Assembly: GCF_004153455.1 (NCBI RefSeq)
Contig: NZ_SDQE01000001.1
Coordinates: forward strand, 248,001 to 312,000
From: Allopusillimonas ginsengisoli
Lineage (GTDB): Bacteria > Pseudomonadota > Gammaproteobacteria > Burkholderiales > Burkholderiaceae_B
Reading direction: 5' to 3'
DNA length: 64,000 nucleotides
Shown: positions 1 to 64,000 of the stretch, piece by piece
How the letters are laid out: every line of letters starts with the position of its first letter
Position numbering within the stretch: the first letter of the stretch is position 1
The notes under the pieces: generated by a model
Database searches by the model: none
What the model was told of the DNA's origin: nothing
What the model saw: only the letters and a program-made list of their open reading frames with translations
Translations under genes and position numbers: made by a program

Positions 1-1192
1 CTCCATATTCGCGCTCGTGAAAATCCTTGGCGTGCGCCAATCGTTGGCGGTATGCGTCGTTTTCCCGGAAAGGCAAGCCGTTCCCCTTCACCACAACTAG
101 CGCAGGCACAACGCAAAGCAATCCCCAGGCCGCACATTTCGCCGCATTGCGCATAGGATTTGCCCCCAGGCGACCACGCCGGAAACGATTTTCCACATAG
201 CTATACAAAGGGGCGGCCAGTAAAAAAGACAGGCTTAGCAACACAAGGCGGTCGCCGATCTCCAGGGGACGATAGATATAGTATTTATAGAATACGATGA
301 GCGGCCAATGCACCAAATAAAGAGAATAGGAAATCAGGCCGGTGGCGACCACCAATCGATTGCGCAATAGAGCACCCAGATATTTGGCACGCCCCCCGGC
401 GATGCACAGCATTGCCCCAACTGCGGGAAACAGGGCATTGACTCCTGGAAATACGGTCGAGGCATCAAATCGCAGCGCGCCGTACAGGATTAATGCAAGG
501 CCGATGGCCATCATGCCCTCGAGACCCGCGTTGGCGTGAGGACGATAGCGCTCCAGCCAGGGGATAAGCCCGCCGGCTGCAAATTCGAACACGCGAAAAG
601 GCATCAGATAGTAATTGGCGGTGGGATCCACGCCAGCCATCCACTGCGACGCCACGAGAGATACCAGGCCCACCGCACCAAGGACATACGGGACTGCCGC
701 CGGCCTGGCGCGATAAGCCAGCCAGATAATGAGCGGCCAGATCAGATAAAACTGCTGCTCAACGCCTAGCGACCAGGTATGAAGCAATGGGTTCAGTTCG
801 GACGACTGATCGAAGTATCCGGCGCTTTGCCAGAACAGAAAATTGGAAACCGAAAAGAACGACGCGACAGTCGACTCGGCCAGTGCCCGATAGTGAACGG
901 CCGCAAACACCAGGAAACCGAGCGCCAGGACCCCAAGCAATGTTACGACCAAGGCCGGGTAGAGCCGGGCAATGCGCCTTTCCATGAAAGACAGAAAGGC
1001 GAACCGCCCTGCATTGCAATCTCGCAGCAAAATGCCGGTAATGAGGTAGCCGGAAATGACAAAGAAAATGTCTACCCCGACAAAACCGCCGCTGATCCAG
1101 GCAAATCCAACATGGAACAACAGCACGCAGACGACCGCGATGGCGCGCAGGCCATCCACTTCCGCTTGGTAATTGGCAGGTTGTTGAGTCAT
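1..1192 (-). CDS. OafA/YrhL-type membrane acyltransferase (acyltransferase 3 family), truncated by window edge
   Basis: This open frame runs off the left edge, so only the N-terminal ~397 residues are seen. Near the start it has the acyltransferase-3 pattern EVDGLRAIAVV, then FHVGF, then GGFVGVDIFFVISGYLIT, then ERRIARLYPAL. Several hydrophobic segments follow, and a family-typical HTWSLGVEQQFYLIWPL block lies near residue 140. Members move acyl groups across the inner membrane onto surface polysaccharide or peptidoglycan. Longer relatives end in a periplasmic SGNH domain; the soluble tail beginning after the last membrane segment (about residue 370) may be its start, which is inference. The chosen ATG at 1192 gives MTQQPANYQAEVDGLRA; an in-frame ATG at 1228 is possible. 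Confidence 0.88.
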   Translation of the reverse strand, partial: MTQQPANYQAEVDGLRAIAVVCVLLFHVGFAWISGGFVGVDIFFVISGYLITGILLRDCNAGRFAFLSFMERRIARLYPALVVTLLGVLALGFLVFAAVHYRALAESTVASFFSVSNFLFWQSAGYFDQSSELNPLLHTWSLGVEQQFYLIWPLIIWLAYRARPAAVPYVLGAVGLVSLVASQWMAGVDPTANYYLMPFRVFEFAAGGLIPWLERYRPHANAGLEGMMAIGLALILYGALRFDASTVFPGVNALFPAVGAMLCIAGGRAKYLGALLRNRLVVATGLISYSLYLVHWPLIVFYKYYIYRPLEIGDRLVLLSLSFLLAAPLYSYVENRFRRGRLGANPMRNAAKCAAWGLLCVVPALVVVKGNGLPFRENDAYRQRLAHAKDFHEREYG

Positions 1193-1309
1193 CACGCCAG
1201 GGGGAGTATGAGCAAGGATGTGGGGCATTGTAGTGGCGAGGTCGGCGGGTTCAAGCCGACATCATGTCACGAGTTGTAAAGCACGCTGGTAACAGAGATA
1301 ATTCTGCGC

Positions 1310-2233
1310 ATGACTCTCCAAGCGCTCTGCTACGACTACGACCGTATCGAATCCATTGTGTCCGGCTTTGTGCCGCGCTGGCACGCAGCAGGCTTCGACG
1401 CGATCATCGCCATCGCCCGCGGCGGCCTGATACCGGCGCTGATGGCCTCCTCTGCGCTCAGCCTTCCAATGCATGCGCTTGCGTATTCGCGTAAGGATCG
1501 GCGCGTTTCCTGGTACACCACCACGCAACCCCCAAAAGCCTGTCGCATCCTCTTGGTCGAAGATATCGCCGGACGTGGCACCACCCTGCTCGACAGTGTG
1601 GATTTTCTGCGCGGGCTTGGCCATCAGGTGCAGGTATTCGCCCTGGCTTACGATGCCGAATCCCGTATCCAGCCAGACTTCGGCGTGGAAGTGCCGTCCG
1701 GCTTTCGTGCCTGGTTTCCCTGGGAACGCACGTCCATCACCGCCGCCTTCGACGCCACGGATAACCAACCGGACAAGCCCGAGTACGACTATGCGTCGTG
1801 GGCCATAGACCTGGATGGGGTGTTGCTGATGGATTTACCCGAAGAGCAATACGCCCAGGCCTTGCATGAAACCTTAGCGCAGCGCGACTTACTGCTGCCC
1901 AGCGAAATATTGCCGCAACTGGATCTTGCTTCGGTCACCATCATCACCGGACGACCCGAGCAGGACCGCGAACGCACCCGCGTCTGGCTGGCCAGGCATG
2001 GCTTTCATGGCCCGCTGATTATGCGCAACGAATCGCACTATGGCGTCGAAGACACGCCCCGCCACAAAGCTGATGCGATACTGTCACGCTGCCATACGCA
2101 TTTCATCGAGAGTGATCCCGTGCAAGCGCTGGAAATTGCCCGTCACGCAAAACTCGCACGCGTGCTCTGGTGGAACGGTGGCCGGGCGCTGCTTGTCTAT
2201 GCCAACGAAGTCGGAGAACTTCGGCTAGCCTGA
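1310..2233 (+). CDS. Phosphoribosyltransferase-HAD fusion protein
   Basis: The 307-residue protein has two enzyme modules. Residues ~1-125 look like a type I phosphoribosyltransferase: the PRPP loop is LLVEDIAGRGTTLL at about 81-94, and an AIARGG block lies at 35-39. Residues ~160-290 look like a HAD hydrolase: motif I is AIDLDGVLL with both Asp at 167 and 169, motif II is TIITGRP near 210-216, the motif III Lys is in RHKADA near 253, and motif IV acidic residues are in FIESDP near 266-270. The fold assignments come from these motifs; the substrate is unknown. A purine, pyrimidine or nucleotide salvage role is possible. It stands alone between an acyltransferase on the other strand and a hydroxy-acid dehydrogenase. 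Confidence 0.8.
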   Translation: MTLQALCYDYDRIESIVSGFVPRWHAAGFDAIIAIARGGLIPALMASSALSLPMHALAYSRKDRRVSWYTTTQPPKACRILLVEDIAGRGTTLLDSVDFLRGLGHQVQVFALAYDAESRIQPDFGVEVPSGFRAWFPWERTSITAAFDATDNQPDKPEYDYASWAIDLDGVLLMDLPEEQYAQALHETLAQRDLLLPSEILPQLDLASVTIITGRPEQDRERTRVWLARHGFHGPLIMRNESHYGVEDTPRHKADAILSRCHTHFIESDPVQALEIARHAKLARVLWWNGGRALLVYANEVGELRLA

Positions 2234-2284
2234 CCCTCGTTTATCATTAAAATAATTCGTTCCCACCGCGATCAGGAGTCTGCT

Positions 2285-3445
2285 TTGCCCACCCCATCCC
2301 ACATGACTTGCGTCGAGGATTTTCGCGTGCTTGCCCAACGCCGCGTACCCCGGATGTTTTACGATTATGCGGACTCGGGCTCCTGGACGGAAAGCACTTA
2401 TCGGGCCAATGAAAGCGATCTGCAGAAACTCAAATTCCGCCAGCGCGTTGCCGTCAATATCGAAAAGCGCAGCCTGCGGTCGTCCATGATAGGTCAGGAT
2501 GTCGCGATGCCTGTGGCGATCGCCCCCACCGGCCTTACTGGCATGCAGCGCGCCGACGGCGAAATTCTCGGCGCCAGAGCCGCCGAAGCCTTTGGCATCC
2601 CTTTTACGCTATCCACCATGAGCGTGTGCTCCATCGAGGATATTGCTGCACACACGTCCAAGCCGTTTTGGTTCCAGCTTTACGTCATGCGCGACCGGGA
2701 CTTCATCGGGCAGCTCATTGATCGCGCCAAGGCGGCCCGCTGCTCCGCGCTGGTCATAACCCTCGATCTGCAGGTACTCGGCCAACGCCACAAAGATCTC
2801 AAGAACGGCCTGTCTACCCCGCCCAAGCCCACACTGGCCAACCTCATCAATCTGGCCACCAAGCCCCAATGGTGCATGCAGATGCTGGGCACCAAGCGCC
2901 GCACGTTCGGCAATATCGTCGGTCACGCAAAAGGGGTGGACGATCTAGGCTCCCTCTCCACCTGGACAGCGGAACAGTTCGACACAACACTCAACTGGAA
3001 TGATCTGGCATGGATCAAGAATCGCTGGGGCGGCAAAATCATTCTGAAAGGCATCATGGATGCACAGGATGCCCGGCTCGCCGTGGAATGCGGCGCCGAT
3101 GCGCTGATCGTCTCCAACCATGGCGGGCGTCAACTGGACGGCGCGCCCTCCTCTATTTCTGCCTTGCCCGGCATTGTGCACGCTGTGGGCAAAGAGATTG
3201 AAGTCTGGATGGACGGTGGCATCCGATCAGGACAAGATGTGCTCAGGGCCATCGCACTGGGCGCCAGAGGCACCATGATAGGCCGAGCCTTTCTTTATTC
3301 GCTGGGCGCGATGGGAGAAGCAGGTGTGCGGCGCTGTCTTCAAATGATAGCCAATGAGCTGGATATATCGATGGCCTTCTGCGGGCATACCGATATCCAT
3401 CATATAGATCGGTCCATTCTGGTTAATGGCGATATATTCGATTGA
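2285..3445 (+). CDS. FMN-dependent alpha-hydroxy-acid dehydrogenase (L-lactate dehydrogenase LldD-like)
   Basis: A full-length 386-residue member of the FMN alpha-hydroxy-acid oxidase/dehydrogenase family, which oxidises L-lactate or similar 2-hydroxy acids and passes electrons to the quinone or cytochrome pool. The active-site His-Arg block SNHGGRQLDGAPSSI is at 277-291, the flavin Lys is in ILKGIMDAQDA (255), and the C-terminal FMN phosphate site MDGGIRSGQDV precedes GARGTMIGRAF. The start is a TTG: an AGGAG at 2274-2278 sits six bases before it, better placed than for the ATG at 2303. No lactate permease or lld regulator is adjacent, so the exact substrate is open. Confidence 0.9.
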   Translation: MPTPSHMTCVEDFRVLAQRRVPRMFYDYADSGSWTESTYRANESDLQKLKFRQRVAVNIEKRSLRSSMIGQDVAMPVAIAPTGLTGMQRADGEILGARAAEAFGIPFTLSTMSVCSIEDIAAHTSKPFWFQLYVMRDRDFIGQLIDRAKAARCSALVITLDLQVLGQRHKDLKNGLSTPPKPTLANLINLATKPQWCMQMLGTKRRTFGNIVGHAKGVDDLGSLSTWTAEQFDTTLNWNDLAWIKNRWGGKIILKGIMDAQDARLAVECGADALIVSNHGGRQLDGAPSSISALPGIVHAVGKEIEVWMDGGIRSGQDVLRAIALGARGTMIGRAFLYSLGAMGEAGVRRCLQMIANELDISMAFCGHTDIHHIDRSILVNGDIFD

Positions 3446-3514
3446 TGCACCACAGGCGGGGGCCAATCGCAAGGCACGATGCCCCATGTCAACGCAACGC
3501 CCTGTGCATCGACG

Positions 3515-4108
3515 TTAGTCGGCGGTGTTGCGAGCCAGCACCTCTGCAATGTGCTGCCGCCCTTCTTCCTGCTGCGACAAAGGCTCAACAGCCTGCATCG
3601 TTTGCAGCGAGCGTATGGCCAAGTCTTTGTACTGCTGCGTGCCAAAGGATTTCCGGGCGATGGATTCGTCGTCCAGTTCACGCATCACACGTGCCGGCGA
3701 TCCCATCACCAGGCTGCGCGGTGGAATGATCATCCCTGACTTCACAAATGCCATAGCGCCGACAATGCTTGCATCGCCGACATCCGCCTGATCCATGACC
3801 ACCGCATTCATGCCAACCATACTGTTCAGCCCGATCCTGCAACCATGGAGAATGGCGCCGTGGCCTATGTGTCCGTCTTCTTCCACGACGGTGTCGTTTT
3901 CGCTGACGCCGTGTATTACACAACAGTCCTGAACATTGCTGCCCTGGCGCAAAACAATACGCCCAAAATCGCCTCTCAGGCTGGCCAAGGGGCCAATATA
4001 TACACCTGGTCCGACAATCACATCACCAATCAGTACAGCCGTGGCGTGAACAAAAGCCGAAGGATGAATCACCGGGGTGATGCCGTTGATGGCATAGACT
4101 TTGAACAT
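3515..4108 (-). CDS. Gamma-carbonic-anhydrase-like hexapeptide-repeat protein (PaaY-like)
   Basis: A 197-residue left-handed beta-helix protein of the gamma-carbonic anhydrase/YrdA/PaaY group. Hexapeptide repeats run from about residue 10 to 150 (for example GVYIGPLASLRGD and GLNSMVGMNAVVMDQADVG). Metal-ligand-type histidines occur in CVIHGV and in GHIGHGAILHGC. The C-terminal helix with FGTQQYKDLA is typical of PaaY, a thioesterase-like helper of phenylacetate degradation, but no paa genes are present here, so only the family is firm. The frame is open to 4219. I use the ATG at 4108 because a GGAGA lies seven bases upstream of it and the beta-helix begins directly after. Confidence 0.85.
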   Translation of the reverse strand: MFKVYAINGITPVIHPSAFVHATAVLIGDVIVGPGVYIGPLASLRGDFGRIVLRQGSNVQDCCVIHGVSENDTVVEEDGHIGHGAILHGCRIGLNSMVGMNAVVMDQADVGDASIVGAMAFVKSGMIIPPRSLVMGSPARVMRELDDESIARKSFGTQQYKDLAIRSLQTMQAVEPLSQQEEGRQHIAEVLARNTAD

Positions 4109-4251
4109 AGAGCGTCTCCGTTGCCGCCTTACTGCGTGCGGGATGATTTTGTTCGTGGCATCTGTGCGGTTTTTCGGCATAGGTACCACATTATGCGCAT
4201 CATAACGCGGCGCACGCACCCTTGAGCTTGCCCACAGACCAAGATCGCGCC

Positions 4252-5154
4252 CTAAGGCTCAGCATCAAGCCCGATATCCAGCACGGACGCGCTATGCGTG
4301 ATCCACCCCACGGCAATCAGATTAACGCCTGTCTGGGCGATCGCTGGCGCTGTTTCTGCGGTGATGCGCCCCGATGCCTCGGTAATCGCCCGCCCGTCCA
4401 CCATGCTTACGGCTACGCGCAACATATCCGGCGCCATATTGTCGAGCAGCACGGCCTCTACACCTGTCTGCATCGCCTCTTCAAGCTGAGCCAGCGTATC
4501 GACCTCGACCTGTATGCGCACCATGTGCCCGATAAATGCACGTGCCCGCTTGACGGCCTCTGTCACACTCCCGGCCACGGCGATGTGATTGTCCTTGATC
4601 AGCACCGCGTCATCCAATCCGTAGCGATGGTTGCTCCCACCGCCGACACGTACCGCATATTTCTGCACGGCGCGCAGCCCCGGCGCCGTCTTGCGTGTGC
4701 AGCTGACACGGGTACCAAAGGGGCGTATCGCATCAGCGATCGTTGCGGTGGCCGATGCAACGCCACTGAGGTGACAAAGAAAATTCAGCGCGACGCGTTC
4801 CGCACTCAGCATGGCTCGCGCATTGCCTTCGATGCTCGCGATTTCGTCCCCAGGCGCAAGCCGAACGCCATCCTCGAGCCTGATATTCAGTTTGACGTCG
4901 GGATCCATGGTGCGAAATGCCAGCCTGGCAAGATCCAGCCCTGCCAACACGCCGTGTTGGCGCGCGACAAGCCGTGTACGGGCGCTGGCATCGGCTGGAA
5001 TGATTGCATCCGAGGTGAGGTCGCCGGCGCGGCCGAGGTCTTCCAGCAAGGCGGCGCGCACCAGTGGCTCCAGCATGATGGTGGGCAACGGCGGAATAGG
5101 GGTGAGGCTGGCGTTCTCGCCTTGGCCGGACTGCCGGGGGATTGTTATGCTCAT
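4252..5154 (-). CDS. nadC: Nicotinate-nucleotide pyrophosphorylase (carboxylating)
   Basis: Quinolinate phosphoribosyltransferase, which converts quinolinate and PRPP to nicotinate mononucleotide, CO2 and PPi in de novo NAD synthesis. The 300-residue protein matches the family length. Diagnostic blocks are the N-terminal LLEDLGRAGDLTSDAIIP, the active-site run SCTRKTAPGLRAVQKYAV near 150-167, and HRYGLDDAVLIKDNHI near 175-190, followed by EVDTLAQ and EAVLLDNMAP. It is downstream of a NadQ-like regulator, with a palindromic operator candidate 62 bases before its start. nadA and nadB are not in the window. Confidence 0.96.
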   Translation of the reverse strand: MSITIPRQSGQGENASLTPIPPLPTIMLEPLVRAALLEDLGRAGDLTSDAIIPADASARTRLVARQHGVLAGLDLARLAFRTMDPDVKLNIRLEDGVRLAPGDEIASIEGNARAMLSAERVALNFLCHLSGVASATATIADAIRPFGTRVSCTRKTAPGLRAVQKYAVRVGGGSNHRYGLDDAVLIKDNHIAVAGSVTEAVKRARAFIGHMVRIQVEVDTLAQLEEAMQTGVEAVLLDNMAPDMLRVAVSMVDGRAITEASGRITAETAPAIAQTGVNLIAVGWITHSASVLDIGLDAEP

Positions 5155-5216
5155 TTTGAGTATTTTAAAAGTAGTCTATCGGGAACCAGGCCACCCCCTA
5201 CAGGTATGGCCTGAAG

Positions 5217-5237
5217 TTATGCTAACAGTGAGCATAA
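5217..5237. promoter_or_regulatory. Palindromic operator before nadC, probable NadQ site
   Basis: A 21-bp near-perfect palindrome: left arm TTATGCT (5217-5223), 7-bp centre AACAGTG, right arm AGCATAA (5231-5237). Only one base pair apart from the centre breaks the symmetry. It lies in the 120-bp gap between the NadQ-like gene and nadC, 62 bases upstream of the nadC ATG, where an NAD-pathway repressor would be expected to bind. The symmetry is seen directly; the assignment to NadQ is inference from location. Confidence 0.72.
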
Positions 5238-5274
5238 TCCAGCGTCAAGCTGATGCGGGAAGGGAGATGTTCGG

Positions 5275-6330
5275 TTATCGCGCCAGAGGTAGCTTGCTGC
5301 CGGCAATGGCGCGCTCGCGCACAATATCCCCTCGGAACTGGAACAGCTTGGCAGGCCGACCGGCTGTGCCTCTTGCCATGGCTCCGGTTTCCTCTACCAA
5401 GGCTTGCTGCTCGATAAATCTGCGAAAATTCTGTTTGTGCAGACATCGGCCGGCAACCGCCTCGAATGCCTGCTGCAATTGCAACAAGGTGAACTCGGGT
5501 GGCATAAGCTCGAAGACAACCGGGCGGTATCGTATCTTTGCGCGCAGCCGAGCCATCGCGGTGGCCAGAATACGGCGATGATCATGCAACATGGCATCGC
5601 CCGCCACAACGCCCTGCTCCGCCGCAGGGGCACGCCCCTTGCGCGAGGGAGCCAATGGAGACGGGGCTGGAGACACCCTGCCACGCTGCTGGGCTTCAGG
5701 CACCAGGCCTGCCTCGAACAGCAATTCATATCGCTGCAAAACAAGCTCTTCGTTCCAAACGCTGTCGTCACTGCCGAAGGTATCTTCCACGCGCTGTCGG
5801 CGCGCACGACGGATGGCAAGGTCTTCACCCTGTCGGGCCCAACGTCGCAGCATTGGCACGATTAAGCCAGGCACAATGGCAGGGCATCCGGCGCGCCAAT
5901 CTTCCCAGGGAAAGTATCGATACCAGTCTTGCCACCTGACCTCATCACCCTGACTAACCGACGATACGGGCCGAGACGCGCTGGCTGGCTCGCTTGCGCC
6001 GGCTGGCTGACCTTCGCGCGTCAGCCCGAGATAGCTGACAGATATGATGCGCTGCCCTGCCCGATTGGCGCGATCACGGTCAGCAAAGGTGTAGAGTTGC
6101 TCTACATATCCCAAGGGATGATGTGTTTGCGCTTCGACCCATGCTCTCAATCCGGCTTGCAGGGAACGGTGTGACGATTCAAACGGGCCTGCCGGCAGGA
6201 CATGGTTTCCTCCGCGTGTCAGGACCCGGGGCTGGCCCTGGCTGACGGCAACCAGCACCGCAACCAGTTCGGTTTCGACGGTGTTGGCGGGCGGATGAGG
6301 AGGACGGGCGTTTGACGAAGACATGGGCAC
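5275..6330 (-). CDS. nadQ: NadQ-type regulator of NAD biosynthesis (Nudix-like domain plus winged helix)
   Basis: A 351-residue protein with the layout of NadQ/COG4111 regulators. An N-terminal Nudix-related region (ELVAVLVAVSQGQPRVLT near 20-40, LRAWVEAQTHHPLGYVEQLYTFADRDR near 63-90) lacks a full Nudix box, which suggests ligand sensing rather than hydrolysis. The C-terminus carries a winged-helix-like end (LLQLQQAFEAVAGR, KQNFRRFIEQQALVEETG, then GRPAKLFQFR) as in NrtR/NadQ proteins. NadQ-type proteins are predicted repressors of NAD synthesis genes. Its position immediately upstream of nadC on the same strand supports this. A low-complexity insert lies near residues 120-140 and another near 240. 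Confidence 0.75.
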   Translation of the reverse strand: MPMSSSNARPPHPPANTVETELVAVLVAVSQGQPRVLTRGGNHVLPAGPFESSHRSLQAGLRAWVEAQTHHPLGYVEQLYTFADRDRANRAGQRIISVSYLGLTREGQPAGASEPASASRPVSSVSQGDEVRWQDWYRYFPWEDWRAGCPAIVPGLIVPMLRRWARQGEDLAIRRARRQRVEDTFGSDDSVWNEELVLQRYELLFEAGLVPEAQQRGRVSPAPSPLAPSRKGRAPAAEQGVVAGDAMLHDHRRILATAMARLRAKIRYRPVVFELMPPEFTLLQLQQAFEAVAGRCLHKQNFRRFIEQQALVEETGAMARGTAGRPAKLFQFRGDIVRERAIAGSKLPLAR

Positions 6331-6456
6331 GGCATGAAAACCGCCATTATAGGGATGGAACGGCCAGAAGGCCTAGTACATGCCAATGTAACTGGCTTGT
6401 GGGCGGATATTCCGCTGAACCGGGCAACCCCCGGTACACGCAAGCCACCCGGCCTT

Positions 6457-7401
6457 TTATGTCTTTTGGGAATGCGCCTCAAAGGCCTTAACCAGGGTCT
6501 GGAGCGTCTCGTGCAATTGAGACACGGGATCCGCGCCGTCGGTATCCAGCACCAGTACTCGCACACCATTGGCGTCGATCGCATCTCGCAAGGCCGCCGG
6601 CGGTTCTCGGTGATGCAGCACGACCGCAACATCATTGGCCTTGAGATCAGCGGTCAGTTGGCCGATGGCGTCTTCGGTCCACTCGGCATCGGAACGTATC
6701 TCGCGTTGCGCCAGATCCAGATTGAGGCTTGCAATGAGATAATCCAGGCGATCCGACAGCGAAACAACCGTCACATTGTCTACCGCGGCGAGCGAGGCTT
6801 CCGCAGCGGCCGAAGCCTCGACCAGGCCATGTTTGATCCTGGCGAGATTGGACTGCAATGCCGCCTGTGCATCGGGCGCGAGGCGTCCGAGATCCGCAGC
6901 GATAATGTCCGCCATGCGACCCAGGTTGACGGGGCTGAGCCACGGGTAGGACGACGCGTCACTGTTTGGCTGCAAGGCGATGCCGGGCAAGGCCCGGTCT
7001 ACAGGACGTGCTGCGTCGATCTCTACGATACGAATATTCGATTGGCGGGAAAGCGGATACAGCACATCATCGGGCCAGATCGAACGCAGGCCAATGACGG
7101 CGTCCGCACCAAGGGCCAGACGGGCCAGCGCTTGGGCACCGCGTCCCGCATAATAGGAAGCGTGCCGTGTCGCGGGTAGCCGCGCAGGCGCAGCCTGGAC
7201 AACGCTCACTGAAGTGTCGGCCGTCAATGCCTTCGTTAATGCAAATGCCACGGGATGGCCTGCCAACACCTGCGTCTGCGCCGCCTGTTTCACTACAGGT
7301 AGTGCGGCTGCGGATTCGGCCGCCAGTGTTGGTGCTGGTGTCAATACGAAAACAATTGCGCAAGCCAGCGCCCCAAGCGCACGGGCATGTAATGGCATCA
7401 T
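6457..7401 (-). CDS. TroA/ZnuA-like periplasmic binding protein, second and divergent copy
   Basis: A 314-residue secreted protein with a signal peptide ending near LTPAPTLAAE. It resembles the cluster A-I metal-binding receptors of ABC importers in overall layout, including a long central helix and a WLSPVNLGRMADIIAADL block. However, places where ZnuA proteins carry metal-ligand histidines are altered: the usual NPHxW reads SSYPWLSP, and the usual FHDAY-type site reads SLSDRLDYL. It ends the metal-transport operon, overlapping the permease stop by four bases. It may bind something other than free Zn/Mn, act as an accessory protein, or be degenerate; I cannot decide from sequence. Confidence 0.7.
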   Translation of the reverse strand: MMPLHARALGALACAIVFVLTPAPTLAAESAAALPVVKQAAQTQVLAGHPVAFALTKALTADTSVSVVQAAPARLPATRHASYYAGRGAQALARLALGADAVIGLRSIWPDDVLYPLSRQSNIRIVEIDAARPVDRALPGIALQPNSDASSYPWLSPVNLGRMADIIAADLGRLAPDAQAALQSNLARIKHGLVEASAAAEASLAAVDNVTVVSLSDRLDYLIASLNLDLAQREIRSDAEWTEDAIGQLTADLKANDVAVVLHHREPPAALRDAIDANGVRVLVLDTDGADPVSQLHETLQTLVKAFEAHSQKT

Positions 7402-8306
7402 GAAGGATTCCCTCTGAGAGTCGGTACCAGGCTGCGCGCCAGAGCTGCCAGCATGAAGACAGCGCCAGCCACAAGAATGATGGCCGCACCGGAAGGCACG
7501 GGAAAATCCAGCTCGATGGGCAGCAAAATCCCTGCCAGTGTACTGACGGTTGCGATGACCACCGACAGCCAGAAAAAACTGCGCAACGACGTGCTGAGCA
7601 GCTTGGCGCAGGCAGCAGGAATCACCAGCAACGCACCGACAAGAATGGCGCCTATCACCTTGACCGATGCGACGGTGACCACCGTGACCAATATGACAAA
7701 CAGATAATCCAGCGCTTTGGCCGGCACTTTACGTACTACCGCCAACTGCGGATTGAAACTGGCCAGCATGAGCTTATTGTAGAAGGGCAAGGCCAACGCG
7801 GCTGTCGCGATTGCCACGACGGCCAGCACCGAGATGTCCTGGCTGTTGACGGTCAACACGGAACCAAACAGCACGTTTTCGAGAATGTGAACGTTGATGC
7901 GCCCGGAAAGCATCAACAACACGCTTGCCCCCAGCGCCAGCGATACTGAAAGAAAAACGCCTATCAGCGTATCCGGGGCCAGCCCCGTACGGTTGCGCAG
8001 GTAGTTGAGCAAAATGCCGAACAAGAGGCAATAGCCGAACAGGCTGCCATAAGGCCCGGTATAGGGTTCGCCCAACAAGATGCCCAGGGCAACGCCCGTG
8101 AGCGCGGAATGCCCGACGGCTTCTGAAAAAAATGCAAACCGCTTGACGACCACCAGCGTACCCAGCCCTCCCAATACCGGGCCAATCAACAAACCGGCCA
8201 GCAATGCATTGACCACAAAGCCATAGCTCAGTGAAGCCGGCAAATGGCCTGCGTTGGCCCATGCCTGTATGGTGATTCTGAGCGTATCCACCATCGTTGA
8301 CATCAT
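7398..8306 (-). CDS. Metal ABC transporter permease (ZnuB/MntB, ABC-3 family)
   Basis: A 302-residue inner-membrane protein with eight or so hydrophobic segments typical of ABC-3 permeases. Family blocks include FAFFSEAVGHSALTGVALG near 72-90, which carries the EA contact loop region, and VKVIGAILVGALLVIPAACAKLL near 215-237. It forms the channel through which the bound metal is passed, energised by the adjacent ATPase. Its ATG overlaps the ATPase stop by four bases, and its own stop overlaps the next gene by four bases. Confidence 0.93.
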   Translation of the reverse strand: MMSTMVDTLRITIQAWANAGHLPASLSYGFVVNALLAGLLIGPVLGGLGTLVVVKRFAFFSEAVGHSALTGVALGILLGEPYTGPYGSLFGYCLLFGILLNYLRNRTGLAPDTLIGVFLSVSLALGASVLLMLSGRINVHILENVLFGSVLTVNSQDISVLAVVAIATAALALPFYNKLMLASFNPQLAVVRKVPAKALDYLFVILVTVVTVASVKVIGAILVGALLVIPAACAKLLSTSLRSFFWLSVVIATVSTLAGILLPIELDFPVPSGAAIILVAGAVFMLAALARSLVPTLRGNPS

Positions 8307-9055
8307 GCCGCCTCCGCCGCGACCGCTGGATGTTCTTCCCGCGGCTTGGCGTTCAGCGGCCGGGTCGAGAATAGTTCCAGTAAACGATCGGCAGTGAGTA
8401 CGCGTTTGGGTGGGCCATCGAACAGAACGCTGCGGTTCAATCCAGTGACATGATCTGCCAACCGCGTCACGGCGGCCAGATCATGCTCAACCCAGAAAAC
8501 GGTGATGCCCACTGAACGCCAATTGGCCAGCAAGCGCTCAAAAATCTGCGCGCCCGCTTCGTCCAGGGCTGACATGGGTTCGTCCAGAACCAGCAATGAG
8601 GGCGCCGGCACCAGGGCCTGGGCCAACATGACACGCTGGCGCTCGCCACCGGACAGCGCGCCCATGCGTCGCGAGCGCTTGCCCTGCATGCCCACCTGCG
8701 ATAGCGCCTGATCAATCGCATCGCGATGGCGTTTGGATAATCCGAGAAAAGCGGGACGCCGCTGCGTCATCGCAGCCATGAAATCGTCGACGGTCAGCGG
8801 CAAGCTGCGATCAAATTCCAATGCTTGAGGGACATATCCGATAACGCCTGGCTGGCCAGGCCATTCGAGCTTCACGCTGCCTGAATGCGGCATTTGCCCC
8901 AACAGGGTCTTGATCAGCGAACTCTTGCCCCCGCCATTTGGCCCCGCCAGCACATGAACAGTACCGGCTGTCACCGAAAACGAGACATCGTGCAAGATGA
9001 CGCTGCGCCCCAACCTGAGGTTGACGTCCTGCAGCGCGATTGAAGGCCCGGTCAT
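8303..9055 (-). CDS. Metal ABC transporter ATP-binding protein (ZnuC/MntA type)
   Basis: A 250-residue ABC ATPase. Walker A is GPNGGGKSSLIK near 39-50, the Q-loop is in GYVPQALEFDRSLPLTV, the signature is LSGGERQRVMLAQAL near 139-153, Walker B is LLVLDEPMSALDEAG, and the switch His is in FWVEHDLAAV. It energises import by the adjacent ABC-3 permease. Four-base overlaps at both ends couple it to the receptor gene and to the permease gene. Confidence 0.94.
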   Translation of the reverse strand: MTGPSIALQDVNLRLGRSVILHDVSFSVTAGTVHVLAGPNGGGKSSLIKTLLGQMPHSGSVKLEWPGQPGVIGYVPQALEFDRSLPLTVDDFMAAMTQRRPAFLGLSKRHRDAIDQALSQVGMQGKRSRRMGALSGGERQRVMLAQALVPAPSLLVLDEPMSALDEAGAQIFERLLANWRSVGITVFWVEHDLAAVTRLADHVTGLNRSVLFDGPPKRVLTADRLLELFSTRPLNAKPREEHPAVAAEAA

Positions 9056-10008
9056 GCGCCGGCGTCCTGGATCGCACGCACGACGGTATCCAGATTGCGG
9101 GCGGTTTCGCGTTCGAATTTCTCTTTGGTGTAATCGCCGTAAGAGATGTGCGTCAGCGGATAGAGCCGAACGCCCGTTTCGCGCTGGATGGTGTCCACAT
9201 AGGTGGACGGAAAATCCATTTCGGAGAAAATAACCTTGACGTCCAACTGACGAAGCTGATCGATAGTGGTTTTGAGCTGGGCAGGGCTGGGCTCGATGCC
9301 GTGAGCCGGCTCGACGACCGCAGTGACTTCCAGACCGAATTCGCGCAGAAGATAGTCGTAAGCACCGTGAATGGTGGCGACACGCAGGTCGGCGGCGGGC
9401 GCCTGCGCCAGCCCCGCAAGGGCGTCCGCTCGCAGCTTGCGCAGCTTACGGCCATAGTTGCGCGCATTGCTACGGTAGGTATCGGCATGATCGGGATCAA
9501 GTCCGGCCAGCGCTCTGGCTATCGTGTTGACCTGCGCGATAGACGCAGTGACCGACAGAAAGGTATGAGGGTTGACGACCTTGCCGTCGTCACCGGCACC
9601 GCGTGACGCAGCGCCTGTGGCGCCCAGCAGGGGCACTTGCGCATTGGCTTCGATGATGGGGATGTCGGGTTTGTCGCTGGCGGCAATCATGCGATCGGCA
9701 AAGTCATCGTGTCCGATACCATTGACCACAACCACATCCAGCTCGCCGATGCGCCTGATGTCCTCGGCGCGAGGCTCGTAGGCATGCGGGTTGAACCCCG
9801 CGGGAATCAACGGAACGACATCGGCCTTGTCGCCAACAATATTGGCAACATAACTATAGTAAGGGTGCAGTGTTACGCCGATGCGCAGACGCTCGGCGTG
9901 CGCCATCGACGGATAGGCCAGCACACAAAGCAGACCGGCAAGCCAGACCAGCGCGCCGCGCCGCAGGCGGGATACAAATAGGGAACGAAGATACGAGGGT
10001 AAAGACAT
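9052..10008 (-). CDS. ZnuA-like metal ABC transporter substrate-binding protein
   Basis: A periplasmic receptor of the TroA/ZnuA family. From the ATG at 10008 the signal peptide is well formed (LVWLAGLLCVLAYPSMAHA), followed by LRIGVTLHPYYSYVANIVG. Candidate metal ligands are His in TLHPYY, GFNPHAYEP, VVNPHTFLS and ATIHGAYDYLL, plus acidic residues in IFSEMDFPSTYVD. It lacks the long His-rich loop of many zinc receptors, so Zn, Mn or Fe are all possible. A GTG at 10068 overlapping the previous stop (GTGA) would add 20 residues and fits the overlap pattern of the operon; I prefer the ATG because the signal peptide begins there. Confidence 0.88.
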   Translation of the reverse strand: MSLPSYLRSLFVSRLRRGALVWLAGLLCVLAYPSMAHAERLRIGVTLHPYYSYVANIVGDKADVVPLIPAGFNPHAYEPRAEDIRRIGELDVVVVNGIGHDDFADRMIAASDKPDIPIIEANAQVPLLGATGAASRGAGDDGKVVNPHTFLSVTASIAQVNTIARALAGLDPDHADTYRSNARNYGRKLRKLRADALAGLAQAPAADLRVATIHGAYDYLLREFGLEVTAVVEPAHGIEPSPAQLKTTIDQLRQLDVKVIFSEMDFPSTYVDTIQRETGVRLYPLTHISYGDYTKEKFERETARNLDTVVRAIQDAGA

Positions 10009-10064
10009 GTAGGCCTTGCTGTCATGAATGCCCGAAGGCGGCGAAGCGTCAAAGGGTATGCGGT

Positions 10065-10685
10065 TCACGGCTGGCGTTTCTCACGGGTGACGCTGGCATC
10101 GAATTGCGCAACCAGCTGTTGCCAGCCTGCGCGTATCAACGCAGGCTGCTCCAGGCTTGCGGGAAGCGTTGCCTCTGCACGGCTTAGCCAGATGTCGGGT
10201 TCGCCGGTATCGCTCGCGCCCTGGCCTGCGGCATGATGATGAGCATCGGGCAGTTGAGCCCCCTTTTCCGGCACAAGCAGCAGCATGGAGCCCGCTTCCT
10301 GCAGGCTCGTGCTGAGCCCCACATAGGCGACGTTGACGCCGTCATGGACCCTGTGCCATTGATGAGCACCACGCCTGAGTGCACTGGCATCCTGTGTGAA
10401 AGGGGGAAGGTAGAGCGCCTGGAGCTGAGAAATGGTCGGAAGCGTTGCGCCGCCCGCGTCAAGAATTTCGGACAATGCCACGCGCAAATCGGCGAAGATG
10501 CCCTGCTCGGCCGGGCTGAGCGACCTGCGCGCATCGATCTGATGCGCCGCCAGCGTACTTGCAACCTCAGGCGCTGCGCGCCATGCGATGAACAAGCCTG
10601 CCAAGCCCAGAATGCACGCGCAGAGCAAACCTATCAATAGCGTTTCGTGTCCTGCGCCAGCAGGCCTGATCACCTGTGTCGTCAT
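10065..10685 (-). CDS. Single-pass membrane protein of a metal-transport operon (DUF6162-like)
   Basis: A 206-residue protein with one N-terminal transmembrane segment (about 17-35, LIGLLCACILGLAGLFIAW) and a periplasmic domain. A His-containing patch (DAHHHAAG) lies near 150. I assign it tentatively to the DUF6162 type found beside PepSY and metal ABC genes; no catalytic motif is visible. Overlaps of four bases with both neighbours tie it to the transporter, suggesting a role in metal delivery or reduction at the membrane. Confidence 0.65.
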   Translation of the reverse strand: MTTQVIRPAGAGHETLLIGLLCACILGLAGLFIAWRAAPEVASTLAAHQIDARRSLSPAEQGIFADLRVALSEILDAGGATLPTISQLQALYLPPFTQDASALRRGAHQWHRVHDGVNVAYVGLSTSLQEAGSMLLLVPEKGAQLPDAHHHAAGQGASDTGEPDIWLSRAEATLPASLEQPALIRAGWQQLVAQFDASVTREKRQP

Positions 10686-11023
10686 GGGGAGATTTCAGTA
10701 TGATCGATCTCGACAATATGGCCTGGCCCTGCGTCGAACAGTACGTAAAAATCCTTGTCCGGGCGCGGAAACTTGATGCTGGAGTTCTGATCCAGCTTGC
10801 CGGGCACCAGGATTTCCTCGTCGTAGGAAATGACGTCCAGGGTAACGCCAGGCGCGCCGCTGCCGTCGGAGAACCCGCCTTTGCACTGGATGGTATCGTC
10901 AGCTACTTGCTCGCAGCTGGCCATGGGGTTGTGGGCGGCAGCAAGCGGTGCAAAGCACAGCAGGCTGGCCAGCGCCAGCGGCCGGCAAACGGCAATAACC
11001 CGCGCTGTAGACTGGATGAACAT
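10682..11023 (-). CDS. Small secreted protein of the metal-transport operon
   Basis: A 113-residue protein with a clear signal peptide (LALASLLCFAPLAAAH) and a mature part of about 80 residues. Two cysteines flank a short acidic segment (SCEQVADDTIQCKGGFSDGSG), and it ends with DAGPGHIVEIDHTEISP. I do not recognise a named domain. The paired Cys and the single-His N-terminus of the mature form (AHNPMA) could form a metal or disulfide site, which is inference. It starts one base after the upstream stop and overlaps the next gene by four bases. Confidence 0.65.
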   Translation of the reverse strand: MFIQSTARVIAVCRPLALASLLCFAPLAAAHNPMASCEQVADDTIQCKGGFSDGSGAPGVTLDVISYDEEILVPGKLDQNSSIKFPRPDKDFYVLFDAGPGHIVEIDHTEISP

Positions 11024-11596
11024 TTAGCGACCTCCTTTGCGTAGCCACGCAACCGTTGCGGGCGAGGCGGTTTCGAGCGGTAGACTGGTATGGTGCACGG
11101 AGCCATCCCAGCCCTCGGCGGTCAGCCAGAGCATGGAGTCGGCGGTCGTGCGATTGGGAATAGGAACACTGGCTGTTTGCCGATACGGGCTGCCAAAAAA
11201 CAGCGCGCCGGCCGTACGTAGGTTGCGTGGTTTGCCCACACGCAGGTAGACCGCCCGGATTTCCTCAATGCAGTCGTCGCACAGCGCAAGCGAGAAAGTT
11301 TTCATGTAGCCGGCGGGACCATCCAGCTGGGGCGGCTCAACGCGCATTTCCGCCAGGCGCAGCGTCCATGGACCAACCTGCTGCTCTCCGATAATGCGCT
11401 GCCCAAGCCCGAGCGTCCCCTGGAATAACGCTTGGTCCTGGAAATAACGAGGCATGAATACGACAGGCAGCACCAGCGCCAGGGCACTGAGGTGAAACCG
11501 CCATCGCTTCCACCGTGGGACAGGAGCCTGCACGCGCGTTGCCGCGGAACGGCGGGCGGCGGGATGCGGGCGTTGATCGAGCATGGTCTTACTCAT
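11024..11596 (-). CDS. Membrane-anchored protein of the metal-transport operon, unknown function
   Basis: From the ATG at 11596 this is a 190-residue protein with one membrane segment near 33-50 (RFHLSALALVLPVVFMPRYF) and a periplasmic domain carrying a CDDC motif (SLALCDDCIEEIRAVYLRVGKP). The ATG lies inside the end of the PepSY gene (8-base overlap, ATGAGTAA), a strong sign of translational coupling. CDDC could bind metal or be redox-active; this is inference. The open frame extends 15 codons further upstream inside the PepSY gene, which I consider untranslated. Confidence 0.65.
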   Translation of the reverse strand: MSKTMLDQRPHPAARRSAATRVQAPVPRWKRWRFHLSALALVLPVVFMPRYFQDQALFQGTLGLGQRIIGEQQVGPWTLRLAEMRVEPPQLDGPAGYMKTFSLALCDDCIEEIRAVYLRVGKPRNLRTAGALFFGSPYRQTASVPIPNRTTADSMLWLTAEGWDGSVHHTSLPLETASPATVAWLRKGGR

Positions 11597-12833
11597 GACG
11601 GCCCTCCAGGCGCAGGGTATCCGCCGCGACAGGCTGGGCATGAACTGAAGGCGGAGAATGGCGCGCCCGCGCGCTGCGGGATGGCCCGCGGATTGCGGCA
11701 GCGGTTTCTTTGATGGTGCGTTTGGTCCATATCATCATTCCGGAAAACACCATCATGGTGAGCAACACGCCGAAAAAGAAATAGACCAGCTTGAGCCATA
11801 GGCCGGCGAAATCGCCGGTATGCAGTGGCCGCATGGATTCTGTGAACAGTTCAAGTCCTGAGCGGTCGGACACCCGGCGAGTGTTTTCGACCGCACCGGT
11901 ATAAGGATTGATGCTGAGCGTTTCGAACAGCAGAGGATAGCTGCCACGCCCCCCCACCTCGTAGTGGCTGAAAGCATTGCCTGGAAGGCTCACGAAAGAG
12001 GGCTTGAGATCGGGGAAGGTTTCGTGAGCGATCTCGGCAGCGCGATCGAGGCTGATGATCGGCTTAGGCTCACCTGGCCTGATGTCTGGGACATCTGCCC
12101 GCGCGACCACCGGCGGCACACCTTCGGTGGAGAAGGAAATGTGGAAATCGAACAGAATCGCCCTCGTGAGAAACCAGATGGATGTGATGGCGATAATAGC
12201 GATAAATGGAATGGACCAAATGCCGGCAAGACGGTGAAAATCGCCCCAGAAGATGCGGGCGCCCTGCCCCACGCGCAGCCTGGGTTTTAAGAACCCGCGC
12301 CAGAACCGCTTGTAGACCACCAGCCCGGTAACGAGCGACCCCAACATGGGAATGGCGAGCAGCGAAACCAGATACCAACCTATACTGAAGCCGCTATTGA
12401 ACGGCATCAACAGCCACCCGTGAAGTGCGCGAACGAACTGGCGAAAATCAAAACCCGATTCTTCTCCCTGTATATGGCCGGTATAGGGATTGACATAAAG
12501 CGCCGCTGACCGTGCATCTGGATAGCTGACTCGCACGGTGAGCGCGAACTGAGACTTTACGGGCCTGGAAATGGAGCGAACCACGGCGCCGGGGTGCTCT
12601 TGCGATACCTTGGCGAGGATGGCGTCGTAGCCAAGGAGCGGCGCGTTATCTGACGGCGGATTCGCGCGAACGGCGGGATTGGCCAGCCAGAGGATTTCCT
12701 GGCTGATCGTGGCGATGGAACCTGTGAGGCAGACGAAGAATACGAACACCCAAATGGGAAGCGCAAGCCAGCTATGTACCAGAAACCAAAGCTTGGATCT
12801 GGATTTTTTCCCGGTGGGTTTGGGCGTGGTCAT
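11589..12833 (-). CDS. PepSY-associated membrane protein (PiuB/ferric-reductase-like)
   Basis: A 414-residue inner-membrane protein with about four transmembrane helices and two periplasmic PepSY-type segments. The first helix pair starts at WFLVHSWLALPIWVFVFFVCLTGSI (18-42). Conserved PepSY_TM features include RALHGWLLMP, FHRLAGIWSIPFIAII, and the final LYFFFGVLLTMMVFSGMMIW-like helix. Proteins of this family commonly sit in iron-regulated operons and are linked to reduction of imported ferric complexes. It is the first gene of the eight-gene unit, with a Fur-like box 29-41 bases upstream. Confidence 0.88.
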   Translation of the reverse strand: MTTPKPTGKKSRSKLWFLVHSWLALPIWVFVFFVCLTGSIATISQEILWLANPAVRANPPSDNAPLLGYDAILAKVSQEHPGAVVRSISRPVKSQFALTVRVSYPDARSAALYVNPYTGHIQGEESGFDFRQFVRALHGWLLMPFNSGFSIGWYLVSLLAIPMLGSLVTGLVVYKRFWRGFLKPRLRVGQGARIFWGDFHRLAGIWSIPFIAIIAITSIWFLTRAILFDFHISFSTEGVPPVVARADVPDIRPGEPKPIISLDRAAEIAHETFPDLKPSFVSLPGNAFSHYEVGGRGSYPLLFETLSINPYTGAVENTRRVSDRSGLELFTESMRPLHTGDFAGLWLKLVYFFFGVLLTMMVFSGMMIWTKRTIKETAAAIRGPSRSARARHSPPSVHAQPVAADTLRLEGRHE

Positions 12834-12861
12834 GGATGGGCAGAATTATGAGAGTACGATT

Positions 12862-12874
12862 GATAATGATTATT
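12862..12874. promoter_or_regulatory. Fur-like box upstream of the PepSY-metal ABC operon
   Basis: The 13-base element GATAATGATTATT is a 6-1-6 inverted repeat with one mismatch to the Fur half-site consensus GATAAT-n-ATTATC. It lies 29 bases before the PepSY ATG in a short AT-rich patch of an otherwise GC-rich region. It also falls in the gap to the divergent lipoprotein gene at 12937. Fur binding is inference from the match; Zur consensus (GTTATAATATAAC type) fits less well. Confidence 0.68.
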
Positions 12875-12936
12875 GTTTGATTGTACATTTTTCTACGCTT
12901 GCGTCGAATAATACAGGCAGTATCATCAAGGGTTAA

Positions 12937-13677
12937 ATGTTTACACGTTGCAACGTCCGGATGACTCTCCCCCCACTGCGGCACTGTGCCGACCCATACC
13001 CATGCTGGCCAGGCAGGCAGCAGTTGTTCCCGTCAAAGGCGCCGAATTCAGCCGTCCGCTCCCCGCGCAATGCCCCGTCCACCGGCCTCTCGCACCCCTG
13101 GCTGCGTATTGCCACCGGCGCTGCGGCCGTTTTTCTGATGGCTGGTTGCGCGACAACCCCGCCGAGTAATCCAGAAAACATCTGTGAAATTTTCCGGGAA
13201 AAATCAGGGTGGCATAAGGCAGCCGCCAAAACACAGCGCAAATGGGGCGTGCCGCCGCAGGTTACGTTGGCGGTCGTTTATCAGGAATCCAGTTTCCGGC
13301 ACGACGCTCTGCCACCACGCCGCTACCTGCTTGGGTTTATTCCCTGGGGCCGCGTCAGTTCTGCCTATGGCTACGCACAGGCCAAAGACGAAACCTGGGC
13401 TGATTACCAGCGCGAAGCGGGCGGCTGGTTTGCCAGCCGCGATAACTTCAGCGATGCGCTGGATTTCATGGGCTGGTATATGGACAAGGCACAGCGCCTG
13501 AATGGCACCTCCAAATGGGATGCCTACGGCCAATATCTGAATTACCACGAAGGCTGGACGGGCTACCGACAGCGCAGCTACGACCGCAAGCCCTGGCTGA
13601 AACGCGTGGCCGCTGGCGTACAGAAACGGGCAGAACGCTTCGGTGCACAATATCGAAGCTGCAAAAATAATCTCTAG
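12937..13677 (+). CDS. Lipoprotein with lytic-transglycosylase (SLT) fold
   Basis: The frame encodes 246 residues. A hydrophobic segment ending in a lipobox (AAAVFLMAGC) lies at about 61-70, so the first ~50 residues are probably not part of the export signal; no better ATG, GTG or TTG start is present. The mature part carries an SLT-type active-site block (AVVYQESSFRHDA, catalytic Glu) and SAYGYAQAKDETWADYQ, as in lytic transglycosylases that cut peptidoglycan glycan strands. Localisation to the outer membrane is inferred from the lipobox. The start is uncertain; an ATG at 12961 is an alternative. Confidence 0.82.
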   Translation: MFTRCNVRMTLPPLRHCADPYPCWPGRQQLFPSKAPNSAVRSPRNAPSTGLSHPWLRIATGAAAVFLMAGCATTPPSNPENICEIFREKSGWHKAAAKTQRKWGVPPQVTLAVVYQESSFRHDALPPRRYLLGFIPWGRVSSAYGYAQAKDETWADYQREAGGWFASRDNFSDALDFMGWYMDKAQRLNGTSKWDAYGQYLNYHEGWTGYRQRSYDRKPWLKRVAAGVQKRAERFGAQYRSCKNNL

Positions 13678-13711
13678 CGCAGCGTCGCAATCTAAAAGGA
13701 AATTGCCCCAA

Positions 13712-14614
13712 ATGACGCAACAAAAACTGACAGTCGGCATGATAGGCGTGGGCCTGATGGGCCATGGCATCGCGTCCAATATTGCACGGCATGGCCACCG
13801 CCTGATTATTCTTGAACATGCTGGCAACCAGCCCATCAACGATCTGCTGGCTGCGGGCGCGAACGTTGTCAGTTCACCCGCCGCCGTGGCCCAGGCATCC
13901 GACGTGGTCATCCTGTGCCTGACCGGCAGCCCACAGGTAGAAGCGGTGGCTGGCGATGCCGGCGGCCTGCTCGAAGGCATGCATCCTGGCCTGCTGATCG
14001 TCGATTGCTCAACGGCGCTGCCGTCTTCCACACTGAAGGTTGCACAGTCGATAGAAGCCGCCGGCGGGCGATATATCGACGCGCCCATGACACGCACGCC
14101 CAAAGAAGCGGCACAAGGTCGATTGAATCTCATTGTGGGTGGTGACGCCCAGATACTGGAAACGGTTAGCCCGCTGCTGCGCTGTTTTGCGGAAAGCATT
14201 GTGCACGCTGGCCCGGTGGGCGCAGGCCACCAAATGAAGCTGATCCACAATTTCGTGTCACTGGGATTTTCGGCCGTGCTGGCGGAAGCGGCCGCCTGCG
14301 CACAAAAAGCCGGCATCAATCCTGACACGATGGTGGACATACTCGCCACAGGCGGTGGAGGTGGCGTGGTGCTGGATCGTCTCAAGCCTTATATCACCGG
14401 CAAAGATGAATCGGGCATGCGGTTTTCGCTGGCCAATGCGGTCAAGGATATGACTTACTACACCACGATGGCGGAAGAAATGGGCGCTTCGCACGTCACC
14501 GCGCAGGCAGTGCGGGCGTCATTCGAGTTTGGCGTGCACGCGCGATCGCCTGATGCGACAGTGCCAACGCTGATTGACATACTGGCCAACGCACGGGCTG
14601 GGGAAAAAAGCTGA
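13712..14614 (+). CDS. NAD(P)-dependent 3-hydroxyisobutyrate-dehydrogenase-family oxidoreductase
   Basis: A 300-residue beta-hydroxyacid dehydrogenase. The Rossmann fingerprint GVGLMGHGIASN is at 12-23, the substrate region STALPSSTL follows, and YIDAPMTRTPKEAAQGRLNLIVGGD contains the family's substrate-binding stretch. GAGHQMKLIHNF near 170-181 holds the catalytic Lys. Members reduce or oxidise 3-hydroxyisobutyrate, tartronate semialdehyde or related acids; the substrate is not determined here. The frame opens at 13643, but the ATG at 13712 is preceded by AAAGGAAA and begins the Rossmann strand. Confidence 0.9.
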   Translation: MTQQKLTVGMIGVGLMGHGIASNIARHGHRLIILEHAGNQPINDLLAAGANVVSSPAAVAQASDVVILCLTGSPQVEAVAGDAGGLLEGMHPGLLIVDCSTALPSSTLKVAQSIEAAGGRYIDAPMTRTPKEAAQGRLNLIVGGDAQILETVSPLLRCFAESIVHAGPVGAGHQMKLIHNFVSLGFSAVLAEAAACAQKAGINPDTMVDILATGGGGGVVLDRLKPYITGKDESGMRFSLANAVKDMTYYTTMAEEMGASHVTAQAVRASFEFGVHARSPDATVPTLIDILANARAGEKS

Positions 14615-14747
14615 AACACCCGTCATCGCTTGCTTGCGCCAGCCGCCCGGCCCAGGCCGCATCCTCAGCCCCCAAAGGAAAACAGCGACACCGCCCAGGC
14701 ATTCCGGGTTAAAGCGCGTCGATACACTGCAACAAGGCCGCGCAATA

Positions 14748-15818
14748 TCAGCGGCTGTGCATAGAAAAGAACTGCCATAACAACACTGACGCGCTGGGCC
14801 CGTCTTTGCTGCTGAACTTGAGCTTGCTGTTGCCGCCGCTCCACGCATGACCCACTTCTTTCAGCAAACACAGGCGCACCATGATGCTGTTTCCATTCAG
14901 AAAGTCTTGCCTGACGTATTCGCGATGCGTTCCTTGTGCAAGCACTCGCTCCCTGGACGCTGATGCTGCGTTCAGGTGCGCAAACTGGGCGGCAAGCTGC
15001 CCGGCATTTTGCATCGACACGAGGTGATCGCGCTTGCCATGCAAAATCAGCAACGGCCTGCCGGACGGTGCTGTGCCATGCGCCAACGGGTTTATCAGTT
15101 CGACGGGATCTACCGGGCTTGCCTTGCGCATTGTACGCAACCCCGTTGTGGCATCGTGCGCGTATCCAAGAACTGCCCCCGAATGCATGGCCGTCGCCGC
15201 AAAAACATGAGGGTGCCGCAAGACAACCAAGCCCGCCATGCTTGCGCCGGCTGACAGGCCAGCGACATAAACACGGGTTGCGTCCAGGCGATACCTGCGC
15301 ACGATAGAGGTTGCCAGGCTGGCGATGGCATCCGCTTCCGCCAAACCGTGCTCGGCGTCAGGCTGAAACCAGCGCCAGCACCTCATCGCCTGCACCCGCC
15401 TGGCCTGTTGTGGATAGACGATGACAAACCCCTTCTTGTCGGCCAACTGATTCATGCGCGAACCCAGGGCCATTTCGTAGGGAGATTGCTGGCACCCATG
15501 CAACATGACGATCAATGGCATCTTGGCTACGGGTTGCTTAGCAGGCCGGTATAGCGAATAGGCCATTCGGCCCAACAGTTCCGTGCCGGAGGCAGGCGTG
15601 GCGTAGAGCAAGTCTTGCCAGATGCCTTTTCCAGTGGGCTGTGAAGGCGTCGCAGCTGGTGCTTTAGGTTTGGTATTTGATGCCTGCTTAACGGCTTTGC
15701 GTTTGGCAGGCTTGCGCTGCTTGGGTGTCGTAACACTGACAAGCTTGAGCGCCCGGCGCTGCATCCGGGCCATTCGATGAATGGTGGAAAAAAACAAGCT
15801 GCCAACTTTCCTGGCCAT
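14748..15818 (-). CDS. PHB-depolymerase-family esterase (type 1 catalytic domain)
   Basis: About 356 residues with a basic, Lys/Pro/Ala-rich N-terminal region (residues ~20-60) and then an alpha/beta-hydrolase core. The oxyanion-type block MLHGCQQSPYEMA is near 105-118, and the nucleophile elbow GLSAGASMAGLV holds Ser near 189. The C-terminal segment LCLLKEVGHAWSGGN supplies the catalytic His. This architecture is that of short-chain PHA depolymerases and feruloyl-type esterases. There is no clear signal peptide, and the N-terminus resembles a phasin-like or DNA-binding tail, so an intracellular PHB granule role is possible. A GTG at 15830 is an alternative start. Confidence 0.85.
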   Translation of the reverse strand: MARKVGSLFFSTIHRMARMQRRALKLVSVTTPKQRKPAKRKAVKQASNTKPKAPAATPSQPTGKGIWQDLLYATPASGTELLGRMAYSLYRPAKQPVAKMPLIVMLHGCQQSPYEMALGSRMNQLADKKGFVIVYPQQARRVQAMRCWRWFQPDAEHGLAEADAIASLATSIVRRYRLDATRVYVAGLSAGASMAGLVVLRHPHVFAATAMHSGAVLGYAHDATTGLRTMRKASPVDPVELINPLAHGTAPSGRPLLILHGKRDHLVSMQNAGQLAAQFAHLNAASASRERVLAQGTHREYVRQDFLNGNSIMVRLCLLKEVGHAWSGGNSKLKFSSKDGPSASVLLWQFFSMHSR

Positions 15819-15963
15819 AGGTACCGCCACTGGAAAACAAGAGTATTACCGCTGAAAAACAAGAAGTTATTCAAAAAACAAATTCCGCCACCTATCAAAC
15901 GGGCACATGGCTTTCTGGCGGACTGAGTAGCCACTTTCAGTCACTTTGTTTTTTGGTATCTGA

Positions 15964-16263
15964 TTATTTTGTGTCTGGCTTTTTCGTGTCTGGCTTTTCT
16001 GCCCCTGGTTTTTCTGGCGCCACACGTCGTTTGTCATTCTCTTCATGCGCCTGACCATAATCCCCCGCCCGCCCAAACTGATTGCCTCGTCCATAGTTGC
16101 GCTGATCAACTTCGGCGTCGTCGCCTTGCGGCTGCCGGGGATGGCTGTAGGATTCATCATATTTGTCAGCGTGCGTCGGCCGCTCTGCCGACCCGTGGCG
16201 CGATGCGCTACCCTGCTCCGGCGCTTTGGCTTTGCTGTTCGGTTTCTGCCTGCGATCACTCAT
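15964..16263 (-). CDS. Small hydrophilic, probably disordered protein
   Basis: A 99-residue protein rich in Gly, Asp, Glu, Lys and Arg, with almost no hydrophobic residues, ending in a repeated EKPDTKKPDTK tail. An AGGAG sits nine bases before the ATG at 16263, which decides the start; the open frame further upstream lacks a ribosome-binding site. No known domain is visible. The content resembles small stress-associated disordered proteins, which is only a composition-based guess. Confidence 0.55.
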   Translation of the reverse strand: MSDRRQKPNSKAKAPEQGSASRHGSAERPTHADKYDESYSHPRQPQGDDAEVDQRNYGRGNQFGRAGDYGQAHEENDKRRVAPEKPGAEKPDTKKPDTK

Positions 16264-16430
16264 GGCGCATCTCCTGATTGCCCGGGCTGAAAGATTCGGG
16301 CTTACGTGCAGTGGCAAGCAAACAGCGTGCCCCGGTGGAGAATATGTGCCGAGCGTCAACTGGGCGCCGCCGTGAAAATTTGACAACATTGCGTCCGCCA
16401 AGAGGCGAACACGTTTCTGTGATCTCCGCC

Positions 16431-17114
16431 CTAGCCCGATGTTTTTACTGCAGTCGATCCATCAGTCAATGCTAAATCAGGAATACTGACAACGACCAGC
16501 GCCTTTGCAGGCCGTTTGCCAAGCGATCTGGACCTATGCGGAATTGACGCATTGAAATAAAGCGAATCGCCAGCTTCAAGGCGAACCACACGTTCCGCAA
16601 ATATCACTTCCATAACGCCGGACACCAGAAAAATCAATTCTTCGCCAGCATGCCCGGCCAGCTCCGTTTTCTCGTCGACTATTGAAGGCGGCGACATGAT
16701 GAAGGGTGCCATGGCTTTTCTGGTTCGGGTTGCCGCAATGGCCTCGTATACATACCCCTCTCTTTCGTTCGAGCGCGTAAAGGGCACACGATCCTGCGCT
16801 TTCACCAAAACAATATCGTCATCCTCGGCGGTTTCCCCGATCAGTTGTTCAGCGCTTCGGCCCAGCGCCTGTCCGAGTTTCAGCAATGTGCCAATGGTAG
16901 GAGACGACAAGCCGCGCTCGAGCTTGGAGAGGTAGCTTTTGCTGATGTCCGCACGCGCCGCCACCTGCTCGAGGCTGAGCCCATTTAGCTTGCGAAACGA
17001 AGACAGCCGTTCGCCGAGAAGATTATTTTCATGCACTTTACTGCCTCTTCTATCTGCCGCTTTGACTGGCCGACCCTCAGACGGTGAGAGGTGTGTCTGT
17101 ACTGAATCACTCAT
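16431..17114 (-). CDS. XRE-family transcriptional regulator with C-terminal cupin
   Basis: A 227-residue regulator. An N-terminal Cro/CI-type HTH spans about 33-92 (LSSFRKLNGLSLEQVAARADISKSYLSKLERG), and a cupin sensor spans about 150-216 (GEELIFLVSGVMEVIFAERVVRLEAGDSLYF). Such proteins sense small ligands such as amino acids, polyamines or organic acids. It is divergent from a Bug receptor-aldolase pair, with ATGACAC-type operator candidates between them, including one next to its own start. The substrate of the Bug receptor is the likely inducer family, which is inference. Confidence 0.9.
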   Translation of the reverse strand: MSDSVQTHLSPSEGRPVKAADRRGSKVHENNLLGERLSSFRKLNGLSLEQVAARADISKSYLSKLERGLSSPTIGTLLKLGQALGRSAEQLIGETAEDDDIVLVKAQDRVPFTRSNEREGYVYEAIAATRTRKAMAPFIMSPPSIVDEKTELAGHAGEELIFLVSGVMEVIFAERVVRLEAGDSLYFNASIPHRSRSLGKRPAKALVVVSIPDLALTDGSTAVKTSG

Positions 17115-17226
17115 AAATAGTTGTCATCCTTTGCTCCCCATTGTAGAGCATCGGATTTGCCCACAGTATTCCCTCCCCCTCTTAAATGACACCCATTTCC
17201 CTCATTGAGCATATTCTATTGCCTAT

Positions 17227-17244
17227 ATGACACATCAGTGTCAT
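17227..17244. promoter_or_regulatory. Palindromic operator candidate for the XRE-cupin regulator
   Basis: ATGACAC (17227-17233), a 4-base spacer ATCA, then GTGTCAT (17238-17244): a perfect 7+7 inverted repeat in the 178-base gap between the divergent regulator and the Bug receptor. A further ATGACAC is at 17186-17192 and a one-mismatch copy on the other strand (GTTGTCAT) is at 17120-17127, beside the regulator start. Repetition of one half-site across the shared promoter region supports operator function; regulator identity is inferred from adjacency. Confidence 0.65.
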
Positions 17245-17292
17245 ACTGTTCACGCAAGTATCGAGAAAATCCATCCCCAGGAGACAAACCCA

Positions 17293-18276
17293 ATGAAGAT
17301 ACTCAAGCAATGGCTGCGCATATTGGCCCGCTCAGCTGCAATATGTACTCTCTGGTCGTCATCGGCGCTCGCTGCTTATCCATCCAGCCCCATTACACTG
17401 ATTGTTCCGTTCGGAGCCGGGGGCATTACAGACCTTGTGGCCAGAGCAACCGCCAAGGTGCTTGAAGAGCAGTTAGGCGAAACGATCATCGTTGACAATC
17501 GGCCAGGCGCAGGCGGCAACATCGCAGCCGAACGCCTGAAACACTCGAAGCCAGATGGTCATACCCTGATGTTCACCTCGATCGGCGTTCTCGCTGTCAA
17601 TCCACATACCGGTGCCGGGGTAACTTTCGATAGCCTCAACGACTTCACCTATATCTCCACGGTGGCATCGACCCCTCATGTGATCGTCGTGAATCCCGCG
17701 GTCAAAGCAAAATCATTGAAGGAATTGATTGAACTGACCCTAGGCAAACCGGAGAGCATCAGTTTTGGTACCGCGGGTATTGGCAGTTCCCCATATCAGG
17801 GTATGACGATTATGCAGGAATCCACCGGCGTCAAGTTTCTGCACGTACCGTTCAAAAGTGGCGCAGAGTCGGTGACAAGCGTTGTTGGCCATCAGGTAGA
17901 GATGACGTTCGAAGCCACCCCTGTCGTCATGCCGTTCGTACAAGCTGGAAAACTGCGTGCGCTGGCGCTCGCAAATTCAAAGCGGATAGATGGTGCCCCT
18001 GATCTCCCCTCCACTGCTGAACTGGGGTATCCCGATATACTTTCTGCCTCAATCTCCGGATTGATAGGGCCGGCCGGCCTGCCGAAATCTGTGGTTGACA
18101 AGCTCAATCAGGCCACCCAAAAAGCGTTGAAGAACCAGCACTACATCACCTTATTGTCGGAACAGGGAACGGCAACAGAAAGCTCGACCCCTGAAGAATT
18201 CCGGTCTGCCGTGTCCGCCGAGTATGACAAATGGGAGGAAATCATGGCCAAGCTGCAGACACAGGCTAAACACTAA
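17293..18276 (+). CDS. Bug/TctC-family periplasmic solute-binding protein
   Basis: A 327-residue receptor of the tripartite tricarboxylate transporter family. The signal peptide ends near SSSALAAYP. The family N-terminus PITLIVPFGAGGITDLVARA is followed by NRPGAGGNIAAERLKHSKPDG and by a conserved PVVMPFVQAGKLRALALANSKR stretch. These proteins bind carboxylates and related organic acids. The start at 17293 has CAGGAG eight bases upstream. No TctA/TctB membrane genes are adjacent; orphan Bug proteins are common in Alcaligenaceae. It is followed after 31 bases by a class II aldolase, suggesting uptake and breakdown of one carboxylic acid or sugar acid. Confidence 0.93.
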   Translation: MKILKQWLRILARSAAICTLWSSSALAAYPSSPITLIVPFGAGGITDLVARATAKVLEEQLGETIIVDNRPGAGGNIAAERLKHSKPDGHTLMFTSIGVLAVNPHTGAGVTFDSLNDFTYISTVASTPHVIVVNPAVKAKSLKELIELTLGKPESISFGTAGIGSSPYQGMTIMQESTGVKFLHVPFKSGAESVTSVVGHQVEMTFEATPVVMPFVQAGKLRALALANSKRIDGAPDLPSTAELGYPDILSASISGLIGPAGLPKSVVDKLNQATQKALKNQHYITLLSEQGTATESSTPEEFRSAVSAEYDKWEEIMAKLQTQAKH

Positions 18277-18307
18277 TCGCAATTTTGAAACGCAACAGGA
18301 GCAAACA

Positions 18308-19087
18308 ATGGCAGTAGATACCATGCGGCTTGGCAAGTCTGAGATTGTCAATTCCGCCCTCAAGAACATGGAAACCAGCCTGCGGGCTGAAAAAATGTCC
18401 ACGCGCGACGCGGTCGCGCAGACGTGCAGAACCTTGTTCGCTTTCGGACACGATTCAGGCCTGTCCGGCCAGATCACTGCCAGGGCGGAGCAACCCGGTA
18501 CCTATTGGACGCAACGTCTTGGCTTGGGATTCGACGAAATCACCACTGAGAACATGTTGTTGATTGATGAAGACCTGAACGTGCTGCAGGGGGAAGGCAT
18601 GGCGAACCCCGCCAATCGGTTTCATTCCTGGCTATATCGTTCACGGCCTGACGTGCAGTGCATTGTTCATTCCCATGCCCCCCATGTCTCTGCCCTTTCG
18701 ATGCTTGAAGTGCCTCTTGAAATAGCGCACATGGACACCTGCGTTCTGTATGGCCAATGCGCCTTTCTTGAAAAATGGCCCGGCATACCCGTGGGCAACG
18801 AAGAAGGTGAACTCATCTCTACGGCGCTGGCAGACAAGAAAGCCATTCTGCTGGCGCATCACGGGCTGTTGGTGGCGGGAGCCAGTGTTGAAGAAGCGTG
18901 TGTCATCGGCGTGATGTTCGAACGTGCGGCGCGCTTGCAGCTCATGGCCATGGCGGCCGGCACCATACAGCCGATTGCGCCAGAGCTTGGCCACGAGGCC
19001 CAGCGGTGGGTCAATACCCCTCGCCGCACTGACGCGACTTTTGCCTATTATGCCCGCAGGGCAGAGAAAATATTGCATCCCTTCTGA
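18308..19087 (+). CDS. Class II aldolase/adducin-family protein
   Basis: A 259-residue member of the class II aldolase/adducin fold, which includes zinc-dependent fuculose- and rhamnulose-phosphate aldolases and several carboxylate lyases. Metal-ligand histidines are visible in CIVHSHAPH (121 and 123) and LLAHHGLLV (184-185). The start at 18308 follows AGGAG. It forms a unit with the upstream Bug receptor under the XRE-cupin regulator. A stem-loop at 19224-19260 probably ends the transcript. The true substrate is unknown. Confidence 0.9.
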   Translation: MAVDTMRLGKSEIVNSALKNMETSLRAEKMSTRDAVAQTCRTLFAFGHDSGLSGQITARAEQPGTYWTQRLGLGFDEITTENMLLIDEDLNVLQGEGMANPANRFHSWLYRSRPDVQCIVHSHAPHVSALSMLEVPLEIAHMDTCVLYGQCAFLEKWPGIPVGNEEGELISTALADKKAILLAHHGLLVAGASVEEACVIGVMFERAARLQLMAMAAGTIQPIAPELGHEAQRWVNTPRRTDATFAYYARRAEKILHPF

Positions 19088-19223
19088 CAAGCAGGTAAGG
19101 CAGGTCAGCGGCACATCCGCGCGTGGACAGAGCCTATGGCGTTAGGCCTGCTTTGAAACCGACAGGCAAGCGCTGGAACGAATACAGACCGTAAGCCCAC
19201 TGAAATTGAAATCAAAGGCCAAA

Positions 19224-19260
19224 AAGAATCGCCGGGACTCTAAGAGCCCCGGCGATTCTT
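19224..19260. terminator. Strong stem-loop, probable intrinsic terminator
   Basis: AAGAATCGCCGGG (19224-19236) pairs perfectly with CCCGGCGATTCTT (19248-19260) around an 11-base loop. The run is T-rich just after on the plus strand (TTCTTGTTCT), and five A precede it, so the minus-strand copy ends in TTTTT. It fits a terminator for the aldolase operon, possibly acting both ways. Confidence 0.7.
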
Positions 19261-19264
19261 GTTC

Positions 19265-19278
19265 TGGCGGAGACGGAG
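19265..19278. repeat. 14-bp copy of the tRNA-Ser 3' end (attachment-site-like direct repeat)
   Basis: TGGCGGAGACGGAG at 19265-19278 is identical to 20158-20171, the 3' end (with encoded CCA) of the tRNA-Ser gene. The two copies are direct repeats 893 bases apart and bracket the HicB-like gene. Duplication of a tRNA 3' end is the classical scar of integration by a tyrosine recombinase. Confidence 0.68.
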
Positions 19279-19333
19279 TCTGCCCAGCCCTGCTCCGCTC
19301 AAGTCCGGCTGCGCAACCCCTTGTATATATTAG

Positions 19334-19347
19334 GTTTTACGTAAAAC
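19334..19347. promoter_or_regulatory. Perfect 14-bp palindrome upstream of the HicB-like gene
   Basis: GTTTTACGTAAAAC is fully self-complementary and lies 134 bases before the HicB-like ATG, in an AT-rich stretch with TTGTATATAT just upstream. HicB proteins are DNA-binding autoregulators, so this is a candidate operator; the assignment is inference. Confidence 0.5.
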
Positions 19348-19481
19348 TTACCCCGGCACACTCGTTTATTTGCAATAAGAGTTGCGAGGCTGGGCAAAGA
19401 CCTAGGGCTGAAGTAAATCGCAGGAAGCTCGAAAGCGTGTCCCTACTCTCGCCGTAGAGCATCCCCTATCACGAGGACATC

Positions 19482-19895
19482 ATGTTTATATATCACTACA
19501 CCTTGACTCCAGATGACAACAACACTTTCCTCATTCAATTTCCAGATATTCCCGAGGCAGCTGCTGTCGCCGAGTCTGCGCAAGACGCTCCAGAGCAGGC
19601 CGCCGAAGGGTTAGAGGCCGCGCTACAGCTATATATCGATGCACGGCGCCCTATTCCAGAAATGCGCTACGCTGGTGGCGATGGAATTACGCTCAAAGCG
19701 TCGGCCACCGCAAAATTGCTGCTTTCTGACGCTATGGTGTCTCAAGGGGTGCGCAAAGCAGACCTTGCCCGCATACTTGAAATTCACCCCCCACAAGTCG
19801 ATAGACTGCTGGATCTCGGCCATTCCTCAAAGATAGAAATGGTGGAAGATGCACTTTCCGCCCTCGGGGAAAAGCTACTTGTTTCGCTCGCGTAA
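19482..19895 (+). CDS. HicB-like antitoxin with C-terminal HTH, no HicA partner seen
   Basis: A 137-residue protein. The N-terminal half has the HicB partial RNase-H-like pattern (FIYHYTLTPDD, FLIQFPDIPEAAAVAESAQDAPEQAAEGLEAAL). The C-terminal half has an HTH-like stretch (LLLSDAMVSQGVRKADLARILEIHPPQVDRLLDL). HicB neutralises the mRNA-cutting HicA toxin and represses its own operon. I searched both sides for a ~60-residue HicA in all three forward frames between 19300 and 19481 and found none. It sits between the tRNA-Ser 3' end and its 14-bp copy. Confidence 0.82.
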   Translation: MFIYHYTLTPDDNNTFLIQFPDIPEAAAVAESAQDAPEQAAEGLEAALQLYIDARRPIPEMRYAGGDGITLKASATAKLLLSDAMVSQGVRKADLARILEIHPPQVDRLLDLGHSSKIEMVEDALSALGEKLLVSLA

Positions 19896-20084
19896 AGCAA
19901 AAATCCCCGATGCCGGAATTCCGATATCGGGACAGGGGGCAGTCCTATCCGGACACAGGTACGGATCAGACCACATTCAAGCGCCGCAAAGTGGGTGACC
20001 TTAAATCCGACCATATGCCTACGCGCGCTGTGTGCTGTACCGTTCTATACGGTTGTGTCGCGTTAGATATTGATGCAAAGAAAA

Positions 20085-20121
20085 CCCGCCAAAACCATGT
20101 TCTTACACGATTGTTGGCGGG
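20085..20121 (-). terminator. Stem-loop downstream of tRNA-Ser
   Basis: CCCGCCAA (20085-20092) pairs with TTGGCGGG (20114-20121). On the minus strand, the transcript direction of the tRNA, the hairpin is followed by TTTTC, consistent with a terminator about 37 bases beyond the tRNA. A second imperfect stem, CCCGAT/ATCGGG around 19907-19931, with TTTTT after it on the same strand, could back it up. Confidence 0.55.
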
Positions 20122-20157
20122 CTGGGTTCGCTACGGTTAAGCAGCGATGGGCATTAA

Positions 20158-20250
20158 TGGCGGAGACGGAGGGATTCGAACCCTCGATACGGGTATAAGC
20201 CGTATGCTCCCTTAGCAGGGGAGTACCTTCAACCACTCGGCCACGTCTCC
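20158..20250 (-). tRNA. tRNA-Ser (anticodon GCT)
   Basis: On the minus strand, GGAGACG (acceptor 5') pairs with CGTCTCC; the D-arm is GTGGCCGAGTGG, the anticodon loop is CTGCTAA with GCT, the long variable arm is CATACGGCTTATACCCGTATC, and the T-arm is GAGGGTTCGAATCCCTC. The terminal GCCA is encoded, at 20158-20161. The length of 93 bases and the long variable arm are typical for serine tRNAs that read AGC/AGU. Confidence 0.97.
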
Positions 20251-20322
20251 AGATAAGTCCGGTATTCTAGCATGAGTTTTTGGTGTTTGAACCAAACAAA
20301 CTCACTTGGCTGAGGTACCGGT

Positions 20323-21591
20323 TTAGATATGTGCGGGGGGCTGTTCCTGGTCCAGGCCAAATGCCTTGTGCAGCGCGCGCACGGCCAGCTCCATGTACTT
20401 GTCGTCAATAATGACGGATGTCTTGATTTCGCTGGTGCTGATCATCTGGATGTTGATGCCCTCTTCCGACAGTGTGCGGAACATCAGGCTGGCAACGCCA
20501 ACGTGGCTGCGCATCCCAATCCCTACGATAGATACCTTGCAGACTTTGTCGTCCGGCACGATCTCGGCGGCACCGACAGCAGGGCCGACCTGATTCTGGA
20601 GCAGCTCAAGCGTGCGGGCGAAATCATTGCGATTGACGGTGAAAGAGAAGTCGGTGGTGCCGCGTACAGACTGATTCTGCACAATGGTGTCGATATCGAT
20701 ATTGGCGGCCGCAACAGGGCCCAGAATAGAGTAAGCCACGCCCGGCGTATCGGGTACCGCCAGCAGGGTTAGCTTGGCTTCGTCGCGACTGAAGGCAATG
20801 CCCGAAACAACGGCTGCTTCCATTTTCTTGTCTTCCTCGAAAGTAATCAGGGTGCCCGAAATCATTTCTTCTTCGAGCGGAATCAGGGGGTCTGTCAGGG
20901 ATGAGAGCACACGCACAGGCACATGGTATTTGCCGGCGAATTCGACAGAGCGTATCTGCAATACCTTGGAGCCCAATGAAGCCATCTCAAGCATTTCTTC
21001 GAACGAAACGACGTTGAGGCGACGGGCTTCCGGCACGACGCGCGGGTCTGTGGTGTACACGCCATCGACATCGGTAAAGATAAGGCATTCATCTGCCTTC
21101 ATCGCGGCTGCAACCGCGACTGCGGAAGTGTCCGAACCGCCCCGCCCCAGTGTCGTGATATGTCCGTCGTCATCGATGCCCTGGAAACCGGTGACAATGA
21201 CAACGCGCCCGGAGTCGAGATCCGCCCGGATGCGGGCATCGTCGATGGAGCGGATGCGTGCCCTGGTATAGGAGGAGTCTGTGCGGACAGGCACTTGCCA
21301 ACCGGTATAGCTGCGGGCGGCAACGCCCTGCGACATAAGCGCCATGGCCAGAAGCGCGCTGCTTGCCTGTTCGCCGGTAGCGGCCAACATGTCGAGCTCC
21401 CGGGAATCGGGCTGCGGCGTGATTTCTTTGGCCAGGCCCAGCAGGCGGTTGGTTTCACCCGACATGGCCGACGGAACCACCACTACTTGGTGTCCGGCCG
21501 CATGCCACTTGGCCACTCGCCGCGCAACATTCTTGATGCGCTCGATGGAGCCCATGGAGGTGCCGCCATATTTATGAACAATCAGGGACAT
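20323..21591 (-). CDS. lysC: Aspartate kinase
   Basis: A 422-residue aspartokinase, which phosphorylates aspartate at the head of the lysine, threonine and methionine pathway. The N-terminus IVHKYGGTSMGS is the kinase signature. The substrate region VVPSAMSGETNRLLGLA follows, and the second block is GRGGSDTSAVAVAAAMKADECLIFTDVDGVYTTDPR near 150-185. Two ACT regulatory domains occupy roughly 265-400 (GIAFSRDEAKLTLLAVPDTPGVAYSILGPV and VCKVSIVGIGMRSHVGVASLMF). The length and tandem ACT match the lysine/threonine-sensitive monofunctional enzymes of betaproteobacteria. Confidence 0.97.
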   Translation of the reverse strand: MSLIVHKYGGTSMGSIERIKNVARRVAKWHAAGHQVVVVPSAMSGETNRLLGLAKEITPQPDSRELDMLAATGEQASSALLAMALMSQGVAARSYTGWQVPVRTDSSYTRARIRSIDDARIRADLDSGRVVIVTGFQGIDDDGHITTLGRGGSDTSAVAVAAAMKADECLIFTDVDGVYTTDPRVVPEARRLNVVSFEEMLEMASLGSKVLQIRSVEFAGKYHVPVRVLSSLTDPLIPLEEEMISGTLITFEEDKKMEAAVVSGIAFSRDEAKLTLLAVPDTPGVAYSILGPVAAANIDIDTIVQNQSVRGTTDFSFTVNRNDFARTLELLQNQVGPAVGAAEIVPDDKVCKVSIVGIGMRSHVGVASLMFRTLSEEGINIQMISTSEIKTSVIIDDKYMELAVRALHKAFGLDQEQPPAHI

Positions 21592-21690
21592 CGTCTACTC
21601 TGCGTTAATGGTTTTACGTGATACAAACATCACCTATCCGCGCTGCACATGCCGTCAAAACCATGAGGCAGATGGGCAAAACGGACTATT

Positions 21691-22737
21691 TTAACGCGTT
21701 TCACAATGCCTGTTCCCAGCTTCGATAGACACCCGGCCGCGCACACACACGATCCAGACCCTTCCGTGCTTGACGCGCATGCTGCGGTCATGCCCCAGCG
21801 CGTGCAGGCCGCGCATCTGGCGCATCAAGTCCTGCAGTCGGGCATCGGTGGGCATGCGAAGGCCGGATTGGCTCAGCCAGTAGCGCAGCACCAGCGCTTG
21901 CCGACCGGCCGACAGGCCGCGCCAGGCCGCCAGCGAAAAGCTGCTGTGATTAGCCGCCGGGGCAAGACTGAGGAAATCATTCTGTGCGACTTCGTCCAGG
22001 ACCTCTCGCGTCTGGGCGCTCTGCCGGGCGTGGCGGGCCAAGATGCCCTGCCAGCCTGACCAGCGTTCATTCAATTGCGGCGCCAGGCGCTCCCGCACCG
22101 CCGCGCGGGTGTAGCGATCATCTGCATTGGTGGGATCCTGCACAGGCGCCCACCCGCTCAACAGCGAAAAATCCTGTGCTGCCCGCAGAATCTGTGCACG
22201 GTCTATGTCCAGCCACGGTCGTATGTAGCCAATATCGCCACGCCAGGACAGCGGGGCCATCGCGGCCAGCCCAGCGGGGCCTGCACCGCGCAACAAGCGC
22301 AATAGCACAGTTTCTGCCTGATCATCCCGATGATGGGCGAGCAGTATGTGCGTCAGGCCAGCTTGAGCTGCCAGTGCGGCAAAGGCTTCGTAACGGGCAT
22401 CGCGCGCCGCTGACTCCATGCCGTCTCGCATGCTCGCCTCAATGCGTACACAACGCGTGTGGCAAGGCAGTTGAAGCAAACGGGCGAGCTGGTGTGCGTG
22501 ATCTTGCCAGGCATCGGCGTGATCCTGCAGGCCGTGATGCACGTGAAAGCAATGCAGTTCAAGCCCCCGCTGACGGGCCAACAATGCCGCATGTACGGCC
22601 AGCATGGCGGAGTCGGCCCCCCCGCTGAGAGCCACCGCCAGGCGGCGAGGCGATTGCGGCAAGGCATGGAGCGCCTTCCCGATGGCCTGCAATAGGGCAG
22701 GCGCTCCAAACTGCTGCCAGAACGAGGGGGCGAGCAT
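21691..22737 (-). CDS. tilS: tRNA(Ile)-lysidine synthase
   Basis: A 348-residue PP-loop ATPase, which attaches lysine to C34 of tRNA-Ile(CAU). The P-loop SGGADSAML is near 38-46, CFHVHHGLQDHADAW follows, and HILLAHHRDDQAETVLLRLLRG lies near 130-151. The enzyme is shorter than the E. coli form (about 430), with a reduced C-terminal region, as in many betaproteobacteria. It lies 21 bases downstream of accA on the same strand, a linkage also seen in E. coli. Confidence 0.95.
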   Translation of the reverse strand: MLAPSFWQQFGAPALLQAIGKALHALPQSPRRLAVALSGGADSAMLAVHAALLARQRGLELHCFHVHHGLQDHADAWQDHAHQLARLLQLPCHTRCVRIEASMRDGMESAARDARYEAFAALAAQAGLTHILLAHHRDDQAETVLLRLLRGAGPAGLAAMAPLSWRGDIGYIRPWLDIDRAQILRAAQDFSLLSGWAPVQDPTNADDRYTRAAVRERLAPQLNERWSGWQGILARHARQSAQTREVLDEVAQNDFLSLAPAANHSSFSLAAWRGLSAGRQALVLRYWLSQSGLRMPTDARLQDLMRQMRGLHALGHDRSMRVKHGRVWIVCVRGRVSIEAGNRHCETR

Positions 22738-22758
22738 CTGCGCCTCAGTGGCAGCAGA

Positions 22759-23721
22759 TTAGTGCACTTCCTGGAAGCGACCGTAGGACATCAGGCGCTG
22801 CAGGCGGTGTTCCAGCAATTGCTCGGACGACATGCCCGACAACTGGCGCAATGAATCGGACAGCGCGCGCCCCAACTGGCGAGCCATCATGGCTGGGTCG
22901 CGATGGGCGCCGCCGACGGGTTCGTTGACGATGCGGTCGATCAGCCCGAGTTCCTTCAGGCGTGGTGCCGTGACTGCCAGCGCCTCAGCCGCAACGGAAG
23001 CCTTGTCTGCTGAGCGCCAGAGTATGGATGCACAACCCTCGGGAGAAATAACGGCATAGGTGGAATACTGCAGCATCATGACCACATCGCCGACGGCAAT
23101 GGCCAGTGCGCCGCCCGAGCCGCCTTCGCCAATGATGGTGACGATGATGGGAACCTTGATTTCGGCCATTGCGTACAGATTGTGACCAATGGCTTCGGAC
23201 TGCCCCCGCTCTTCGGCGCCAATGCCGGGGTAGGCACCCGGGGTGTCGACAAAGGTGAAAATAGGCAACTGAAATTTTTCGGCCAGGCGCATCAAACGCA
23301 AGGCCTTGCGATAGCCTTCGGGGCGTGGCATGCCGAAATTGCGCATGGCCCTTTCCTTGGTGTCCCTGCCTTTTTGATGGCCGATGACCATGCAGGGCAT
23401 GCCATTGAATCGGGCCAGGCCGCCAACGATGGACTGATCGTCCGCATACATGCGGTCGCCGTGCAGCTCATGAAAATCCGTGAACAGTTCGCGCAGGTAA
23501 TCGAGCGTATAGGGGCGCTGCGGATGACGCGCCACAAGTGCCGTTTGCCATGGCGTCAGCTTGGCGTAGATGCTTTTTGCCAGTGCCTGGTTCTTCTGCT
23601 GCAAGCGCCCGACCTCTTCCGAGATGTCGACGGCGGAATCGGTCTGGACGAACCGCAACTCCTCAATTTTGTTCTCGAGCTCAGCCAGTGGCTGTTCAAA
23701 TTCCAGATAGGTATTACGCAT
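22759..23721 (-). CDS. accA: Acetyl-CoA carboxylase carboxyltransferase subunit alpha
   Basis: A 320-residue subunit of acetyl-CoA carboxylase, which transfers the carboxyl group from biotin to acetyl-CoA in fatty-acid synthesis. Family blocks are [18 protein letters not shown] at the start, [49 protein letters not shown] and [17 protein letters not shown]. The length matches AccA. It is grouped with the DNA glycosylase and cysS upstream and tilS downstream. Confidence 0.97.
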
Positions 23722-23755
23722 AAGAGCTTGGGTTCCTGATTAAGGCAATGCGTTG

Positions 23756-24403
23756 TCAATAGCGCACACAAGCCGGATCCAGGCTGCGCCAGAGGTACCA
23801 CGTGGCGACAGTTCGCCACGGCGCCCAGGCCTGTGCAACCTCTCGCGCTTCGAAACGCGAAACCGGCTCGCCACTGAAATAGTGTAGCGAAATTGCCTTG
23901 AGCAGACTCAGATCGTCCAGCGGAAGGACATCCGGGCGCTGCAAATTGAAAATAAGAAACATCTCGGCTGTCCAGCGGCCTATGCCCCGGATAGCGCACA
24001 GTTCGGCAATGACTGCCTCGTCGTCCATGGCCCGCCAGGCGGTGGGCTTGACCTTTTTTTCGGCAAAATGGATGGCAAGATCGAGAATGTATTCGGCCTT
24101 GCGCTTGGACAGGCCAGACAGCCGGATGTCGGTCTCGGCCAGGCGGATGACGCAGCGCGGGGTGGGCGTGCGGCCGCACGCCTCGGTAAAACGCGCCCAC
24201 ATGGCATCAGCTGACTTGTTGGAGATCTGCTGGCCCACGATGGCGCGCGCCAGCGTCACGAAAGCGGTACCCGAGGGCGCCAGCCACTCGGTGCGGTGGT
24301 GGGGAATGAGTTTCTTGAGAATGCGGTCGCGGCCCATGAGCTGAGCGGACGCTTCATCCCAGAATCCAGGCTTTTCTTGATCGATGGCAAGACTCTCTGA
24401 CAT
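23756..24403 (-). CDS. DNA-3-methyladenine glycosylase (AlkA-like, HhH-GPD)
   Basis: A 215-residue base-excision enzyme. The helix-hairpin-helix motif is LCAIRGIGRWTAEMFLIF near 132-149, and the catalytic Asp follows in LPLDDLSLL. An N-terminal helical block contains ARAIVGQQISNKSADAMWARF. Such enzymes remove alkylated purines from DNA. There is no iron-sulfur cluster cysteine loop, consistent with the AlkA/MAG branch. The start is the ATG at 24403, preceded by GAGGGAG; the frame extends ten codons further upstream. Only 14 bases separate it from cysS. Confidence 0.9.
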   Translation of the reverse strand: MSESLAIDQEKPGFWDEASAQLMGRDRILKKLIPHHRTEWLAPSGTAFVTLARAIVGQQISNKSADAMWARFTEACGRTPTPRCVIRLAETDIRLSGLSKRKAEYILDLAIHFAEKKVKPTAWRAMDDEAVIAELCAIRGIGRWTAEMFLIFNLQRPDVLPLDDLSLLKAISLHYFSGEPVSRFEAREVAQAWAPWRTVATWYLWRSLDPACVRY

Positions 24404-24417
24404 TACGCTCCCTCGCC

Positions 24418-25866
24418 TCAGGCCCGACGCCACTGGGTGACACCACCCGGCTTGTCTTCGAGCTCGATGCCCTGGGCCTGCAAGGTATCGCGAATGCTGT
24501 CTGCGCGGCCGAAATCACGCGACTGCTTGGCCGCGGCGCGCTCGGCGACCAGTGCCTCGATCTGCTCGGAAGATAACGATGCGGCAGCCGCGCCGCCACG
24601 TTGATAACGGCTGGGAGACTGCAGATAGACAGCAGGCTCCATTTGCAGCAAACCCAGGATAGCGCCGAGCGCGCGCAGCAACCCCGCTGCCGATGCCGAC
24701 CGATCACGGTTGGCCTCGGATGCCAGTTCGAACAGCACGGCAATCGCGCCAGAGGTATTGAAGTCGTCGTCCATCGCGGCGCGAAATGCCTGTGCCTGCG
24801 GATGCGACCAGTCGATGTCGACTTGCGCCGGCGGCACGTTCTGCAAGGCCTGGTAAAGCCTGTCGAGCGCGTTCTGGGCATCGAGCAGGTTGTCGGGCGT
24901 GTAGTTCTGTGGGCTGCGATAGTGATTGCGCACAATGAAGAAGCGCAGCATTTCGGCTTCGCGCGGGTTGGCCTGATAGTCAGCCTGCGCGTCGTCCGGG
25001 CTGGCTTCTACGGCGACCGTGCCTCGTATCGTGCGGAAATTCCCCAGCGACTTGGACATTTTGTCGGCATCGACCATGAGCGGCCCGCAGTGCATCCAGA
25101 TCGAAGCCAGCGTTCCGCCGAACGCGCCTTCGGTCTGGGCGATTTCGTTTTCGTGGTGCGGGAACTTGAGATCCGGCCCTCCTCCATGGATATCGAGCGG
25201 CAGGCCCAATAACGCCTTGCTCATGGCAGAGCACTCGATATGCCAGCCAGGGCGGCCCACGCCATAGGAGGACTCCCATTTGGACTCTGGCGGCTCGTCA
25301 TCCTTGGCCGCTTTCCAGAGCACGAAATCCAGGGGATCGTGCTTGCTGGACGATACCGCGACGCGCTCGCCCGCGCGCAGATCATCAAGCGACCGGCCGC
25401 TCAGTTTTCCGTAGCCATCAAAGCCTCGCACGGCGTAGTTGACGTCGCCATCATCAGACTGGTAGGCCAGCCCTTTTTCTTCGAGCTTGGCGATAATGTT
25501 CAGCATTTCGCCCACATGCTCTGTCGCGCGTGGCTCGAAATCAGGCGCCTGGACGCCCAGGGCGCGCTCGTCTGCGTGCATGGCATCAATGTAGAAAGAA
25601 GTAACTTCTTGCAACCGGCGTTGCGTCTGCACTGCCTTGCGGATGATTTTGTCGTCGATATCGGTGATATTGCGAACGTACCGCACTTGATATCCACTGA
25701 TACGGAGCCACCGCTGGACAACATCGAAGCTGACAAGCATGCGCGCGTGACCCAAATGACAGAAGTCGTAGACGGTCATGCCGCACACATACATGCGCAC
25801 CTTGCCCGGTTCCACGGTCTGAAGCGGCTCTTTATTACGGGAAAGGGTGTTATAAATGTGCAGCAT
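24418..25866 (-). CDS. cysS: Cysteinyl-tRNA synthetase
   Basis: A 482-residue class I aminoacyl-tRNA synthetase. The HIGH-like motif reads [12 protein letters not shown] (37-48), preceded by the zinc Cys in [10 protein letters not shown]. The zinc-binding later residues include WHIECSAMS and [21 protein letters not shown] near 275 is the second signature. The C-terminal DALR-type helical domain ends near GGVTQWRRA. The length is normal. Confidence 0.98.
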
Positions 25867-25961
25867 GCGCGATCAAAAGATGTCAGTAAAAGCCAGGCGA
25901 CCCGGCACAGCAAAAGGAATGCATGCTGTAAACTCGATACGAGACAGCAGGCAAGGCTAAA

Positions 25962-26786
25962 ATGGCGGTCGATAAGTATAGCAAGCCCTCTACCTACTTA
26001 CAGATAGGCGCACATCCTGTGGTACGAATTTCTTGTCATGTTCTAACAATTACACTGGCGTTAGCCCTGCTGCCGATGCGGATGGCGCTGGCCCAAACCC
26101 CCGTCCCCGGTTTGGTGCCGCATGTCGATCTTAACGCTTCGATCGACGCAGGTCCAGACAGCCTGACGTTCGATGCCGAAGCGGGCGGCATGGCAGCCAC
26201 GGTCAGGCATATCGAGCCCGACGAGCGCAAGCTCTTTGCCGACCCGCCAAAGGCAGAAGGCGGCTGGAAGGGCCTGGCTCGCCTGCTCGAAGCCCTGACG
26301 CCCAACATTGATACCAGCATCCCCCTGACCGCCTCCGAAATCACGAACCGCATCAGCCGAATGCTGGATAGCGGTAACAACCAGGCGGCCCTCGACATCA
26401 TCGAAAAGCGAGAGATCCAGTTGGCCGATGCCGGCGAAATCGGCACCGATGTTCAATTGATGTTCCTGCACGGGCGGGCGCTGTCAGCGCTGGGCCGGCA
26501 CAACGAAGCCATCAGCGTGTACCGGAACATGACCACGCTCTATCCCGAGCTGCCCGAACCCTGGAACAATCTGGCATCGGAGTATGTAAGCCAGGGCAAG
26601 CTGGACATGGCGCACGACGCGCTGAATATGGCACTGGCCGCCGCCCCCGATTACGCCATCGCCCGGCAGAACCTTGGCGAAGTCCAACTCATGCTGGCCG
26701 AGCAATCGTTTTCCCGGGCTGCGGCGCTTGGCGCTGGCGGCGCCAAGGCCCGGGCAGGCAGCACCGCCCAGATACTCAAACGCTAG
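25962..26786 (+). CDS. Tetratricopeptide-repeat protein, exported
   Basis: A 274-residue protein with an N-terminal hydrophobic segment ([20 protein letters not shown]) and cleavage probably after ALA. Residues ~115-270 hold two or three TPR-like helices ([76 protein letters not shown]). A periplasmic scaffold role is likely from this; no catalytic motif is seen. It is followed directly by a cyclophilin gene. Confidence 0.82.
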
Positions 26787-26823
26787 TCGCCTGAGCCCCG
26801 TCCCTTTCTCCCACGACACAACC

Positions 26824-27471
26824 ATGACTTCACTGAATTTTTCCTTTCGCGCACTTGCTTTGCCCCTGCGCACTTTCAGCCTTGTTTGTGCAGCCTCGCT
26901 GGCCATGAGCCTGGGTGGCGCTGCGCAGGCAGCCTCCTCAACCTCCAACCAAGGTACATCTATGAGCACCTCTCCTCGCGTCAGCCTGCATACCAGCCAA
27001 GGGGACATTCTGATCGAACTCGACGCCGAAAAAGCGCCAAAGTCCGTTGAGAATTTTCTTACCTATGTCAAAGAAGGCTTTTACGACGGCACCATTTTCC
27101 ATCGCGTCATTCATAACTTCATGATCCAGGGCGGCGGGTTCGAGGCCGGCATGAAACAGAAGCAAACGCACGCGCCCATCGAGAACGAAGCAAACAACGG
27201 TCTGAAGAACGACCGCTATACACTGGCCATGGCCCGTACGTCTGACCCGCATTCGGCCACTGCGCAGTTCTTCATTAATGTCGCCGATAACGACTTTCTC
27301 AACTTCACGTCGCCCACGCCCAATGGCTGGGGCTATGCCGTATTCGGCAAAGTGGTGGAAGGCACCGAAGTCGTCGACAAGATAAAAGGCGTCAAGACTG
27401 GCAGCAAGGGCTTTCATCAAGACGTTCCAGCCGAAGATGTCGTCATCGAAAAGGCGACGATTGTCGAATAG
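26824..27471 (+). CDS. Cyclophilin-type peptidyl-prolyl cis-trans isomerase, exported form
   Basis: A 215-residue protein. A signal peptide ends near [10 protein letters not shown], after which comes the cyclophilin core: [51 protein letters not shown] (catalytic Arg), [24 protein letters not shown], and [20 protein letters not shown]. This enzyme accelerates proline isomerisation during folding. An internal ATG at 26962 would give a cytoplasmic PpiB form, but it lacks a ribosome-binding site. Its last 35 bases overlap lpxH. Confidence 0.93.
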
Positions 27472-28240
27472 GTTCGACCGCCTGGCGTTGCCCGGCACGC
27501 TATGGATCGCCTCGGACATCCACTTGGGGCCAGACGTACCGGCTACCGCCAGCGCTTTTCACCAGTTTCTGGACGACGCATGCGCCAGGGCAGATGCCTT
27601 GATCTTATGCGGCGATATTTTCGATGCCTGGATAGGCGATGATCTCGCGCGGAAGGCGCCTCCCGCCTGGCTGTCCACCACAATGGAAAAGCTCAGGCAT
27701 GTGTCGTCCCGCATTCCGTTGTGGCTGGGACGCGGCAATCGCGATTTTTTGCTGGGCCCTGATTTCGCGAAGGCGGTCGGTGCACGGGTGCTGCCCGATG
27801 CGGTGATTCTTGAAACGGCCGCCGGACCAGTCCTGCTGTCGCACGGCGACGAATACTGCACGGATGATGCCGGATACCAGCGCTTTCGCCGCCTAGTTCG
27901 CCGGCCGGCAATACAGTCGGTTTTTCTGGCGCTGAGCCTGAGCGCGCGCCGTTGGATCGCGGATTATGCCCGCGCCCGCAGCAAGGCCTCCAATCAATAC
28001 AAGTCGGCCAATATCATGGATGTCAGCCCTGATGCCATTGCCTTGGCATTTGAGCGCAGCGGCGCCCAGATTATGGTGCATGGCCATACCCATAGGCCGG
28101 CGATCCACACCGTCGTGGTATCAGACCGCCCTTGCTCGCGCATTGTGCTGCCGGACTGGGAATATGACCATGCCACGACGCCGCGCGGCGGCTGGCTGTC
28201 CATAGACAGCGCTGGCCCTCAACTGCATTCCTTGACCTGA
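27437..28240 (+). CDS. lpxH: UDP-2,3-diacylglucosamine diphosphatase
   Basis: A 267-residue metallophosphoesterase of lipid A synthesis, which releases UMP from UDP-2,3-diacylglucosamine at the inner membrane. Dimetal-site motifs in order: ASDIHLG (25-31), [12 protein letters not shown] (57-68), [10 protein letters not shown] (97-106), [10 protein letters not shown], and [14 protein letters not shown] near 218. The start overlaps the cyclophilin end by 35 bases. The first ~17 residues are basic ([15 protein letters not shown]) and the true start could be the internal TTG at 27487. Confidence 0.93.
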
Positions 28241-28299
28241 TATGGGGCGGCTCGCAAGGCCGCTCGCGGGCCAAATGCAAGAGGCACTGCCCAGTGTTA

Positions 28300-29175
28300 T
28301 CAGCGATTTAACAGCCAGAGCGCCACAACCATGCCCAGGCCTATGCGATACCACGCAAATGGGCGATAGGTACGGCGGGACACAAAACGCAGCACCGCAC
28401 GCACCACAATCAGCGCACTCACAAAGGCAGCCGCAAACCCCACTACAATCGCAATCGATTGCGTTTCGTTCAGAGCGCCCGCGTTGCGATACAGGTCGTA
28501 TACCGTGGCGGCCAGCATGGTGGGCATGGCCAGGAAAAACGAAAACTCCGTTGCGGTTTTGCGCTGTATGCCAGCGATCATTCCACTGATAATGGTGGCG
28601 CCCGAGCGCGAAGTGCCCGGCACCATGGCCAGACACTGCGCAAACCCTACAACCAGCGCCTGCCGCCAGGTAATTTCCTCGAGCGTACGCGACCTGGCGT
28701 TCAGGCTGGCAACGCTATCGTCAGTATTGGCAGGCAACGGCGCATCGGCAGTGTGCTTGGCATACTGCGGCTTGCGCTCCACCCACAACATGATTATCCC
28801 GCCAACAACCAGCGTGACAACAAAAATGGCAGGATTGTGGAACATGGCCTTGATGTATTTGATTGTCAGGGCGCCAATAACCGCCGCCGGCAAAAAGGCG
28901 ATCAGCAAATTGCGCGCGAAAAGCACTTCGCTGCGCTCGCCTCGCAATGTGCCGCCAATCAATTGCCAGAGCCGCGCGCGGAAAATCCACATCACAGCCA
29001 GAATGGAACCAAACTGAATGACGACTTCGAACACCTTGTCGTTGCCGGAGGAAAAATCAATCCAGTCTCCGATTAGCAGCAAATGCGCTGTGCTGGATAC
29101 TGGAATAAATTCGGTGAACCCTTCGACAAAACCCAAAAACAGGGCCTTCAACATAAACCACACTGATTCCGTCAT
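28300..29175 (-). CDS. uppP: Undecaprenyl-diphosphatase
   Basis: A 291-residue BacA/UppP-family membrane phosphatase, which recycles undecaprenyl pyrophosphate after peptidoglycan export. The conserved blocks are [15 protein letters not shown] near 18-32, containing the E-rich and S-containing motif, and [10 protein letters not shown] near 185-194. Several transmembrane segments are spaced as in the family. Its start overlaps the end of the upstream TerC-type gene by four bases. Confidence 0.96.
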
Positions 29176-30749
29176 ACTTTTTCGTTGTCCAGTTCTTCGT
29201 TTTGCGTTTGCATACGCTCGATCTGTACCGTTGCGATGCGTCGGCCATCAAGCCGCAACACTGTAAACCGGAAAACATCCCGGTTATGCTTCATTTCGCA
29301 ACATTCGCCCGGTTTGGGAAGATGCCCAAGGCGTTCCAGAAGATAGCCCGCCAGTGTCGAATACTCTTCATCGTCGTTCACCAGCCCGTCTGTATTGAGC
29401 AGCAATTCCAGGTGGTGCAGGTCGGCCGCGCCGTCTGCCCGCCACCGGTCTTCGCCTTCGGCGATGATGTCCGGCGTTTCGTCTTCGTCCGGAAATTCGC
29501 CTGCAATGGCCTCGAATACATCGATAGGCGTGACCACGCCTTCGATTTCGCCAAATTCGTCTGCCACCAATACCAGTTGGCCCCGTGAGCGCTTGAGCGT
29601 GTCCATTAGACGCAGCACACCGATCGATTCGTGCACGACGATGGGCTCACGCAAGCGGTTCAGCCGAATGGCGCCGGAAGAGATAAGGTCCGCAATCATT
29701 TCCTTGGCACGCCCTATGCCGACCACTTCGTCGAGCGAACCGCGACAGACCGGAAAGAAGCTATGGGGAGACTTGACGATCTGGGCGCGCTGCGCGTCGG
29801 GAGGATCGTCAAGATCTATCCAGGACACGTCGGTGCGCGGTGTCATGATGGAGTGGATGGAGCGGTCGGCCAGCGTCAGCACACCGCTCACCATATAGCG
29901 CTCTTCGTCTTCAAACACCTGTACCGGGGCAATCACAGCCTCTTCTTCGGCTGGCGCCCCGCCGGCGGAACGTTTGCCCAACATGCGCAGCACCCCTTCC
30001 GCTGTTCGCTCCCGCAACGGACGGCGGGCGTCGAGCTTGCGCAAATTGCGGCGCGCCATCTGGTTGAGAACTTCGATCAGCACTGAAAAGGTGATCGCCG
30101 CATACAGATAGCCCTTGGGCACCGGAAAGCCAAAGCCCTCGGCCACCAGCGAAAAGCCGATGGTCAGCAGAAAACCCAGGCACAGGATGACGACAGTAGG
30201 ATGCGCATTGACGAAACGCGTAAGCGGTTTGGAGGCAACCAGCATCAGCCCGATAGCGATGATCACCGCCATCATCATGATGGCAAGGTGATCGACCATG
30301 CCAACGGCGGTGATGACAGCATCCAGCGAAAACACCGCGTCCAGAATCACGATCTGCGTCACAATGACCCAGAATCCGGCATGTATGCGCGAGTTGGACG
30401 CATGTTGGGTTCGCCCCTCGACCCGCTCATGCAATTCCAGCGTGCCTTTGAGCAGCAGGAAAAACCCGCCCACGATAAGAATGACATCGCGGCCGGAAAA
30501 CGACAGCGTACCTATGGAAAACAGCGGTGCAGTCAGCTTGATCAGCCATGACATGACCGACAGCAAGCCAAGACGCATCAGCAGCGCCAGCGACAGGCCG
30601 ACAACACGGGCACGATCGCGCTGAGCGGGAGGCAGCTTGTCGACCAGGATGGCGATAAAGATAAGGTTATCGATCCCCAGGACGATTTCGAGAATCACCA
30701 GGGTCAGCAAGCCCACCCACGCCGACGGGTCGAGCACCCATTCCATCAA
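29172..30749 (-). CDS. TerC-domain membrane protein with CBS and CorC_HlyC domains
   Basis: A 525-residue protein. Residues ~1-240 are TerC-type transmembrane segments, with [16 protein letters not shown] near 20-35 and [20 protein letters not shown] near 135-155. Residues ~285-430 carry two CBS-type repeats ([13 protein letters not shown], and [27 protein letters not shown]), and a C-terminal CorC_HlyC domain contains [13 protein letters not shown]. Such YegH/YoaE proteins are linked to metal (often Mn) export or metal homeostasis. It is translationally coupled to uppP downstream. Confidence 0.9.
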
Positions 30750-30768
30750 ATCGCTCCCTCAGCAGCCA

Positions 30769-31557
30769 TCAGCTTTGCAGATGGCTCAACATCTGCGGGA
30801 AAATCTTGGGCGTGGCGGCCAACAGGCTGCCGCTTTGCATCCAGCCCTGCTCACCCGAAAAGTCGGAGATCAGACCACCTGCCTCGAGCACCAGCAAGCC
30901 CCCCGCTGCCATGTCCCAAGGCTTGAGGTTGTACCCGCAGAAGCCGTCCAGCCGGCCAGTGGCGACGTAGGCAAGGTCCAGCACGGTGGATCCGAGCCGC
31001 CGGGCAGCGCCACACTCGGACATCAGTTTTTCGAACCGGCTGCCTGTGCTGCCCGACACCGAGCGGGGCAGATGCGCCCCCAGCAGCGCCTCGTGATAGC
31101 GCAGGCGTGCGGACACCCTGACACGGCGATCATTGAGAAACGCGCCGCCGCCGCGACTGGCCGTAAACAATTCATTGCGAGCCGGATCAAAAATCACGGC
31201 CTGGGTCACCTGGCCACGTTGTGCCAGTGCAATGGAAACCGCATAAATGGGCACGCCATGAATGAAATTGGTCGTGCCGTCGAGCGGATCGATAATCCAC
31301 TGAAATTCGGGCTGTCCACCCTCTGCCTGGCCGGCGGCCAGATGCGTGCCCGACTCTTCGCCCAGAAAACCGTGATCCGGATAGGCGGTACGCAAGATAT
31401 CGATAATGGCTTCTTCTGCAGCGTGATCCACTTCCGTGACATAATCCTTGGGCCCCTTACGCGCCACCTGCACGCGTTCGAGATCGAGACTGGCGCGATT
31501 GATAATGGCGCCGGCACGGCGAGCCGCCTTGATGGCGGTATTGAGCATCGGGTGCAT
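30769..31557 (-). CDS. suhB: Inositol-1-monophosphatase family protein
   Basis: A 262-residue phosphatase of the IMPase/SuhB family, Mg-dependent. Metal-site motifs are FLGEESGTH near 65-73, WIIDPLDGTTNFIHGVP near 86-102, and GYNLKPWDMAAGGLLVLEAGG near 213-233. SuhB also associates with ribosomal RNA processing and antitermination in E. coli; whether that applies here is unproven. It lies 20 bases upstream of the TerC-type gene. Confidence 0.95.
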   Translation of the reverse strand: MHPMLNTAIKAARRAGAIINRASLDLERVQVARKGPKDYVTEVDHAAEEAIIDILRTAYPDHGFLGEESGTHLAAGQAEGGQPEFQWIIDPLDGTTNFIHGVPIYAVSIALAQRGQVTQAVIFDPARNELFTASRGGGAFLNDRRVRVSARLRYHEALLGAHLPRSVSGSTGSRFEKLMSECGAARRLGSTVLDLAYVATGRLDGFCGYNLKPWDMAAGGLLVLEAGGLISDFSGEQGWMQSGSLLAATPKIFPQMLSHLQS

Positions 31558-31638
31558 AGATTTCCGTATTTAGCAAGAACTGTAATGCCGGAACGGCCTG
31601 GGAGGGCCATTCGCGACACTGTAAACCGCCTATTTTAA

Positions 31639-32460
31639 ATGACTCCGACCATTCCCTCCGAAACACGCCCCACACCCCCCATTGCCGCGGCTTTCGAGCA
31701 AGTACGCTTCATCATGGTGCACCCCAGCCACCCCGGTAACGTGGGTGCTGCGGCGCGCGCCATCAAAACCATGGGATTTCACGATTTGTGCCTGGTCGCC
31801 CCCCGTTTTGCCGACGTGCTGGAACAACCCGAGGCGCAGTCGCTGGCAAGCGGCGCAACCGATGTGCTGGCCTCAATCCGGATTTTTCCTACGCTCGAGG
31901 CCGCGCTGGCGCCGGTCACGCTGGCCTTTGCATTGACAGCGCGCGCCCGCCTGCTCGGCCCCCCGGCCTGCGACATTCGCGTGGCGGCAGAGATCACTCG
32001 CGAGCACCTGCAGCATTCAAACGACGCCCGCGTCGCCGTCGTGCTCGGCACGGAGCGGTCCGGGCTCACCAACGAGGACATCGCGCTATGCCAGCGCATT
32101 TGCCATATCCCTGCCAACCCTGAATATAGTTCCTTGAATGTGGCGCAGGCGTTACAGCTGGCGGCATGGGAGTTGCGCTATGCACTGGCCACTGCCGCGC
32201 AGATCCCGCTCATGCCCTCGACAGAAGGGCGACCCGATACGGGACACGAGCCAGCCACCAATGAGAAAATCCACGCCTTCATGGCGCATTGGGAGCAAGC
32301 CATCACCGACGTGGGCTTTCTGGATCCAGAGCACCCCAAAAAACTCATGCCGCGTATGCGGCATATGTTCGCACGCAACGCATTGACCCATGACGAAGTC
32401 GATATGATGCGCGGCTTGTGCACGGCAATGATCAAGGCGGCGGGCAAGGCGGGCAAATAA
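31639..32460 (+). CDS. trmJ: tRNA (cytidine/uridine-2'-O-)-methyltransferase TrmJ
   Basis: A 273-residue SPOUT-fold RNA methyltransferase. The N-terminal half has the TrmJ block VRFIMVHPSHPGNVGAAARAIKTMGFHDLCLVAP at about 24-56 and, in the deep-knot region, VAVVLGTERSGLTNEDIALCQRICHIP near 131-157 with NPEYSSLNVAQALQLAAWEL. The longer C-terminal extension from residue 190 is as in TrmJ proteins. It is divergent from suhB and ends with a good intrinsic terminator. Confidence 0.94.
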   Translation: MTPTIPSETRPTPPIAAAFEQVRFIMVHPSHPGNVGAAARAIKTMGFHDLCLVAPRFADVLEQPEAQSLASGATDVLASIRIFPTLEAALAPVTLAFALTARARLLGPPACDIRVAAEITREHLQHSNDARVAVVLGTERSGLTNEDIALCQRICHIPANPEYSSLNVAQALQLAAWELRYALATAAQIPLMPSTEGRPDTGHEPATNEKIHAFMAHWEQAITDVGFLDPEHPKKLMPRMRHMFARNALTHDEVDMMRGLCTAMIKAAGKAGK

Positions 32461-32480
32461 TCCCGTCCTGCCCGTTTTTT
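32441..32480 (+). terminator. Intrinsic terminator of trmJ
   Basis: CGGGCAAGGCGGG (32441-32453) pairs with CCCGTCCTGCCCG (32462-32474), 13 bp with one G-U and one mismatch, followed by six T (32475-32480). The stem begins inside the last codons of trmJ. The next gene converges from the other strand. Confidence 0.8.
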
Positions 32481-32486
32481 GCCCTA

Positions 32487-33479
32487 TCAGTCTACCGTTG
32501 CACCAGAGGCCGTGACGACCTTGGCCCAACTATCGACTTCAGACTTGATGAAGTCGCCGAATTGCGCGGGCGTAGTATCGGCGGGCACAGCCCCCAGGTC
32601 TTCCAGCCTGGATTGCACGTCCGGCTTGGCTAACGCGTCGCGCATGGCTTTGTTGAGTTTTTCTATGACCTCATCAGGTGTGCCTTTGGGCGCGATCACA
32701 CCAAACCAGGACGAAACATCGAACTCGGGAAAACCGGATTCCTGCATGGTGGGCAGATCAGGGGCTGTTTTGGAGCGATCCGCTGTCGTAACCGCCAACG
32801 CACGCAGCTTGCCCGCCTCGACATGAGGCCAGGATGAAGGCATGTTGTCGAACATGTAGTCAACCTGCCCGCCGATCAGGTCTGTCGTGGCGGGTGAACT
32901 GCCCTTGTAAGGAATATGGGTTACGTCGATGTCTGCCAGCTGCTTGAAGAGCTCCCCGGCCATGTGGATGGATGTACCGCTGCCAGATGACGCAAAATTG
33001 AGCTTGCCCGGATTGGACTTGGCATAGTCGACCAGTTCCTTGACACTCTTGACGGGCACATTAGGATTGACGACCAGCACGTTAGGCACGCGCACAGCCA
33101 GCGCCACAGGACTGAAGTCATCCACGATGTTGAAATCCAGGTTCTTGTAGAGCGTTTGATTAATGGTGTTGGTCACCGCCATCATGTAAAGCGTATAGCC
33201 GTCAGGATTGGCGCGCGCCACTGCGCCAGCGGCGATATTGCTGCCCGCACCAGGCCTGTTCTCCACCACAACAGGCTGACCCAAGGCATCACCCATTTCC
33301 TTTCCGACAATCCGCGCCACGACATCAGTGGTGCCGCCGGCGGAAAAGCCGACAATCATGCGGATAGGCTTGTCCGGGTAGGCGGCCGCCGCTGGCGAAG
33401 ACACCATCATTGCAGTAGCCGCTATTGTGCATGCAGCCAACATCTGAACGTGGGGGTTGAGTTTGAACTTCATTAGCAT
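32487..33479 (-). CDS. Bug/TctC-family periplasmic solute-binding protein
   Basis: A 330-residue receptor of the same family as the protein at 17293. The signal peptide ends near MVSSPAAAAYP, then PIRMIVGFSAGGTTDVVARIVG, VVENRPGAGSNIAAGAVARANPDGYTLYM and GQVDYMFDNMPSSWPHVEAGKLRALAVTT. GGAGG lies eight bases before the ATG. The membrane components TctAB are absent locally. It is divergent from an IclR regulator, with symmetrical elements in the gap. Confidence 0.93.
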   Translation of the reverse strand: MLMKFKLNPHVQMLAACTIAATAMMVSSPAAAAYPDKPIRMIVGFSAGGTTDVVARIVGKEMGDALGQPVVVENRPGAGSNIAAGAVARANPDGYTLYMMAVTNTINQTLYKNLDFNIVDDFSPVALAVRVPNVLVVNPNVPVKSVKELVDYAKSNPGKLNFASSGSGTSIHMAGELFKQLADIDVTHIPYKGSSPATTDLIGGQVDYMFDNMPSSWPHVEAGKLRALAVTTADRSKTAPDLPTMQESGFPEFDVSSWFGVIAPKGTPDEVIEKLNKAMRDALAKPDVQSRLEDLGAVPADTTPAQFGDFIKSEVDSWAKVVTASGATVD

Positions 33480-33515
33480 TGCGAGTTCCTCCTGTTATTG
33501 CCCTTATGAGGCCAG

Positions 33516-33550
33516 CGTCCGTAGTTCGGACGGTTATATAATCACGTGAT
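33516..33550. promoter_or_regulatory. Two palindromes in the Bug receptor-IclR intergenic gap
   Basis: CGTCCG-TAGTT-CGGACG (33516-33532) is a perfect 6+6 inverted repeat and ATCACGTGAT (33541-33550) is a perfect 10-bp palindrome. Both lie between the divergent receptor (33479) and regulator (33598) starts. They are plausible operators for the adjacent IclR protein; the choice of which is unresolved. Confidence 0.5.
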
Positions 33551-33597
33551 GAATTTTCTGATAAATTTTGAACACTACAAACTGATACGTACGCACA

Positions 33598-34371
33598 GTG
33601 GACAATTTTGAAGCTAATCAGGGTGATCCCGGACCGCGCACGCTCAGGCGCGGGCTAATTGTGCTGCGTGCGCTCCAGGAAAACCCTGGTGATGGGATGA
33701 ATATCACTTCTTTGGCGCGTGTCACGGGGCTCCAGCGGCCTACCATCTACCGCCTTATTGCCGCACTGACAGAAAGCGGATTTGTCCGTAATATTGTGGG
33801 CACCAAACGCTATGCCGCCTGCCAGCCCTTGTCGGCGGCGGCCGAAGCCGAACAGGATCCCCGCATCCAGTTGGCCCGACCCGCCATGTGCAGGCTGGCT
33901 GCAGCAACCGGCGATGCCGTTTTCCTGGTGGTACGCGATGGTCACGAGTCCCTGAGCCTTTGGCGTGAAATCGGCGGCTACCCGGTGCAGATCCTTGCCA
34001 CTTATGCGGGCAAGCGTCAGCCGCTCGGTGTTGGCTCAGGCGGCATGGCGCTGCTGGCACGCCTGGACGACGCAACGATTGACGATATCATTGCGAAAAA
34101 CAGTGGCCAACTGGAACTCTACGGCGGGATGGGCACGCATCAAATGCGGCAATTAGTCAAAAATACCCGCTCGCGCGGGTATTCAGTCGTCGGCAACTAC
34201 GCGGTTCGCGGCGCCCTGGGCGTAGGCTGCGCGCTATCCGATGGCAAGGGCCAGCCGTTTCTGGCCATTAGCGTGACGGCGATTACCGAACGCATGCCGG
34301 CAACCCGGCAGCGTGAAATCGCCGCCCTTATACAAGCAGAACTCAAAGGCCTGGTGGATCGTACCGCGTGA
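33598..34371 (+). CDS. IclR-family transcriptional regulator
   Basis: A 257-residue regulator with an N-terminal winged helix (about 15-75, RTLRRGLIVLRALQENPGDGMNITSLARVTGLQRPTIYRLIAALTESGF) and an effector-binding domain (ETGDAVFLVVRDGHESLSLWREIG-like and YAVRGALGVGCALSDGKGQPFLAISVTA). The start is GTG. IclR regulators commonly control aromatic-acid or carboxylate pathways; here the adjacent target is the divergent Bug receptor. Confidence 0.93.
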   Translation: MDNFEANQGDPGPRTLRRGLIVLRALQENPGDGMNITSLARVTGLQRPTIYRLIAALTESGFVRNIVGTKRYAACQPLSAAAEAEQDPRIQLARPAMCRLAAATGDAVFLVVRDGHESLSLWREIGGYPVQILATYAGKRQPLGVGSGGMALLARLDDATIDDIIAKNSGQLELYGGMGTHQMRQLVKNTRSRGYSVVGNYAVRGALGVGCALSDGKGQPFLAISVTAITERMPATRQREIAALIQAELKGLVDRTA

Positions 34372-34402
34372 AGCCCCCTATCCTCCGGCAGGCCTGGGCA
34401 CG

Positions 34403-35299
34403 CTAGGCCGTGCCGCCGTTCTCAGCCGGTGAGTCCGTTGCTTGCGTAGGTTGCGCTTCGCCTGCCAAGGCCGCGCCAGGCTGAGACGGCGTGTGAATTT
34501 CGCGCACCGGCAATGGCAACTTGAGCCCCGCCCGGGCAAGCGTTTGTACCCCGTTACGATACAGGTCGAAGCGCACATCCCAGTATTTTCCGGCAGATAC
34601 CCACACACGCATATTGACCATGGCGGTGCTTTCTTTGTACTGCGTGACCATCACCTGCGGCGCCGGCTCGGGCAGCACATCGGCGTGCTCATTGACCAGC
34701 GTGCCCAGCTCGCGCAATGCCAGCTCGAGATCGTCGTCGTAACGCACGGCCACTTCGACATCAAGCCGCCGGGTAGCGTTGCGGCTGTAGTTGATGATGG
34801 GATTGCCCCATATGGCACTGTTGGGCAAGGTGATATGCACCCCATCGAACTGTATAAGACGGGTCAGAAAAAGCCCGACTTCGGCAACCGTGCCATCGCC
34901 TTTTCCGACCACGGAAATATATTCACCGGCCCGCAAGGGGCGCAGCATCAGCAACATGATGCCTGCAGCAATGTTTTGGAGCGTACCCTGAAGCGCCAGG
35001 CCAATCGCCAGCCCGGCCGCGCCAAGCACGGTGATAATGCTGGCGGTCTGCACGCCCAGGCGCGCGAGCACGGCCACGATGACAAACACGCGTATGGCCC
35101 ATATCGTGACGGTATAGACCATGGGAACAATGGTGGGATCGACCCGCGGGGAACGCGCCGCCACCTTGCGCAAGGTGCGACCTACAAAAGATGACAGCCA
35201 CCACCCCACACCGAGTATGAGGATGGTGACGGCCAAATTGAAAGCAAGCAGCTCTATGGATGGCATGAGCGCGGAAACACTGGCGAAATAGTCTTGCAT
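34403..35299 (-). CDS. Small-conductance mechanosensitive channel (MscS family)
   Basis: A 298-residue protein with about three N-terminal transmembrane segments. The pore helix and beta domain are typical: AGLAIGLALQGTLQNIAAGIMLLMLRPLRAGEYISV near 95-130 and GVHITLPNSAIWGNPIINYSRN near 153-174. It opens under membrane tension after osmotic downshock. The C-terminal ~40 residues are low-complexity (PSQPGAALAGEAQPTQATD), longer than in E. coli MscS. Confidence 0.94.
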   Translation of the reverse strand: MQDYFASVSALMPSIELLAFNLAVTILILGVGWWLSSFVGRTLRKVAARSPRVDPTIVPMVYTVTIWAIRVFVIVAVLARLGVQTASIITVLGAAGLAIGLALQGTLQNIAAGIMLLMLRPLRAGEYISVVGKGDGTVAEVGLFLTRLIQFDGVHITLPNSAIWGNPIINYSRNATRRLDVEVAVRYDDDLELALRELGTLVNEHADVLPEPAPQVMVTQYKESTAMVNMRVWVSAGKYWDVRFDLYRNGVQTLARAGLKLPLPVREIHTPSQPGAALAGEAQPTQATDSPAENGGTA

Positions 35300-35531
35300 G
35301 ATTATCCGTCAAAAAAAACACTGACAGAGATTGTACGCAAGCCAGCAAGCCCATAGCGACACGTCAAACACAGCGACGCGCCAGGTTATCCCCCGCATCT
35401 GTGGACAAGTGGTCGGATAAAATGGGAACTACCGCAAATTACCGAATCACATCAATGGCTTGTCGTCCTGGGGCAATAATCGTCCAGGATAGGCGGGAGC
35501 ATGGCCCACGACCCCTGCTCCCGCCCTAAAA

Positions 35532-35678
35532 TCACGGTGAGCGGCCGCTGATCAGACGGACCAGCACCAGCACAATCGCGACAACAATCAATATATGGAT
35601 AAACCCGCCTATGGTGTACGAGCTCACCAGACCAAGCAGCCAAAGAACTATCAGTATGATGGCCAGGGTATAAAGCAT
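35532..35678 (-). CDS. lmo0937-type small membrane protein
   Basis: A 48-residue hydrophobic protein, too short for most ORF screens. The ATG at 35678 has a GAGGAG just before it. The sequence (MLYTLAIILIVLWLLGLV, then GGFIHILIVVAIVLVLVRLISG) is two close membrane helices and matches the small lmo0937/DUF5670 family, which is often found in stress-related clusters. It lies near a glycine-zipper lipoprotein and a PRC-barrel protein. Function unknown. Confidence 0.8.
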   Translation of the reverse strand: MLYTLAIILIVLWLLGLVSSYTIGGFIHILIVVAIVLVLVRLISGRSP

Positions 35679-35783
35679 AGGTACTCCTCTTCTGGAATTA
35701 TCGGCATCTTGCCGCTTTCTTGTTAAAACATTCGATCCAGGACGCGTGCAGGTGAAATACTAGCCTGTGTGTACTAGTGTGTA

Positions 35784-35999
35784 TTATTTACTCACTTCGT
35801 GGCCGATAACGCCACCCACCGCAGCGCCACCTACAGTACCGAGTGCGCTACCACCTGTCAGCACAGCACCGCCTACCGCGCCGGCGCCCGCACCTATGGC
35901 TGTGTTCTTGCCCTGGCGTGACATGCCGCTACAGGCCGCCAAGCTGGACATCAATACAACCATTACCGCTATCGTCGCGCATCGCTTAGTCGTTCTCAT
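35784..35999 (-). CDS. Glycine-zipper lipoprotein (OsmB-like)
   Basis: A 71-residue protein with a lipobox (MVVLMSSLAAC, Cys near 23) and a glycine-zipper tail (GAGAGAVGGAVLTGGSALGTVGGAAVGGVIGHEVSK). This pattern matches small osmotically inducible lipoproteins of the OsmB/YmgG type. An outer-membrane or periplasmic-face location is inferred. Confidence 0.78.
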   Translation of the reverse strand: MRTTKRCATIAVMVVLMSSLAACSGMSRQGKNTAIGAGAGAVGGAVLTGGSALGTVGGAAVGGVIGHEVSK

Positions 36000-36249
36000 G
36001 TGAAACCCCCTGCTTCAAGTGAATCCGGCAAGACGCGCCGGGTTAGACTGACCTCAGCAACTAGCGTGCCTGCCTGTCAGGTGTCTGTCAACGTCTTCTG
36101 TGGTTTGCTGCGCCGCGCCGCACAAACTGGCAGCCACCGCTTTGCCGCTCGCCGTGACGATTCCGTGCTGGCGCGCCATGCATATCGCCTGCGCGGCACA
36201 GTACTTGCTACTTTCCCGGTGACATCATGTCATTCATCAGGAGAGAGTA

Positions 36250-36795
36250 ATGAAAAAATTAATCGCGGTTGCCTCGTGCTCGTTACCCATGATATTTGCA
36301 CCAGTGTTATATGCACAGACGCAGCCGGATGCCGCGGCGGGGGACGCATCCGGCGCCACGAGCGCACCGGCGCCGAATGATCCTGCAGCAGCCGGCACGG
36401 CCCCAGCACCAGACACAGCGCCAGCGCCCGCTCCCGATACAGGGGCGCCCGCCGCGCCTGGCGCCGCCGCGCCCATGCCTGGCGGAGAGGCTGCACCCGC
36501 CGCGCCCGAAGAGCAAACCGAGGCCATTTCGGGCTGGAGCGTCAAAGACAACATCATGGGCAAGGCGGTGTTCAACGAAAATGACGAAAAAATCGGCGAT
36601 ATCAGTGATGTCGTACTGTCGTCAGAAGGACAGGCTGCGTATTTCATCGTTGGCGCGGGCGGATTTCTGGGCGTAGGCGCGCGGGATGTGGCGATTCCCT
36701 ACGACAAGATCACCCAGACCGAAGACAAGCTGGTTTTACCTGGCTACACCAAGGATCAGCTCAAAGCGCTGCCAAAGGTGGAAGTCGCGAAATAA
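36250..36795 (+). CDS. Exported PRC-barrel domain protein
   Basis: A 181-residue protein. A signal peptide ends near FAPVLYAQ, followed by a long Ala/Pro/Asp linker at about 23-90 and then a PRC-barrel-like domain at 95-170 (DNIMGKAVFNENDEKIGDISDVVLSSEGQAAYFIVGAGGFLGVGARDVAIPYDKI). PRC-barrel proteins in envelopes are associated with stress and with RNA or photosynthetic complexes in other systems; no specific role is clear here. GGAGAG precedes the ATG. Confidence 0.82.
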   Translation: MKKLIAVASCSLPMIFAPVLYAQTQPDAAAGDASGATSAPAPNDPAAAGTAPAPDTAPAPAPDTGAPAAPGAAAPMPGGEAAPAAPEEQTEAISGWSVKDNIMGKAVFNENDEKIGDISDVVLSSEGQAAYFIVGAGGFLGVGARDVAIPYDKITQTEDKLVLPGYTKDQLKALPKVEVAK

Positions 36796-36915
36796 GCAAG
36801 CCCGCCAGCACGCCCCCATCAGCATGGGGCAAGGGCCGGGCCGCGGGCGGTATGCCAACGGCCCGGCGCACGGTATCATAGGCTGCGACAGTGAACCGGT
36901 TGCAGGAGCATAAAA

Positions 36916-38115
36916 ATGAGCCTTGCCCAAAAACGTAATCAGGGCACCGCGGGGACGGTCCTGATCTACTCCACACGCCGCCGGGAATCGGATCACGAAA
37001 GCGCCGTTCATGCCGAACTGGCACGCCGCCTGGCGGGAATACTGGACATGGAATTTGGCGGTCATCACCAAACAGCCACGCAGCACGCGGGTCGGGTGTA
37101 CCTGCTGCCCACTGATACGATTATCGGTACGGATCACGCGCTCAGGCTGGGCCTGCGCGATGAAACAGATCTCTTCGGCGGCGCCGCCCCGCATGCATTT
37201 CTCCCCACCAAGGCCATCACACACCCCGTCTTCGATGCGGATGCAGCCGCTCCCTCAGGTTGGTCACACGAATTCGGAAGACAGACCAGGCACGCTGTAC
37301 TGCAGGGTTTCACGGCGTTCTCCATCCACGATGCACAGCGCGCAGCGATGCAAATGCTGCAATACGGACCTGTACGGATCAAACCCGTGCTCGCCACCGC
37401 CGGGCGCGGCCAAACCGTTATCGCAAACGCATCCGCCATGCTCGACGCCCTGGCGCGATTTGACACTGAACATCTTGCGGAATACGGGTTGGTGCTCGAA
37501 GAAAATCTGCAGGACGTGGAAACGTTCAGCGTGGGCAGAGTGCGCGTGGGCGAGCATCTGATCACTTATGTTGGCACGCAGTCGCTGACCCCGGACAACC
37601 AGGGAGAACTGGTCTATGGCGGATCTTGCCTGCTCGTCGTGCGCGGCGATTTCGACCGCTTGCTGGCACTGCCTCTGGATGAGAACAGTCGCGATGCCAT
37701 CGCCAAGGCACGCATGTATGACAGCGCGGCCACCGCCTGCTACCCAGGCCTGCTGGCTTCGCGCCGCAATTACGATATTGCACGCGGCCGCAATCACGCC
37801 GGATCCCAAAGCAGTGGCGTCCTGGAACAATCCTGGCGCACCGGCGGCGCCAGCGCGGCGGAGATCGCCGCTATCGAGTCCCTTCGCGAGAACCCCTTGC
37901 AAGAGGCCGTCTACGCATCCACGGTGGAACTGTTTGGCGATGAGGTTTCTCAGCCGCCAGATGCGCAACTGCTCTATCAAGGCACAGACAGCGAAATCGG
38001 TCCGATATGCAAATATGTGACAGTCCGCCCCTATCGCAGGCCAGGTATTCATGCACACGCTGCCCTCGGCCGACGCCCTGCCGATAATGGCGACAAGGCA
38101 CCCTCGATGGCATAA
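36916..38115 (+). CDS. DUF3182-family protein, ATP-grasp-like
   Basis: A 399-residue protein that I place in the DUF3182 family on the strength of blocks such as PVRIKPVLATAGRGQTVI, LVLEENLQDVETFSVGRVRVG and YDSAATACYPGLLASRRNYD. The order (an N-terminal domain, a Lys-Pro segment, then an acidic/EE pattern and a Gly-rich loop) resembles ATP-grasp ligases, and such proteins are sometimes labelled biotin carboxylase. No biotin-carboxyl-carrier or transcarboxylase gene is nearby. It lies three bases before an alpha/beta hydrolase and appears to be co-transcribed with it. Confidence 0.75.
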   Translation: MSLAQKRNQGTAGTVLIYSTRRRESDHESAVHAELARRLAGILDMEFGGHHQTATQHAGRVYLLPTDTIIGTDHALRLGLRDETDLFGGAAPHAFLPTKAITHPVFDADAAAPSGWSHEFGRQTRHAVLQGFTAFSIHDAQRAAMQMLQYGPVRIKPVLATAGRGQTVIANASAMLDALARFDTEHLAEYGLVLEENLQDVETFSVGRVRVGEHLITYVGTQSLTPDNQGELVYGGSCLLVVRGDFDRLLALPLDENSRDAIAKARMYDSAATACYPGLLASRRNYDIARGRNHAGSQSSGVLEQSWRTGGASAAEIAAIESLRENPLQEAVYASTVELFGDEVSQPPDAQLLYQGTDSEIGPICKYVTVRPYRRPGIHAHAALGRRPADNGDKAPSMA

Positions 38116-38118
38116 CTT

Positions 38119-38877
38119 ATGGGAACACGCAGCACACAGATTGAACTGGTGATTGAAGATGAGCGCTTGGCGGGCACGTTCCTGGCGCCGGAATCCAAGG
38201 TGCCCGGCGTACTCTTCGTTCACGGCTGGGGCGGCAGCCAGCAGCGCGACCTGGATCGCGCGCGCGGCATCGCGGGTCTGGGTTGCGTATGCCTGACCTT
38301 CGACTTGCGCGGCCACGAAAGAGGCTCCGATCGTCAAAAGACGGTCACGCGCGCTGAAAATCTGCACGACATCGTGTGCGCCTACGACAAACTGGCCCAA
38401 CACCCCGCGATCGATACCAGTGCCATCGCCGTAGTCGGCACCAGCTATGGGGCCTACCTTTCCACGATTCTGACCACCCTGCGCCCGGTTAAGTGGCTTT
38501 CATTGCGTGTGCCTTCGTTGTACCGCGACGATCAATGGGACACGCCTAAGCGCCAGCTCAACCGCGAGGACCTGGCCCTGTATCGCGGGGCGCCGGTTAC
38601 TCCGGAAGAAAATCGCGCCCTCGCAGCCTGCGCTGAGTTTACCGGGGATGTGTTGATTGTCGAATCACAGCATGACCATCTGGTTCCCCATGCCACCATC
38701 ATGAGCTACCGCGCGGCTTTCCGAAACTCGCATTCGCTGACGCACCGCGTGGTCGACGACGCAGACCATGCGCTTTCGGAGAAAACCGCGCAGCAGGCCT
38801 ATACTTCCATACTGGTACACTGGATTACGGAGATGGTCGTCGGGGCGCGTGTAGGCAGCCGGACGGGCGTTCCGTAG
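38119..38877 (+). CDS. Alpha/beta hydrolase paired with the DUF3182 gene
   Basis: A 252-residue single-domain hydrolase. The oxyanion block VLFVHGWGGSQQRDLDRARGIAGLG lies near 31-55, the nucleophile elbow AVVGTSYGAYLSTIL holds Ser near 111, the acid is likely in VESQHDHLVP near 183, and the base His is in DDADHALSE. Related proteins are dienelactone-hydrolase-like or S9-like. It overlaps neither neighbour but is three bases after the DUF3182 stop, so the pair are probably functional partners. Confidence 0.85.
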   Translation: MGTRSTQIELVIEDERLAGTFLAPESKVPGVLFVHGWGGSQQRDLDRARGIAGLGCVCLTFDLRGHERGSDRQKTVTRAENLHDIVCAYDKLAQHPAIDTSAIAVVGTSYGAYLSTILTTLRPVKWLSLRVPSLYRDDQWDTPKRQLNREDLALYRGAPVTPEENRALAACAEFTGDVLIVESQHDHLVPHATIMSYRAAFRNSHSLTHRVVDDADHALSEKTAQQAYTSILVHWITEMVVGARVGSRTGVP

Positions 38878-38934
38878 CAGGCACAGACTATCCGCGCACG
38901 CCGGCAGGCAGCGCCGCAAGCCAACAACTCAAAC

Positions 38935-39921
38935 ATGACGTCCTTCTCGATACTTGACCTTTGCCCCATCACCGAAAACGGCACCGCTGCCGACTCATTT
39001 CGCAATACACTGGATCTGGCGCAACATGCCGAGAAATGGGACTACAACCGATACTGGATGGCCGAACATCACGGCATGCCCGGTATAGCGAGTGCAGCGA
39101 CGTCGATACTGATTTCCCACGTCGCGGCGGGCACGCGCCACATCCGTGTGGGTGCCGGCGGAATCATGCTGCCAAATCATTCACCCCTGGTCATTGCCGA
39201 ACAGTTCGGCACGCTAGAGTCCCTGTATCCTGGGCGGATAGACCTTGGCCTGGGCCGTGCCCCCGGCTCGGATCAGGCGACCGCCCGCGCGCTGCGCCGC
39301 AGCCTGTCATCAGACCCCAATGAGTTTCCGCAGGACGTGCTGGAGCTGATGGATTTCATGTCTGAAACACCTCGCCAGCAAGTGACTGCGGTTCCAGGAA
39401 AAGGGCTGCACGTGCCGATCTGGATACTCGGTTCCAGCCTGTTCGGCGCGCAGTTGGCTGCCGCGTATGGCCTGCCTTACGCGTTTGCGTCACACTTTGC
39501 TCCGCAGCAGATGATGCAGGCCATCGAGGTGTACCGTAACACCTTCCAGCCCTCGGTTCGCATGAAAAAACCCTATGTGATGCTGGGCTTCAATGTATTT
39601 GCGGCGGATAGCGATGAGCAGGCGCATTATCTTGCGACCTCGTGGCAACAATCATTTGTGAATCTTCGTAGCGGCCGCCCCGGCAAGCTACCGCCACCAC
39701 GCCAAGGCTATCTGGAACAACTGGGCCCCGCTGCGCAAGACCTGCTTGATCATGTACTGGCCTGTTCCGCCATCGGCTCGCCACCCGTCGTACAAGAGCA
39801 AGTGCGCGCGTTTATCGCCCGCACCGGCGCCGATGAACTCATGATCACCTGCAATATGTACGATCATGCGGCCCGACTGCGGTCCTTCGAAATCATGGCG
39901 CAACTGAAAGACGCGCTGTAG
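38935..39921 (+). CDS. LLM-class flavin-dependent oxidoreductase (luciferase-like, MsnO8 type)
   Basis: A 328-residue flavin monooxygenase of the bacterial luciferase-like fold. Typical blocks: [64 protein letters not shown] at the start and [47 protein letters not shown]. It uses FMNH2 supplied by a separate reductase; no reductase is adjacent. The substrate is unknown. Confidence 0.92.
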
Positions 39922-39984
39922 GAACGCCACCGCTATCCAACGCTACCCAATTCCAAGCCTTCACTATTCTGGACGCTCTGCAAT

Positions 39985-40728
39985 ATGGACTCCATCGCCA
40001 CCCGCCTGCAACTGATTCGACAACGCATAGACACCGCCGCGCAACGCAGTGGCCGAACGGCCGGCTCGGTTTCACTGCTGCCCGTCAGCAAAACCTTTGG
40101 CGAAGATGCCATCCGCGAAGCTGTGGCAGCCGGCGTGCATCGTCTGGGCGAGAACAAGGCGCAGGAGATTCGCAGCAAATATGAACCGCTGGCGGACTGC
40201 AACATCGACTGGGTCATGATTGGTCATCTGCAAACGAACAAAGCCAAGGATATCGCCCGCCTGGCATCGGAGATTCAATCGCTCGACCGCATTGACCTGG
40301 CGATTGCGCTGGATCGCCGGCTGCAACAGGAAGGCCGCGCCATCGATGCCCTGGTCCAGATCAAGACCTCGACCGAGCCTACCAAATATGGCATGGCGCC
40401 TGAAGATCTGCCTCAATTTCTGCGCCAGGTTGCCCGCGACATGCCTACGCTGCGCATCAAAGGCCTGATGACGCTGGCCATCAATTTGCCCGATCAGACC
40501 GCCGTGCGCGCCTGCTTTCGCACACTGCGTGAACTGCGTGATCGCATGCGCGAAGAGGCGATCGAGGGCATTGAAATGGAGCGTTTGTCCATGGGGATGA
40601 GCGGCGACTACGAAATCGCCATCGAAGAGGGTTCCACCGAGGTGCGCATCGGTACCGCTATTTTCGGCGGACGCATTTATAACGACGATTACTACTGGCC
40701 CGAAGGCCAGGCGCCGGCAAAGGGTTGA
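39985..40728 (+). CDS. PLP homeostasis protein (YggS/PROSC family)
   Basis: A 247-residue PLP-binding protein that buffers pyridoxal phosphate. The PLP Lys sits in SLLPVSKTFGEDAIREA near 33, and family blocks GENKAQEIRSKYEPL, WVMIGHLQTNKAKDIARL and GLMTLAIN are all present, as is the C-terminal SMGMSGDYEIAIEEGSTEVRIGTAIFG. It follows the LLM oxidoreductase by 63 bases. Confidence 0.95.
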   Translation: MDSIATRLQLIRQRIDTAAQRSGRTAGSVSLLPVSKTFGEDAIREAVAAGVHRLGENKAQEIRSKYEPLADCNIDWVMIGHLQTNKAKDIARLASEIQSLDRIDLAIALDRRLQQEGRAIDALVQIKTSTEPTKYGMAPEDLPQFLRQVARDMPTLRIKGLMTLAINLPDQTAVRACFRTLRELRDRMREEAIEGIEMERLSMGMSGDYEIAIEEGSTEVRIGTAIFGGRIYNDDYYWPEGQAPAKG

Positions 40729-40780
40729 GTTGGGCCCGCCGGTTTAGCCATAAGGCGTGACAGCCCGGCAACGCACCACG

Positions 40781-42826
40781 CTAACTCATGTTTTTGATGA
40801 ATGCCGCCATTTCTTTACGCTGCTTATCCAGCGCCGCCCTCGCCTGGGCTATCTTGACGTCCAGCTCGGCGATGTTGTCCTCTTCTTTGCCCAGGGCAGA
40901 CAGGTAGCGTTGCGCCAGCTCGCTCTGCTCGGGAACAGAAGTCAGATTGTCACGAATGCGGGCCTGGTTCTGCGAGGCGCGCTCACGCTCATTGGCCAGT
41001 GTGTCGAGCGCCCCTTGCGACTGGGCCAGGCCCGCGCGCAGCTGGGCGAGCTGCTCAAGCTGTGATGCTGTGTTGGCATCGGCTGCGACGCCAGACCAGT
41101 ACAACAGGTCTTCCTGGTCGGCGTCGACCAAGGCAAATGTTTCGTTGCGAGTTTGCTCCTCCGCCGCCTTGATGTCAGCCTGCTCGCCTTCGGCAAGCGC
41201 GGCGCGCAAACGATAGCTGGAAACGGTGCTGCTATCGAGGGCATCCGAGGTAAAGCGCCAGCCTTCCCTGCGGGGATGTTCGATGATAACGGTACGCGGC
41301 GCATCGGCAGCTCCCGTGATGGAATAGGTGGTATCCAGGCGGGCAATCTGTGTCAGCTTGAGTACGCCATCCGCAACCGCGACCTGGCTGATGATTTCTT
41401 TCGGGGTTTGCTCGCTGCGTATGGTTACCTTGTTGTCGCTGGCGAAGCTGGCCATTCGGCTTTCGCCTTTGGGAACCACGAGCAATTGCGCATCGCCAAC
41501 ATAGCCTTCTTGATTGTCGTACACCGTCAAAATGCCGGGTGGCAGGCTGGCCTGGGTGTCGTTCTTGAGATAAAGGGCGGCCACGGGATGGGTGCCACTG
41601 CCTGGCCGGAACACGGACACTCGCTCCGCTTCAACCTGCGTGTCGATAAAAGGCGCGGAAAAGATTTGTCCGGCGGCCAGATTCACGGGTTTTGGAAACG
41701 CGTAGGTTGCGCTGGTTTGGCCTTCGGTGGCCAGCGCTTCGTTTGCCGGAGGCGAAACTTCCGAGTAGGCCTGGTCGGCCATAAAGCCTGCACTGCCCGC
41801 CGCGGCAAGGGGCGCGGGCCTGTGCGCCGGCATCGCGCGCATACGCTCTAGTTTCTGCCGGGATTGCGCAACGGCGGATTCTCCATCAGGACGCGGTGGC
41901 GCTGCGGTTTGCGCCATGACAGGTACTTCGGGGCGTGTGTGCCAATATCGCTTGAGCAACTGTTGAGACAAGGTGACAGGTGCGCCAGACGACAAAGTGA
42001 CGTCGACATCCTGCCAGTCTTCGCCTGTGGCATTTTCGACAATCGCCCAGGCCTGCAAGCGCGCCTGCCCTTTGTCGCCTGTAACGAGCCGATAAGCCGT
42101 CTTCCAGACCGGCGCAGGCACCACATAGGACAGCCCCACGGCACGCTCTCCTTCACCTGCCAGCGTCACGGTAACGTTGCGCATCTGGTCTGTGCGACCA
42201 CGACCACTGACAGCCGCTGCATCGCGTATCTTGGCGCTGAGCGTATCGTCCAGAATGTCGAGCACCGCATCGCTACCCAGTGCGAGCGTCTTGATCTGCC
42301 CGCCATCGGCCAATACCGACAGCACATGAGCGGGAGGCGCCGGCTCGCCGCGTTCATGCTGTTCGGCCGATTCGGAGGCGACCCCCAGGATGATGCCTTC
42401 AATGCTGCGCCCGCCCGAGGTTGCGCGCGCCGGCACACCCTGAAGCGCCTGCGCCAGCGCCGGCAACGACGACATTTGCTCCGGCGAGAACGGCAGGCGG
42501 CGGAAGGTTTCCTCGACCGGAGACAGGCCTTCAAGGTTAATCCCGCCCACTGCGCCAGCCGGATCACGCACGACCAGACTCTTGAGGATATCGTCGACCT
42601 GCTCCAGCGGAACAGGTATCTGCAAGGATTCGCCCCCGCTTACCTGTGCACTGCGCGAGATCTCCGCCAACCCGCCCGAGGAAAGCGTAATGGCCTGTAT
42701 CCTGCCGCTGGTGGCCCCCAGGGCCGAGCCAGGCACGCCAGCCAATGCCGCCATGATTGCCAGAGGCAAAGCCGACAAGCGCAGATGCCGCAAGATGGGG
42801 GTGAACGGTGTTGTAGGTTGAGTCAT
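40781..42826 (-). CDS. DUF4139-domain exported protein
   Basis: A 681-residue protein with a signal peptide ending near PGSALGATS. The middle part (about 215-500) has the DUF4139 pattern, including VGLSYVVPAPVWKTAYRLV and WAIVENATGEDWQDVDVTLSSGAPVTLSQ. The C-terminal ~100 residues are a coiled coil (ASQLEQLAQLRAGLAQSQGALDTLANERERAS and LAQRYLSALGKEEDNIAELDVKIAQARAALDKQRKEM). A MuiA-type envelope role is possible from the family. The start at 42826 has GAGGA upstream; the frame extends 14 codons further. Confidence 0.85.
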   Translation of the reverse strand: MTQPTTPFTPILRHLRLSALPLAIMAALAGVPGSALGATSGRIQAITLSSGGLAEISRSAQVSGGESLQIPVPLEQVDDILKSLVVRDPAGAVGGINLEGLSPVEETFRRLPFSPEQMSSLPALAQALQGVPARATSGGRSIEGIILGVASESAEQHERGEPAPPAHVLSVLADGGQIKTLALGSDAVLDILDDTLSAKIRDAAAVSGRGRTDQMRNVTVTLAGEGERAVGLSYVVPAPVWKTAYRLVTGDKGQARLQAWAIVENATGEDWQDVDVTLSSGAPVTLSQQLLKRYWHTRPEVPVMAQTAAPPRPDGESAVAQSRQKLERMRAMPAHRPAPLAAAGSAGFMADQAYSEVSPPANEALATEGQTSATYAFPKPVNLAAGQIFSAPFIDTQVEAERVSVFRPGSGTHPVAALYLKNDTQASLPPGILTVYDNQEGYVGDAQLLVVPKGESRMASFASDNKVTIRSEQTPKEIISQVAVADGVLKLTQIARLDTTYSITGAADAPRTVIIEHPRREGWRFTSDALDSSTVSSYRLRAALAEGEQADIKAAEEQTRNETFALVDADQEDLLYWSGVAADANTASQLEQLAQLRAGLAQSQGALDTLANERERASQNQARIRDNLTSVPEQSELAQRYLSALGKEEDNIAELDVKIAQARAALDKQRKEMAAFIKNMS

Positions 42827-42967
42827 GGGTGTTCCTCTGTAATCGGGGCCTTGCATCAGCAGAATCATTGTCTCATGGCGGCCCCGGCATGCTTGTCTGC
42901 GACCTGGGTATCGGTTCGTGTCAATTCTATGCCGAACCGGGCTGCCTCAATACCTTGCCTGAGTGAC

Positions 42968-43876
42968 TCAGTCTTTATCGATATGTACGTGCGCTACGAG
43001 AAAGTCCAGGAACGCACGAACCCGCAGTGGCAGATAACCTCCGTGCCCGACGAACACTGCATGGACTTCTTCGGTATCACCGGGGTTCAGATGCGGCAGT
43101 ATTTCCACCAAGCGACCAGCTGCAATATCGTCGCGAGTGTGAAAGGCGGTCAGCCGGGCGATGCCCAGGCCAGAAAGCGTTAGGCCACGCAAGGCCTCGC
43201 CATCGCTGACCTGCGCATTGCCGGTCACAGGAATAATGGTGGTGCCTTGTTCGCTGCGCATCGGCCAGCCTCGCTGGGCGCGCACGTAATTGGTGCTCAA
43301 CAGATTATGGCGCTGCAAGTCTTCAAGCGTCTCCGGAGTGCCATGGCGTGCCAGATATTCTGGCGAAGCAAGCAACTTTTTACGGGTCTCGCCAAGTTTT
43401 CGCGCCATCAGACTGGAACTCTTGAGCGGGCCGGCCCGTACCGCGACATCGGTTCGTTGCTCGAGAATATCGACCACTTCGTCAGTGAGCACGATATCCA
43501 GTTCCACATCGGGATACTGAGCGAGAAATGCAGGTACCAGGGGCAACAGGAAATGATGCCCAAACGGCACGTTGGCGTTCACGCGCAGGCGGCCACGCGG
43601 CACGCTTTTGCTGGCGCAGCGTTCCGCTTCGTCCAGGTCTGCCAGAATGCGGGTGCCCCGCTCGTAAAACACACAGCCTTCGGGAGTGAGTTGCAACTGC
43701 CGTGTGGACCGGTTGACCAGCCGAATGCCCAACCGTTGCTCCAGCCTGGCGACCAGCTTGCTGACGGCCGACGGCGTCATACCACAGGCGCGCGCCGCTG
43801 CCGAAAACCCGCCCAGCTCAATGACCCGAACAAAGACTTCGATTTCTCGCGAACGATTGATTTCCTGTCTTGCCAT
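42968..43876 (-). CDS. LysR-family transcriptional regulator
   Basis: A 302-residue regulator with an N-terminal winged helix at about 1-65 (EIEVFVRVIELGGFSAAARACGMTPSAVSKLVARLEQRLGIRLVNRSTRQLQLTPEG) and a periplasmic-binding-like effector domain. It is divergent from a GDSL hydrolase and MFS transporter; AATTCATA-type repeats in the gap are likely its operator. It belongs to the CrgA/TUB-like group, judged from VPFGHHFLLPLVPAFLAQYPDVELDIVLTDEVVD. Confidence 0.94.
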   Translation of the reverse strand: MARQEINRSREIEVFVRVIELGGFSAAARACGMTPSAVSKLVARLEQRLGIRLVNRSTRQLQLTPEGCVFYERGTRILADLDEAERCASKSVPRGRLRVNANVPFGHHFLLPLVPAFLAQYPDVELDIVLTDEVVDILEQRTDVAVRAGPLKSSSLMARKLGETRKKLLASPEYLARHGTPETLEDLQRHNLLSTNYVRAQRGWPMRSEQGTTIIPVTGNAQVSDGEALRGLTLSGLGIARLTAFHTRDDIAAGRLVEILPHLNPGDTEEVHAVFVGHGGYLPLRVRAFLDFLVAHVHIDKD

Positions 43877-43933
43877 TGTGACTTCAATTCATAAGTGTTT
43901 GAACACAGGATAGTCTAGTACATGATCCGCTTT

Positions 43934-43969
43934 GAATTCATAATTTATTTGTAAATCAACTATGAATTC
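43934..43969. promoter_or_regulatory. Inverted repeat in the LysR-GDSL promoter gap
   Basis: GAATTCATA (43934-43942) and TATGAATTC (43961-43969) are exact 9-base inverted arms separated by 18 bases. The right arm covers the ATG of the GDSL hydrolase frame. A third copy, AATTCATAA, lies near 43890, close to the LysR start. The arrangement fits a LysR binding region that can block or activate the hydrolase-transporter unit; the identity of the binder is inferred. Confidence 0.6.
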
Positions 43970-45296
43970 ACAAATCATGAAACTTACCGCGGCGTACGTG
44001 CTGTTCTTTCGGCACGCTTGTTTCTTATCCGTTGTCCTGCTGATGGCCACCGGTGCCTCTGCCAGAGCAAACACAGATGGCGCTCAGGCGCACGCTACAC
44101 ACTGGGTTGCAAGCTGGACAGCCAGCCCGCAACCTGTATGGACGCCCGACTTCGCTTTTCCCACGGGGATTCCTCCTTCGCTGGAAAACCAGACCGTGCG
44201 TCAAATCGCCCGCATCAGCCTGGGCGGGCGCCGCCTTCGCCTGGTGTTCTCCAATGCTTACGGCAATCTGCCACTCAACATTGATGCAGTTACCGTCGCG
44301 CTAAGCGATGGCGGTTCGGCGATTCAGCCCGACAGTCTGCAAACAGTGATGTTTGGCGGCAAAGCCCATGCCACCATCCCGCCAGGCGCACCCTTGGTGA
44401 GCGATCCGGTCGCGTTGTCCACCCCCGATCTGACCCGCCTTGCCATCAGTATTCATTCAGACAACACAACACCACTGACAACATTCCATTGGGATGGCCG
44501 GCAAACTGCCTGGATAGCACCGGGCAACCAGACCACCGCCCAGGCCATCGATACCGCCAACACCATCACCGCGCGTGTGCTGCTGACTGGCATTGAAGTC
44601 GAAGCCACTGCGTCGGCCCAGGCAGTGGCCATCATTGGCGATTCAATCACAGACGGCAATATGGCCAGCCTCGATGCCGATACGCGATGGCCGGACTTTC
44701 TGGCCAAGCGGCTGGCACCGCAAGGCGTGGCGGTCGTCAACGCCGGCATATCCGGCGCACGCTTGCTCAGGGACGGCATGGGCGTCAATGGTGTGGCTCG
44801 TTTCGAGCGCGATGCCCTGAGCCTGCCCGGTGTCAGCAGCGTGATCGTACTGCTTGGAATCAACGACATCAGTTGGCCCGGCACCCTGTTCGCCCCGCAT
44901 CATGCAAGGCCCACGCTGAGCGAGCTGACCGCCGGATATCGCCAGTTGGCCGAACAAGCCCACCGAAAAGGCATAAAACTTATCGGCGCCACGCTGACAC
45001 CGTTTGAAGGGGCGCTGCCCAACACGCCGCTCAATAACTATTACAACGCGGACAAGAACGCCTTGCGTCAACAGCTCAACCGCTGGATACGGCATAGCGG
45101 CGTCTTTGACGCCGTCGTTGATTTCGACCGACAACTGCGCGATCCCCTTCATCCGAACCGTCTCCAGACAGCCTTTGACTCCGGGGACCATCTACACCCC
45201 GGCGATAAAGGCAACCGCGCCATGGCGGACTCAGTGCCTTTGGAGACCGTGCTGGCACCCAGCCATTCCGTCAAACAGGGAGCACATCATGAATAA
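43962..45296 (+). CDS. Exported SGNH/GDSL hydrolase
   Basis: A 444-residue protein with an N-terminal hydrophobic segment (FLSVVLLMATGASA) and an SGNH-hydrolase core. Block I AIIGDSITDGNMASLDADTRWPDFLAKRL lies near 223-251 (Ser in GDS), Block II Gly is in NAGISGARLLRDG, Block III Asn is in LLGINDISWPGT, and Block V is DSGDHLHPGDKGNRAMAD (Asp and His). Members cleave acyl esters on polysaccharides or lipids. No clear ribosome-binding site precedes 43962; an internal ATG at 43977 is equally plausible. Its end overlaps the MFS gene by eight bases. Confidence 0.88.
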   Translation: MNSQIMKLTAAYVLFFRHACFLSVVLLMATGASARANTDGAQAHATHWVASWTASPQPVWTPDFAFPTGIPPSLENQTVRQIARISLGGRRLRLVFSNAYGNLPLNIDAVTVALSDGGSAIQPDSLQTVMFGGKAHATIPPGAPLVSDPVALSTPDLTRLAISIHSDNTTPLTTFHWDGRQTAWIAPGNQTTAQAIDTANTITARVLLTGIEVEATASAQAVAIIGDSITDGNMASLDADTRWPDFLAKRLAPQGVAVVNAGISGARLLRDGMGVNGVARFERDALSLPGVSSVIVLLGINDISWPGTLFAPHHARPTLSELTAGYRQLAEQAHRKGIKLIGATLTPFEGALPNTPLNNYYNADKNALRQQLNRWIRHSGVFDAVVDFDRQLRDPLHPNRLQTAFDSGDHLHPGDKGNRAMADSVPLETVLAPSHSVKQGAHHE

Positions 45297-46515
45297 ATAC
45301 GAAAACAGTGCCGCGGCTGGACGGCTATCCGTACACACAGGTGTCTGGGCGCTTGCCGTTACCGCCTTCGCCATCGGCGTCGCGGAGTTCATTGTGGTGG
45401 GCGTATTGCCGGCGATCTCCCACGACCTGGGCGTATCGCTGGCGCGCGCCGGCAGCCTGGTCGGCTTATACGCACTTGCGCTTGCCGTGGGGACGCCAGT
45501 CACCGTACTGGCGCTAGCGCGCTTTCCACGCAAGCCCGTACTGCTGACGCTCGTGGCAATATTCCTGCTCGGCAACCTGCTGTCGGCGCTATCGACAAAT
45601 TTTAATAGCCTGTTGCTAGGCCGAATTGTCACCGCAATCATGCATGGCAGCTTTTTTGCCATTGGCGCGACGGTTGCAGCGAGTCTCGCACCCAAGGGTC
45701 AGGCGAGCAAAGCCATCGCCGCGATGTTCGCTGGGCTGACGCTCGCAATGGTAATCGGCGTGCCGCTGGGCAGCATGCTGGGCAATAGCTATGGCTGGCG
45801 CCTGCCATTTTATGCAGTCGTCGTTCTGGCCGCACTCGCCTGGCTGGCAACGGCGTATTGGCTACCCAGCGTCTCAACACCTGAATCCGGGAAGCTGTCC
45901 ACACAACTCTCCGCCCTCGTCCATCCTGCTATTCTTGCCATGATGGCCATCACTGCCATGGGTTTCGGCGCGAGCTTCGCATCCTTTGCCTATATCACGC
46001 CGATTCTGATCAATATCACCGGCTTTACCCCGACGACTGCCAGCGCCCTGCTCATGGTATTTGGTGTAGCGACGCTGATTGGCAACCTGGCGGGTGGACG
46101 CGTCACAGCAAGCCTGGGTTGGCAGATTGCGCTGGCCCGCATGTTTGTGCTGCTGGCCATCGTGCTGGCCGCGCTGGCTTTCCTGCTGCCCTACCGCATA
46201 CCGGTCATTGCGCTGCTCTTTGCATGGGGAGCGATCGCCTTCGGCATGTCGCCTGGCTTTCAGACCGGCATGCTCGCCACAGCCGAGCGCTATACGCCCC
46301 GCGCCCAGGACTTCGCCTCGGCCCTGAATATTTCGGCCTTCAATCTGGGCATCGCCTTGGGCGAAAGCCTGGGCGGTGTAATGGTGGCTCGCGGCGATAT
46401 CGGGCTGACGCCCTGGGCGGGTGTGGCAGTCGTGATGCTGGGCTTGCTTCCTCTTTGGTGGCTATCGCGCCGCACCCCTGCGGTCCAAGTGGGCGAACAG
46501 CCTCAGCAGGCGTGA
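45289..46515 (+). CDS. MFS transporter (AraJ/NepI-like drug/solute efflux type)
   Basis: A 408-residue member of the major facilitator superfamily with 12 predicted transmembrane segments. The conserved loop pieces SLARAGSLVGLYALALAVGTPVTVLALARFPRKPVLL and IAAMFAGLTLAMVIGVPLGSMLGNSYGWR are as in the AraJ/PbuE/NepI group of effluxers. The start ATG lies inside the end of the hydrolase gene (ATGAATAA), indicating translational coupling. The two genes likely work together downstream of the LysR regulator. Confidence 0.92.
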   Translation: MNKYENSAAAGRLSVHTGVWALAVTAFAIGVAEFIVVGVLPAISHDLGVSLARAGSLVGLYALALAVGTPVTVLALARFPRKPVLLTLVAIFLLGNLLSALSTNFNSLLLGRIVTAIMHGSFFAIGATVAASLAPKGQASKAIAAMFAGLTLAMVIGVPLGSMLGNSYGWRLPFYAVVVLAALAWLATAYWLPSVSTPESGKLSTQLSALVHPAILAMMAITAMGFGASFASFAYITPILINITGFTPTTASALLMVFGVATLIGNLAGGRVTASLGWQIALARMFVLLAIVLAALAFLLPYRIPVIALLFAWGAIAFGMSPGFQTGMLATAERYTPRAQDFASALNISAFNLGIALGESLGGVMVARGDIGLTPWAGVAVVMLGLLPLWWLSRRTPAVQVGEQPQQA

Positions 46516-46573
46516 CTGTTGAGCCGGCGCCTAATACTGGCTGCCGGGCTCAACGCGAGGCATAATCACATGC

Positions 46574-46960
46574 ATGCATGAACAAATACGTCTCGATAAA
46601 TGGCTGTGGGCCGCCCGGTTTTTCAAGACCCGCAGCCTATGCGCCCAAGAAATTGGCAAGGGCCGGGTGCAGGTCAACCAGCAATTGGTCAAGGCATCGC
46701 GAGAGGTCAAGCCAGGCGACACAATTGCAGTACGCCGCGGCGATACGACCACCACAGTCATTGTCAAGGCCATCAGCGCCGTACGCGGCCCGGCGCACAT
46801 TGCCCAACAACTTTATGCCGAAACGTCCGAAAGCATTGCCGCAAGAGAGCAGGCAGCGGAAGCGCGCAGGCTGGCGCCTGAACCTGCCCGCGATCTCACC
46901 GATGGTCGGCCCACCAAGCGAGACAGGCGATTGATTGAGCGTTTACGAGGGGGCGGTTGA
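46574..46960 (+). CDS. hslR: Ribosome-associated heat-shock protein Hsp15 (S4 domain)
   Basis: A 128-residue protein whose first ~70 residues are an S4 RNA-binding domain (IRLDKWLWAARFFKTRSLCAQEIGKGRVQVNQQLVKASREVKPGD). The C-terminal half is basic and ends RLIERLRGGG. Hsp15 binds 50S subunits stalled with a nascent chain after heat stress. The length and sequence match HslR. Confidence 0.93.
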   Translation: MHEQIRLDKWLWAARFFKTRSLCAQEIGKGRVQVNQQLVKASREVKPGDTIAVRRGDTTTTVIVKAISAVRGPAHIAQQLYAETSESIAAREQAAEARRLAPEPARDLTDGRPTKRDRRLIERLRGGG

Positions 46961-47086
46961 CGCTGGCTTTTGACATCCCCCCCCCGCCTGAAGGTCGAGG
47001 CCTGCCACGAACCGGATCAAAGTTGTCGTCCACGTCATCAATGCGACAATCAGGTCTTATCTGATACTTTCCAGAGGCAGGCGCTC

Positions 47087-48595
47087 ATGTTCCAGTATGC
47101 AGAAACCGACCCCATGATGTCCCATGACGACGCCAGGGAGCAGGAAGCAACCTTGCGTGTTGAATTGCTGCAAGAACAATATCGACGATTGCAGGCGGCT
47201 GACCAGACACTGCTGATTGTGCTTGCAGGCATCGACGGCGCCGGTAAAGGCTCGACCATCAACCTGCTCAACACCTGGCTGGACCCTCGCCATATCCATA
47301 CCTTGGCCTATGGCGATCTCACCCATCAGGAAGCGATGCGCCCCGCCATGTGGCGCTACTGGCGCGACTTGCCCCGCAAGGGTCAAACCGGCGTGGTGTT
47401 CGGTTCGTGGTACGGCACTTTATTGACGGAGGCAGCACGCAAAAAACCGGATCCGGCCAAGATGGCCATGTATGCGCGCGTGATCAACCGTTTCGAAGCC
47501 ATGCTCGCCGCAGAGGGCGTGCAGGTCGTCAAGCTATGGTTTCATCTGTCGCGCCAGGCCCAGAAAGAGCGCGCAAATCGAATGCTAAAGGATCCCGAAA
47601 CGGCCTGGCGTGTCAGCCATGCCGATCTGAAGGTCCGCAAGAAGTTCGACCGTCTGCGCAACGCCGGCGAGTTGACCATCAGTCAAACGCATCGCAGCCA
47701 TGCGCCATGGATCGTCATTCCCAGTGCAAACGAGGACATGCGCACACTCTGCGCGGCTCAGGCAATCCTGTCCGCACTGAAGCGCGGTACCGCGCGCCGC
47801 GTCCAGGCGGATGAACCCTTGCCCGCCACCCTTCTGCCGCTGCCCGCCCGACCGCCAAAGACGCCTGCCCTGAGAAAATCATCGTACGACGATGAGCTCC
47901 TGCACTGGCAATCCAGGCTCGCACATGCTGTGCGCGACAAAAGCTTCTCGCACAAATCACTGGTGCTGGCATTCGAAGGCCTGGATGCCGCAGGCAAAGG
48001 CGGCAGTATCCGGCGCGTCACTGCCGCACTGGACGTTCGCAACTTTGACATTCACCCCATTTCCGCGCCTTCGGCCTATGAGGCCTCTCGTCCCTATCTA
48101 TGGCGTTTCTGGCGCAAATTGCCGGCGCATGGCAAGATCGCCATCTTCGACCGCTCCTGGTACGGTCGGGTGTTGGTGGAGCGCGTCGAAAGACTGACAC
48201 CACCGCCGGCCGTGCGCCGCGCCTATGACGAAATCAACGACTTCGAACTGCAATTGGCGGCCAACGGTACCCTGTTGCTGAAATTCTGGCTGGACGTGTC
48301 CAAAGAGGAGCAGCTTCGCCGTTTTCGCGAGCGCGAAGCATCACCTTTCAAGACATTCAAAATTACGCCGGACGACTGGCGCAACCGAGCCAAGTGGAAG
48401 GCCTATCAGGCAGCGCGACACGATATGCTGACCCGCACCAGCACCGAACATGCGCCTTGGCATACCGTACAGTCCGACGACAAGCGTGCGGCGCGCGTGC
48501 ATATCGTGAAGACGATCGCCCTGGCGCTCGAAGCCATGCGCAAACCACGCTTCAGGGAGCCCGAGGTGGGCGATCAAGTAAACGTATTGTCCTGA
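47087..48595 (+). CDS. pap: Polyphosphate:AMP phosphotransferase (two-domain PPK2)
   Basis: A 502-residue double-PPK2 protein that transfers phosphate from polyphosphate to AMP. The first half has Walker A GIDGAGKGSTINLL (about 47-60) and VVFGSWYGTLLTE. The second half has GLDAAGKGGSIRRVTAAL and IFDRSWYGRVLVERVE. The lid Arg/Asp pair DRSWYG is intact only in the C-terminal repeat; the N-terminal repeat reads GSWYG, consistent with the C-half being catalytic. The ATG at 47087 follows AGAGGCAG; the frame extends to 46970 without a good site. Confidence 0.94.
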   Translation: MFQYAETDPMMSHDDAREQEATLRVELLQEQYRRLQAADQTLLIVLAGIDGAGKGSTINLLNTWLDPRHIHTLAYGDLTHQEAMRPAMWRYWRDLPRKGQTGVVFGSWYGTLLTEAARKKPDPAKMAMYARVINRFEAMLAAEGVQVVKLWFHLSRQAQKERANRMLKDPETAWRVSHADLKVRKKFDRLRNAGELTISQTHRSHAPWIVIPSANEDMRTLCAAQAILSALKRGTARRVQADEPLPATLLPLPARPPKTPALRKSSYDDELLHWQSRLAHAVRDKSFSHKSLVLAFEGLDAAGKGGSIRRVTAALDVRNFDIHPISAPSAYEASRPYLWRFWRKLPAHGKIAIFDRSWYGRVLVERVERLTPPPAVRRAYDEINDFELQLAANGTLLLKFWLDVSKEEQLRRFREREASPFKTFKITPDDWRNRAKWKAYQAARHDMLTRTSTEHAPWHTVQSDDKRAARVHIVKTIALALEAMRKPRFREPEVGDQVNVLS

Positions 48596-48668
48596 CTTCA
48601 CCGCTCCGCCATTCAATATCGAAACTTGCGCGAGCCTCAGCCAGTGAAAAACCGCATCGACTGCGCCA

Positions 48669-49526
48669 TCATCCCAGCTCAAACGTCGAAATCCCGAATA
48701 CCCGCCCAATGGTCAATGCAGGCGGAGTACCCTTATACATGCGCGCGGTTTCGAACACCGGCTTCATTTGGTATTCCTGGGCCAACGCCACAGCCTCTTG
48801 GTTAGGCTCGGGCACATCCAGCTGCAACTGGGCGCCCGCCGGCAAGTCTGCCATCAAAGCGCGCAACAGCCGGCTCGCGACCGCCCGCCGATCAGCAAAG
48901 AGAGGTCCTATTTTGAAGCCGTCTCGGCAAGGCCTGAGCACGCCGTATCCAGCGAGCACCCCTTGCTGCAAAAACCCAAAGGCGCGGCTGCCTGGCTGGG
49001 CAATCCATTGGCACAAAAACTTTCCGCGCGGCCCCGGAAAACAGGCCGCGTCATAGTGCAGCAACGCCGCAAATGGAATGCGCTCGAGGGAGACGATATC
49101 CTCATCAGGAAAGGCGCTGCGTGACGCACCGACGGCGCCCTGATACCGCACATTATTATGAGCCAAGACAAAACCACTCTTTTGGTAATTGGCCTGCTGC
49201 GCAACCACACCATCCAGGCCGATCGAACATCGGTCCAGGCGTCGCATGCAAGCCTGCCAGAGCGCACTGCCAAAACCCTTGCCCCGATATCGCGGTCGCA
49301 CGATATAAAGCCCGACAAAACCGAAGTGCGCGCCGTAACGAACTGCCGAGATCATGCCCACCGGCTCATCGCCAAGCAATCCGACCAGAAAACCTTCCGG
49401 ATCGGCCGCATGGAAACACACGGCATCATGGAGGCCTGGGTTCCAACCCTCGGCTGCAGCCCAGTCAATACCGATCTGAAGCGCGGTGCGATCCATCGCG
49501 CGTATGCGAAAAGAAGCTGTGTTCAT
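48669..49526 (-). CDS. GNAT-family acetyltransferase (double domain)
   Basis: A 285-residue protein. The first half holds an acetyl-CoA-site pattern (AVRYGAHFGFVGLYIVRPRYRGKGFGSALW, R/Q-x-x-G-x-G/A form) and the second half repeats the fold loosely (GVLAGYGVLRPCRDGFKIGPLFADRRAVASRLLRALMADLP). Such double-GNAT proteins resemble YitH/HolE-type acetyltransferases of unknown substrate. It is on the minus strand after the Pap gene, convergent with it. Confidence 0.88.
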   Translation of the reverse strand: MNTASFRIRAMDRTALQIGIDWAAAEGWNPGLHDAVCFHAADPEGFLVGLLGDEPVGMISAVRYGAHFGFVGLYIVRPRYRGKGFGSALWQACMRRLDRCSIGLDGVVAQQANYQKSGFVLAHNNVRYQGAVGASRSAFPDEDIVSLERIPFAALLHYDAACFPGPRGKFLCQWIAQPGSRAFGFLQQGVLAGYGVLRPCRDGFKIGPLFADRRAVASRLLRALMADLPAGAQLQLDVPEPNQEAVALAQEYQMKPVFETARMYKGTPPALTIGRVFGISTFELG

Positions 49527-50085
49527 GATCACACCAGCAATCCAGCCGAGGCGTAGCGCACGCCCCGACAAAACCGATTCGCAGATCGCATCCGCGACGG
49601 CAAAGCATCACCCCCGACAGCCATAACAAGCCCCTCCGAATGCACCGCGCCCCTCGATGAGCTGAAGAGGTATCCAACTGTTGAAGCGCAGGCCAGAAAT
49701 CATCTTTTTTTCTTTGTTGTGCGTCGCTAGTATAAGTTTTTCCAAACAAAGAAGTTCATTCGGATGGCTTGGCTTAGAGCCAATGACCCGTCTGGGAACT
49801 TCCTACCAGTAAAAATTTGAGACTCTGGCGGGAATTAATTCTTTATCGAGGGGTGCTACGAACTGCCGTGAAGTCAGGTGATTCAGACTGGAATGTATTC
49901 GAATCTCATTGGAGTGGCGGTGCCAAAGATTATCCTCGCCTCCCGGCGGTAACAGAACTATGCCATGGACACGCATTCGTTTTGGAACTTGCCTTCGAAG
50001 CTATGATTATGAGGCTTGCCATTCCAACTAGATCACAGGCTTATCTGCGATGGCAGAACATTTCCAAACTAAATTTTTGAGGCAA
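49527..50085. other. Gene-free junction between core DNA and the AT-rich island
   Basis: No supported gene in 559 bases. From about 49690 base composition shifts from GC-rich to AT-rich (runs of T and A around 49705-49745). A small stem TTGGCT-TAG-AGCCAA lies at 49769-49783. An 87-codon open frame at 49817-50080 on the plus strand has no recognised domain. This is the probable left boundary of the catabolic island; no tRNA or integrase remnant was found here. Confidence 0.55.
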
Positions 50086-50745
50086 TTAATATTTTGTTTT
50101 AATATATCTCCTGCCGAGATCAAGAACTTGTTCGCGAGCCAGTTCCCCTGCTTGCTCACCCTCTCTAGCCGAAAGTAATTCAAGTAAAGCTTGATGCTCC
50201 ATGGGGGATCTTGCTGGGTATTTCATAGTGGGGCCATAATACAGATGTAATATCGATGAATGAATCAATAATTCACTCAATGATTTCTTCAGCCACGAAT
50301 TATTTGCCACGTCCGCTATTTTGAGATGAAATGCCCGAGACACTTTCAAAATATTAACCAAGTCTTCCTTGTCTGCATATTGTTTCTCTTCCTCTATTAA
50401 CGTGGATAACTCCAATATATCAATATCAGTAATATTCCTAACACACCACTCAGCCGCAAGCTTAGCCAATTCCGCACGAAAACTGAAAACAGCTTCCGCT
50501 TCATTAATACTTAATCGGCGGATCATTGCTCCTTTACTCACTTGAGTATCTACAAGCCCTTCTTGCGCCAATTGTTTTATTGCACTTCTAACCGGAGACC
50601 TACTAACTTTACATAAATCACTATATTCCTGCTCATTCAAGCGCATCCCAGGAAATATTTTCCCATTTAATAGCTGCCATAAAATATAGCGGTAGACACG
50701 CTGATCCAGCGGTTGCTCCGGGCCAATTTTGTCATCACTCAACAT
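50086..50745 (-). CDS. GntR-family regulator, FCD-type
   Basis: A 219-residue regulator. The N-terminal winged helix spans about 10-75 (VYRYILWQLLNGKIFPGMRLNEQEYSDLCKVSRSPVRSAIKQLAQEGLVDTQ) and the all-helical C-terminal domain (NEAEAVFSFRAELAKLAAEWCVRNI, SRAFHLKIADVANNSWL) is of the FCD type, which binds carboxylate ligands through metal. It is the last gene of the AT-rich island on the minus strand. A TTGTATACAA palindrome, a frequent GntR-FCD operator form, lies upstream of the island's monooxygenase gene. Confidence 0.9.
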   Translation of the reverse strand: MLSDDKIGPEQPLDQRVYRYILWQLLNGKIFPGMRLNEQEYSDLCKVSRSPVRSAIKQLAQEGLVDTQVSKGAMIRRLSINEAEAVFSFRAELAKLAAEWCVRNITDIDILELSTLIEEEKQYADKEDLVNILKVSRAFHLKIADVANNSWLKKSLSELLIHSSILHLYYGPTMKYPARSPMEHQALLELLSAREGEQAGELAREQVLDLGRRYIKTKY

Positions 50746-51149
50746 TCGTTACTGTATCCCTTACCCACTCGTTGCATTTTAATTTGAACCTAGTTGTAAG
50801 CGTATCATTACGCCTTACGACCACATTATTGTCGGTCTCTACTCATTTCAGAAAATTCACACTTAGCATGTAGTGACTTCATGAGCAAAGCTGTCGTCGT
50901 CTTCATCAGCCAAGACCGAGACCATCCCCTATCAACAGTCTAACTATCAATGCATGAATGTCCGCCACAACGTCGATATCAGAAGATCCGAGAATCATAC
51001 CCGACTTTTATTAAATTTTTAGCGCAAAGCCTCAGCTTGTTAAAAAGCAACACTGCGCAGCGTTGTCTTCGATTGCAGTGCCGGGCCGGTAGCGCTGGCA
51101 CCATGTGCTGCATGCGTAGACAACTAATAGGGTATCCAACAGTTCAGAT
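50746..51149. other. Promoter region of the GntR gene, no gene seen
   Basis: 404 AT-rich bases between the amidase stop and the GntR start. An imperfect inverted repeat, GTTGTAAGCGTA near 50790 with TACGCCTTACGAC after a short gap, is a candidate regulatory site. No coding frame with a recognised domain was found; an 87-codon frame at 50950 has no support. Confidence 0.45.
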
Positions 51150-52403
51150 TCAGGCTCGAACTATTGCTTCGATCCGATTAGCAAAAGTCAGCAAGATAGG
51201 ATCGCAATGCTGAGCGGCTATTAGCTGCACGGATAGAGGCAATCCCTTCGTTCTACTGATGGGCATTGATATGACAGGCATTCCAGTAATTGTCCAAAGA
51301 GCCTGATACAGTGGTGAACCTGTATGATCGCGATGCCATTGGGGAATTAGTCCATCTGTCGCTGGCGATACGATAATAGTCTCATCGTCCATCTGCCTCC
51401 CAATCTCGCGCGTTACGGCCTCGCATTTCTCTACCGCCATTTGATATTCAATATCAGATATTTGCTGTCCACGCTTGAGCAAACTAAGTAGCTGGCAACT
51501 AACACTATCTTTATGCCGTTCCAACAGGTCGCAATGAGATCGAGCTATGTTATAGGCAACAATAGTTTGAGCTAGAAGAAACGCTGCCGAGAAGGTTAAA
51601 GGAAGACGAAGTTGGGAAACGCAAATTGACATATGGGTTAAACGTTGCACGAAGGATTGCAAGGCGACCGCCATCGCCGGCTCGAGCGGATATCGCGTAT
51701 CCGGTGTTGTCAGCAATACCTTTGATACGCGTGAGTTATTTTCTGGCAGCGGAATGTAGGGTATATCCGCCAGATAGTGAACAACGAAATGCAAATCTCG
51801 AATGTTTGAACCGATTAACCCCACATGATCCAAAGGCGGAGCCAAAGACATCATGCCACCAGTATTAAGCAACTGTCGGGTAGGTTTAAAGCCGATCACA
51901 CCGCAAAAAGCAGCGGGCCTCACTATAGACCCTATCGTTTGTGAGCCTATAGCGATGGGAACTATCCCGGCCGCAACTGCCGCTGCGGAACCGCTGGAGG
52001 AGCCCCCAGGCGTCAATTCAAAGTTCAAAGGGTTCCGCGTGGGTCCCGCACGCGCAATAGCGAGCTCCGTTGATATCGTAGTGCCAGCAACTAAAGCGCC
52101 GAGCTGTTTCAATTTGATGACAATATTCGCATCTTCAGTCGGCACTCGGCCATGCAACGCGGACAACCCCCAAGTACACCGGAGCTGCTCCACATCAAAA
52201 ACCTCTTTGACTGCAATAATCAGTCCATGCAAAGGGCCTCGCAGGCTATGCGGTCGTCGATCAAGCTCCTTTGCACCAGCCAGTAAACGTCCCAGGTCAA
52301 AATCACGAAATGCATGCACCGAAGCATCTCTCTTAATTAGCTTTTCCCCAACGCGGCCTGCTACTTCCGTCGCAGTTTCGGTGTGATGCAGGAAGCCTTG
52401 CAT
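51150..52403 (-). CDS. Amidase-signature family hydrolase
   Basis: A 417-residue amidase. The Ser-cis-Ser-Lys triad is visible: Lys in GLIIAVKEVFDV near 62, first Ser in PGGSSSGSAAAVAAG near 130-145, and second Ser in GSQTIGSIVRPAAFCGVIGFKPTR near 149-172. The C-terminal GLPLSVQLIAAQHCDP is typical. Such enzymes hydrolyse amides, ureas and N-acyl bonds. A GGAG eight bases before the ATG at 52403 decides that start over 52433. It is the only amidase next to the island's transporter, and may release ammonia or an acid from the imported compound; the substrate is unknown. Confidence 0.92.
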   Translation of the reverse strand: MQGFLHHTETATEVAGRVGEKLIKRDASVHAFRDFDLGRLLAGAKELDRRPHSLRGPLHGLIIAVKEVFDVEQLRCTWGLSALHGRVPTEDANIVIKLKQLGALVAGTTISTELAIARAGPTRNPLNFELTPGGSSSGSAAAVAAGIVPIAIGSQTIGSIVRPAAFCGVIGFKPTRQLLNTGGMMSLAPPLDHVGLIGSNIRDLHFVVHYLADIPYIPLPENNSRVSKVLLTTPDTRYPLEPAMAVALQSFVQRLTHMSICVSQLRLPLTFSAAFLLAQTIVAYNIARSHCDLLERHKDSVSCQLLSLLKRGQQISDIEYQMAVEKCEAVTREIGRQMDDETIIVSPATDGLIPQWHRDHTGSPLYQALWTITGMPVISMPISRTKGLPLSVQLIAAQHCDPILLTFANRIEAIVRA

Positions 52404-52588
52404 AGTATTAACTCCGGAGACGCTTAAACTCATTAATGACTTTGATCTTTAACTACCACATCAAACTCAATACACGTCACTGACAAGTATTTCAACCATA
52501 AGTAGAAGTGACCGGCTCTGACTGCTATGAGCCGGCTCCCCAATTCGCATATTTCATCACATCCAACACAAGTAAAGAGTGCGAGTCA

Positions 52589-53623
52589 TCAATTAACCGT
52601 CTTATTGAACTGTTCCATCCATTTTCCAATATTGCTGTTTATCATGGCATCGTCAAACTCTACCGTATCCGCTGCTTGTGGCAGAATTTCGGCAAGCTCT
52701 TGAGCGGGATGCACCGCATTGTTCACCGGCCCCATGAAAAGGCGCTCGGCAACTATCTTTTGGCTCGACTCCCTCATGAGAAAATCAACAAATTTCGCCG
52801 CAGCCTCCTGTTTGGGCCCATTAATAATCATCATCACATCCATACCAACTGGCGAAGGCGCGGGACTGACTGCGCCAATAGAAAAACCGGCTTCCCGAAG
52901 CTCCTTCACACGTTTTGAATTAGTAACCAAAGCAGCGATTTGACCACTGGCCACAGCCTGTCGAGCCTGGGAGTCAGACCCATAAATCAGACCAATCTGC
53001 GGCTTCAGCTCTCTAATTCGCTGAAAACCATTCATAATATCCGGCTCCTGTCCATCGCCAAGTCGGTTGGCAACCAACAGAAATTGTGCCTGAAACATGT
53101 TCATATCTGGGATGCCAACCTTTCCTTTCAGATCGTTGCGCGTCCACAGGTCTTCCCATGATGTAATATCTTCCTTAAGAAGATCTTCTCTCCAAAGAAC
53201 TAGCAACGGATAGTAATAAAGGCCAACATACTTACGGCGAAGCGCCCCATCCATAAGATTGTCAAGATTTTGCATAGAAGCTACTGGAATATCAGCAAAT
53301 AGTTGTGTGTCGCTGGAAGCCCGCTCAGCTACAGATTTAGTGGTAAACCAAACATCAACCAACGGCTTATCCTTCATAAAACGCAACTTTATGAGTCCTT
53401 CTCCGGAAGAGGCTTGAGTAACCGGTCGAACTTTGATACCAGTCTCTTTTTCAAATTCTTTCGCCAAACTTTCCCCCAATATTGTCCACGTAGTGCCCCA
53501 TAATAAAACGCTGATTTCCTTCACATCGCTAGGAGAACTGGCAAACGAATTACTATTCAAACACCCAACTCCGATTCCTACACCAGCGATGACTCCAATT
53601 ATAAATTTATAAACTCTAGCCAT
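52589..53623 (-). CDS. PotD/iron-type ABC transporter substrate-binding protein
   Basis: A 344-residue receptor of the family 1 (spermidine/putrescine/Fe3+) type. A hydrophobic export segment precedes GCLNSNSFASSPS. Residues ~20-340 match the fold: ISVLLWGTTWTILGESLAKEFEKETGIKVRP, LPVASMQNL-like and LWTRNDLKGKVGIPDMNMFQAQFL. Such receptors take polyamines, opines, thiamine or sugar-acid-like solutes; the substrate is not determined. GGAGG lies seven bases before the ATG at 53623. It is followed by two permease genes and an ATPase gene upstream on the same strand. Confidence 0.9.
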   Translation of the reverse strand: MARVYKFIIGVIAGVGIGVGCLNSNSFASSPSDVKEISVLLWGTTWTILGESLAKEFEKETGIKVRPVTQASSGEGLIKLRFMKDKPLVDVWFTTKSVAERASSDTQLFADIPVASMQNLDNLMDGALRRKYVGLYYYPLLVLWREDLLKEDITSWEDLWTRNDLKGKVGIPDMNMFQAQFLLVANRLGDGQEPDIMNGFQRIRELKPQIGLIYGSDSQARQAVASGQIAALVTNSKRVKELREAGFSIGAVSPAPSPVGMDVMMIINGPKQEAAAKFVDFLMRESSQKIVAERLFMGPVNNAVHPAQELAEILPQAADTVEFDDAMINSNIGKWMEQFNKTVN

Positions 53624-53669
53624 TTGTTCCTCCATAATTTTTTATGAAAATCTTAAAACCATAATAATT

Positions 53670-54458
53670 TCACCCATCAAGGCGTAGAAATTTGTCTATT
53701 CCAAGCGTTTTTTCAATAAAATAAGTTAATATCACGGTCATGAGGATAAGTACGCCGGATAGCGCAGCAACCGTTGGGTCATCGAAGTCTCTTATATATT
53801 GAAATGTCTCCACAGGAATAGTCGTATGCCCAGCCCCCGCCAAAAAGGCAGTAATAGCAAAATTATCAAATGCCTGAGTAAACACAAATATGCTACCTGC
53901 CAAAAGACCGGGTTTAAGCTGCTGCAGTGTCACTGATGAAAATATTTGCCATTCACTAGCTCCTAAGGTTCTGGCACACTCCTCTATATCAGAATTAATT
54001 GATCTAAAAGTCGATATCAATGCACGCAATGCAAAAGGAAAAGTGAAAATAACCATACCGACAACTAGAAGGAAATAACCGCCAGTTAGGCCTCTCGCGG
54101 ATCCGAAGCTCAATATAACCACGCCCGTAACCACACCAGGAACGAGTAGCGGTGACATTAATAAATTATTGATAGTATCCCGGCCAAAAAAATTGAATCT
54201 TGTTAACGCAATGCTGGTTGGAATTGCTAACAATAAAGATACCGGCGTAACTATGGCAGTCATAGTGATACTGGTACGAAACGCTTGTCTGAATCCGTCA
54301 TTCTCATACAAACGTACATACCACTTTAAAGATGGCCATTCGGCCGGCCATGAAAAATATACACTTGAAACAAATGAGTAGAATATTATAAAAAAAACAG
54401 GAGTCAAGAGAAAACAGCAGACAAATATTGTTATGCTAAAAATCCACTTATTATCCAT
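53670..54458 (-). CDS. ABC transporter permease, PotC-type
   Basis: A 262-residue inner-membrane protein with six predicted transmembrane segments. The EAA loop reads DIEECARTLGASEWQIFSSVTLQQLKPGLLAGSIFVFTQAFDNF near 155-200. It ends with IEKTLGIDKFLRLDG. Together with the PotB-type permease four bases upstream it forms the membrane channel. Confidence 0.92.
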   Translation of the reverse strand: MDNKWIFSITIFVCCFLLTPVFFIIFYSFVSSVYFSWPAEWPSLKWYVRLYENDGFRQAFRTSITMTAIVTPVSLLLAIPTSIALTRFNFFGRDTINNLLMSPLLVPGVVTGVVILSFGSARGLTGGYFLLVVGMVIFTFPFALRALISTFRSINSDIEECARTLGASEWQIFSSVTLQQLKPGLLAGSIFVFTQAFDNFAITAFLAGAGHTTIPVETFQYIRDFDDPTVAALSGVLILMTVILTYFIEKTLGIDKFLRLDG

Positions 54459-54462
54459 TTAC

Positions 54463-55329
54463 TCAACCTCCTATTTTCAATAAATGCCGAACAAAACGCT
54501 CCAGAAATATAAAAAAAGCCATAGTTAATAACGTTCCCATTAAAAACACCGTAGAAATAGCTGCAGCGAATGGAAAATCAAAAGTTGAGAGGACCTGATC
54601 ATAGATCATGTTTGACATCATCATGACTTTTCCACCACCTAACAACAATGGAAAAACAAAAGCACTAACAGCCAACGCATATGTTAATGAAGCGGATGAG
54701 ATAATAGCTGGCACCGTAAGAGGCAAAGTAATTTGACGAAGCACTTGTGTTACGCTCGCTCCTAAAGTAAACGCAGCATCTTCGTATACCTTCGATGCAG
54801 CCCGAAACCCGCTTATAAGCGTAAGCGCGGTAAAGGGCACTAGGAAGTGGAGCAGACTTACATAAACACCAGTCCAATTGAAAACCATCTGTAAAGGTGC
54901 GTTAGTTAGCCCCAACATAACTAATATATAATTAATTGGCCCATTATTTCCAAGCAAGATTAACCAGGCATATGCTAGTGTCACGACCCCTGATAGAAAC
55001 GGTACGATCAAGGCCAATAACAATATTTTTCTAATATAAGGTGAATTCGCTCTGTTGTAGATCAACGCCACCGGATATGAAAGAACTAGAGAGATTATTG
55101 TAAGAACTAATGCTACCCATAGCGTTCGAAAAAGCACTTGTAAATAGTATGAATCCGTTAGAAGTCGTATATAATTATCGAGAGTTAGAGATTGCTGCCG
55201 GCCGGTTACTTGTGAATCCCATAGACTGCTACACAGAAACGATAGTAATGGTATGAAATATGCAGCCATCACCACAATAGCAGGGACAAGAAGGCCCAGA
55301 ATTTTAAGATTTCTTTGCCGATACCTCAT
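54463..55329 (-). CDS. ABC transporter permease, PotB-type
   Basis: A 288-residue inner-membrane protein with six predicted transmembrane segments. The EAA loop reads VYEDAAFTLGASVTQVLRQITLPLTVPAIISS near 180-211. The long N-terminal periplasmic segment before the second helix (SLWDSQVTGRQQSLTLDNYIRLLTDSYYLQV) is typical of PotB. It is spaced five bases from the ATPase gene. Confidence 0.92.
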   Translation of the reverse strand: MRYRQRNLKILGLLVPAIVVMAAYFIPLLSFLCSSLWDSQVTGRQQSLTLDNYIRLLTDSYYLQVLFRTLWVALVLTIISLVLSYPVALIYNRANSPYIRKILLLALIVPFLSGVVTLAYAWLILLGNNGPINYILVMLGLTNAPLQMVFNWTGVYVSLLHFLVPFTALTLISGFRAASKVYEDAAFTLGASVTQVLRQITLPLTVPAIISSASLTYALAVSAFVFPLLLGGGKVMMMSNMIYDQVLSTFDFPFAAAISTVFLMGTLLTMAFFIFLERFVRHLLKIGG

Positions 55330-55334
55330 TTATT

Positions 55335-56444
55335 TTATTCCTGTAAAAGCATAATGTTGGCCGGATCAATACGCAGTTTAACGAGCGAATTTATATTATG
55401 AGGCTCTCCATTTCGCGGGGTATTAGTATATAGAATGCCAACATTCGGCACATCTATCTCGTAATACAATCGAGAACCGCTATTACCGGTCATCACTATC
55501 TTTCCCGAAAAGGCATATTCTCCTTCATATTCATCATTCATTACCTCAATTAGCTCCTGCCGAATACCTAGAGCTACCTCCCCCACAGCCGAAAGAGTAT
55601 GACCATTTGCACAAAATATTGAAACTTTCCAATCCCGCCCTAAGCTTACTTGAATATCATTTGGCCCAATTCCAATAACTCGTCCTTTTAGAATATTGCA
55701 ATTTCCAAGAAAATTCGCAGTAAATACTGTCCTGGGGCGATCATAAACACGTGTGGGTTCTCCGAGATCCTCCACCTCTCCCTCGGACATTACAAGTAGG
55801 CGATCGGATAGGAGTAACGCTTCATCTTGATCGTGCGTAACAAAGATGGTTGTAACCTTCAACTCAAGTTGTATTTTTCTAAAAGCAATCCGTAATGAAT
55901 CTCGCAACTGACGATCAAGTGCGCTAAACGGCTCATCCAATAGTAATACTTGCGGCCGGGTGATCAGGGCACGTGCTAAAGCCACACGCTGTTGTTGACC
56001 TCCGCTAAGCTCAATGGGGTAACGGTCTTGATATTCCAGAAGAGATACTAAAGAAAGCATTTCCTTAACGCGCATGGCAATCTCTGATTTATTTACCCCT
56101 CTCACTTTCAATCCGTAGGCTACATTTTCGGATACGGACATATGAGGAAACAGCGCGATACTTTGGAATAGCATGGCCACGTTACGCATGTTGGTTTTCA
56201 ACGTGTCCACCCGGGTACCGTTGATCCATATCTCACCACTGGTAGGCTCTACAAGACCCGCTATCATACGTAGTATGGTGCTTTTACCACATCCACTAGG
56301 CCCTAATAGGGTGAATAACTCTCCCTCTTTTATATCTAAATTTAGATTGCGTACTGCCGGCTGCTCACGATATGTTTTTTTGATATTTCGAAGTTGGAGC
56401 GCCGAGCGATTTAAGTTTGCCATCCCGCCGACAACGTGATTCAT
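55335..56444 (-). CDS. ABC transporter ATP-binding protein, PotA-type
   Basis: A 369-residue ATPase. Walker A is GPSGCGKSTILR near 50-61, the signature is LSGGQQQRVALARAL near 147-161, Walker B is LLLDEPFSALDRQ, and the switch His is in VTHDQDEALLLSDRL. The C-terminal part (about 250-369) is a TOBE-type regulatory domain. It energises import by the two permeases downstream. A 208-base AT-rich gap separates it from the flavin reductase gene, so it may have its own promoter. Confidence 0.95.
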   Translation of the reverse strand: MNHVVGGMANLNRSALQLRNIKKTYREQPAVRNLNLDIKEGELFTLLGPSGCGKSTILRMIAGLVEPTSGEIWINGTRVDTLKTNMRNVAMLFQSIALFPHMSVSENVAYGLKVRGVNKSEIAMRVKEMLSLVSLLEYQDRYPIELSGGQQQRVALARALITRPQVLLLDEPFSALDRQLRDSLRIAFRKIQLELKVTTIFVTHDQDEALLLSDRLLVMSEGEVEDLGEPTRVYDRPRTVFTANFLGNCNILKGRVIGIGPNDIQVSLGRDWKVSIFCANGHTLSAVGEVALGIRQELIEVMNDEYEGEYAFSGKIVMTGNSGSRLYYEIDVPNVGILYTNTPRNGEPHNINSLVKLRIDPANIMLLQE

Positions 56445-56652
56445 ATCTGTCTCTCTCCGTTATAGTTGCTGAACGCATATTATGCTATTCTTTATTCAAC
56501 TATTCTGTCACCCTACGCACAAATTCTTTATAAATTAGAAAAAGCCTGCATTTAAAACCTTATCCACTAACCGTCGAACAGCCTTCAATGCTGGCAAGTA
56601 TTTATTAATTTGCGCTCTTGCATATTCGTTCTAAACCCTTGAACCAGTATTG

Positions 56653-57138
56653 CTACATTGTGCAAATTGCTACACTATAAAAATCTCTTGAGTAATATAC
56701 CAACGGTTTTGCTGCCTCCCCAAGACCGACCTCCTCTACGCGGCCAATAACTATATAATGGTCTCCTGCGGAGATTGCGCTATCTAACGTACACTCAACA
56801 AACGCTACTGCGTTTTTCAAACGAAGTGCTTTTGGCTCTCCGGCGTTATGATTTTCCATAAATTTTGCGTTTCCTTTTCTCGATGCAAACTCTGCAACAT
56901 CAGTTTGAGAGTCCGCAAGAAAATTCACGCCGAATGTAGAGCATTTAATAAAAAACTGTGTTGCATAATTATGCTTTGCAACACAAATCAATATCATCGG
57001 CGGATCCATCGAAAGGGAACAGCAGGAAGTCATCGTAACTCCCCAAGGACGCCCCTCTATAAACGTTGTAGCTACGGCCACTCCGCCCGCTAATCGGCTC
57101 ATCGCTTCCCGAAATTCTATTTTCAAATGTTCGTTCAT
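56653..57138 (-). CDS. Flavin reductase (HpaC-like, DIM6/NTAB family)
   Basis: A 161-residue flavin-reductase-like split-barrel protein. It has the family start FREAMSRLAGGVAVATTFIEGRPWGVTMTSCCSLSMDPPMILICVAKHNY and SAISAGDHYIVIGRVEEVGLGE. HpaC proteins supply FADH2 or FMNH2 to HpaB-type monooxygenases. The gene lies in the same unit as an HpaB-type protein three genes upstream, supporting a two-component oxygenase. GAGG is present just before the ATG at 57138. Confidence 0.92.
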   Translation of the reverse strand: MNEHLKIEFREAMSRLAGGVAVATTFIEGRPWGVTMTSCCSLSMDPPMILICVAKHNYATQFFIKCSTFGVNFLADSQTDVAEFASRKGNAKFMENHNAGEPKALRLKNAVAFVECTLDSAISAGDHYIVIGRVEEVGLGEAAKPLVYYSRDFYSVAICTM

Positions 57139-57166
57139 TGAGCACCTCTATTTTATTTATACTCTG

Positions 57167-57865
57167 TTAATAAATAAGAGCCCCATCCATCCCTATTTCT
57201 GTAGTCAAGGGATAAAACTTTGTTATCGGTTCATTTTTAAGACGACCAACGTGTGCAACCCATTCCTGATATGCTTGGCGTAGTGCAGTTATTGCATTTT
57301 CGGCCCAGTCTATTCTTAGATCGACACTTACGGGCCACATGGGATTACGTTTATTAGTATCCAGTAATAGAGTTGCAGAATGCGGGCCTCCCAACTCTCC
57401 TCCTGCTAATTGTCCTGCCTCGATCGCCCCCATCAAACGTTGGGCTAAAGATATATTTTTAGATCTGCTGAAGGCTTCCCCAATCGCGTCAACTACCTGT
57501 TTACCTATAACTAAATTTCCACATGCAACGAAGTCATTTCCAATTACGTGCCCCTTCCAGTCTCGTGTCGACGTGCCAGTAAATGCTGCGCCCTCTCCAT
57601 TCCAATTGAGCGCACCAACCTGTCTATATTCACGATTACTGTCACACCGCAGCGAGGCTTCCAACGCATCCTTTGGTGGAATACCTTTTTCCATCAACTG
57701 TAAAATATGATGACCATGAAAAGAATTAGTTCTGGCCTGCGTGATTACAGCCCCCACGGTTGAGGAGAGAAATGGGCAATGGCCTCCATGAGAAATGCTT
57801 GCACTGACAGTGCAGATGCCAATTTGATTAGATTCTTTACATAGACCCACAATAGAAAAAGTCAT
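57167..57865 (-). CDS. DUF1028-family Ntn-like hydrolase
   Basis: A 232-residue protein of the DUF1028 family, predicted to have an Ntn-hydrolase-type fold. The start TFSIVGLCKESNQIGICTVSASISHGGHCPFLSSTVGAVITQARTN matches the family pattern. The C-terminal half holds an acidic DxRxDW-type stretch (VDLRIDWAENAITALR). It is often found beside amidases or peptidases in catabolic clusters. Its ATG overlaps the M20 peptidase stop by four bases (ATGA), so the two are probably translated together. Confidence 0.88.
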   Translation of the reverse strand: MTFSIVGLCKESNQIGICTVSASISHGGHCPFLSSTVGAVITQARTNSFHGHHILQLMEKGIPPKDALEASLRCDSNREYRQVGALNWNGEGAAFTGTSTRDWKGHVIGNDFVACGNLVIGKQVVDAIGEAFSRSKNISLAQRLMGAIEAGQLAGGELGGPHSATLLLDTNKRNPMWPVSVDLRIDWAENAITALRQAYQEWVAHVGRLKNEPITKFYPLTTEIGMDGALIY

Positions 57866-59055
57866 TCCTCTGTTCCTTTAGGTATATTCACTAAATCGTT
57901 TTCAGCTAAAAGTGCAGTAAGTATCGCGCCGCGTTCTGAAAAACTATGTAGCGGTACCACCTCTCTTTTACTGCAGATGTCAATTCCAACGGGCCCGAGC
58001 CCATCTAGCGTAGGAACTCCTAATGCGGCCGCAAAACTTCCATCCGATCCCCCAGGCGTACTCATTTCACCAAAATTTGATACCTTCAAATGATCAGCAA
58101 CAACCTTGGCGCGGCGAAACAATTCTTGCACCCCCTTGGAGCGCGGAAAAATTGGCCGTGTAATTCCTCCTCGCCAAGCCGTTTTCGTCCCTGAAACATA
58201 AGTTTTTGCCGAAATTTCCTGTACTTTCCGACATACTTCCTCCAATAACTCCATGGTATGAGCTCGGACGTCTACATGCATAACTGCTGACTCCGGCACC
58301 ACTTGTTTTGCCACTCCACCTTTTGCAACACCAACCGACACTCGACAGCTGAAATCCGAAGCAGTGAGGTTTTCATAAGCGATGATCTTATGGGCCATCT
58401 CCACTACAGCGCTGGCCCCGAAGTCATAGCCAGCATGTGCCGTCACCCCAGCGATATCAACAATGTATGTAGCAAGTCCTCGGCGACTAGTAACTAAATA
58501 CCCATTTTTTCGTGCTGGTTCCAAACATAATGCACAATCAACTGATCTCACCTCCCGCTCGATCAATGCTCGGCTGGAGGGACTACCAACTTCTTCGTCT
58601 GAGATCAGCAGAAACTTCACATGTTCAGGGCCTTTGATGTTCAAAGCATCTATAGCGTCGAGCGCAGCCAGCCCCATAACGTTGGGGCCTTTCATGTCGC
58701 CCGACCCCGGCCCAGTAACCATGCCTTCCTTTATCGAGAATGGCCAGTCCTTCACTGTTCCTTTAGGCCACACCGTATCGCAATGGCCAATCAATACAAC
58801 GGTGCCCTTGTTGCCGTCAGGCCGATGGCGTTCCGCGATCAAATGAGGTGCGAATTGTGGATCGGTTTGCTCCGCTCTCACATCAAAGCCTCGTTTCTTC
58901 AATTCTTCGGCGAACACACTTCCGACAGCTTTGACCCCTTCAACGTCATAACTTCCACTGTCAATGTTGACTACTTTTTCCCAAATCTGTAGGTAGTCTT
59001 CTAAATTTTTTTCAAAAAATTCCTTTGCTTTTTCGCCAACCTTAATCAACTTCAT
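57862..59055 (-). CDS. M20-family metallopeptidase (carboxypeptidase G2-like)
   Basis: A 397-residue zinc hydrolase. Metal-site residues are in VLIGHCDTVWPKG near 88-100 (His and Asp), GPGSGDMKGPNVMGL (bridging Asp) and ISDEEVGSPSSR (two Glu). The dimerisation domain is between. A PGGSDGSFAAALGVPTLDGLGPVG block and the C-terminal HSFSERGAI supply the last ligands. CPG2-type members cleave C-terminal amino acids from N-acyl or N-aryl compounds such as folates. GGAGG five bases before the ATG at 59055 sets the start. Confidence 0.94.
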   Translation of the reverse strand: MKLIKVGEKAKEFFEKNLEDYLQIWEKVVNIDSGSYDVEGVKAVGSVFAEELKKRGFDVRAEQTDPQFAPHLIAERHRPDGNKGTVVLIGHCDTVWPKGTVKDWPFSIKEGMVTGPGSGDMKGPNVMGLAALDAIDALNIKGPEHVKFLLISDEEVGSPSSRALIEREVRSVDCALCLEPARKNGYLVTSRRGLATYIVDIAGVTAHAGYDFGASAVVEMAHKIIAYENLTASDFSCRVSVGVAKGGVAKQVVPESAVMHVDVRAHTMELLEEVCRKVQEISAKTYVSGTKTAWRGGITRPIFPRSKGVQELFRRAKVVADHLKVSNFGEMSTPGGSDGSFAAALGVPTLDGLGPVGIDICSKREVVPLHSFSERGAILTALLAENDLVNIPKGTEE

Positions 59056-59108
59056 AAATACCTCCAATTTATTAAATTTAGCTTATAGATCGAATATTTA
59101 TAATTACA

Positions 59109-60563
59109 TCAGCCCAAAATCCGATCTAGCTCATCTGCACGCTCCAATATTCGCTTTGCACGAGCTATTGAGGTTGACTGATCATATGATCTAAATAATG
59201 TTGCAGCCTGAACGTGCGGAGGACTTTCCGCAAACATTTGATAGACTGCTTTTTGGCCAGCATAAGATGAAGAAGTTAGATCGGCTACTAGATTAAGTAC
59301 GCGTAACCGATCCTCAGCTTCGACGCTCCCGACTCGAAAATATTTTTTAACTACTCCACCAGTTTCAGAGCTTTCTAAACTTGCACGGTCGGGAACGAGA
59401 ACAGCGCTTCCCCCCGCTAAGTCTCTCAAGGTATGTATTGCGTGATGATAATTTAGTGCTGCATACATGCGCCCAGCATAAATCTGTGTTTGACCTGGAT
59501 ACATGACACCGTTTTTTCCGACGTAGCAATCTGCTTCTGCACTGATGACATGACCATATATTGTTTGGCGATAAAGCATCAGCTGCGACAACTTCTCTTG
59601 AATGCTGGGAATATTTGACAGTTTTGAATGGCCGGTAACCATCAATGCTGCGCCAACAAGCAAATCAGCTTTTGAGAGAGCTCTAATTAAATAACTGTAC
59701 GCGCCAAATCGGTGCAGATGGGCCCGCAATTCTTGGGCAACCACGGGATTTCGAGAGAAAAATACATCTTGCCAAGGAACAAATACGTTATCCATGACAA
59801 TCAGTGTGTCAATCTCATCAGCATGATAAGTTAACGGCCGGTCGAACGATGTTGTTCCAGAGGCCATCGACCTGCGACAGATATGAGTAATGTTTGGATG
59901 ATTTAACGGAACAACGCATGCCACTGCGAAATCTTTATTTTTGTCACCCCAACTGCCTACCGTGGGTTTGACAAACGCAACGTTAGCGTACGATGCTCCC
60001 GTTTCAAATTTTGCACCTCGGATCACAATTCCATCATCATTCTCTTCAACTACCCGAACATGCATATCCAAGTCGTCCTGCTCAAAGGGTTGTTTACTTC
60101 TGTCGCCCTTTGGGTCTGTATTGGCGCTGGTCATAAACTCTTGAGTGCTCTGCAGTCGTCCTAACCAATGATCGACGGCGGCGGCGTAACGAGCATCATG
60201 TTGCTGCAGTATGTCTTTATTGTCATGAAGCGTGAATAAGGCCGACGCAGTTTCATCTCCAAACCTATCCAGAGTCCCTCCGATTTCACTTAAAGCAGCT
60301 AGAGTTCCCAACCTCACATGCTCCAAGTCTTCTCTAGTCTCCGGGAATTTATGAAATCGACTGACACGTTCTCCATTCGATGTTGTGGTTAGGTGCTGAC
60401 CTATTTCGGCATCAAAATGCATATCGTATAGACGTGCGATATTTTCAACCATCGAACGAAAAGCAGGGTGTGTCGTTACGTCAGACACCCTTTCTCCCGA
60501 AATATAAACATTCCGCCCGTCCCTAAGACTCTCTTTGTACTGTTCACCGGTTTTCAAACCCAT
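59109..60563 (-). CDS. HpaB-type FADH2-dependent aromatic hydroxylase
   Basis: A 484-residue member of the 4-hydroxyphenylacetate 3-monooxygenase large-component family. Its N-terminus (TGEQYKESLRDGRNVYISGERVSDVTTHPAF) is typical. The acyl-CoA-dehydrogenase-like fold continues with AKFETGASYANVAFVKP near 185-201 and DEIDTLIVMDNVFVPWQDVFF near 251-271. It needs reduced FAD, which the HpaC-like protein in this unit can supply. It is the first gene of the island operon: AAAGGAGG precedes the ATG and a GntR-type palindrome lies about 35 bases upstream. Confidence 0.93.
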   Translation of the reverse strand: MGLKTGEQYKESLRDGRNVYISGERVSDVTTHPAFRSMVENIARLYDMHFDAEIGQHLTTTSNGERVSRFHKFPETREDLEHVRLGTLAALSEIGGTLDRFGDETASALFTLHDNKDILQQHDARYAAAVDHWLGRLQSTQEFMTSANTDPKGDRSKQPFEQDDLDMHVRVVEENDDGIVIRGAKFETGASYANVAFVKPTVGSWGDKNKDFAVACVVPLNHPNITHICRRSMASGTTSFDRPLTYHADEIDTLIVMDNVFVPWQDVFFSRNPVVAQELRAHLHRFGAYSYLIRALSKADLLVGAALMVTGHSKLSNIPSIQEKLSQLMLYRQTIYGHVISAEADCYVGKNGVMYPGQTQIYAGRMYAALNYHHAIHTLRDLAGGSAVLVPDRASLESSETGGVVKKYFRVGSVEAEDRLRVLNLVADLTSSSYAGQKAVYQMFAESPPHVQAATLFRSYDQSTSIARAKRILERADELDRILG

Positions 60564-60596
60564 CTCCAGCCTCCTTTGCTAGCGTGTTATACATTA

Positions 60597-60606
60597 TTGT
60601 ATACAA
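60597..60606. promoter_or_regulatory. GntR-type operator palindrome before the HpaB operon
   Basis: TTGTATACAA is a perfect 10-bp palindrome 33 bases upstream of the monooxygenase ATG. It overlaps a second symmetry, TATACA-TTAT-TGTATA (60588-60603). TTGTATACAA matches the general TxGTxxxACxA form of FCD-type GntR operators. The island's own GntR gene is the obvious candidate binder; this is inference. Confidence 0.62.
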
Positions 60607-60728
60607 GATAGTATTTCATGTCAATTTCCTTTTGATTTTTAAAGTTTCCAAGAATTATTCGGCTGAATGCCAACAGAGAAACAGGATTGTTACGACGCAA
60701 AGCTCGAATAAGCGACGTAACAAAGATG

Positions 60729-61997
60729 TGACCTTGTTCCGGTTTCACGTACAGCAGGAATTGCTTGAATTCTTACTGTACGCAGAGCGATGATGAAAGA
60801 GAAAAATATCGGCAAGAGGGAGTACACCGAGGAGTTCAAGGTTGAAGCGGTTCGCTTGCTGGAGTCCGTTGGTGTTAATGAAGCAGCCCGAAGACTGGGT
60901 GTGCCTACGGCCACGGTGGGCAACTGGGCTCGTCAGGCGCGCAAGGAAGAGTCTGTGACGTCGATGCTCTACCTGGCCTGTCTAAACGCCTCGTCTCAGA
61001 GCTGGAGGCCGAGAACAGCCGACTGAGAAAGGAGCTGGCAGAGGCCAAATTGGATGTTGAAATTTTAAAAAAAAGCGACGCCATACTTCGCCAAGGCTTC
61101 GCGATGAAGTATGCCTGGATCGAACAAAACCGCGGCCATTACGCAGTTAGCAGTTTGTGTCGCCTTTTGTCGGTATCTCGTTCCGGTTACTGCCAATGGC
61201 GAACGCGGCCCCGGAGTTCTCGAGCTAGAGAAAACGCGTCGCTCGATGCTCGAATCGCAGTGATTCATCTTGAGAGCAAAGGCAGCTGTGGCAGGCCCAG
61301 AATCATACAGGCGCTGCGCCAGCAAGGCTTGCGTTTTGGCAGCGAGCGGGTACGCCGCAGTCTGTTGCGCCAGGGTTTGAATCCGGTCTACAGACGCCCT
61401 TACCGGGTCACAACCGATTCGGACCACAAACTGCCGCTTGCTCAAAATGTGCTCTAAAGACGCGTCGATGGCTGGCATCCGAATCAGGCGTGGGTAGCGG
61501 ACATTACGTATGTGGCCACCGGTCAGGGATGGCTGTATTTGGCCGCTGTACTTGATCTTGCCACTCGTCGGATAGTCGGCTGGTCGATGTCTGAGAGGAT
61601 TGATGCCGCGCTTGTCTGCTAAGCCCTGAAGTCTGCCCATTGGCAACGAAAGCCGGCAAAGGGCCTGATCCTGCACACGGATCGCGGCAGTCAGTATGCC
61701 AGCCATATGCATCAGAAGCTGGTATCGCAGTATGGCTTCGTGATGTCTATGAGCCGCAAGGCCAATGCTTGGGATAATGCGCCAATGGCTAGTTTCTTTA
61801 AAACGTTGAAAGTGGAGAGGCTTTATCGGGTCCATTATCGTGATCGCCAGCAAGCTCGGCTCGATATCGTGGATTGGATAGAAGGCTTTTATAACCGACG
61901 ACGCCTGCATTCCTCGAACGGGTTTCAGGCCCCAGTTACTGCTGAAGCCATGTTGAAAGCAGCATAACTTGGTATACGTGGAAGCGAGGCAGGGTCA
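60729..61997 (+). mobile_element. Degenerate IS3-family insertion sequence
   Basis: The 1269-bp element is bounded by imperfect terminal inverted repeats: TGACCTTGTTCCGGTTTCAC at the left (60729) and TGACCCTGCCTCGCTTCCAC as read inward from the right end (61997). They agree at about 26 of the first 36 positions. The length and the two-frame transposase are typical of the IS3 family. No target-site duplication is visible: the flanks read GATG on the left and TTCC on the right, which suggests rearrangement after insertion. The right end lies inside an integrase gene. Confidence 0.9.
60790..61967 (+). pseudogene. Broken IS3-family transposase (OrfA-OrfB)
   Basis: OrfA begins KREYTEEFKVEAVRLLESVGVNEAARRLGVP; around 60960 a one-base loss shifts the frame from the OrfA reading to the frame carrying ELEAENSRLRKELAEAKLDVEILKK. 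An A8 run at 61067-61074 is the expected frameshift site. OrfB continues (MKYAWIEQNRGHY...) but is interrupted by stops at 61455 and 61620. The catalytic residues seen are Asp in WVADITYVAT and Asp in HTDRGSQYAS, while the third acidic residue, expected as Glu in DNAPMxSFF, reads Ala (codon 61788-61790). This makes four independent inactivating changes. Confidence 0.92.
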
Positions 61998-62633
61998 TTC
62001 CCCCTCGACCTCAATTTGTCGCGCAGAATCAACTGCCACCAATTTGGCGTGTCTACGGGCAGCGGGCCAGCTTCCAACGTATAATCCCAGGCCGCACCCA
62101 ATTCGCGCCGAAGAATTCCCGCCTGGACAGGCTTGTCGACGAAGCTTTGGATCACACCGAACGCGATCGACCGAGTAACCTCAACGACATCCATTTCTGC
62201 TACACCGCCGAGCACCGTGTCGAACGTGCGTCGAATCTCTTTCGCACCTTTCGGCGCCCGGTTGGGGTCGATATGGCCATCCAGGTAACAATTGCAGACT
62301 TGGCGAGCCGCCCGCACGCCCGCCCCCTTGCGTTGCTTGGCCGCTTGTTTCTGCACGGCCACTTCGGCTTGTTCGGTACGTGCCTCCATCGCGGGATCCT
62401 CACCAGCATCAGGTTGCGTACGTAAGGACTCCCAAGCGACAATAGCAGCAGGAAGAGACATGATAGGCCAATGCCCGATCTTGATTTGACGCATCCGGCC
62501 ATCCGTCGGGCTTTTATATTTGTACGCCCAGGTGCGCCTGGTTTCGAAAGCTAACAACCGGAGCCCCGGGGCCATCAATGTTAATGTGTTGTTTTGGCTG
62601 CAGCAGTTTGGCTGCTATCGCGTCGAATTGCAT
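61998..62633 (-). pseudogene. Tyrosine-recombinase (P4-type integrase) gene, truncated and frameshifted
   Basis: The minus-strand gene starts at the ATG at 62633 (MQFDAIAAKLLQPKQHINID). Near 62575 a frame change is needed to reach PGLRLLAFETRRTWAYKYKSPTDGRMRQIKIGHWPIMS, the arm-binding N-terminal domain of P4-like integrases. The central part VCNCYLDGHIDPNRAPKGAKEIRRTFDTVLG follows. The frame then enters the IS3 right end at 61997 with no catalytic Arg/His/Tyr region left, so only about half of the enzyme remains. It is non-functional by both defects. Confidence 0.85.
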
Positions 62634-63142
62634 CCCAGTCCCGGTGTAGGTTTACAAAACCTGCTGAAAAAACCTACGCCAGAATCACCAGTGTAGATAG
62701 ATTTAGATAGACGTAGATAGCATAACGAATGCAAAACACCGAGCCATTAAAATCCGAGCAGAGTCAGCAAACAAGGGGCATAGTGCCCGAAAGGCCTGCA
62801 TTTCCAAAGGTTGATGTGTCAGCACACACTCCCATGGTGGAGGAGGAGCAGTTGCTGTCGGGGACAGAAAGGCGAAATTATCTTTTATAATCAATTAGTT
62901 AATAAAACTACGCCTTACTTGTCTCTGGCTTGATATGGGCATCGATTGGCATGATTTAGCGACTGAATTGTCCCAAATTTGTCCCAAGAATTTGGTCATC
63001 AACGTGGAGCATATTCAAGGGTATGCAGGCATACTTTGCAGCGCTTCGCTGAGGTACGCTGTATTGCCCTGCCGTATGGAATGCCTGCTTCTCATATCCG
63101 TCGCATAGTGGAGAATTATTGAACGGAAAAATCCGATGCTAA
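62634..63142. other. Integrase upstream region with repeats, no gene seen
   Basis: 509 bases of mixed composition without a supported gene. It holds an inverted repeat GTAGGTTT (62646-62653) with AAACCTAC (62670-62677), the iterons listed separately, and a tandem pair TTGTCCCAA at 62968-62976 and 62979-62987 with 11-base spacing. The layout resembles the recombination-site region of an integrative element, which is inference. Confidence 0.5.
62694..62720. repeat. Three TAGATAG iterons at exact 10-bp spacing
   Basis: TAGATAG occurs at 62694-62700, 62704-62710 and 62714-62720, each ten bases after the last, i.e. on one face of the helix, about 60 bases upstream of the integrase ATG. Such phased short repeats are typical of arm-type or excisionase binding sites. 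Confidence 0.7.
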
Positions 63143-64000
63143 TTACAGCCAGCCTGGTCGATTTCCCCAATCTATCGGGAAGCCTATTTCTGCCAAATGC
63201 ACCTCTGGGTATTTGGCAAACAGGGCTTTCAACTGTTCTGACCATTCCAGCGGTAGGCCTATTTGTCGCAATAGGTAATTGATAACCGTTGCCACGGCAT
63301 AGAACGATTTTGAATCGGAAAACCGAATGTCTGCCTTACGATAATCTCTGGGAGCAACGCCAAGCGTCACGCGAAGCAGTTGCCCGCTATGAGCCACCAT
63401 GTTCCGTACAACTGTCAGAGTATGAATCCACGATTCAAATACTTCAGTCGCATCCACATTGAAGCGCCGACTGATTGCTTTGCGATCATCGGGATTCTTC
63501 AGCAACTGATAGGTTCTGGACCAAAGCCCAAAGGTTACGCACTCGCATACTGACCAACTGGGCGGAAGATGCGGTTCGCTGTACCGCGAGAAATAATGCT
63601 TCACAAATGTCTTGTCGCGGGCTCGATCTACCTCGGCCTCGATCTTCGCCACAAGCTCAGCTGCGCCCTGCCGCCGCCCTTGCCTGAACAAGTTACCATC
63701 CAGGAACCAATGCGGAGAATGCTTCAGACTCAGATGGTTTGCCATCACGACCCGCACCGCAATTTCCAGGCGCTCGACGGCAGCCATGGTCAGGGCTCGC
63801 AGCTCTCTATCAAACTCGCAGCGGCTGACAATCTGTTCGAACCGATATCCAGCGGGAAAGTTTTTCGTGACTGGATCGACCAGATGATGCCAGTACCCTT
63901 TGAGACGATATCCGCCCACGAAACGCATGTAATTACGCGCTTGCCCACGCTTAAAATCATCCACGACCAACCCCTGCCGCTCCAGCTTCTGGAGAAGCTG
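63143..64000 (-). CDS. Abi_2-family protein (AbiD/AbiF-like), truncated by window edge
   Basis: The frame enters from the right edge, so the N-terminus is missing; about 285 residues are visible. The stretch LVVDDFKRGQARNYMRFVGGYRLKGYWHHL is the Abi_2 N-terminal signature, and RELRALTMAAVERLEIAVRVVMANHL follows. An Rx4H motif of HEPN type lies in VVRNMVAHSGQL. Abi_2 proteins were first found as phage abortive-infection factors. It is the last gene in the window, beside integrase remains, and is likely cargo of a mobile element. The anti-phage role is inferred from the family. Confidence 0.85.
   Translation of the reverse strand, partial: QLLQKLERQGLVVDDFKRGQARNYMRFVGGYRLKGYWHHLVDPVTKNFPAGYRFEQIVSRCEFDRELRALTMAAVERLEIAVRVVMANHLSLKHSPHWFLDGNLFRQGRRQGAAELVAKIEAEVDRARDKTFVKHYFSRYSEPHLPPSWSVCECVTFGLWSRTYQLLKNPDDRKAISRRFNVDATEVFESWIHTLTVVRNMVAHSGQLLRVTLGVAPRDYRKADIRFSDSKSFYAVATVINYLLRQIGLPLEWSEQLKALFAKYPEVHLAEIGFPIDWGNRPGWL

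Follow-up and report, generated by a model that had tools for sequence, protein, structure and literature searches.

A low-GC gene cluster combining a divergent HpaB-type flavin monooxygenase, DUF1028 and two hydrolases with a PotABCD-like importer in Allopusillimonas ginsengisoli

The window, a 64,000-nucleotide stretch of Allopusillimonas ginsengisoli contig NZ_SDQE01000001.1 (positions 248,001 to 312,000), carries ten ORFs on the minus strand, which a preliminary description from the letters alone had read as a compact catabolic island. ORF positions and a Pfam profile search bear out strand, place and family for all ten. The features, in window coordinates, are:

59109..60563, minus strand: HpaB-type flavin monooxygenase, R-E-S subfamily, 484 aa (Pfam HpaB_N 278 bits, HpaB 162 bits; motifs RFGDET at 100 and TSANTDPKGDR at 145)
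57862..59055, minus strand: M20 metallo-hydrolase, carboxypeptidase-G2-like (Pfam Peptidase_M20 and M20_dimer; 1cg2, E=8.4e-36; ATG start after GGAGGT)
57167..57865, minus strand: DUF1028 protein with N-terminal Met-Thr (Pfam 185.2 bits; 2imh, E=6.3e-22)
56653..57138, minus strand: HpaC-type flavin reductase (Pfam Flavin_Reduct 115 bits)
55335..56444, minus strand: ABC importer ATPase, PotA-like (Pfam ABC_tran; under the PotA cut-off)
54463..55329, minus strand: ABC importer permease, PotB-like (Pfam BPD_transp_1)
53670..54458, minus strand: ABC importer permease, PotC-like (Pfam BPD_transp_1)
52589..53635, minus strand: periplasmic binding protein, PotD-like (Pfam SBP_bac_8; best PDB match 4edp, E=1.3e-17)
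51150..52433, minus strand: amidase-signature hydrolase (Pfam Amidase 199.2 bits; AVKE at 74, GGSSSG at 143, GSIVRP from 166)
50086..50745, minus strand: GntR-FCD regulator (Pfam GntR and FCD)
60596..60624, minus strand: putative promoter TTGACA-17-TACAAT upstream of HpaB (11/12 consensus matches)
60597..60606, no strand: TTGTATACAA, a perfect palindrome that covers the -10 box (candidate operator for GntR)
60790..62578, right edge: broken IS3-type transposase pieces (plus strand) and an integrase arm domain (minus strand)

The HpaB, M20, DUF1028 and HpaC genes follow one another at 41 bases (measured to a TTG start of M20), a 4-base overlap between M20 and DUF1028, and 28 bases, and the four importer genes are separated by 5, 4 and 34 bases. 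The M20 start is more likely the ATG at 59055, correcting the TTG at 59067, because the latter falls inside the GGAGGT ribosome site. Larger gaps precede PotA (208 bases), the amidase (155) and GntR (404), so the ten genes are not to be taken as one proven transcript; the amidase and GntR, set off by 155–404 bases, possibly lie outside the unit.

The GC content of the ten-gene region is about 45%, against about 59% upstream. Calculated per 2 kb, it falls to 0.41–0.49 over 49–61 kb, compared with 0.57–0.63 over 22–50 kb, which confirms the lower GC noted previously; GC3 of the ten genes is 0.36–0.46. A second, shallower dip (0.54) lies at 15–21 kb, and Rfam gave no match in 45–64 kb. The flanking mobile debris described earlier was found on the right side, where the IS3-type pieces and integrase arm are followed, 6.4 kb beyond the window, by the start of a conjugation gene set; on the left, nothing but a GNAT acetyltransferase and a polyphosphate kinase turned up among the scanned ORFs. 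The foreign base composition supports the view that a catabolic unit coupling uptake to two-component flavin oxygenation and to hydrolysis of amides was gained by horizontal transfer, as had been proposed.

The HpaB-type protein has the hallmarks of a group D two-component flavin monooxygenase: HpaB_N and HpaB domains, the conserved Arg and a separate flavin reductase. Phenol is bound in HpaB by an Arg-Tyr-His triad, at positions 100, 104 and 142 of TtHpaB (PMC6506529). At these positions the window protein has Arg-Glu-Ser. Among the aligned relatives, window included, position 104 (the phenol Tyr) is Glu in 30 of the 31 rows with data and Asp in the other, and position 142 (the phenol His) is Ser in all 32 rows. 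Since two of the three phenol-holding residues are gone, the subfamily is probably not a 4-hydroxyphenylacetate hydroxylase. The score against TIGR02309, the equivalog model for HpaB 4-hydroxyphenylacetate 3-monooxygenase, is likewise low (252.9 bits against a cut-off of 480.2), and on these two grounds ordinary 4-hydroxyphenylacetate catabolism was rejected, in keeping with the earlier expectation of a different oxygenase. The aromatic substrate envisaged there is weakened by the same residue losses. HpaBC 4-hydroxyphenylacetate 3-monooxygenases and TftD-type chlorophenol monooxygenases share fold family and two-component FADH2 supply with the window pair, but they retain the phenol Tyr and His where the window subfamily has Glu/Asp and Ser, and the window HpaB sits among hydrolases and an importer. 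Relatives of this kind carry the annotations 4-hydroxyphenylacetate hydroxylase or TftD.

The M20 protein has the H/D, D, EE and E motifs of the carboxypeptidase G2 type at 94, 121, 156 and 181 (numbered from the TTG), which we take to be metal-binding ligands; the last His lies outside the aligned part. Carboxypeptidase G2 frees glutamate from aromatic acyl-glutamates. DUF1028 (PF06267), classed by Pfam as a family of unknown function, is matched far above its gathering score of 26.2, and the amidase belongs to the amidase signature family by Pfam score and by its motifs at 74, 143 and 166, presumably the Lys/Ser/Ser triad. For the importer, the PotABCD label given earlier holds as a description of fold, but each of the four parts scores under the NCBIfam equivalog cut-off of its listed spermidine/putrescine models (PotA 330.4/482, PotB 137.9/348, PotC 122.4/326, PotD 38.1/582), and polyamine import was tentatively set aside on these scores. 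Among solved structures, the receptor matched 4edp best, followed by PotD (1.7e-10) and a mannopine binder (4.5e-9).

Nine of the ten gene types occur together on plasmid pLA6_003 of Paracoccaceae bacterium La 6 (CP031588): GntR-FCD, HpaC, HpaB (47% identity), a CPG2-like M20 (39%), DUF1028, PotC, PotB, PotA and PotD. This cluster differs from that of the window in gene order, in running in two directions and in lacking an amidase in the annotated stretch; it additionally carries a luciferase-type monooxygenase and an aldolase, with RidA about 8 kb off. In three separate searches, with HpaB, M20 and PotD, pLA6_003 was the first plasmid record listed, although for M20 two Proteus records had slightly better E-values. 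Other genes are less close: the GntR proteins share only 25%, the window DUF1028 is nearer to that of Klebsiella (39%) than to that of pLA6_003 (30%), and the window HpaC resembles the Bacillus badius and Aminobacter proteins more than the pLA6_003 one (26%). With DUF1028 and HpaC each closer to other relatives, the genes were not inherited together as a single unit.

We further compared 31 loci encoding HpaB relatives (34–47% identity), counting genes within 11 kb, with 13 loci encoding distant HpaB proteins (28–31%), the only relatives from a genome-contig scan with HpaB. DUF1028 and RidA, an enamine/imine deaminase, both lay within 11 kb in 29 of the 31 loci; at the distant loci DUF1028 was found in 0/13 and RidA in 2/13. 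The ten-gene neighbourhood is not due to chance. Clusters with RidA lie, for example, on Aminobacter MSH1 pAM01, Paracoccus pAMI6 and pTAV3, Parasedimentitalea pW43B, Rhizobium pRACO34Ac and Bacillus badius pPM400. In common with the window they have the R-E/D-S HpaB and DUF1028 and, in many cases, a deacylase of the M20 family together with a flavin reductase and an importer; ArgE with a Pot-type or Liv-type importer is frequent. They differ in their mostly LysR regulators, in RidA, in the ArgE-type M20 (17 of the 31 relatives, against the CPG2-like enzyme of the window), in lacking an amidase and in HpaB identities of 34–41% to the window. Thus homologues do cluster elsewhere, which answers one objection raised in the preliminary description, but the exact ten-gene set was not recovered: pLA6_003 lacks the amidase, and none of the 31 loci has one within 11 kb.

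The window pairs an R-E/D-S HpaB with DUF1028 and has no RidA within 11 kb; elsewhere in the genome there are 12 RidA-family matches. In the HpaB tree, the window and pLA6_003 proteins, both on long branches, fall outside a 30-row clade of RidA-cluster proteins (100/100). Going by titles and the openings of abstracts, we found no description of the ten-gene set in the open-access literature, in agreement with the earlier statement that no described pathway has exactly this set, and no work on pLA6_003 or the named RidA clusters. We regard the window cluster as a divergent member of a cluster family that is apparently undescribed.

Six of the 31 relatives have both HpaB and an FMO-like enzyme, which means that one does not necessarily replace the other. 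In Klebsiella, an FMO-like flavoenzyme adjoins RidA, DUF1028 and ArgE, with no HpaB within the stretch viewed; the same holds, by annotation alone, for Burkholderia and Pantoea, and in Paraburkholderia the flavoenzyme accompanies RidA and DUF1028, with no ArgE within the stretch viewed. Such arrangements are expected if an oxygenase precedes a common hydrolytic part. RidA-DUF1028-ArgE also occurs on an E. coli plasmid, where the stretch viewed contains no oxygenase.

The region contains 10 promoter-like sites, fewer than in shuffled sequence (mean 21.2). By count TTGTATACAA is not significant (0.74 expected at one mismatch or fewer; at least one in 50 of 100 shuffles); an operator role is suggested only by its being a perfect match and by its overlap with the -10 box. 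The pLA6_003 palindrome is instead CTGCATRCAG. As this pattern was drawn up after inspecting that plasmid and several matches pair on both strands, the 13 matches against 2.71 expected overstate its enrichment; firmer are the three zero-mismatch sites, upstream of GntR, HpaB/HpaC and PotD. One palindrome common to three promoters makes that cluster look like a single regulon.

Our preferred reading, to which we give about an even chance (roughly 0.5), is an acquired unit in which import is followed by flavin oxygenation of a non-phenolic nitrogen compound and then by amide hydrolysis, under a GntR repressor. The PotABCD-like importer would take up a small nitrogen-containing compound. HpaB, using O2 and FADH2 supplied by HpaC, would oxygenate it; the probable outcome is an activated or opened N heterocycle, not a hydroxylated phenol. 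Amide bonds of this product would then be cut by DUF1028, the amidase and the M20 deacylase, yielding amino or oxo acids for growth, and GntR-FCD may hold the hpaB promoter off at TTGTATACAA until it binds substrate or product. This order is favoured because HpaB relatives travel with DUF1028 and RidA; as the window cluster lacks RidA, the enamine argument rests on the relatives. The preliminary description had placed release first, with an imported N-acyl or amino-acid conjugate split by M20, DUF1028 and amidase before ring hydroxylation by HpaB/HpaC. The closeness of M20 to carboxypeptidase G2 among solved structures and the missing RidA speak for that order, but the RidA and DUF1028 at 29 of the 31 related loci, the changed phenol-binding residues and the lack among the ten genes of a ring-cleavage dioxygenase to use the hydroxylated ring make it the less likely one.

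Two unrelated neighbours, an HpaB-M20-DUF1028-HpaC operon beside an importer-amidase-regulator unit, would explain the gaps before PotA, amidase and GntR, and a relative of the binding protein (34%) does accompany ABC parts on a Pantoea plasmid, within a hydrolase cluster of another kind; since pLA6_003 has both parts, with one palindrome at three promoters, we regard this separation as improbable. An ordinary HpaBC hydroxylase of phenol or 4-hydroxyphenylacetate among unrelated genes would fit the HpaB and Flavin_Reduct domains, as well as the best-scoring solved relatives, all phenol oxygenases, but is very hard to reconcile with the TIGR02309 score and the subfamily-wide replacement of two phenol anchors. 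Least credible is an isomerase or dehydratase of the 4-hydroxybutyryl-CoA dehydratase kind: PDB matches include 6vjr (3e-43) and 1u8v (2.8e-35), yet these are outscored by TftD (1.9e-52) and other oxygenases, a flavin reductase lies in the same gene run, and the ten genes include no CoA ligase.

That HpaB and DUF1028 recur together with RidA, an importer and an M20 deacylase points to a single catabolic pathway still missing from the record. A bolder and more tentative proposal is that the cluster represents a deep-branching version of an undescribed aerobic pathway in which the HpaB fold, re-tooled with an Arg-Glu/Asp-Ser pocket, oxygenates and opens a non-phenolic N heterocycle and DUF1028 acts as the amidohydrolase for the oxygenated ring. 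If so, DUF1028 would gain a function, a swappable oxygenase (HpaB/HpaC or FMO-like) would feed one conserved hydrolytic part, and a single pathway would be carried by plasmids and chromosomes across Pseudomonadota and as far as Bacillus. Working out the missing pathway would put many annotations right and might uncover a novel way to open nitrogen rings.

Riboflavin degradation was rejected as a candidate, as its published cluster, in the part of the report available to us, has a different gene set (PMC12746152). The imidazoleacetate/histamine pathway was also rejected for the window cluster, which has neither HutD nor AspA within 11 kb; with HutD near 6/31 loci and AspA near 3/31, it is a lead for some relatives. 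The Rut pyrimidine pathway follows an analogous logic of flavin oxygenase, flavin reductase, hydrolase and RidA-family protein, but RutA is luciferase-type, not HpaB, and RutB and RutD come from other hydrolase families.

The ten genes of the cluster, all on the minus strand, span 50086–60563 of the window by ORF calls and encode, in transcription order, HpaB, an M20 peptidase of the CPG2 type, DUF1028, HpaC, PotA-, PotB-, PotC- and PotD-like proteins, an amidase and a GntR-FCD regulator; Pfam matched the domain assignments made in the preliminary description. Packing is tight from HpaB to HpaC and from PotA to PotD (gaps of −4 to 41 bases), with wider gaps before PotA (208 bases), the amidase (155) and GntR (404). 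GC content is 0.41–0.49 across 49–61 kb versus 0.57–0.63 across 22–50 kb (2-kb windows), and GC3 of the cluster genes is 0.36–0.46. Among four other genomes of the genus searched, the M20 gene had no match at E ≤ 1e-60, and HpaB had none at 1e-80 in the two of them also covered by its search.

Using tblastn against 72,556 plasmid records, we found the closest cluster on pLA6_003 (CP031588) of Paracoccaceae bacterium La 6, which ranked first for HpaB (47% identity), PotD (40%) and M20 (39%, with two Proteus records giving slightly better E-values). Its neighbourhood comprises GntR, a luciferase-type monooxygenase, an aldolase, flavin reductase, HpaB, Cpg2-type M20, DUF1028 (annotated 'hypothetical', assigned by Pfam), PotC, PotB, PotA and PotD. 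The expectation that homologues would be grouped elsewhere therefore held for nine of the ten gene types, but not for the amidase, which is missing from the pLA6_003 cluster and had no match at 1e-50 in the plasmid records. Identities to the window are 25% for GntR, 26% for HpaC, 30% for DUF1028, 39% for M20 and 38–45% for the Pot parts; the closest relatives of the window DUF1028 and HpaC lie elsewhere. The motif CTGCATRCAG occurs without mismatch on pLA6_003 upstream of GntR (8384), HpaB/HpaC (11925) and PotD (19226), and in the window a perfect palindrome, TTGTATACAA, covers the −10 box of a promoter ahead of HpaB (TTGACA-17-TACAAT); aligned, they share the core TG-AT-CA, the counts for both motifs being weak or post hoc. 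Near the HpaB cluster, pLA6_003 also carries genes annotated RutA, RutD, RidA-like, thiaminase and formylaminopyrimidine deformylase (locus L058, 8507–16089), perhaps a nitrogen-heterocycle degradation region.

The combination recurs more widely. We collected 31 loci whose HpaB is 34–47% identical to that of the window: 11 of 16 matched plasmid records and all 20 genome matches, from four overlapping samples (6/299; 8/397, two repeated; 3/368, one repeated; 7/292, one repeated). A few loci are near-copies, with HpaB identical in L050 and L075. Within 11 kb of HpaB, DUF1028 and RidA were each present in 29/31 loci, although the query proteins came from several of the plasmid loci, whose own rows match by construction. 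None of the 20 genome loci was a query source, and 18 of these had both. The two loci lacking both (L072, L073) are contigs shorter than 8 kb. Over the same distance we found LysR in 25/31, flavin reductase and PotA-like ATPase in 21/31 each, ArgE-type M20 in 17/31, PotD in 12/31, an FMO-like flavoenzyme and HutD in 6/31 each, AspA in 3/31, and CPG2-type M20 and GntR in one, pLA6_003; the amidase was found in 0/31. Thirteen distant HpaB loci, three of which (L013, L017, L025) are below 14 kb on at least one length count so that partners may fall outside, had DUF1028 in none, RidA in two, flavin reductase and PotA-like ATPase in three each and PotD in none.

In TtHpaB, as described in PMC6506529, Arg100, Tyr104 and His142 hold the substrate hydroxyl. 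Across the alignment of the window and its 31 relatives, Arg100 was retained in all 31 of the 32 rows with data, whereas position 104 was Glu in 30/31 and Asp in 1/31, and position 142 was Ser in 32/32. The 13 distant rows had Arg100 in 12 (one gap), Tyr104 in 11 (one Asp, one gap) and His142 in 12 (one Gly). DUF1028-associated HpaBs are therefore a subfamily with a different pocket. Thirty rows formed one clade (support 100/100), with the window and pLA6_003 as two deep branches outside, their mutual placement being unsure given midpoint rooting and a long-branch warning from the program. The cluster parts are known families, and the window cluster is a divergent form of a recurring combination that appears undescribed: among open-access papers we found none mentioning DUF1028 and none that by title or listing describes the gene set, though a description may exist in subscription papers.

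RidA is an enamine/imine deaminase. The changed pocket, together with an amide-type hydrolase and this deaminase as constant partners, suggests a nitrogen-containing, non-phenol substrate, which HpaB would oxygenate; the hydrolases would then dismantle the resulting acyl-enamine or lactam. DUF1028 begins Met-Thr in 13 of 14 aligned proteins (in the Bacillus exception the start used lies upstream), which would fit an N-terminal-nucleophile hydrolase. As expected if an oxygenase acts first, an FMO-like flavoenzyme accompanies RidA, DUF1028 and ArgE on a Klebsiella plasmid, HpaB being absent from the stretch in view, and, by annotation, in Burkholderia and Pantoea, again with no HpaB in view; in Paraburkholderia it accompanies RidA and DUF1028. 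The Parasedimentitalea FMO-like enzyme scored 378.5, below the TIGR04046 cut-off of 498.35. Both oxygenases, however, occur together in 6/31 loci, so one does not necessarily replace the other, and an E. coli plasmid stretch carries RidA-DUF1028-ArgE with neither.

The preliminary description tentatively had the hydrolases deconjugate the substrate before HpaB/HpaC hydroxylate the ring, an order that the CPG2-type M20 of the window would suit. This M20 type counts against oxygenation first, as does the finding that neither DUF1028 nor HpaC of the window is nearest to its pLA6_003 counterpart. We therefore place the probability of HpaB oxygenation ahead of hydrolysis at about one half; deconjugation first we consider rather unlikely. 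Since the window cluster has an amidase and no local RidA, the last steps may differ there.

DUF1028 matched 221 plasmid records, 105 of them from Klebsiella. On Klebsiella variicola pJNQH579-1 (locus L054, 1146–9822), RidA, DUF1028, ArgE and the FMO-like flavoenzyme lie with a GMC oxidoreductase, an aldehyde dehydrogenase and an NCS1-family permease.

Mobile debris had been described flanking the cluster, and on its right side we found IS3-type transposase pieces and an integrase arm domain. Just past the window on the same contig (C11), within locus L080 (C11 308001–327900), lies a conjugation gene set:

C11 314968–326684 (6968–18684 of locus L080): TrbI, CagX/VirB9, VirB8, TrbL/VirB6, VirB4-like, T2SSE-type ATPase and VirD4-type coupling protein

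The cluster thus ends ~6.4 kb from these genes. They are followed by a DUF3363 protein (locus L093), a relaxase relative, and a phage-type integrase lies at C11 372686; together these look like an integrative conjugative element adjoining the cluster, which is a candidate cargo. Between the cluster and the conjugation genes lies an abortive-infection-like Abi_2 protein (window 63143–64000; full ORF L080 3143–4204). A COX1-type oxidase and a heavy-metal P-type ATPase, preceded by DsbD and thioredoxin-like genes (locus L092, 4785–17621), are possibly also cargo of this element. A second GC dip (15–21 kb, minimum 0.54), a possible separate island, contains a tRNA-Ser (gct) at window 20158–20250.
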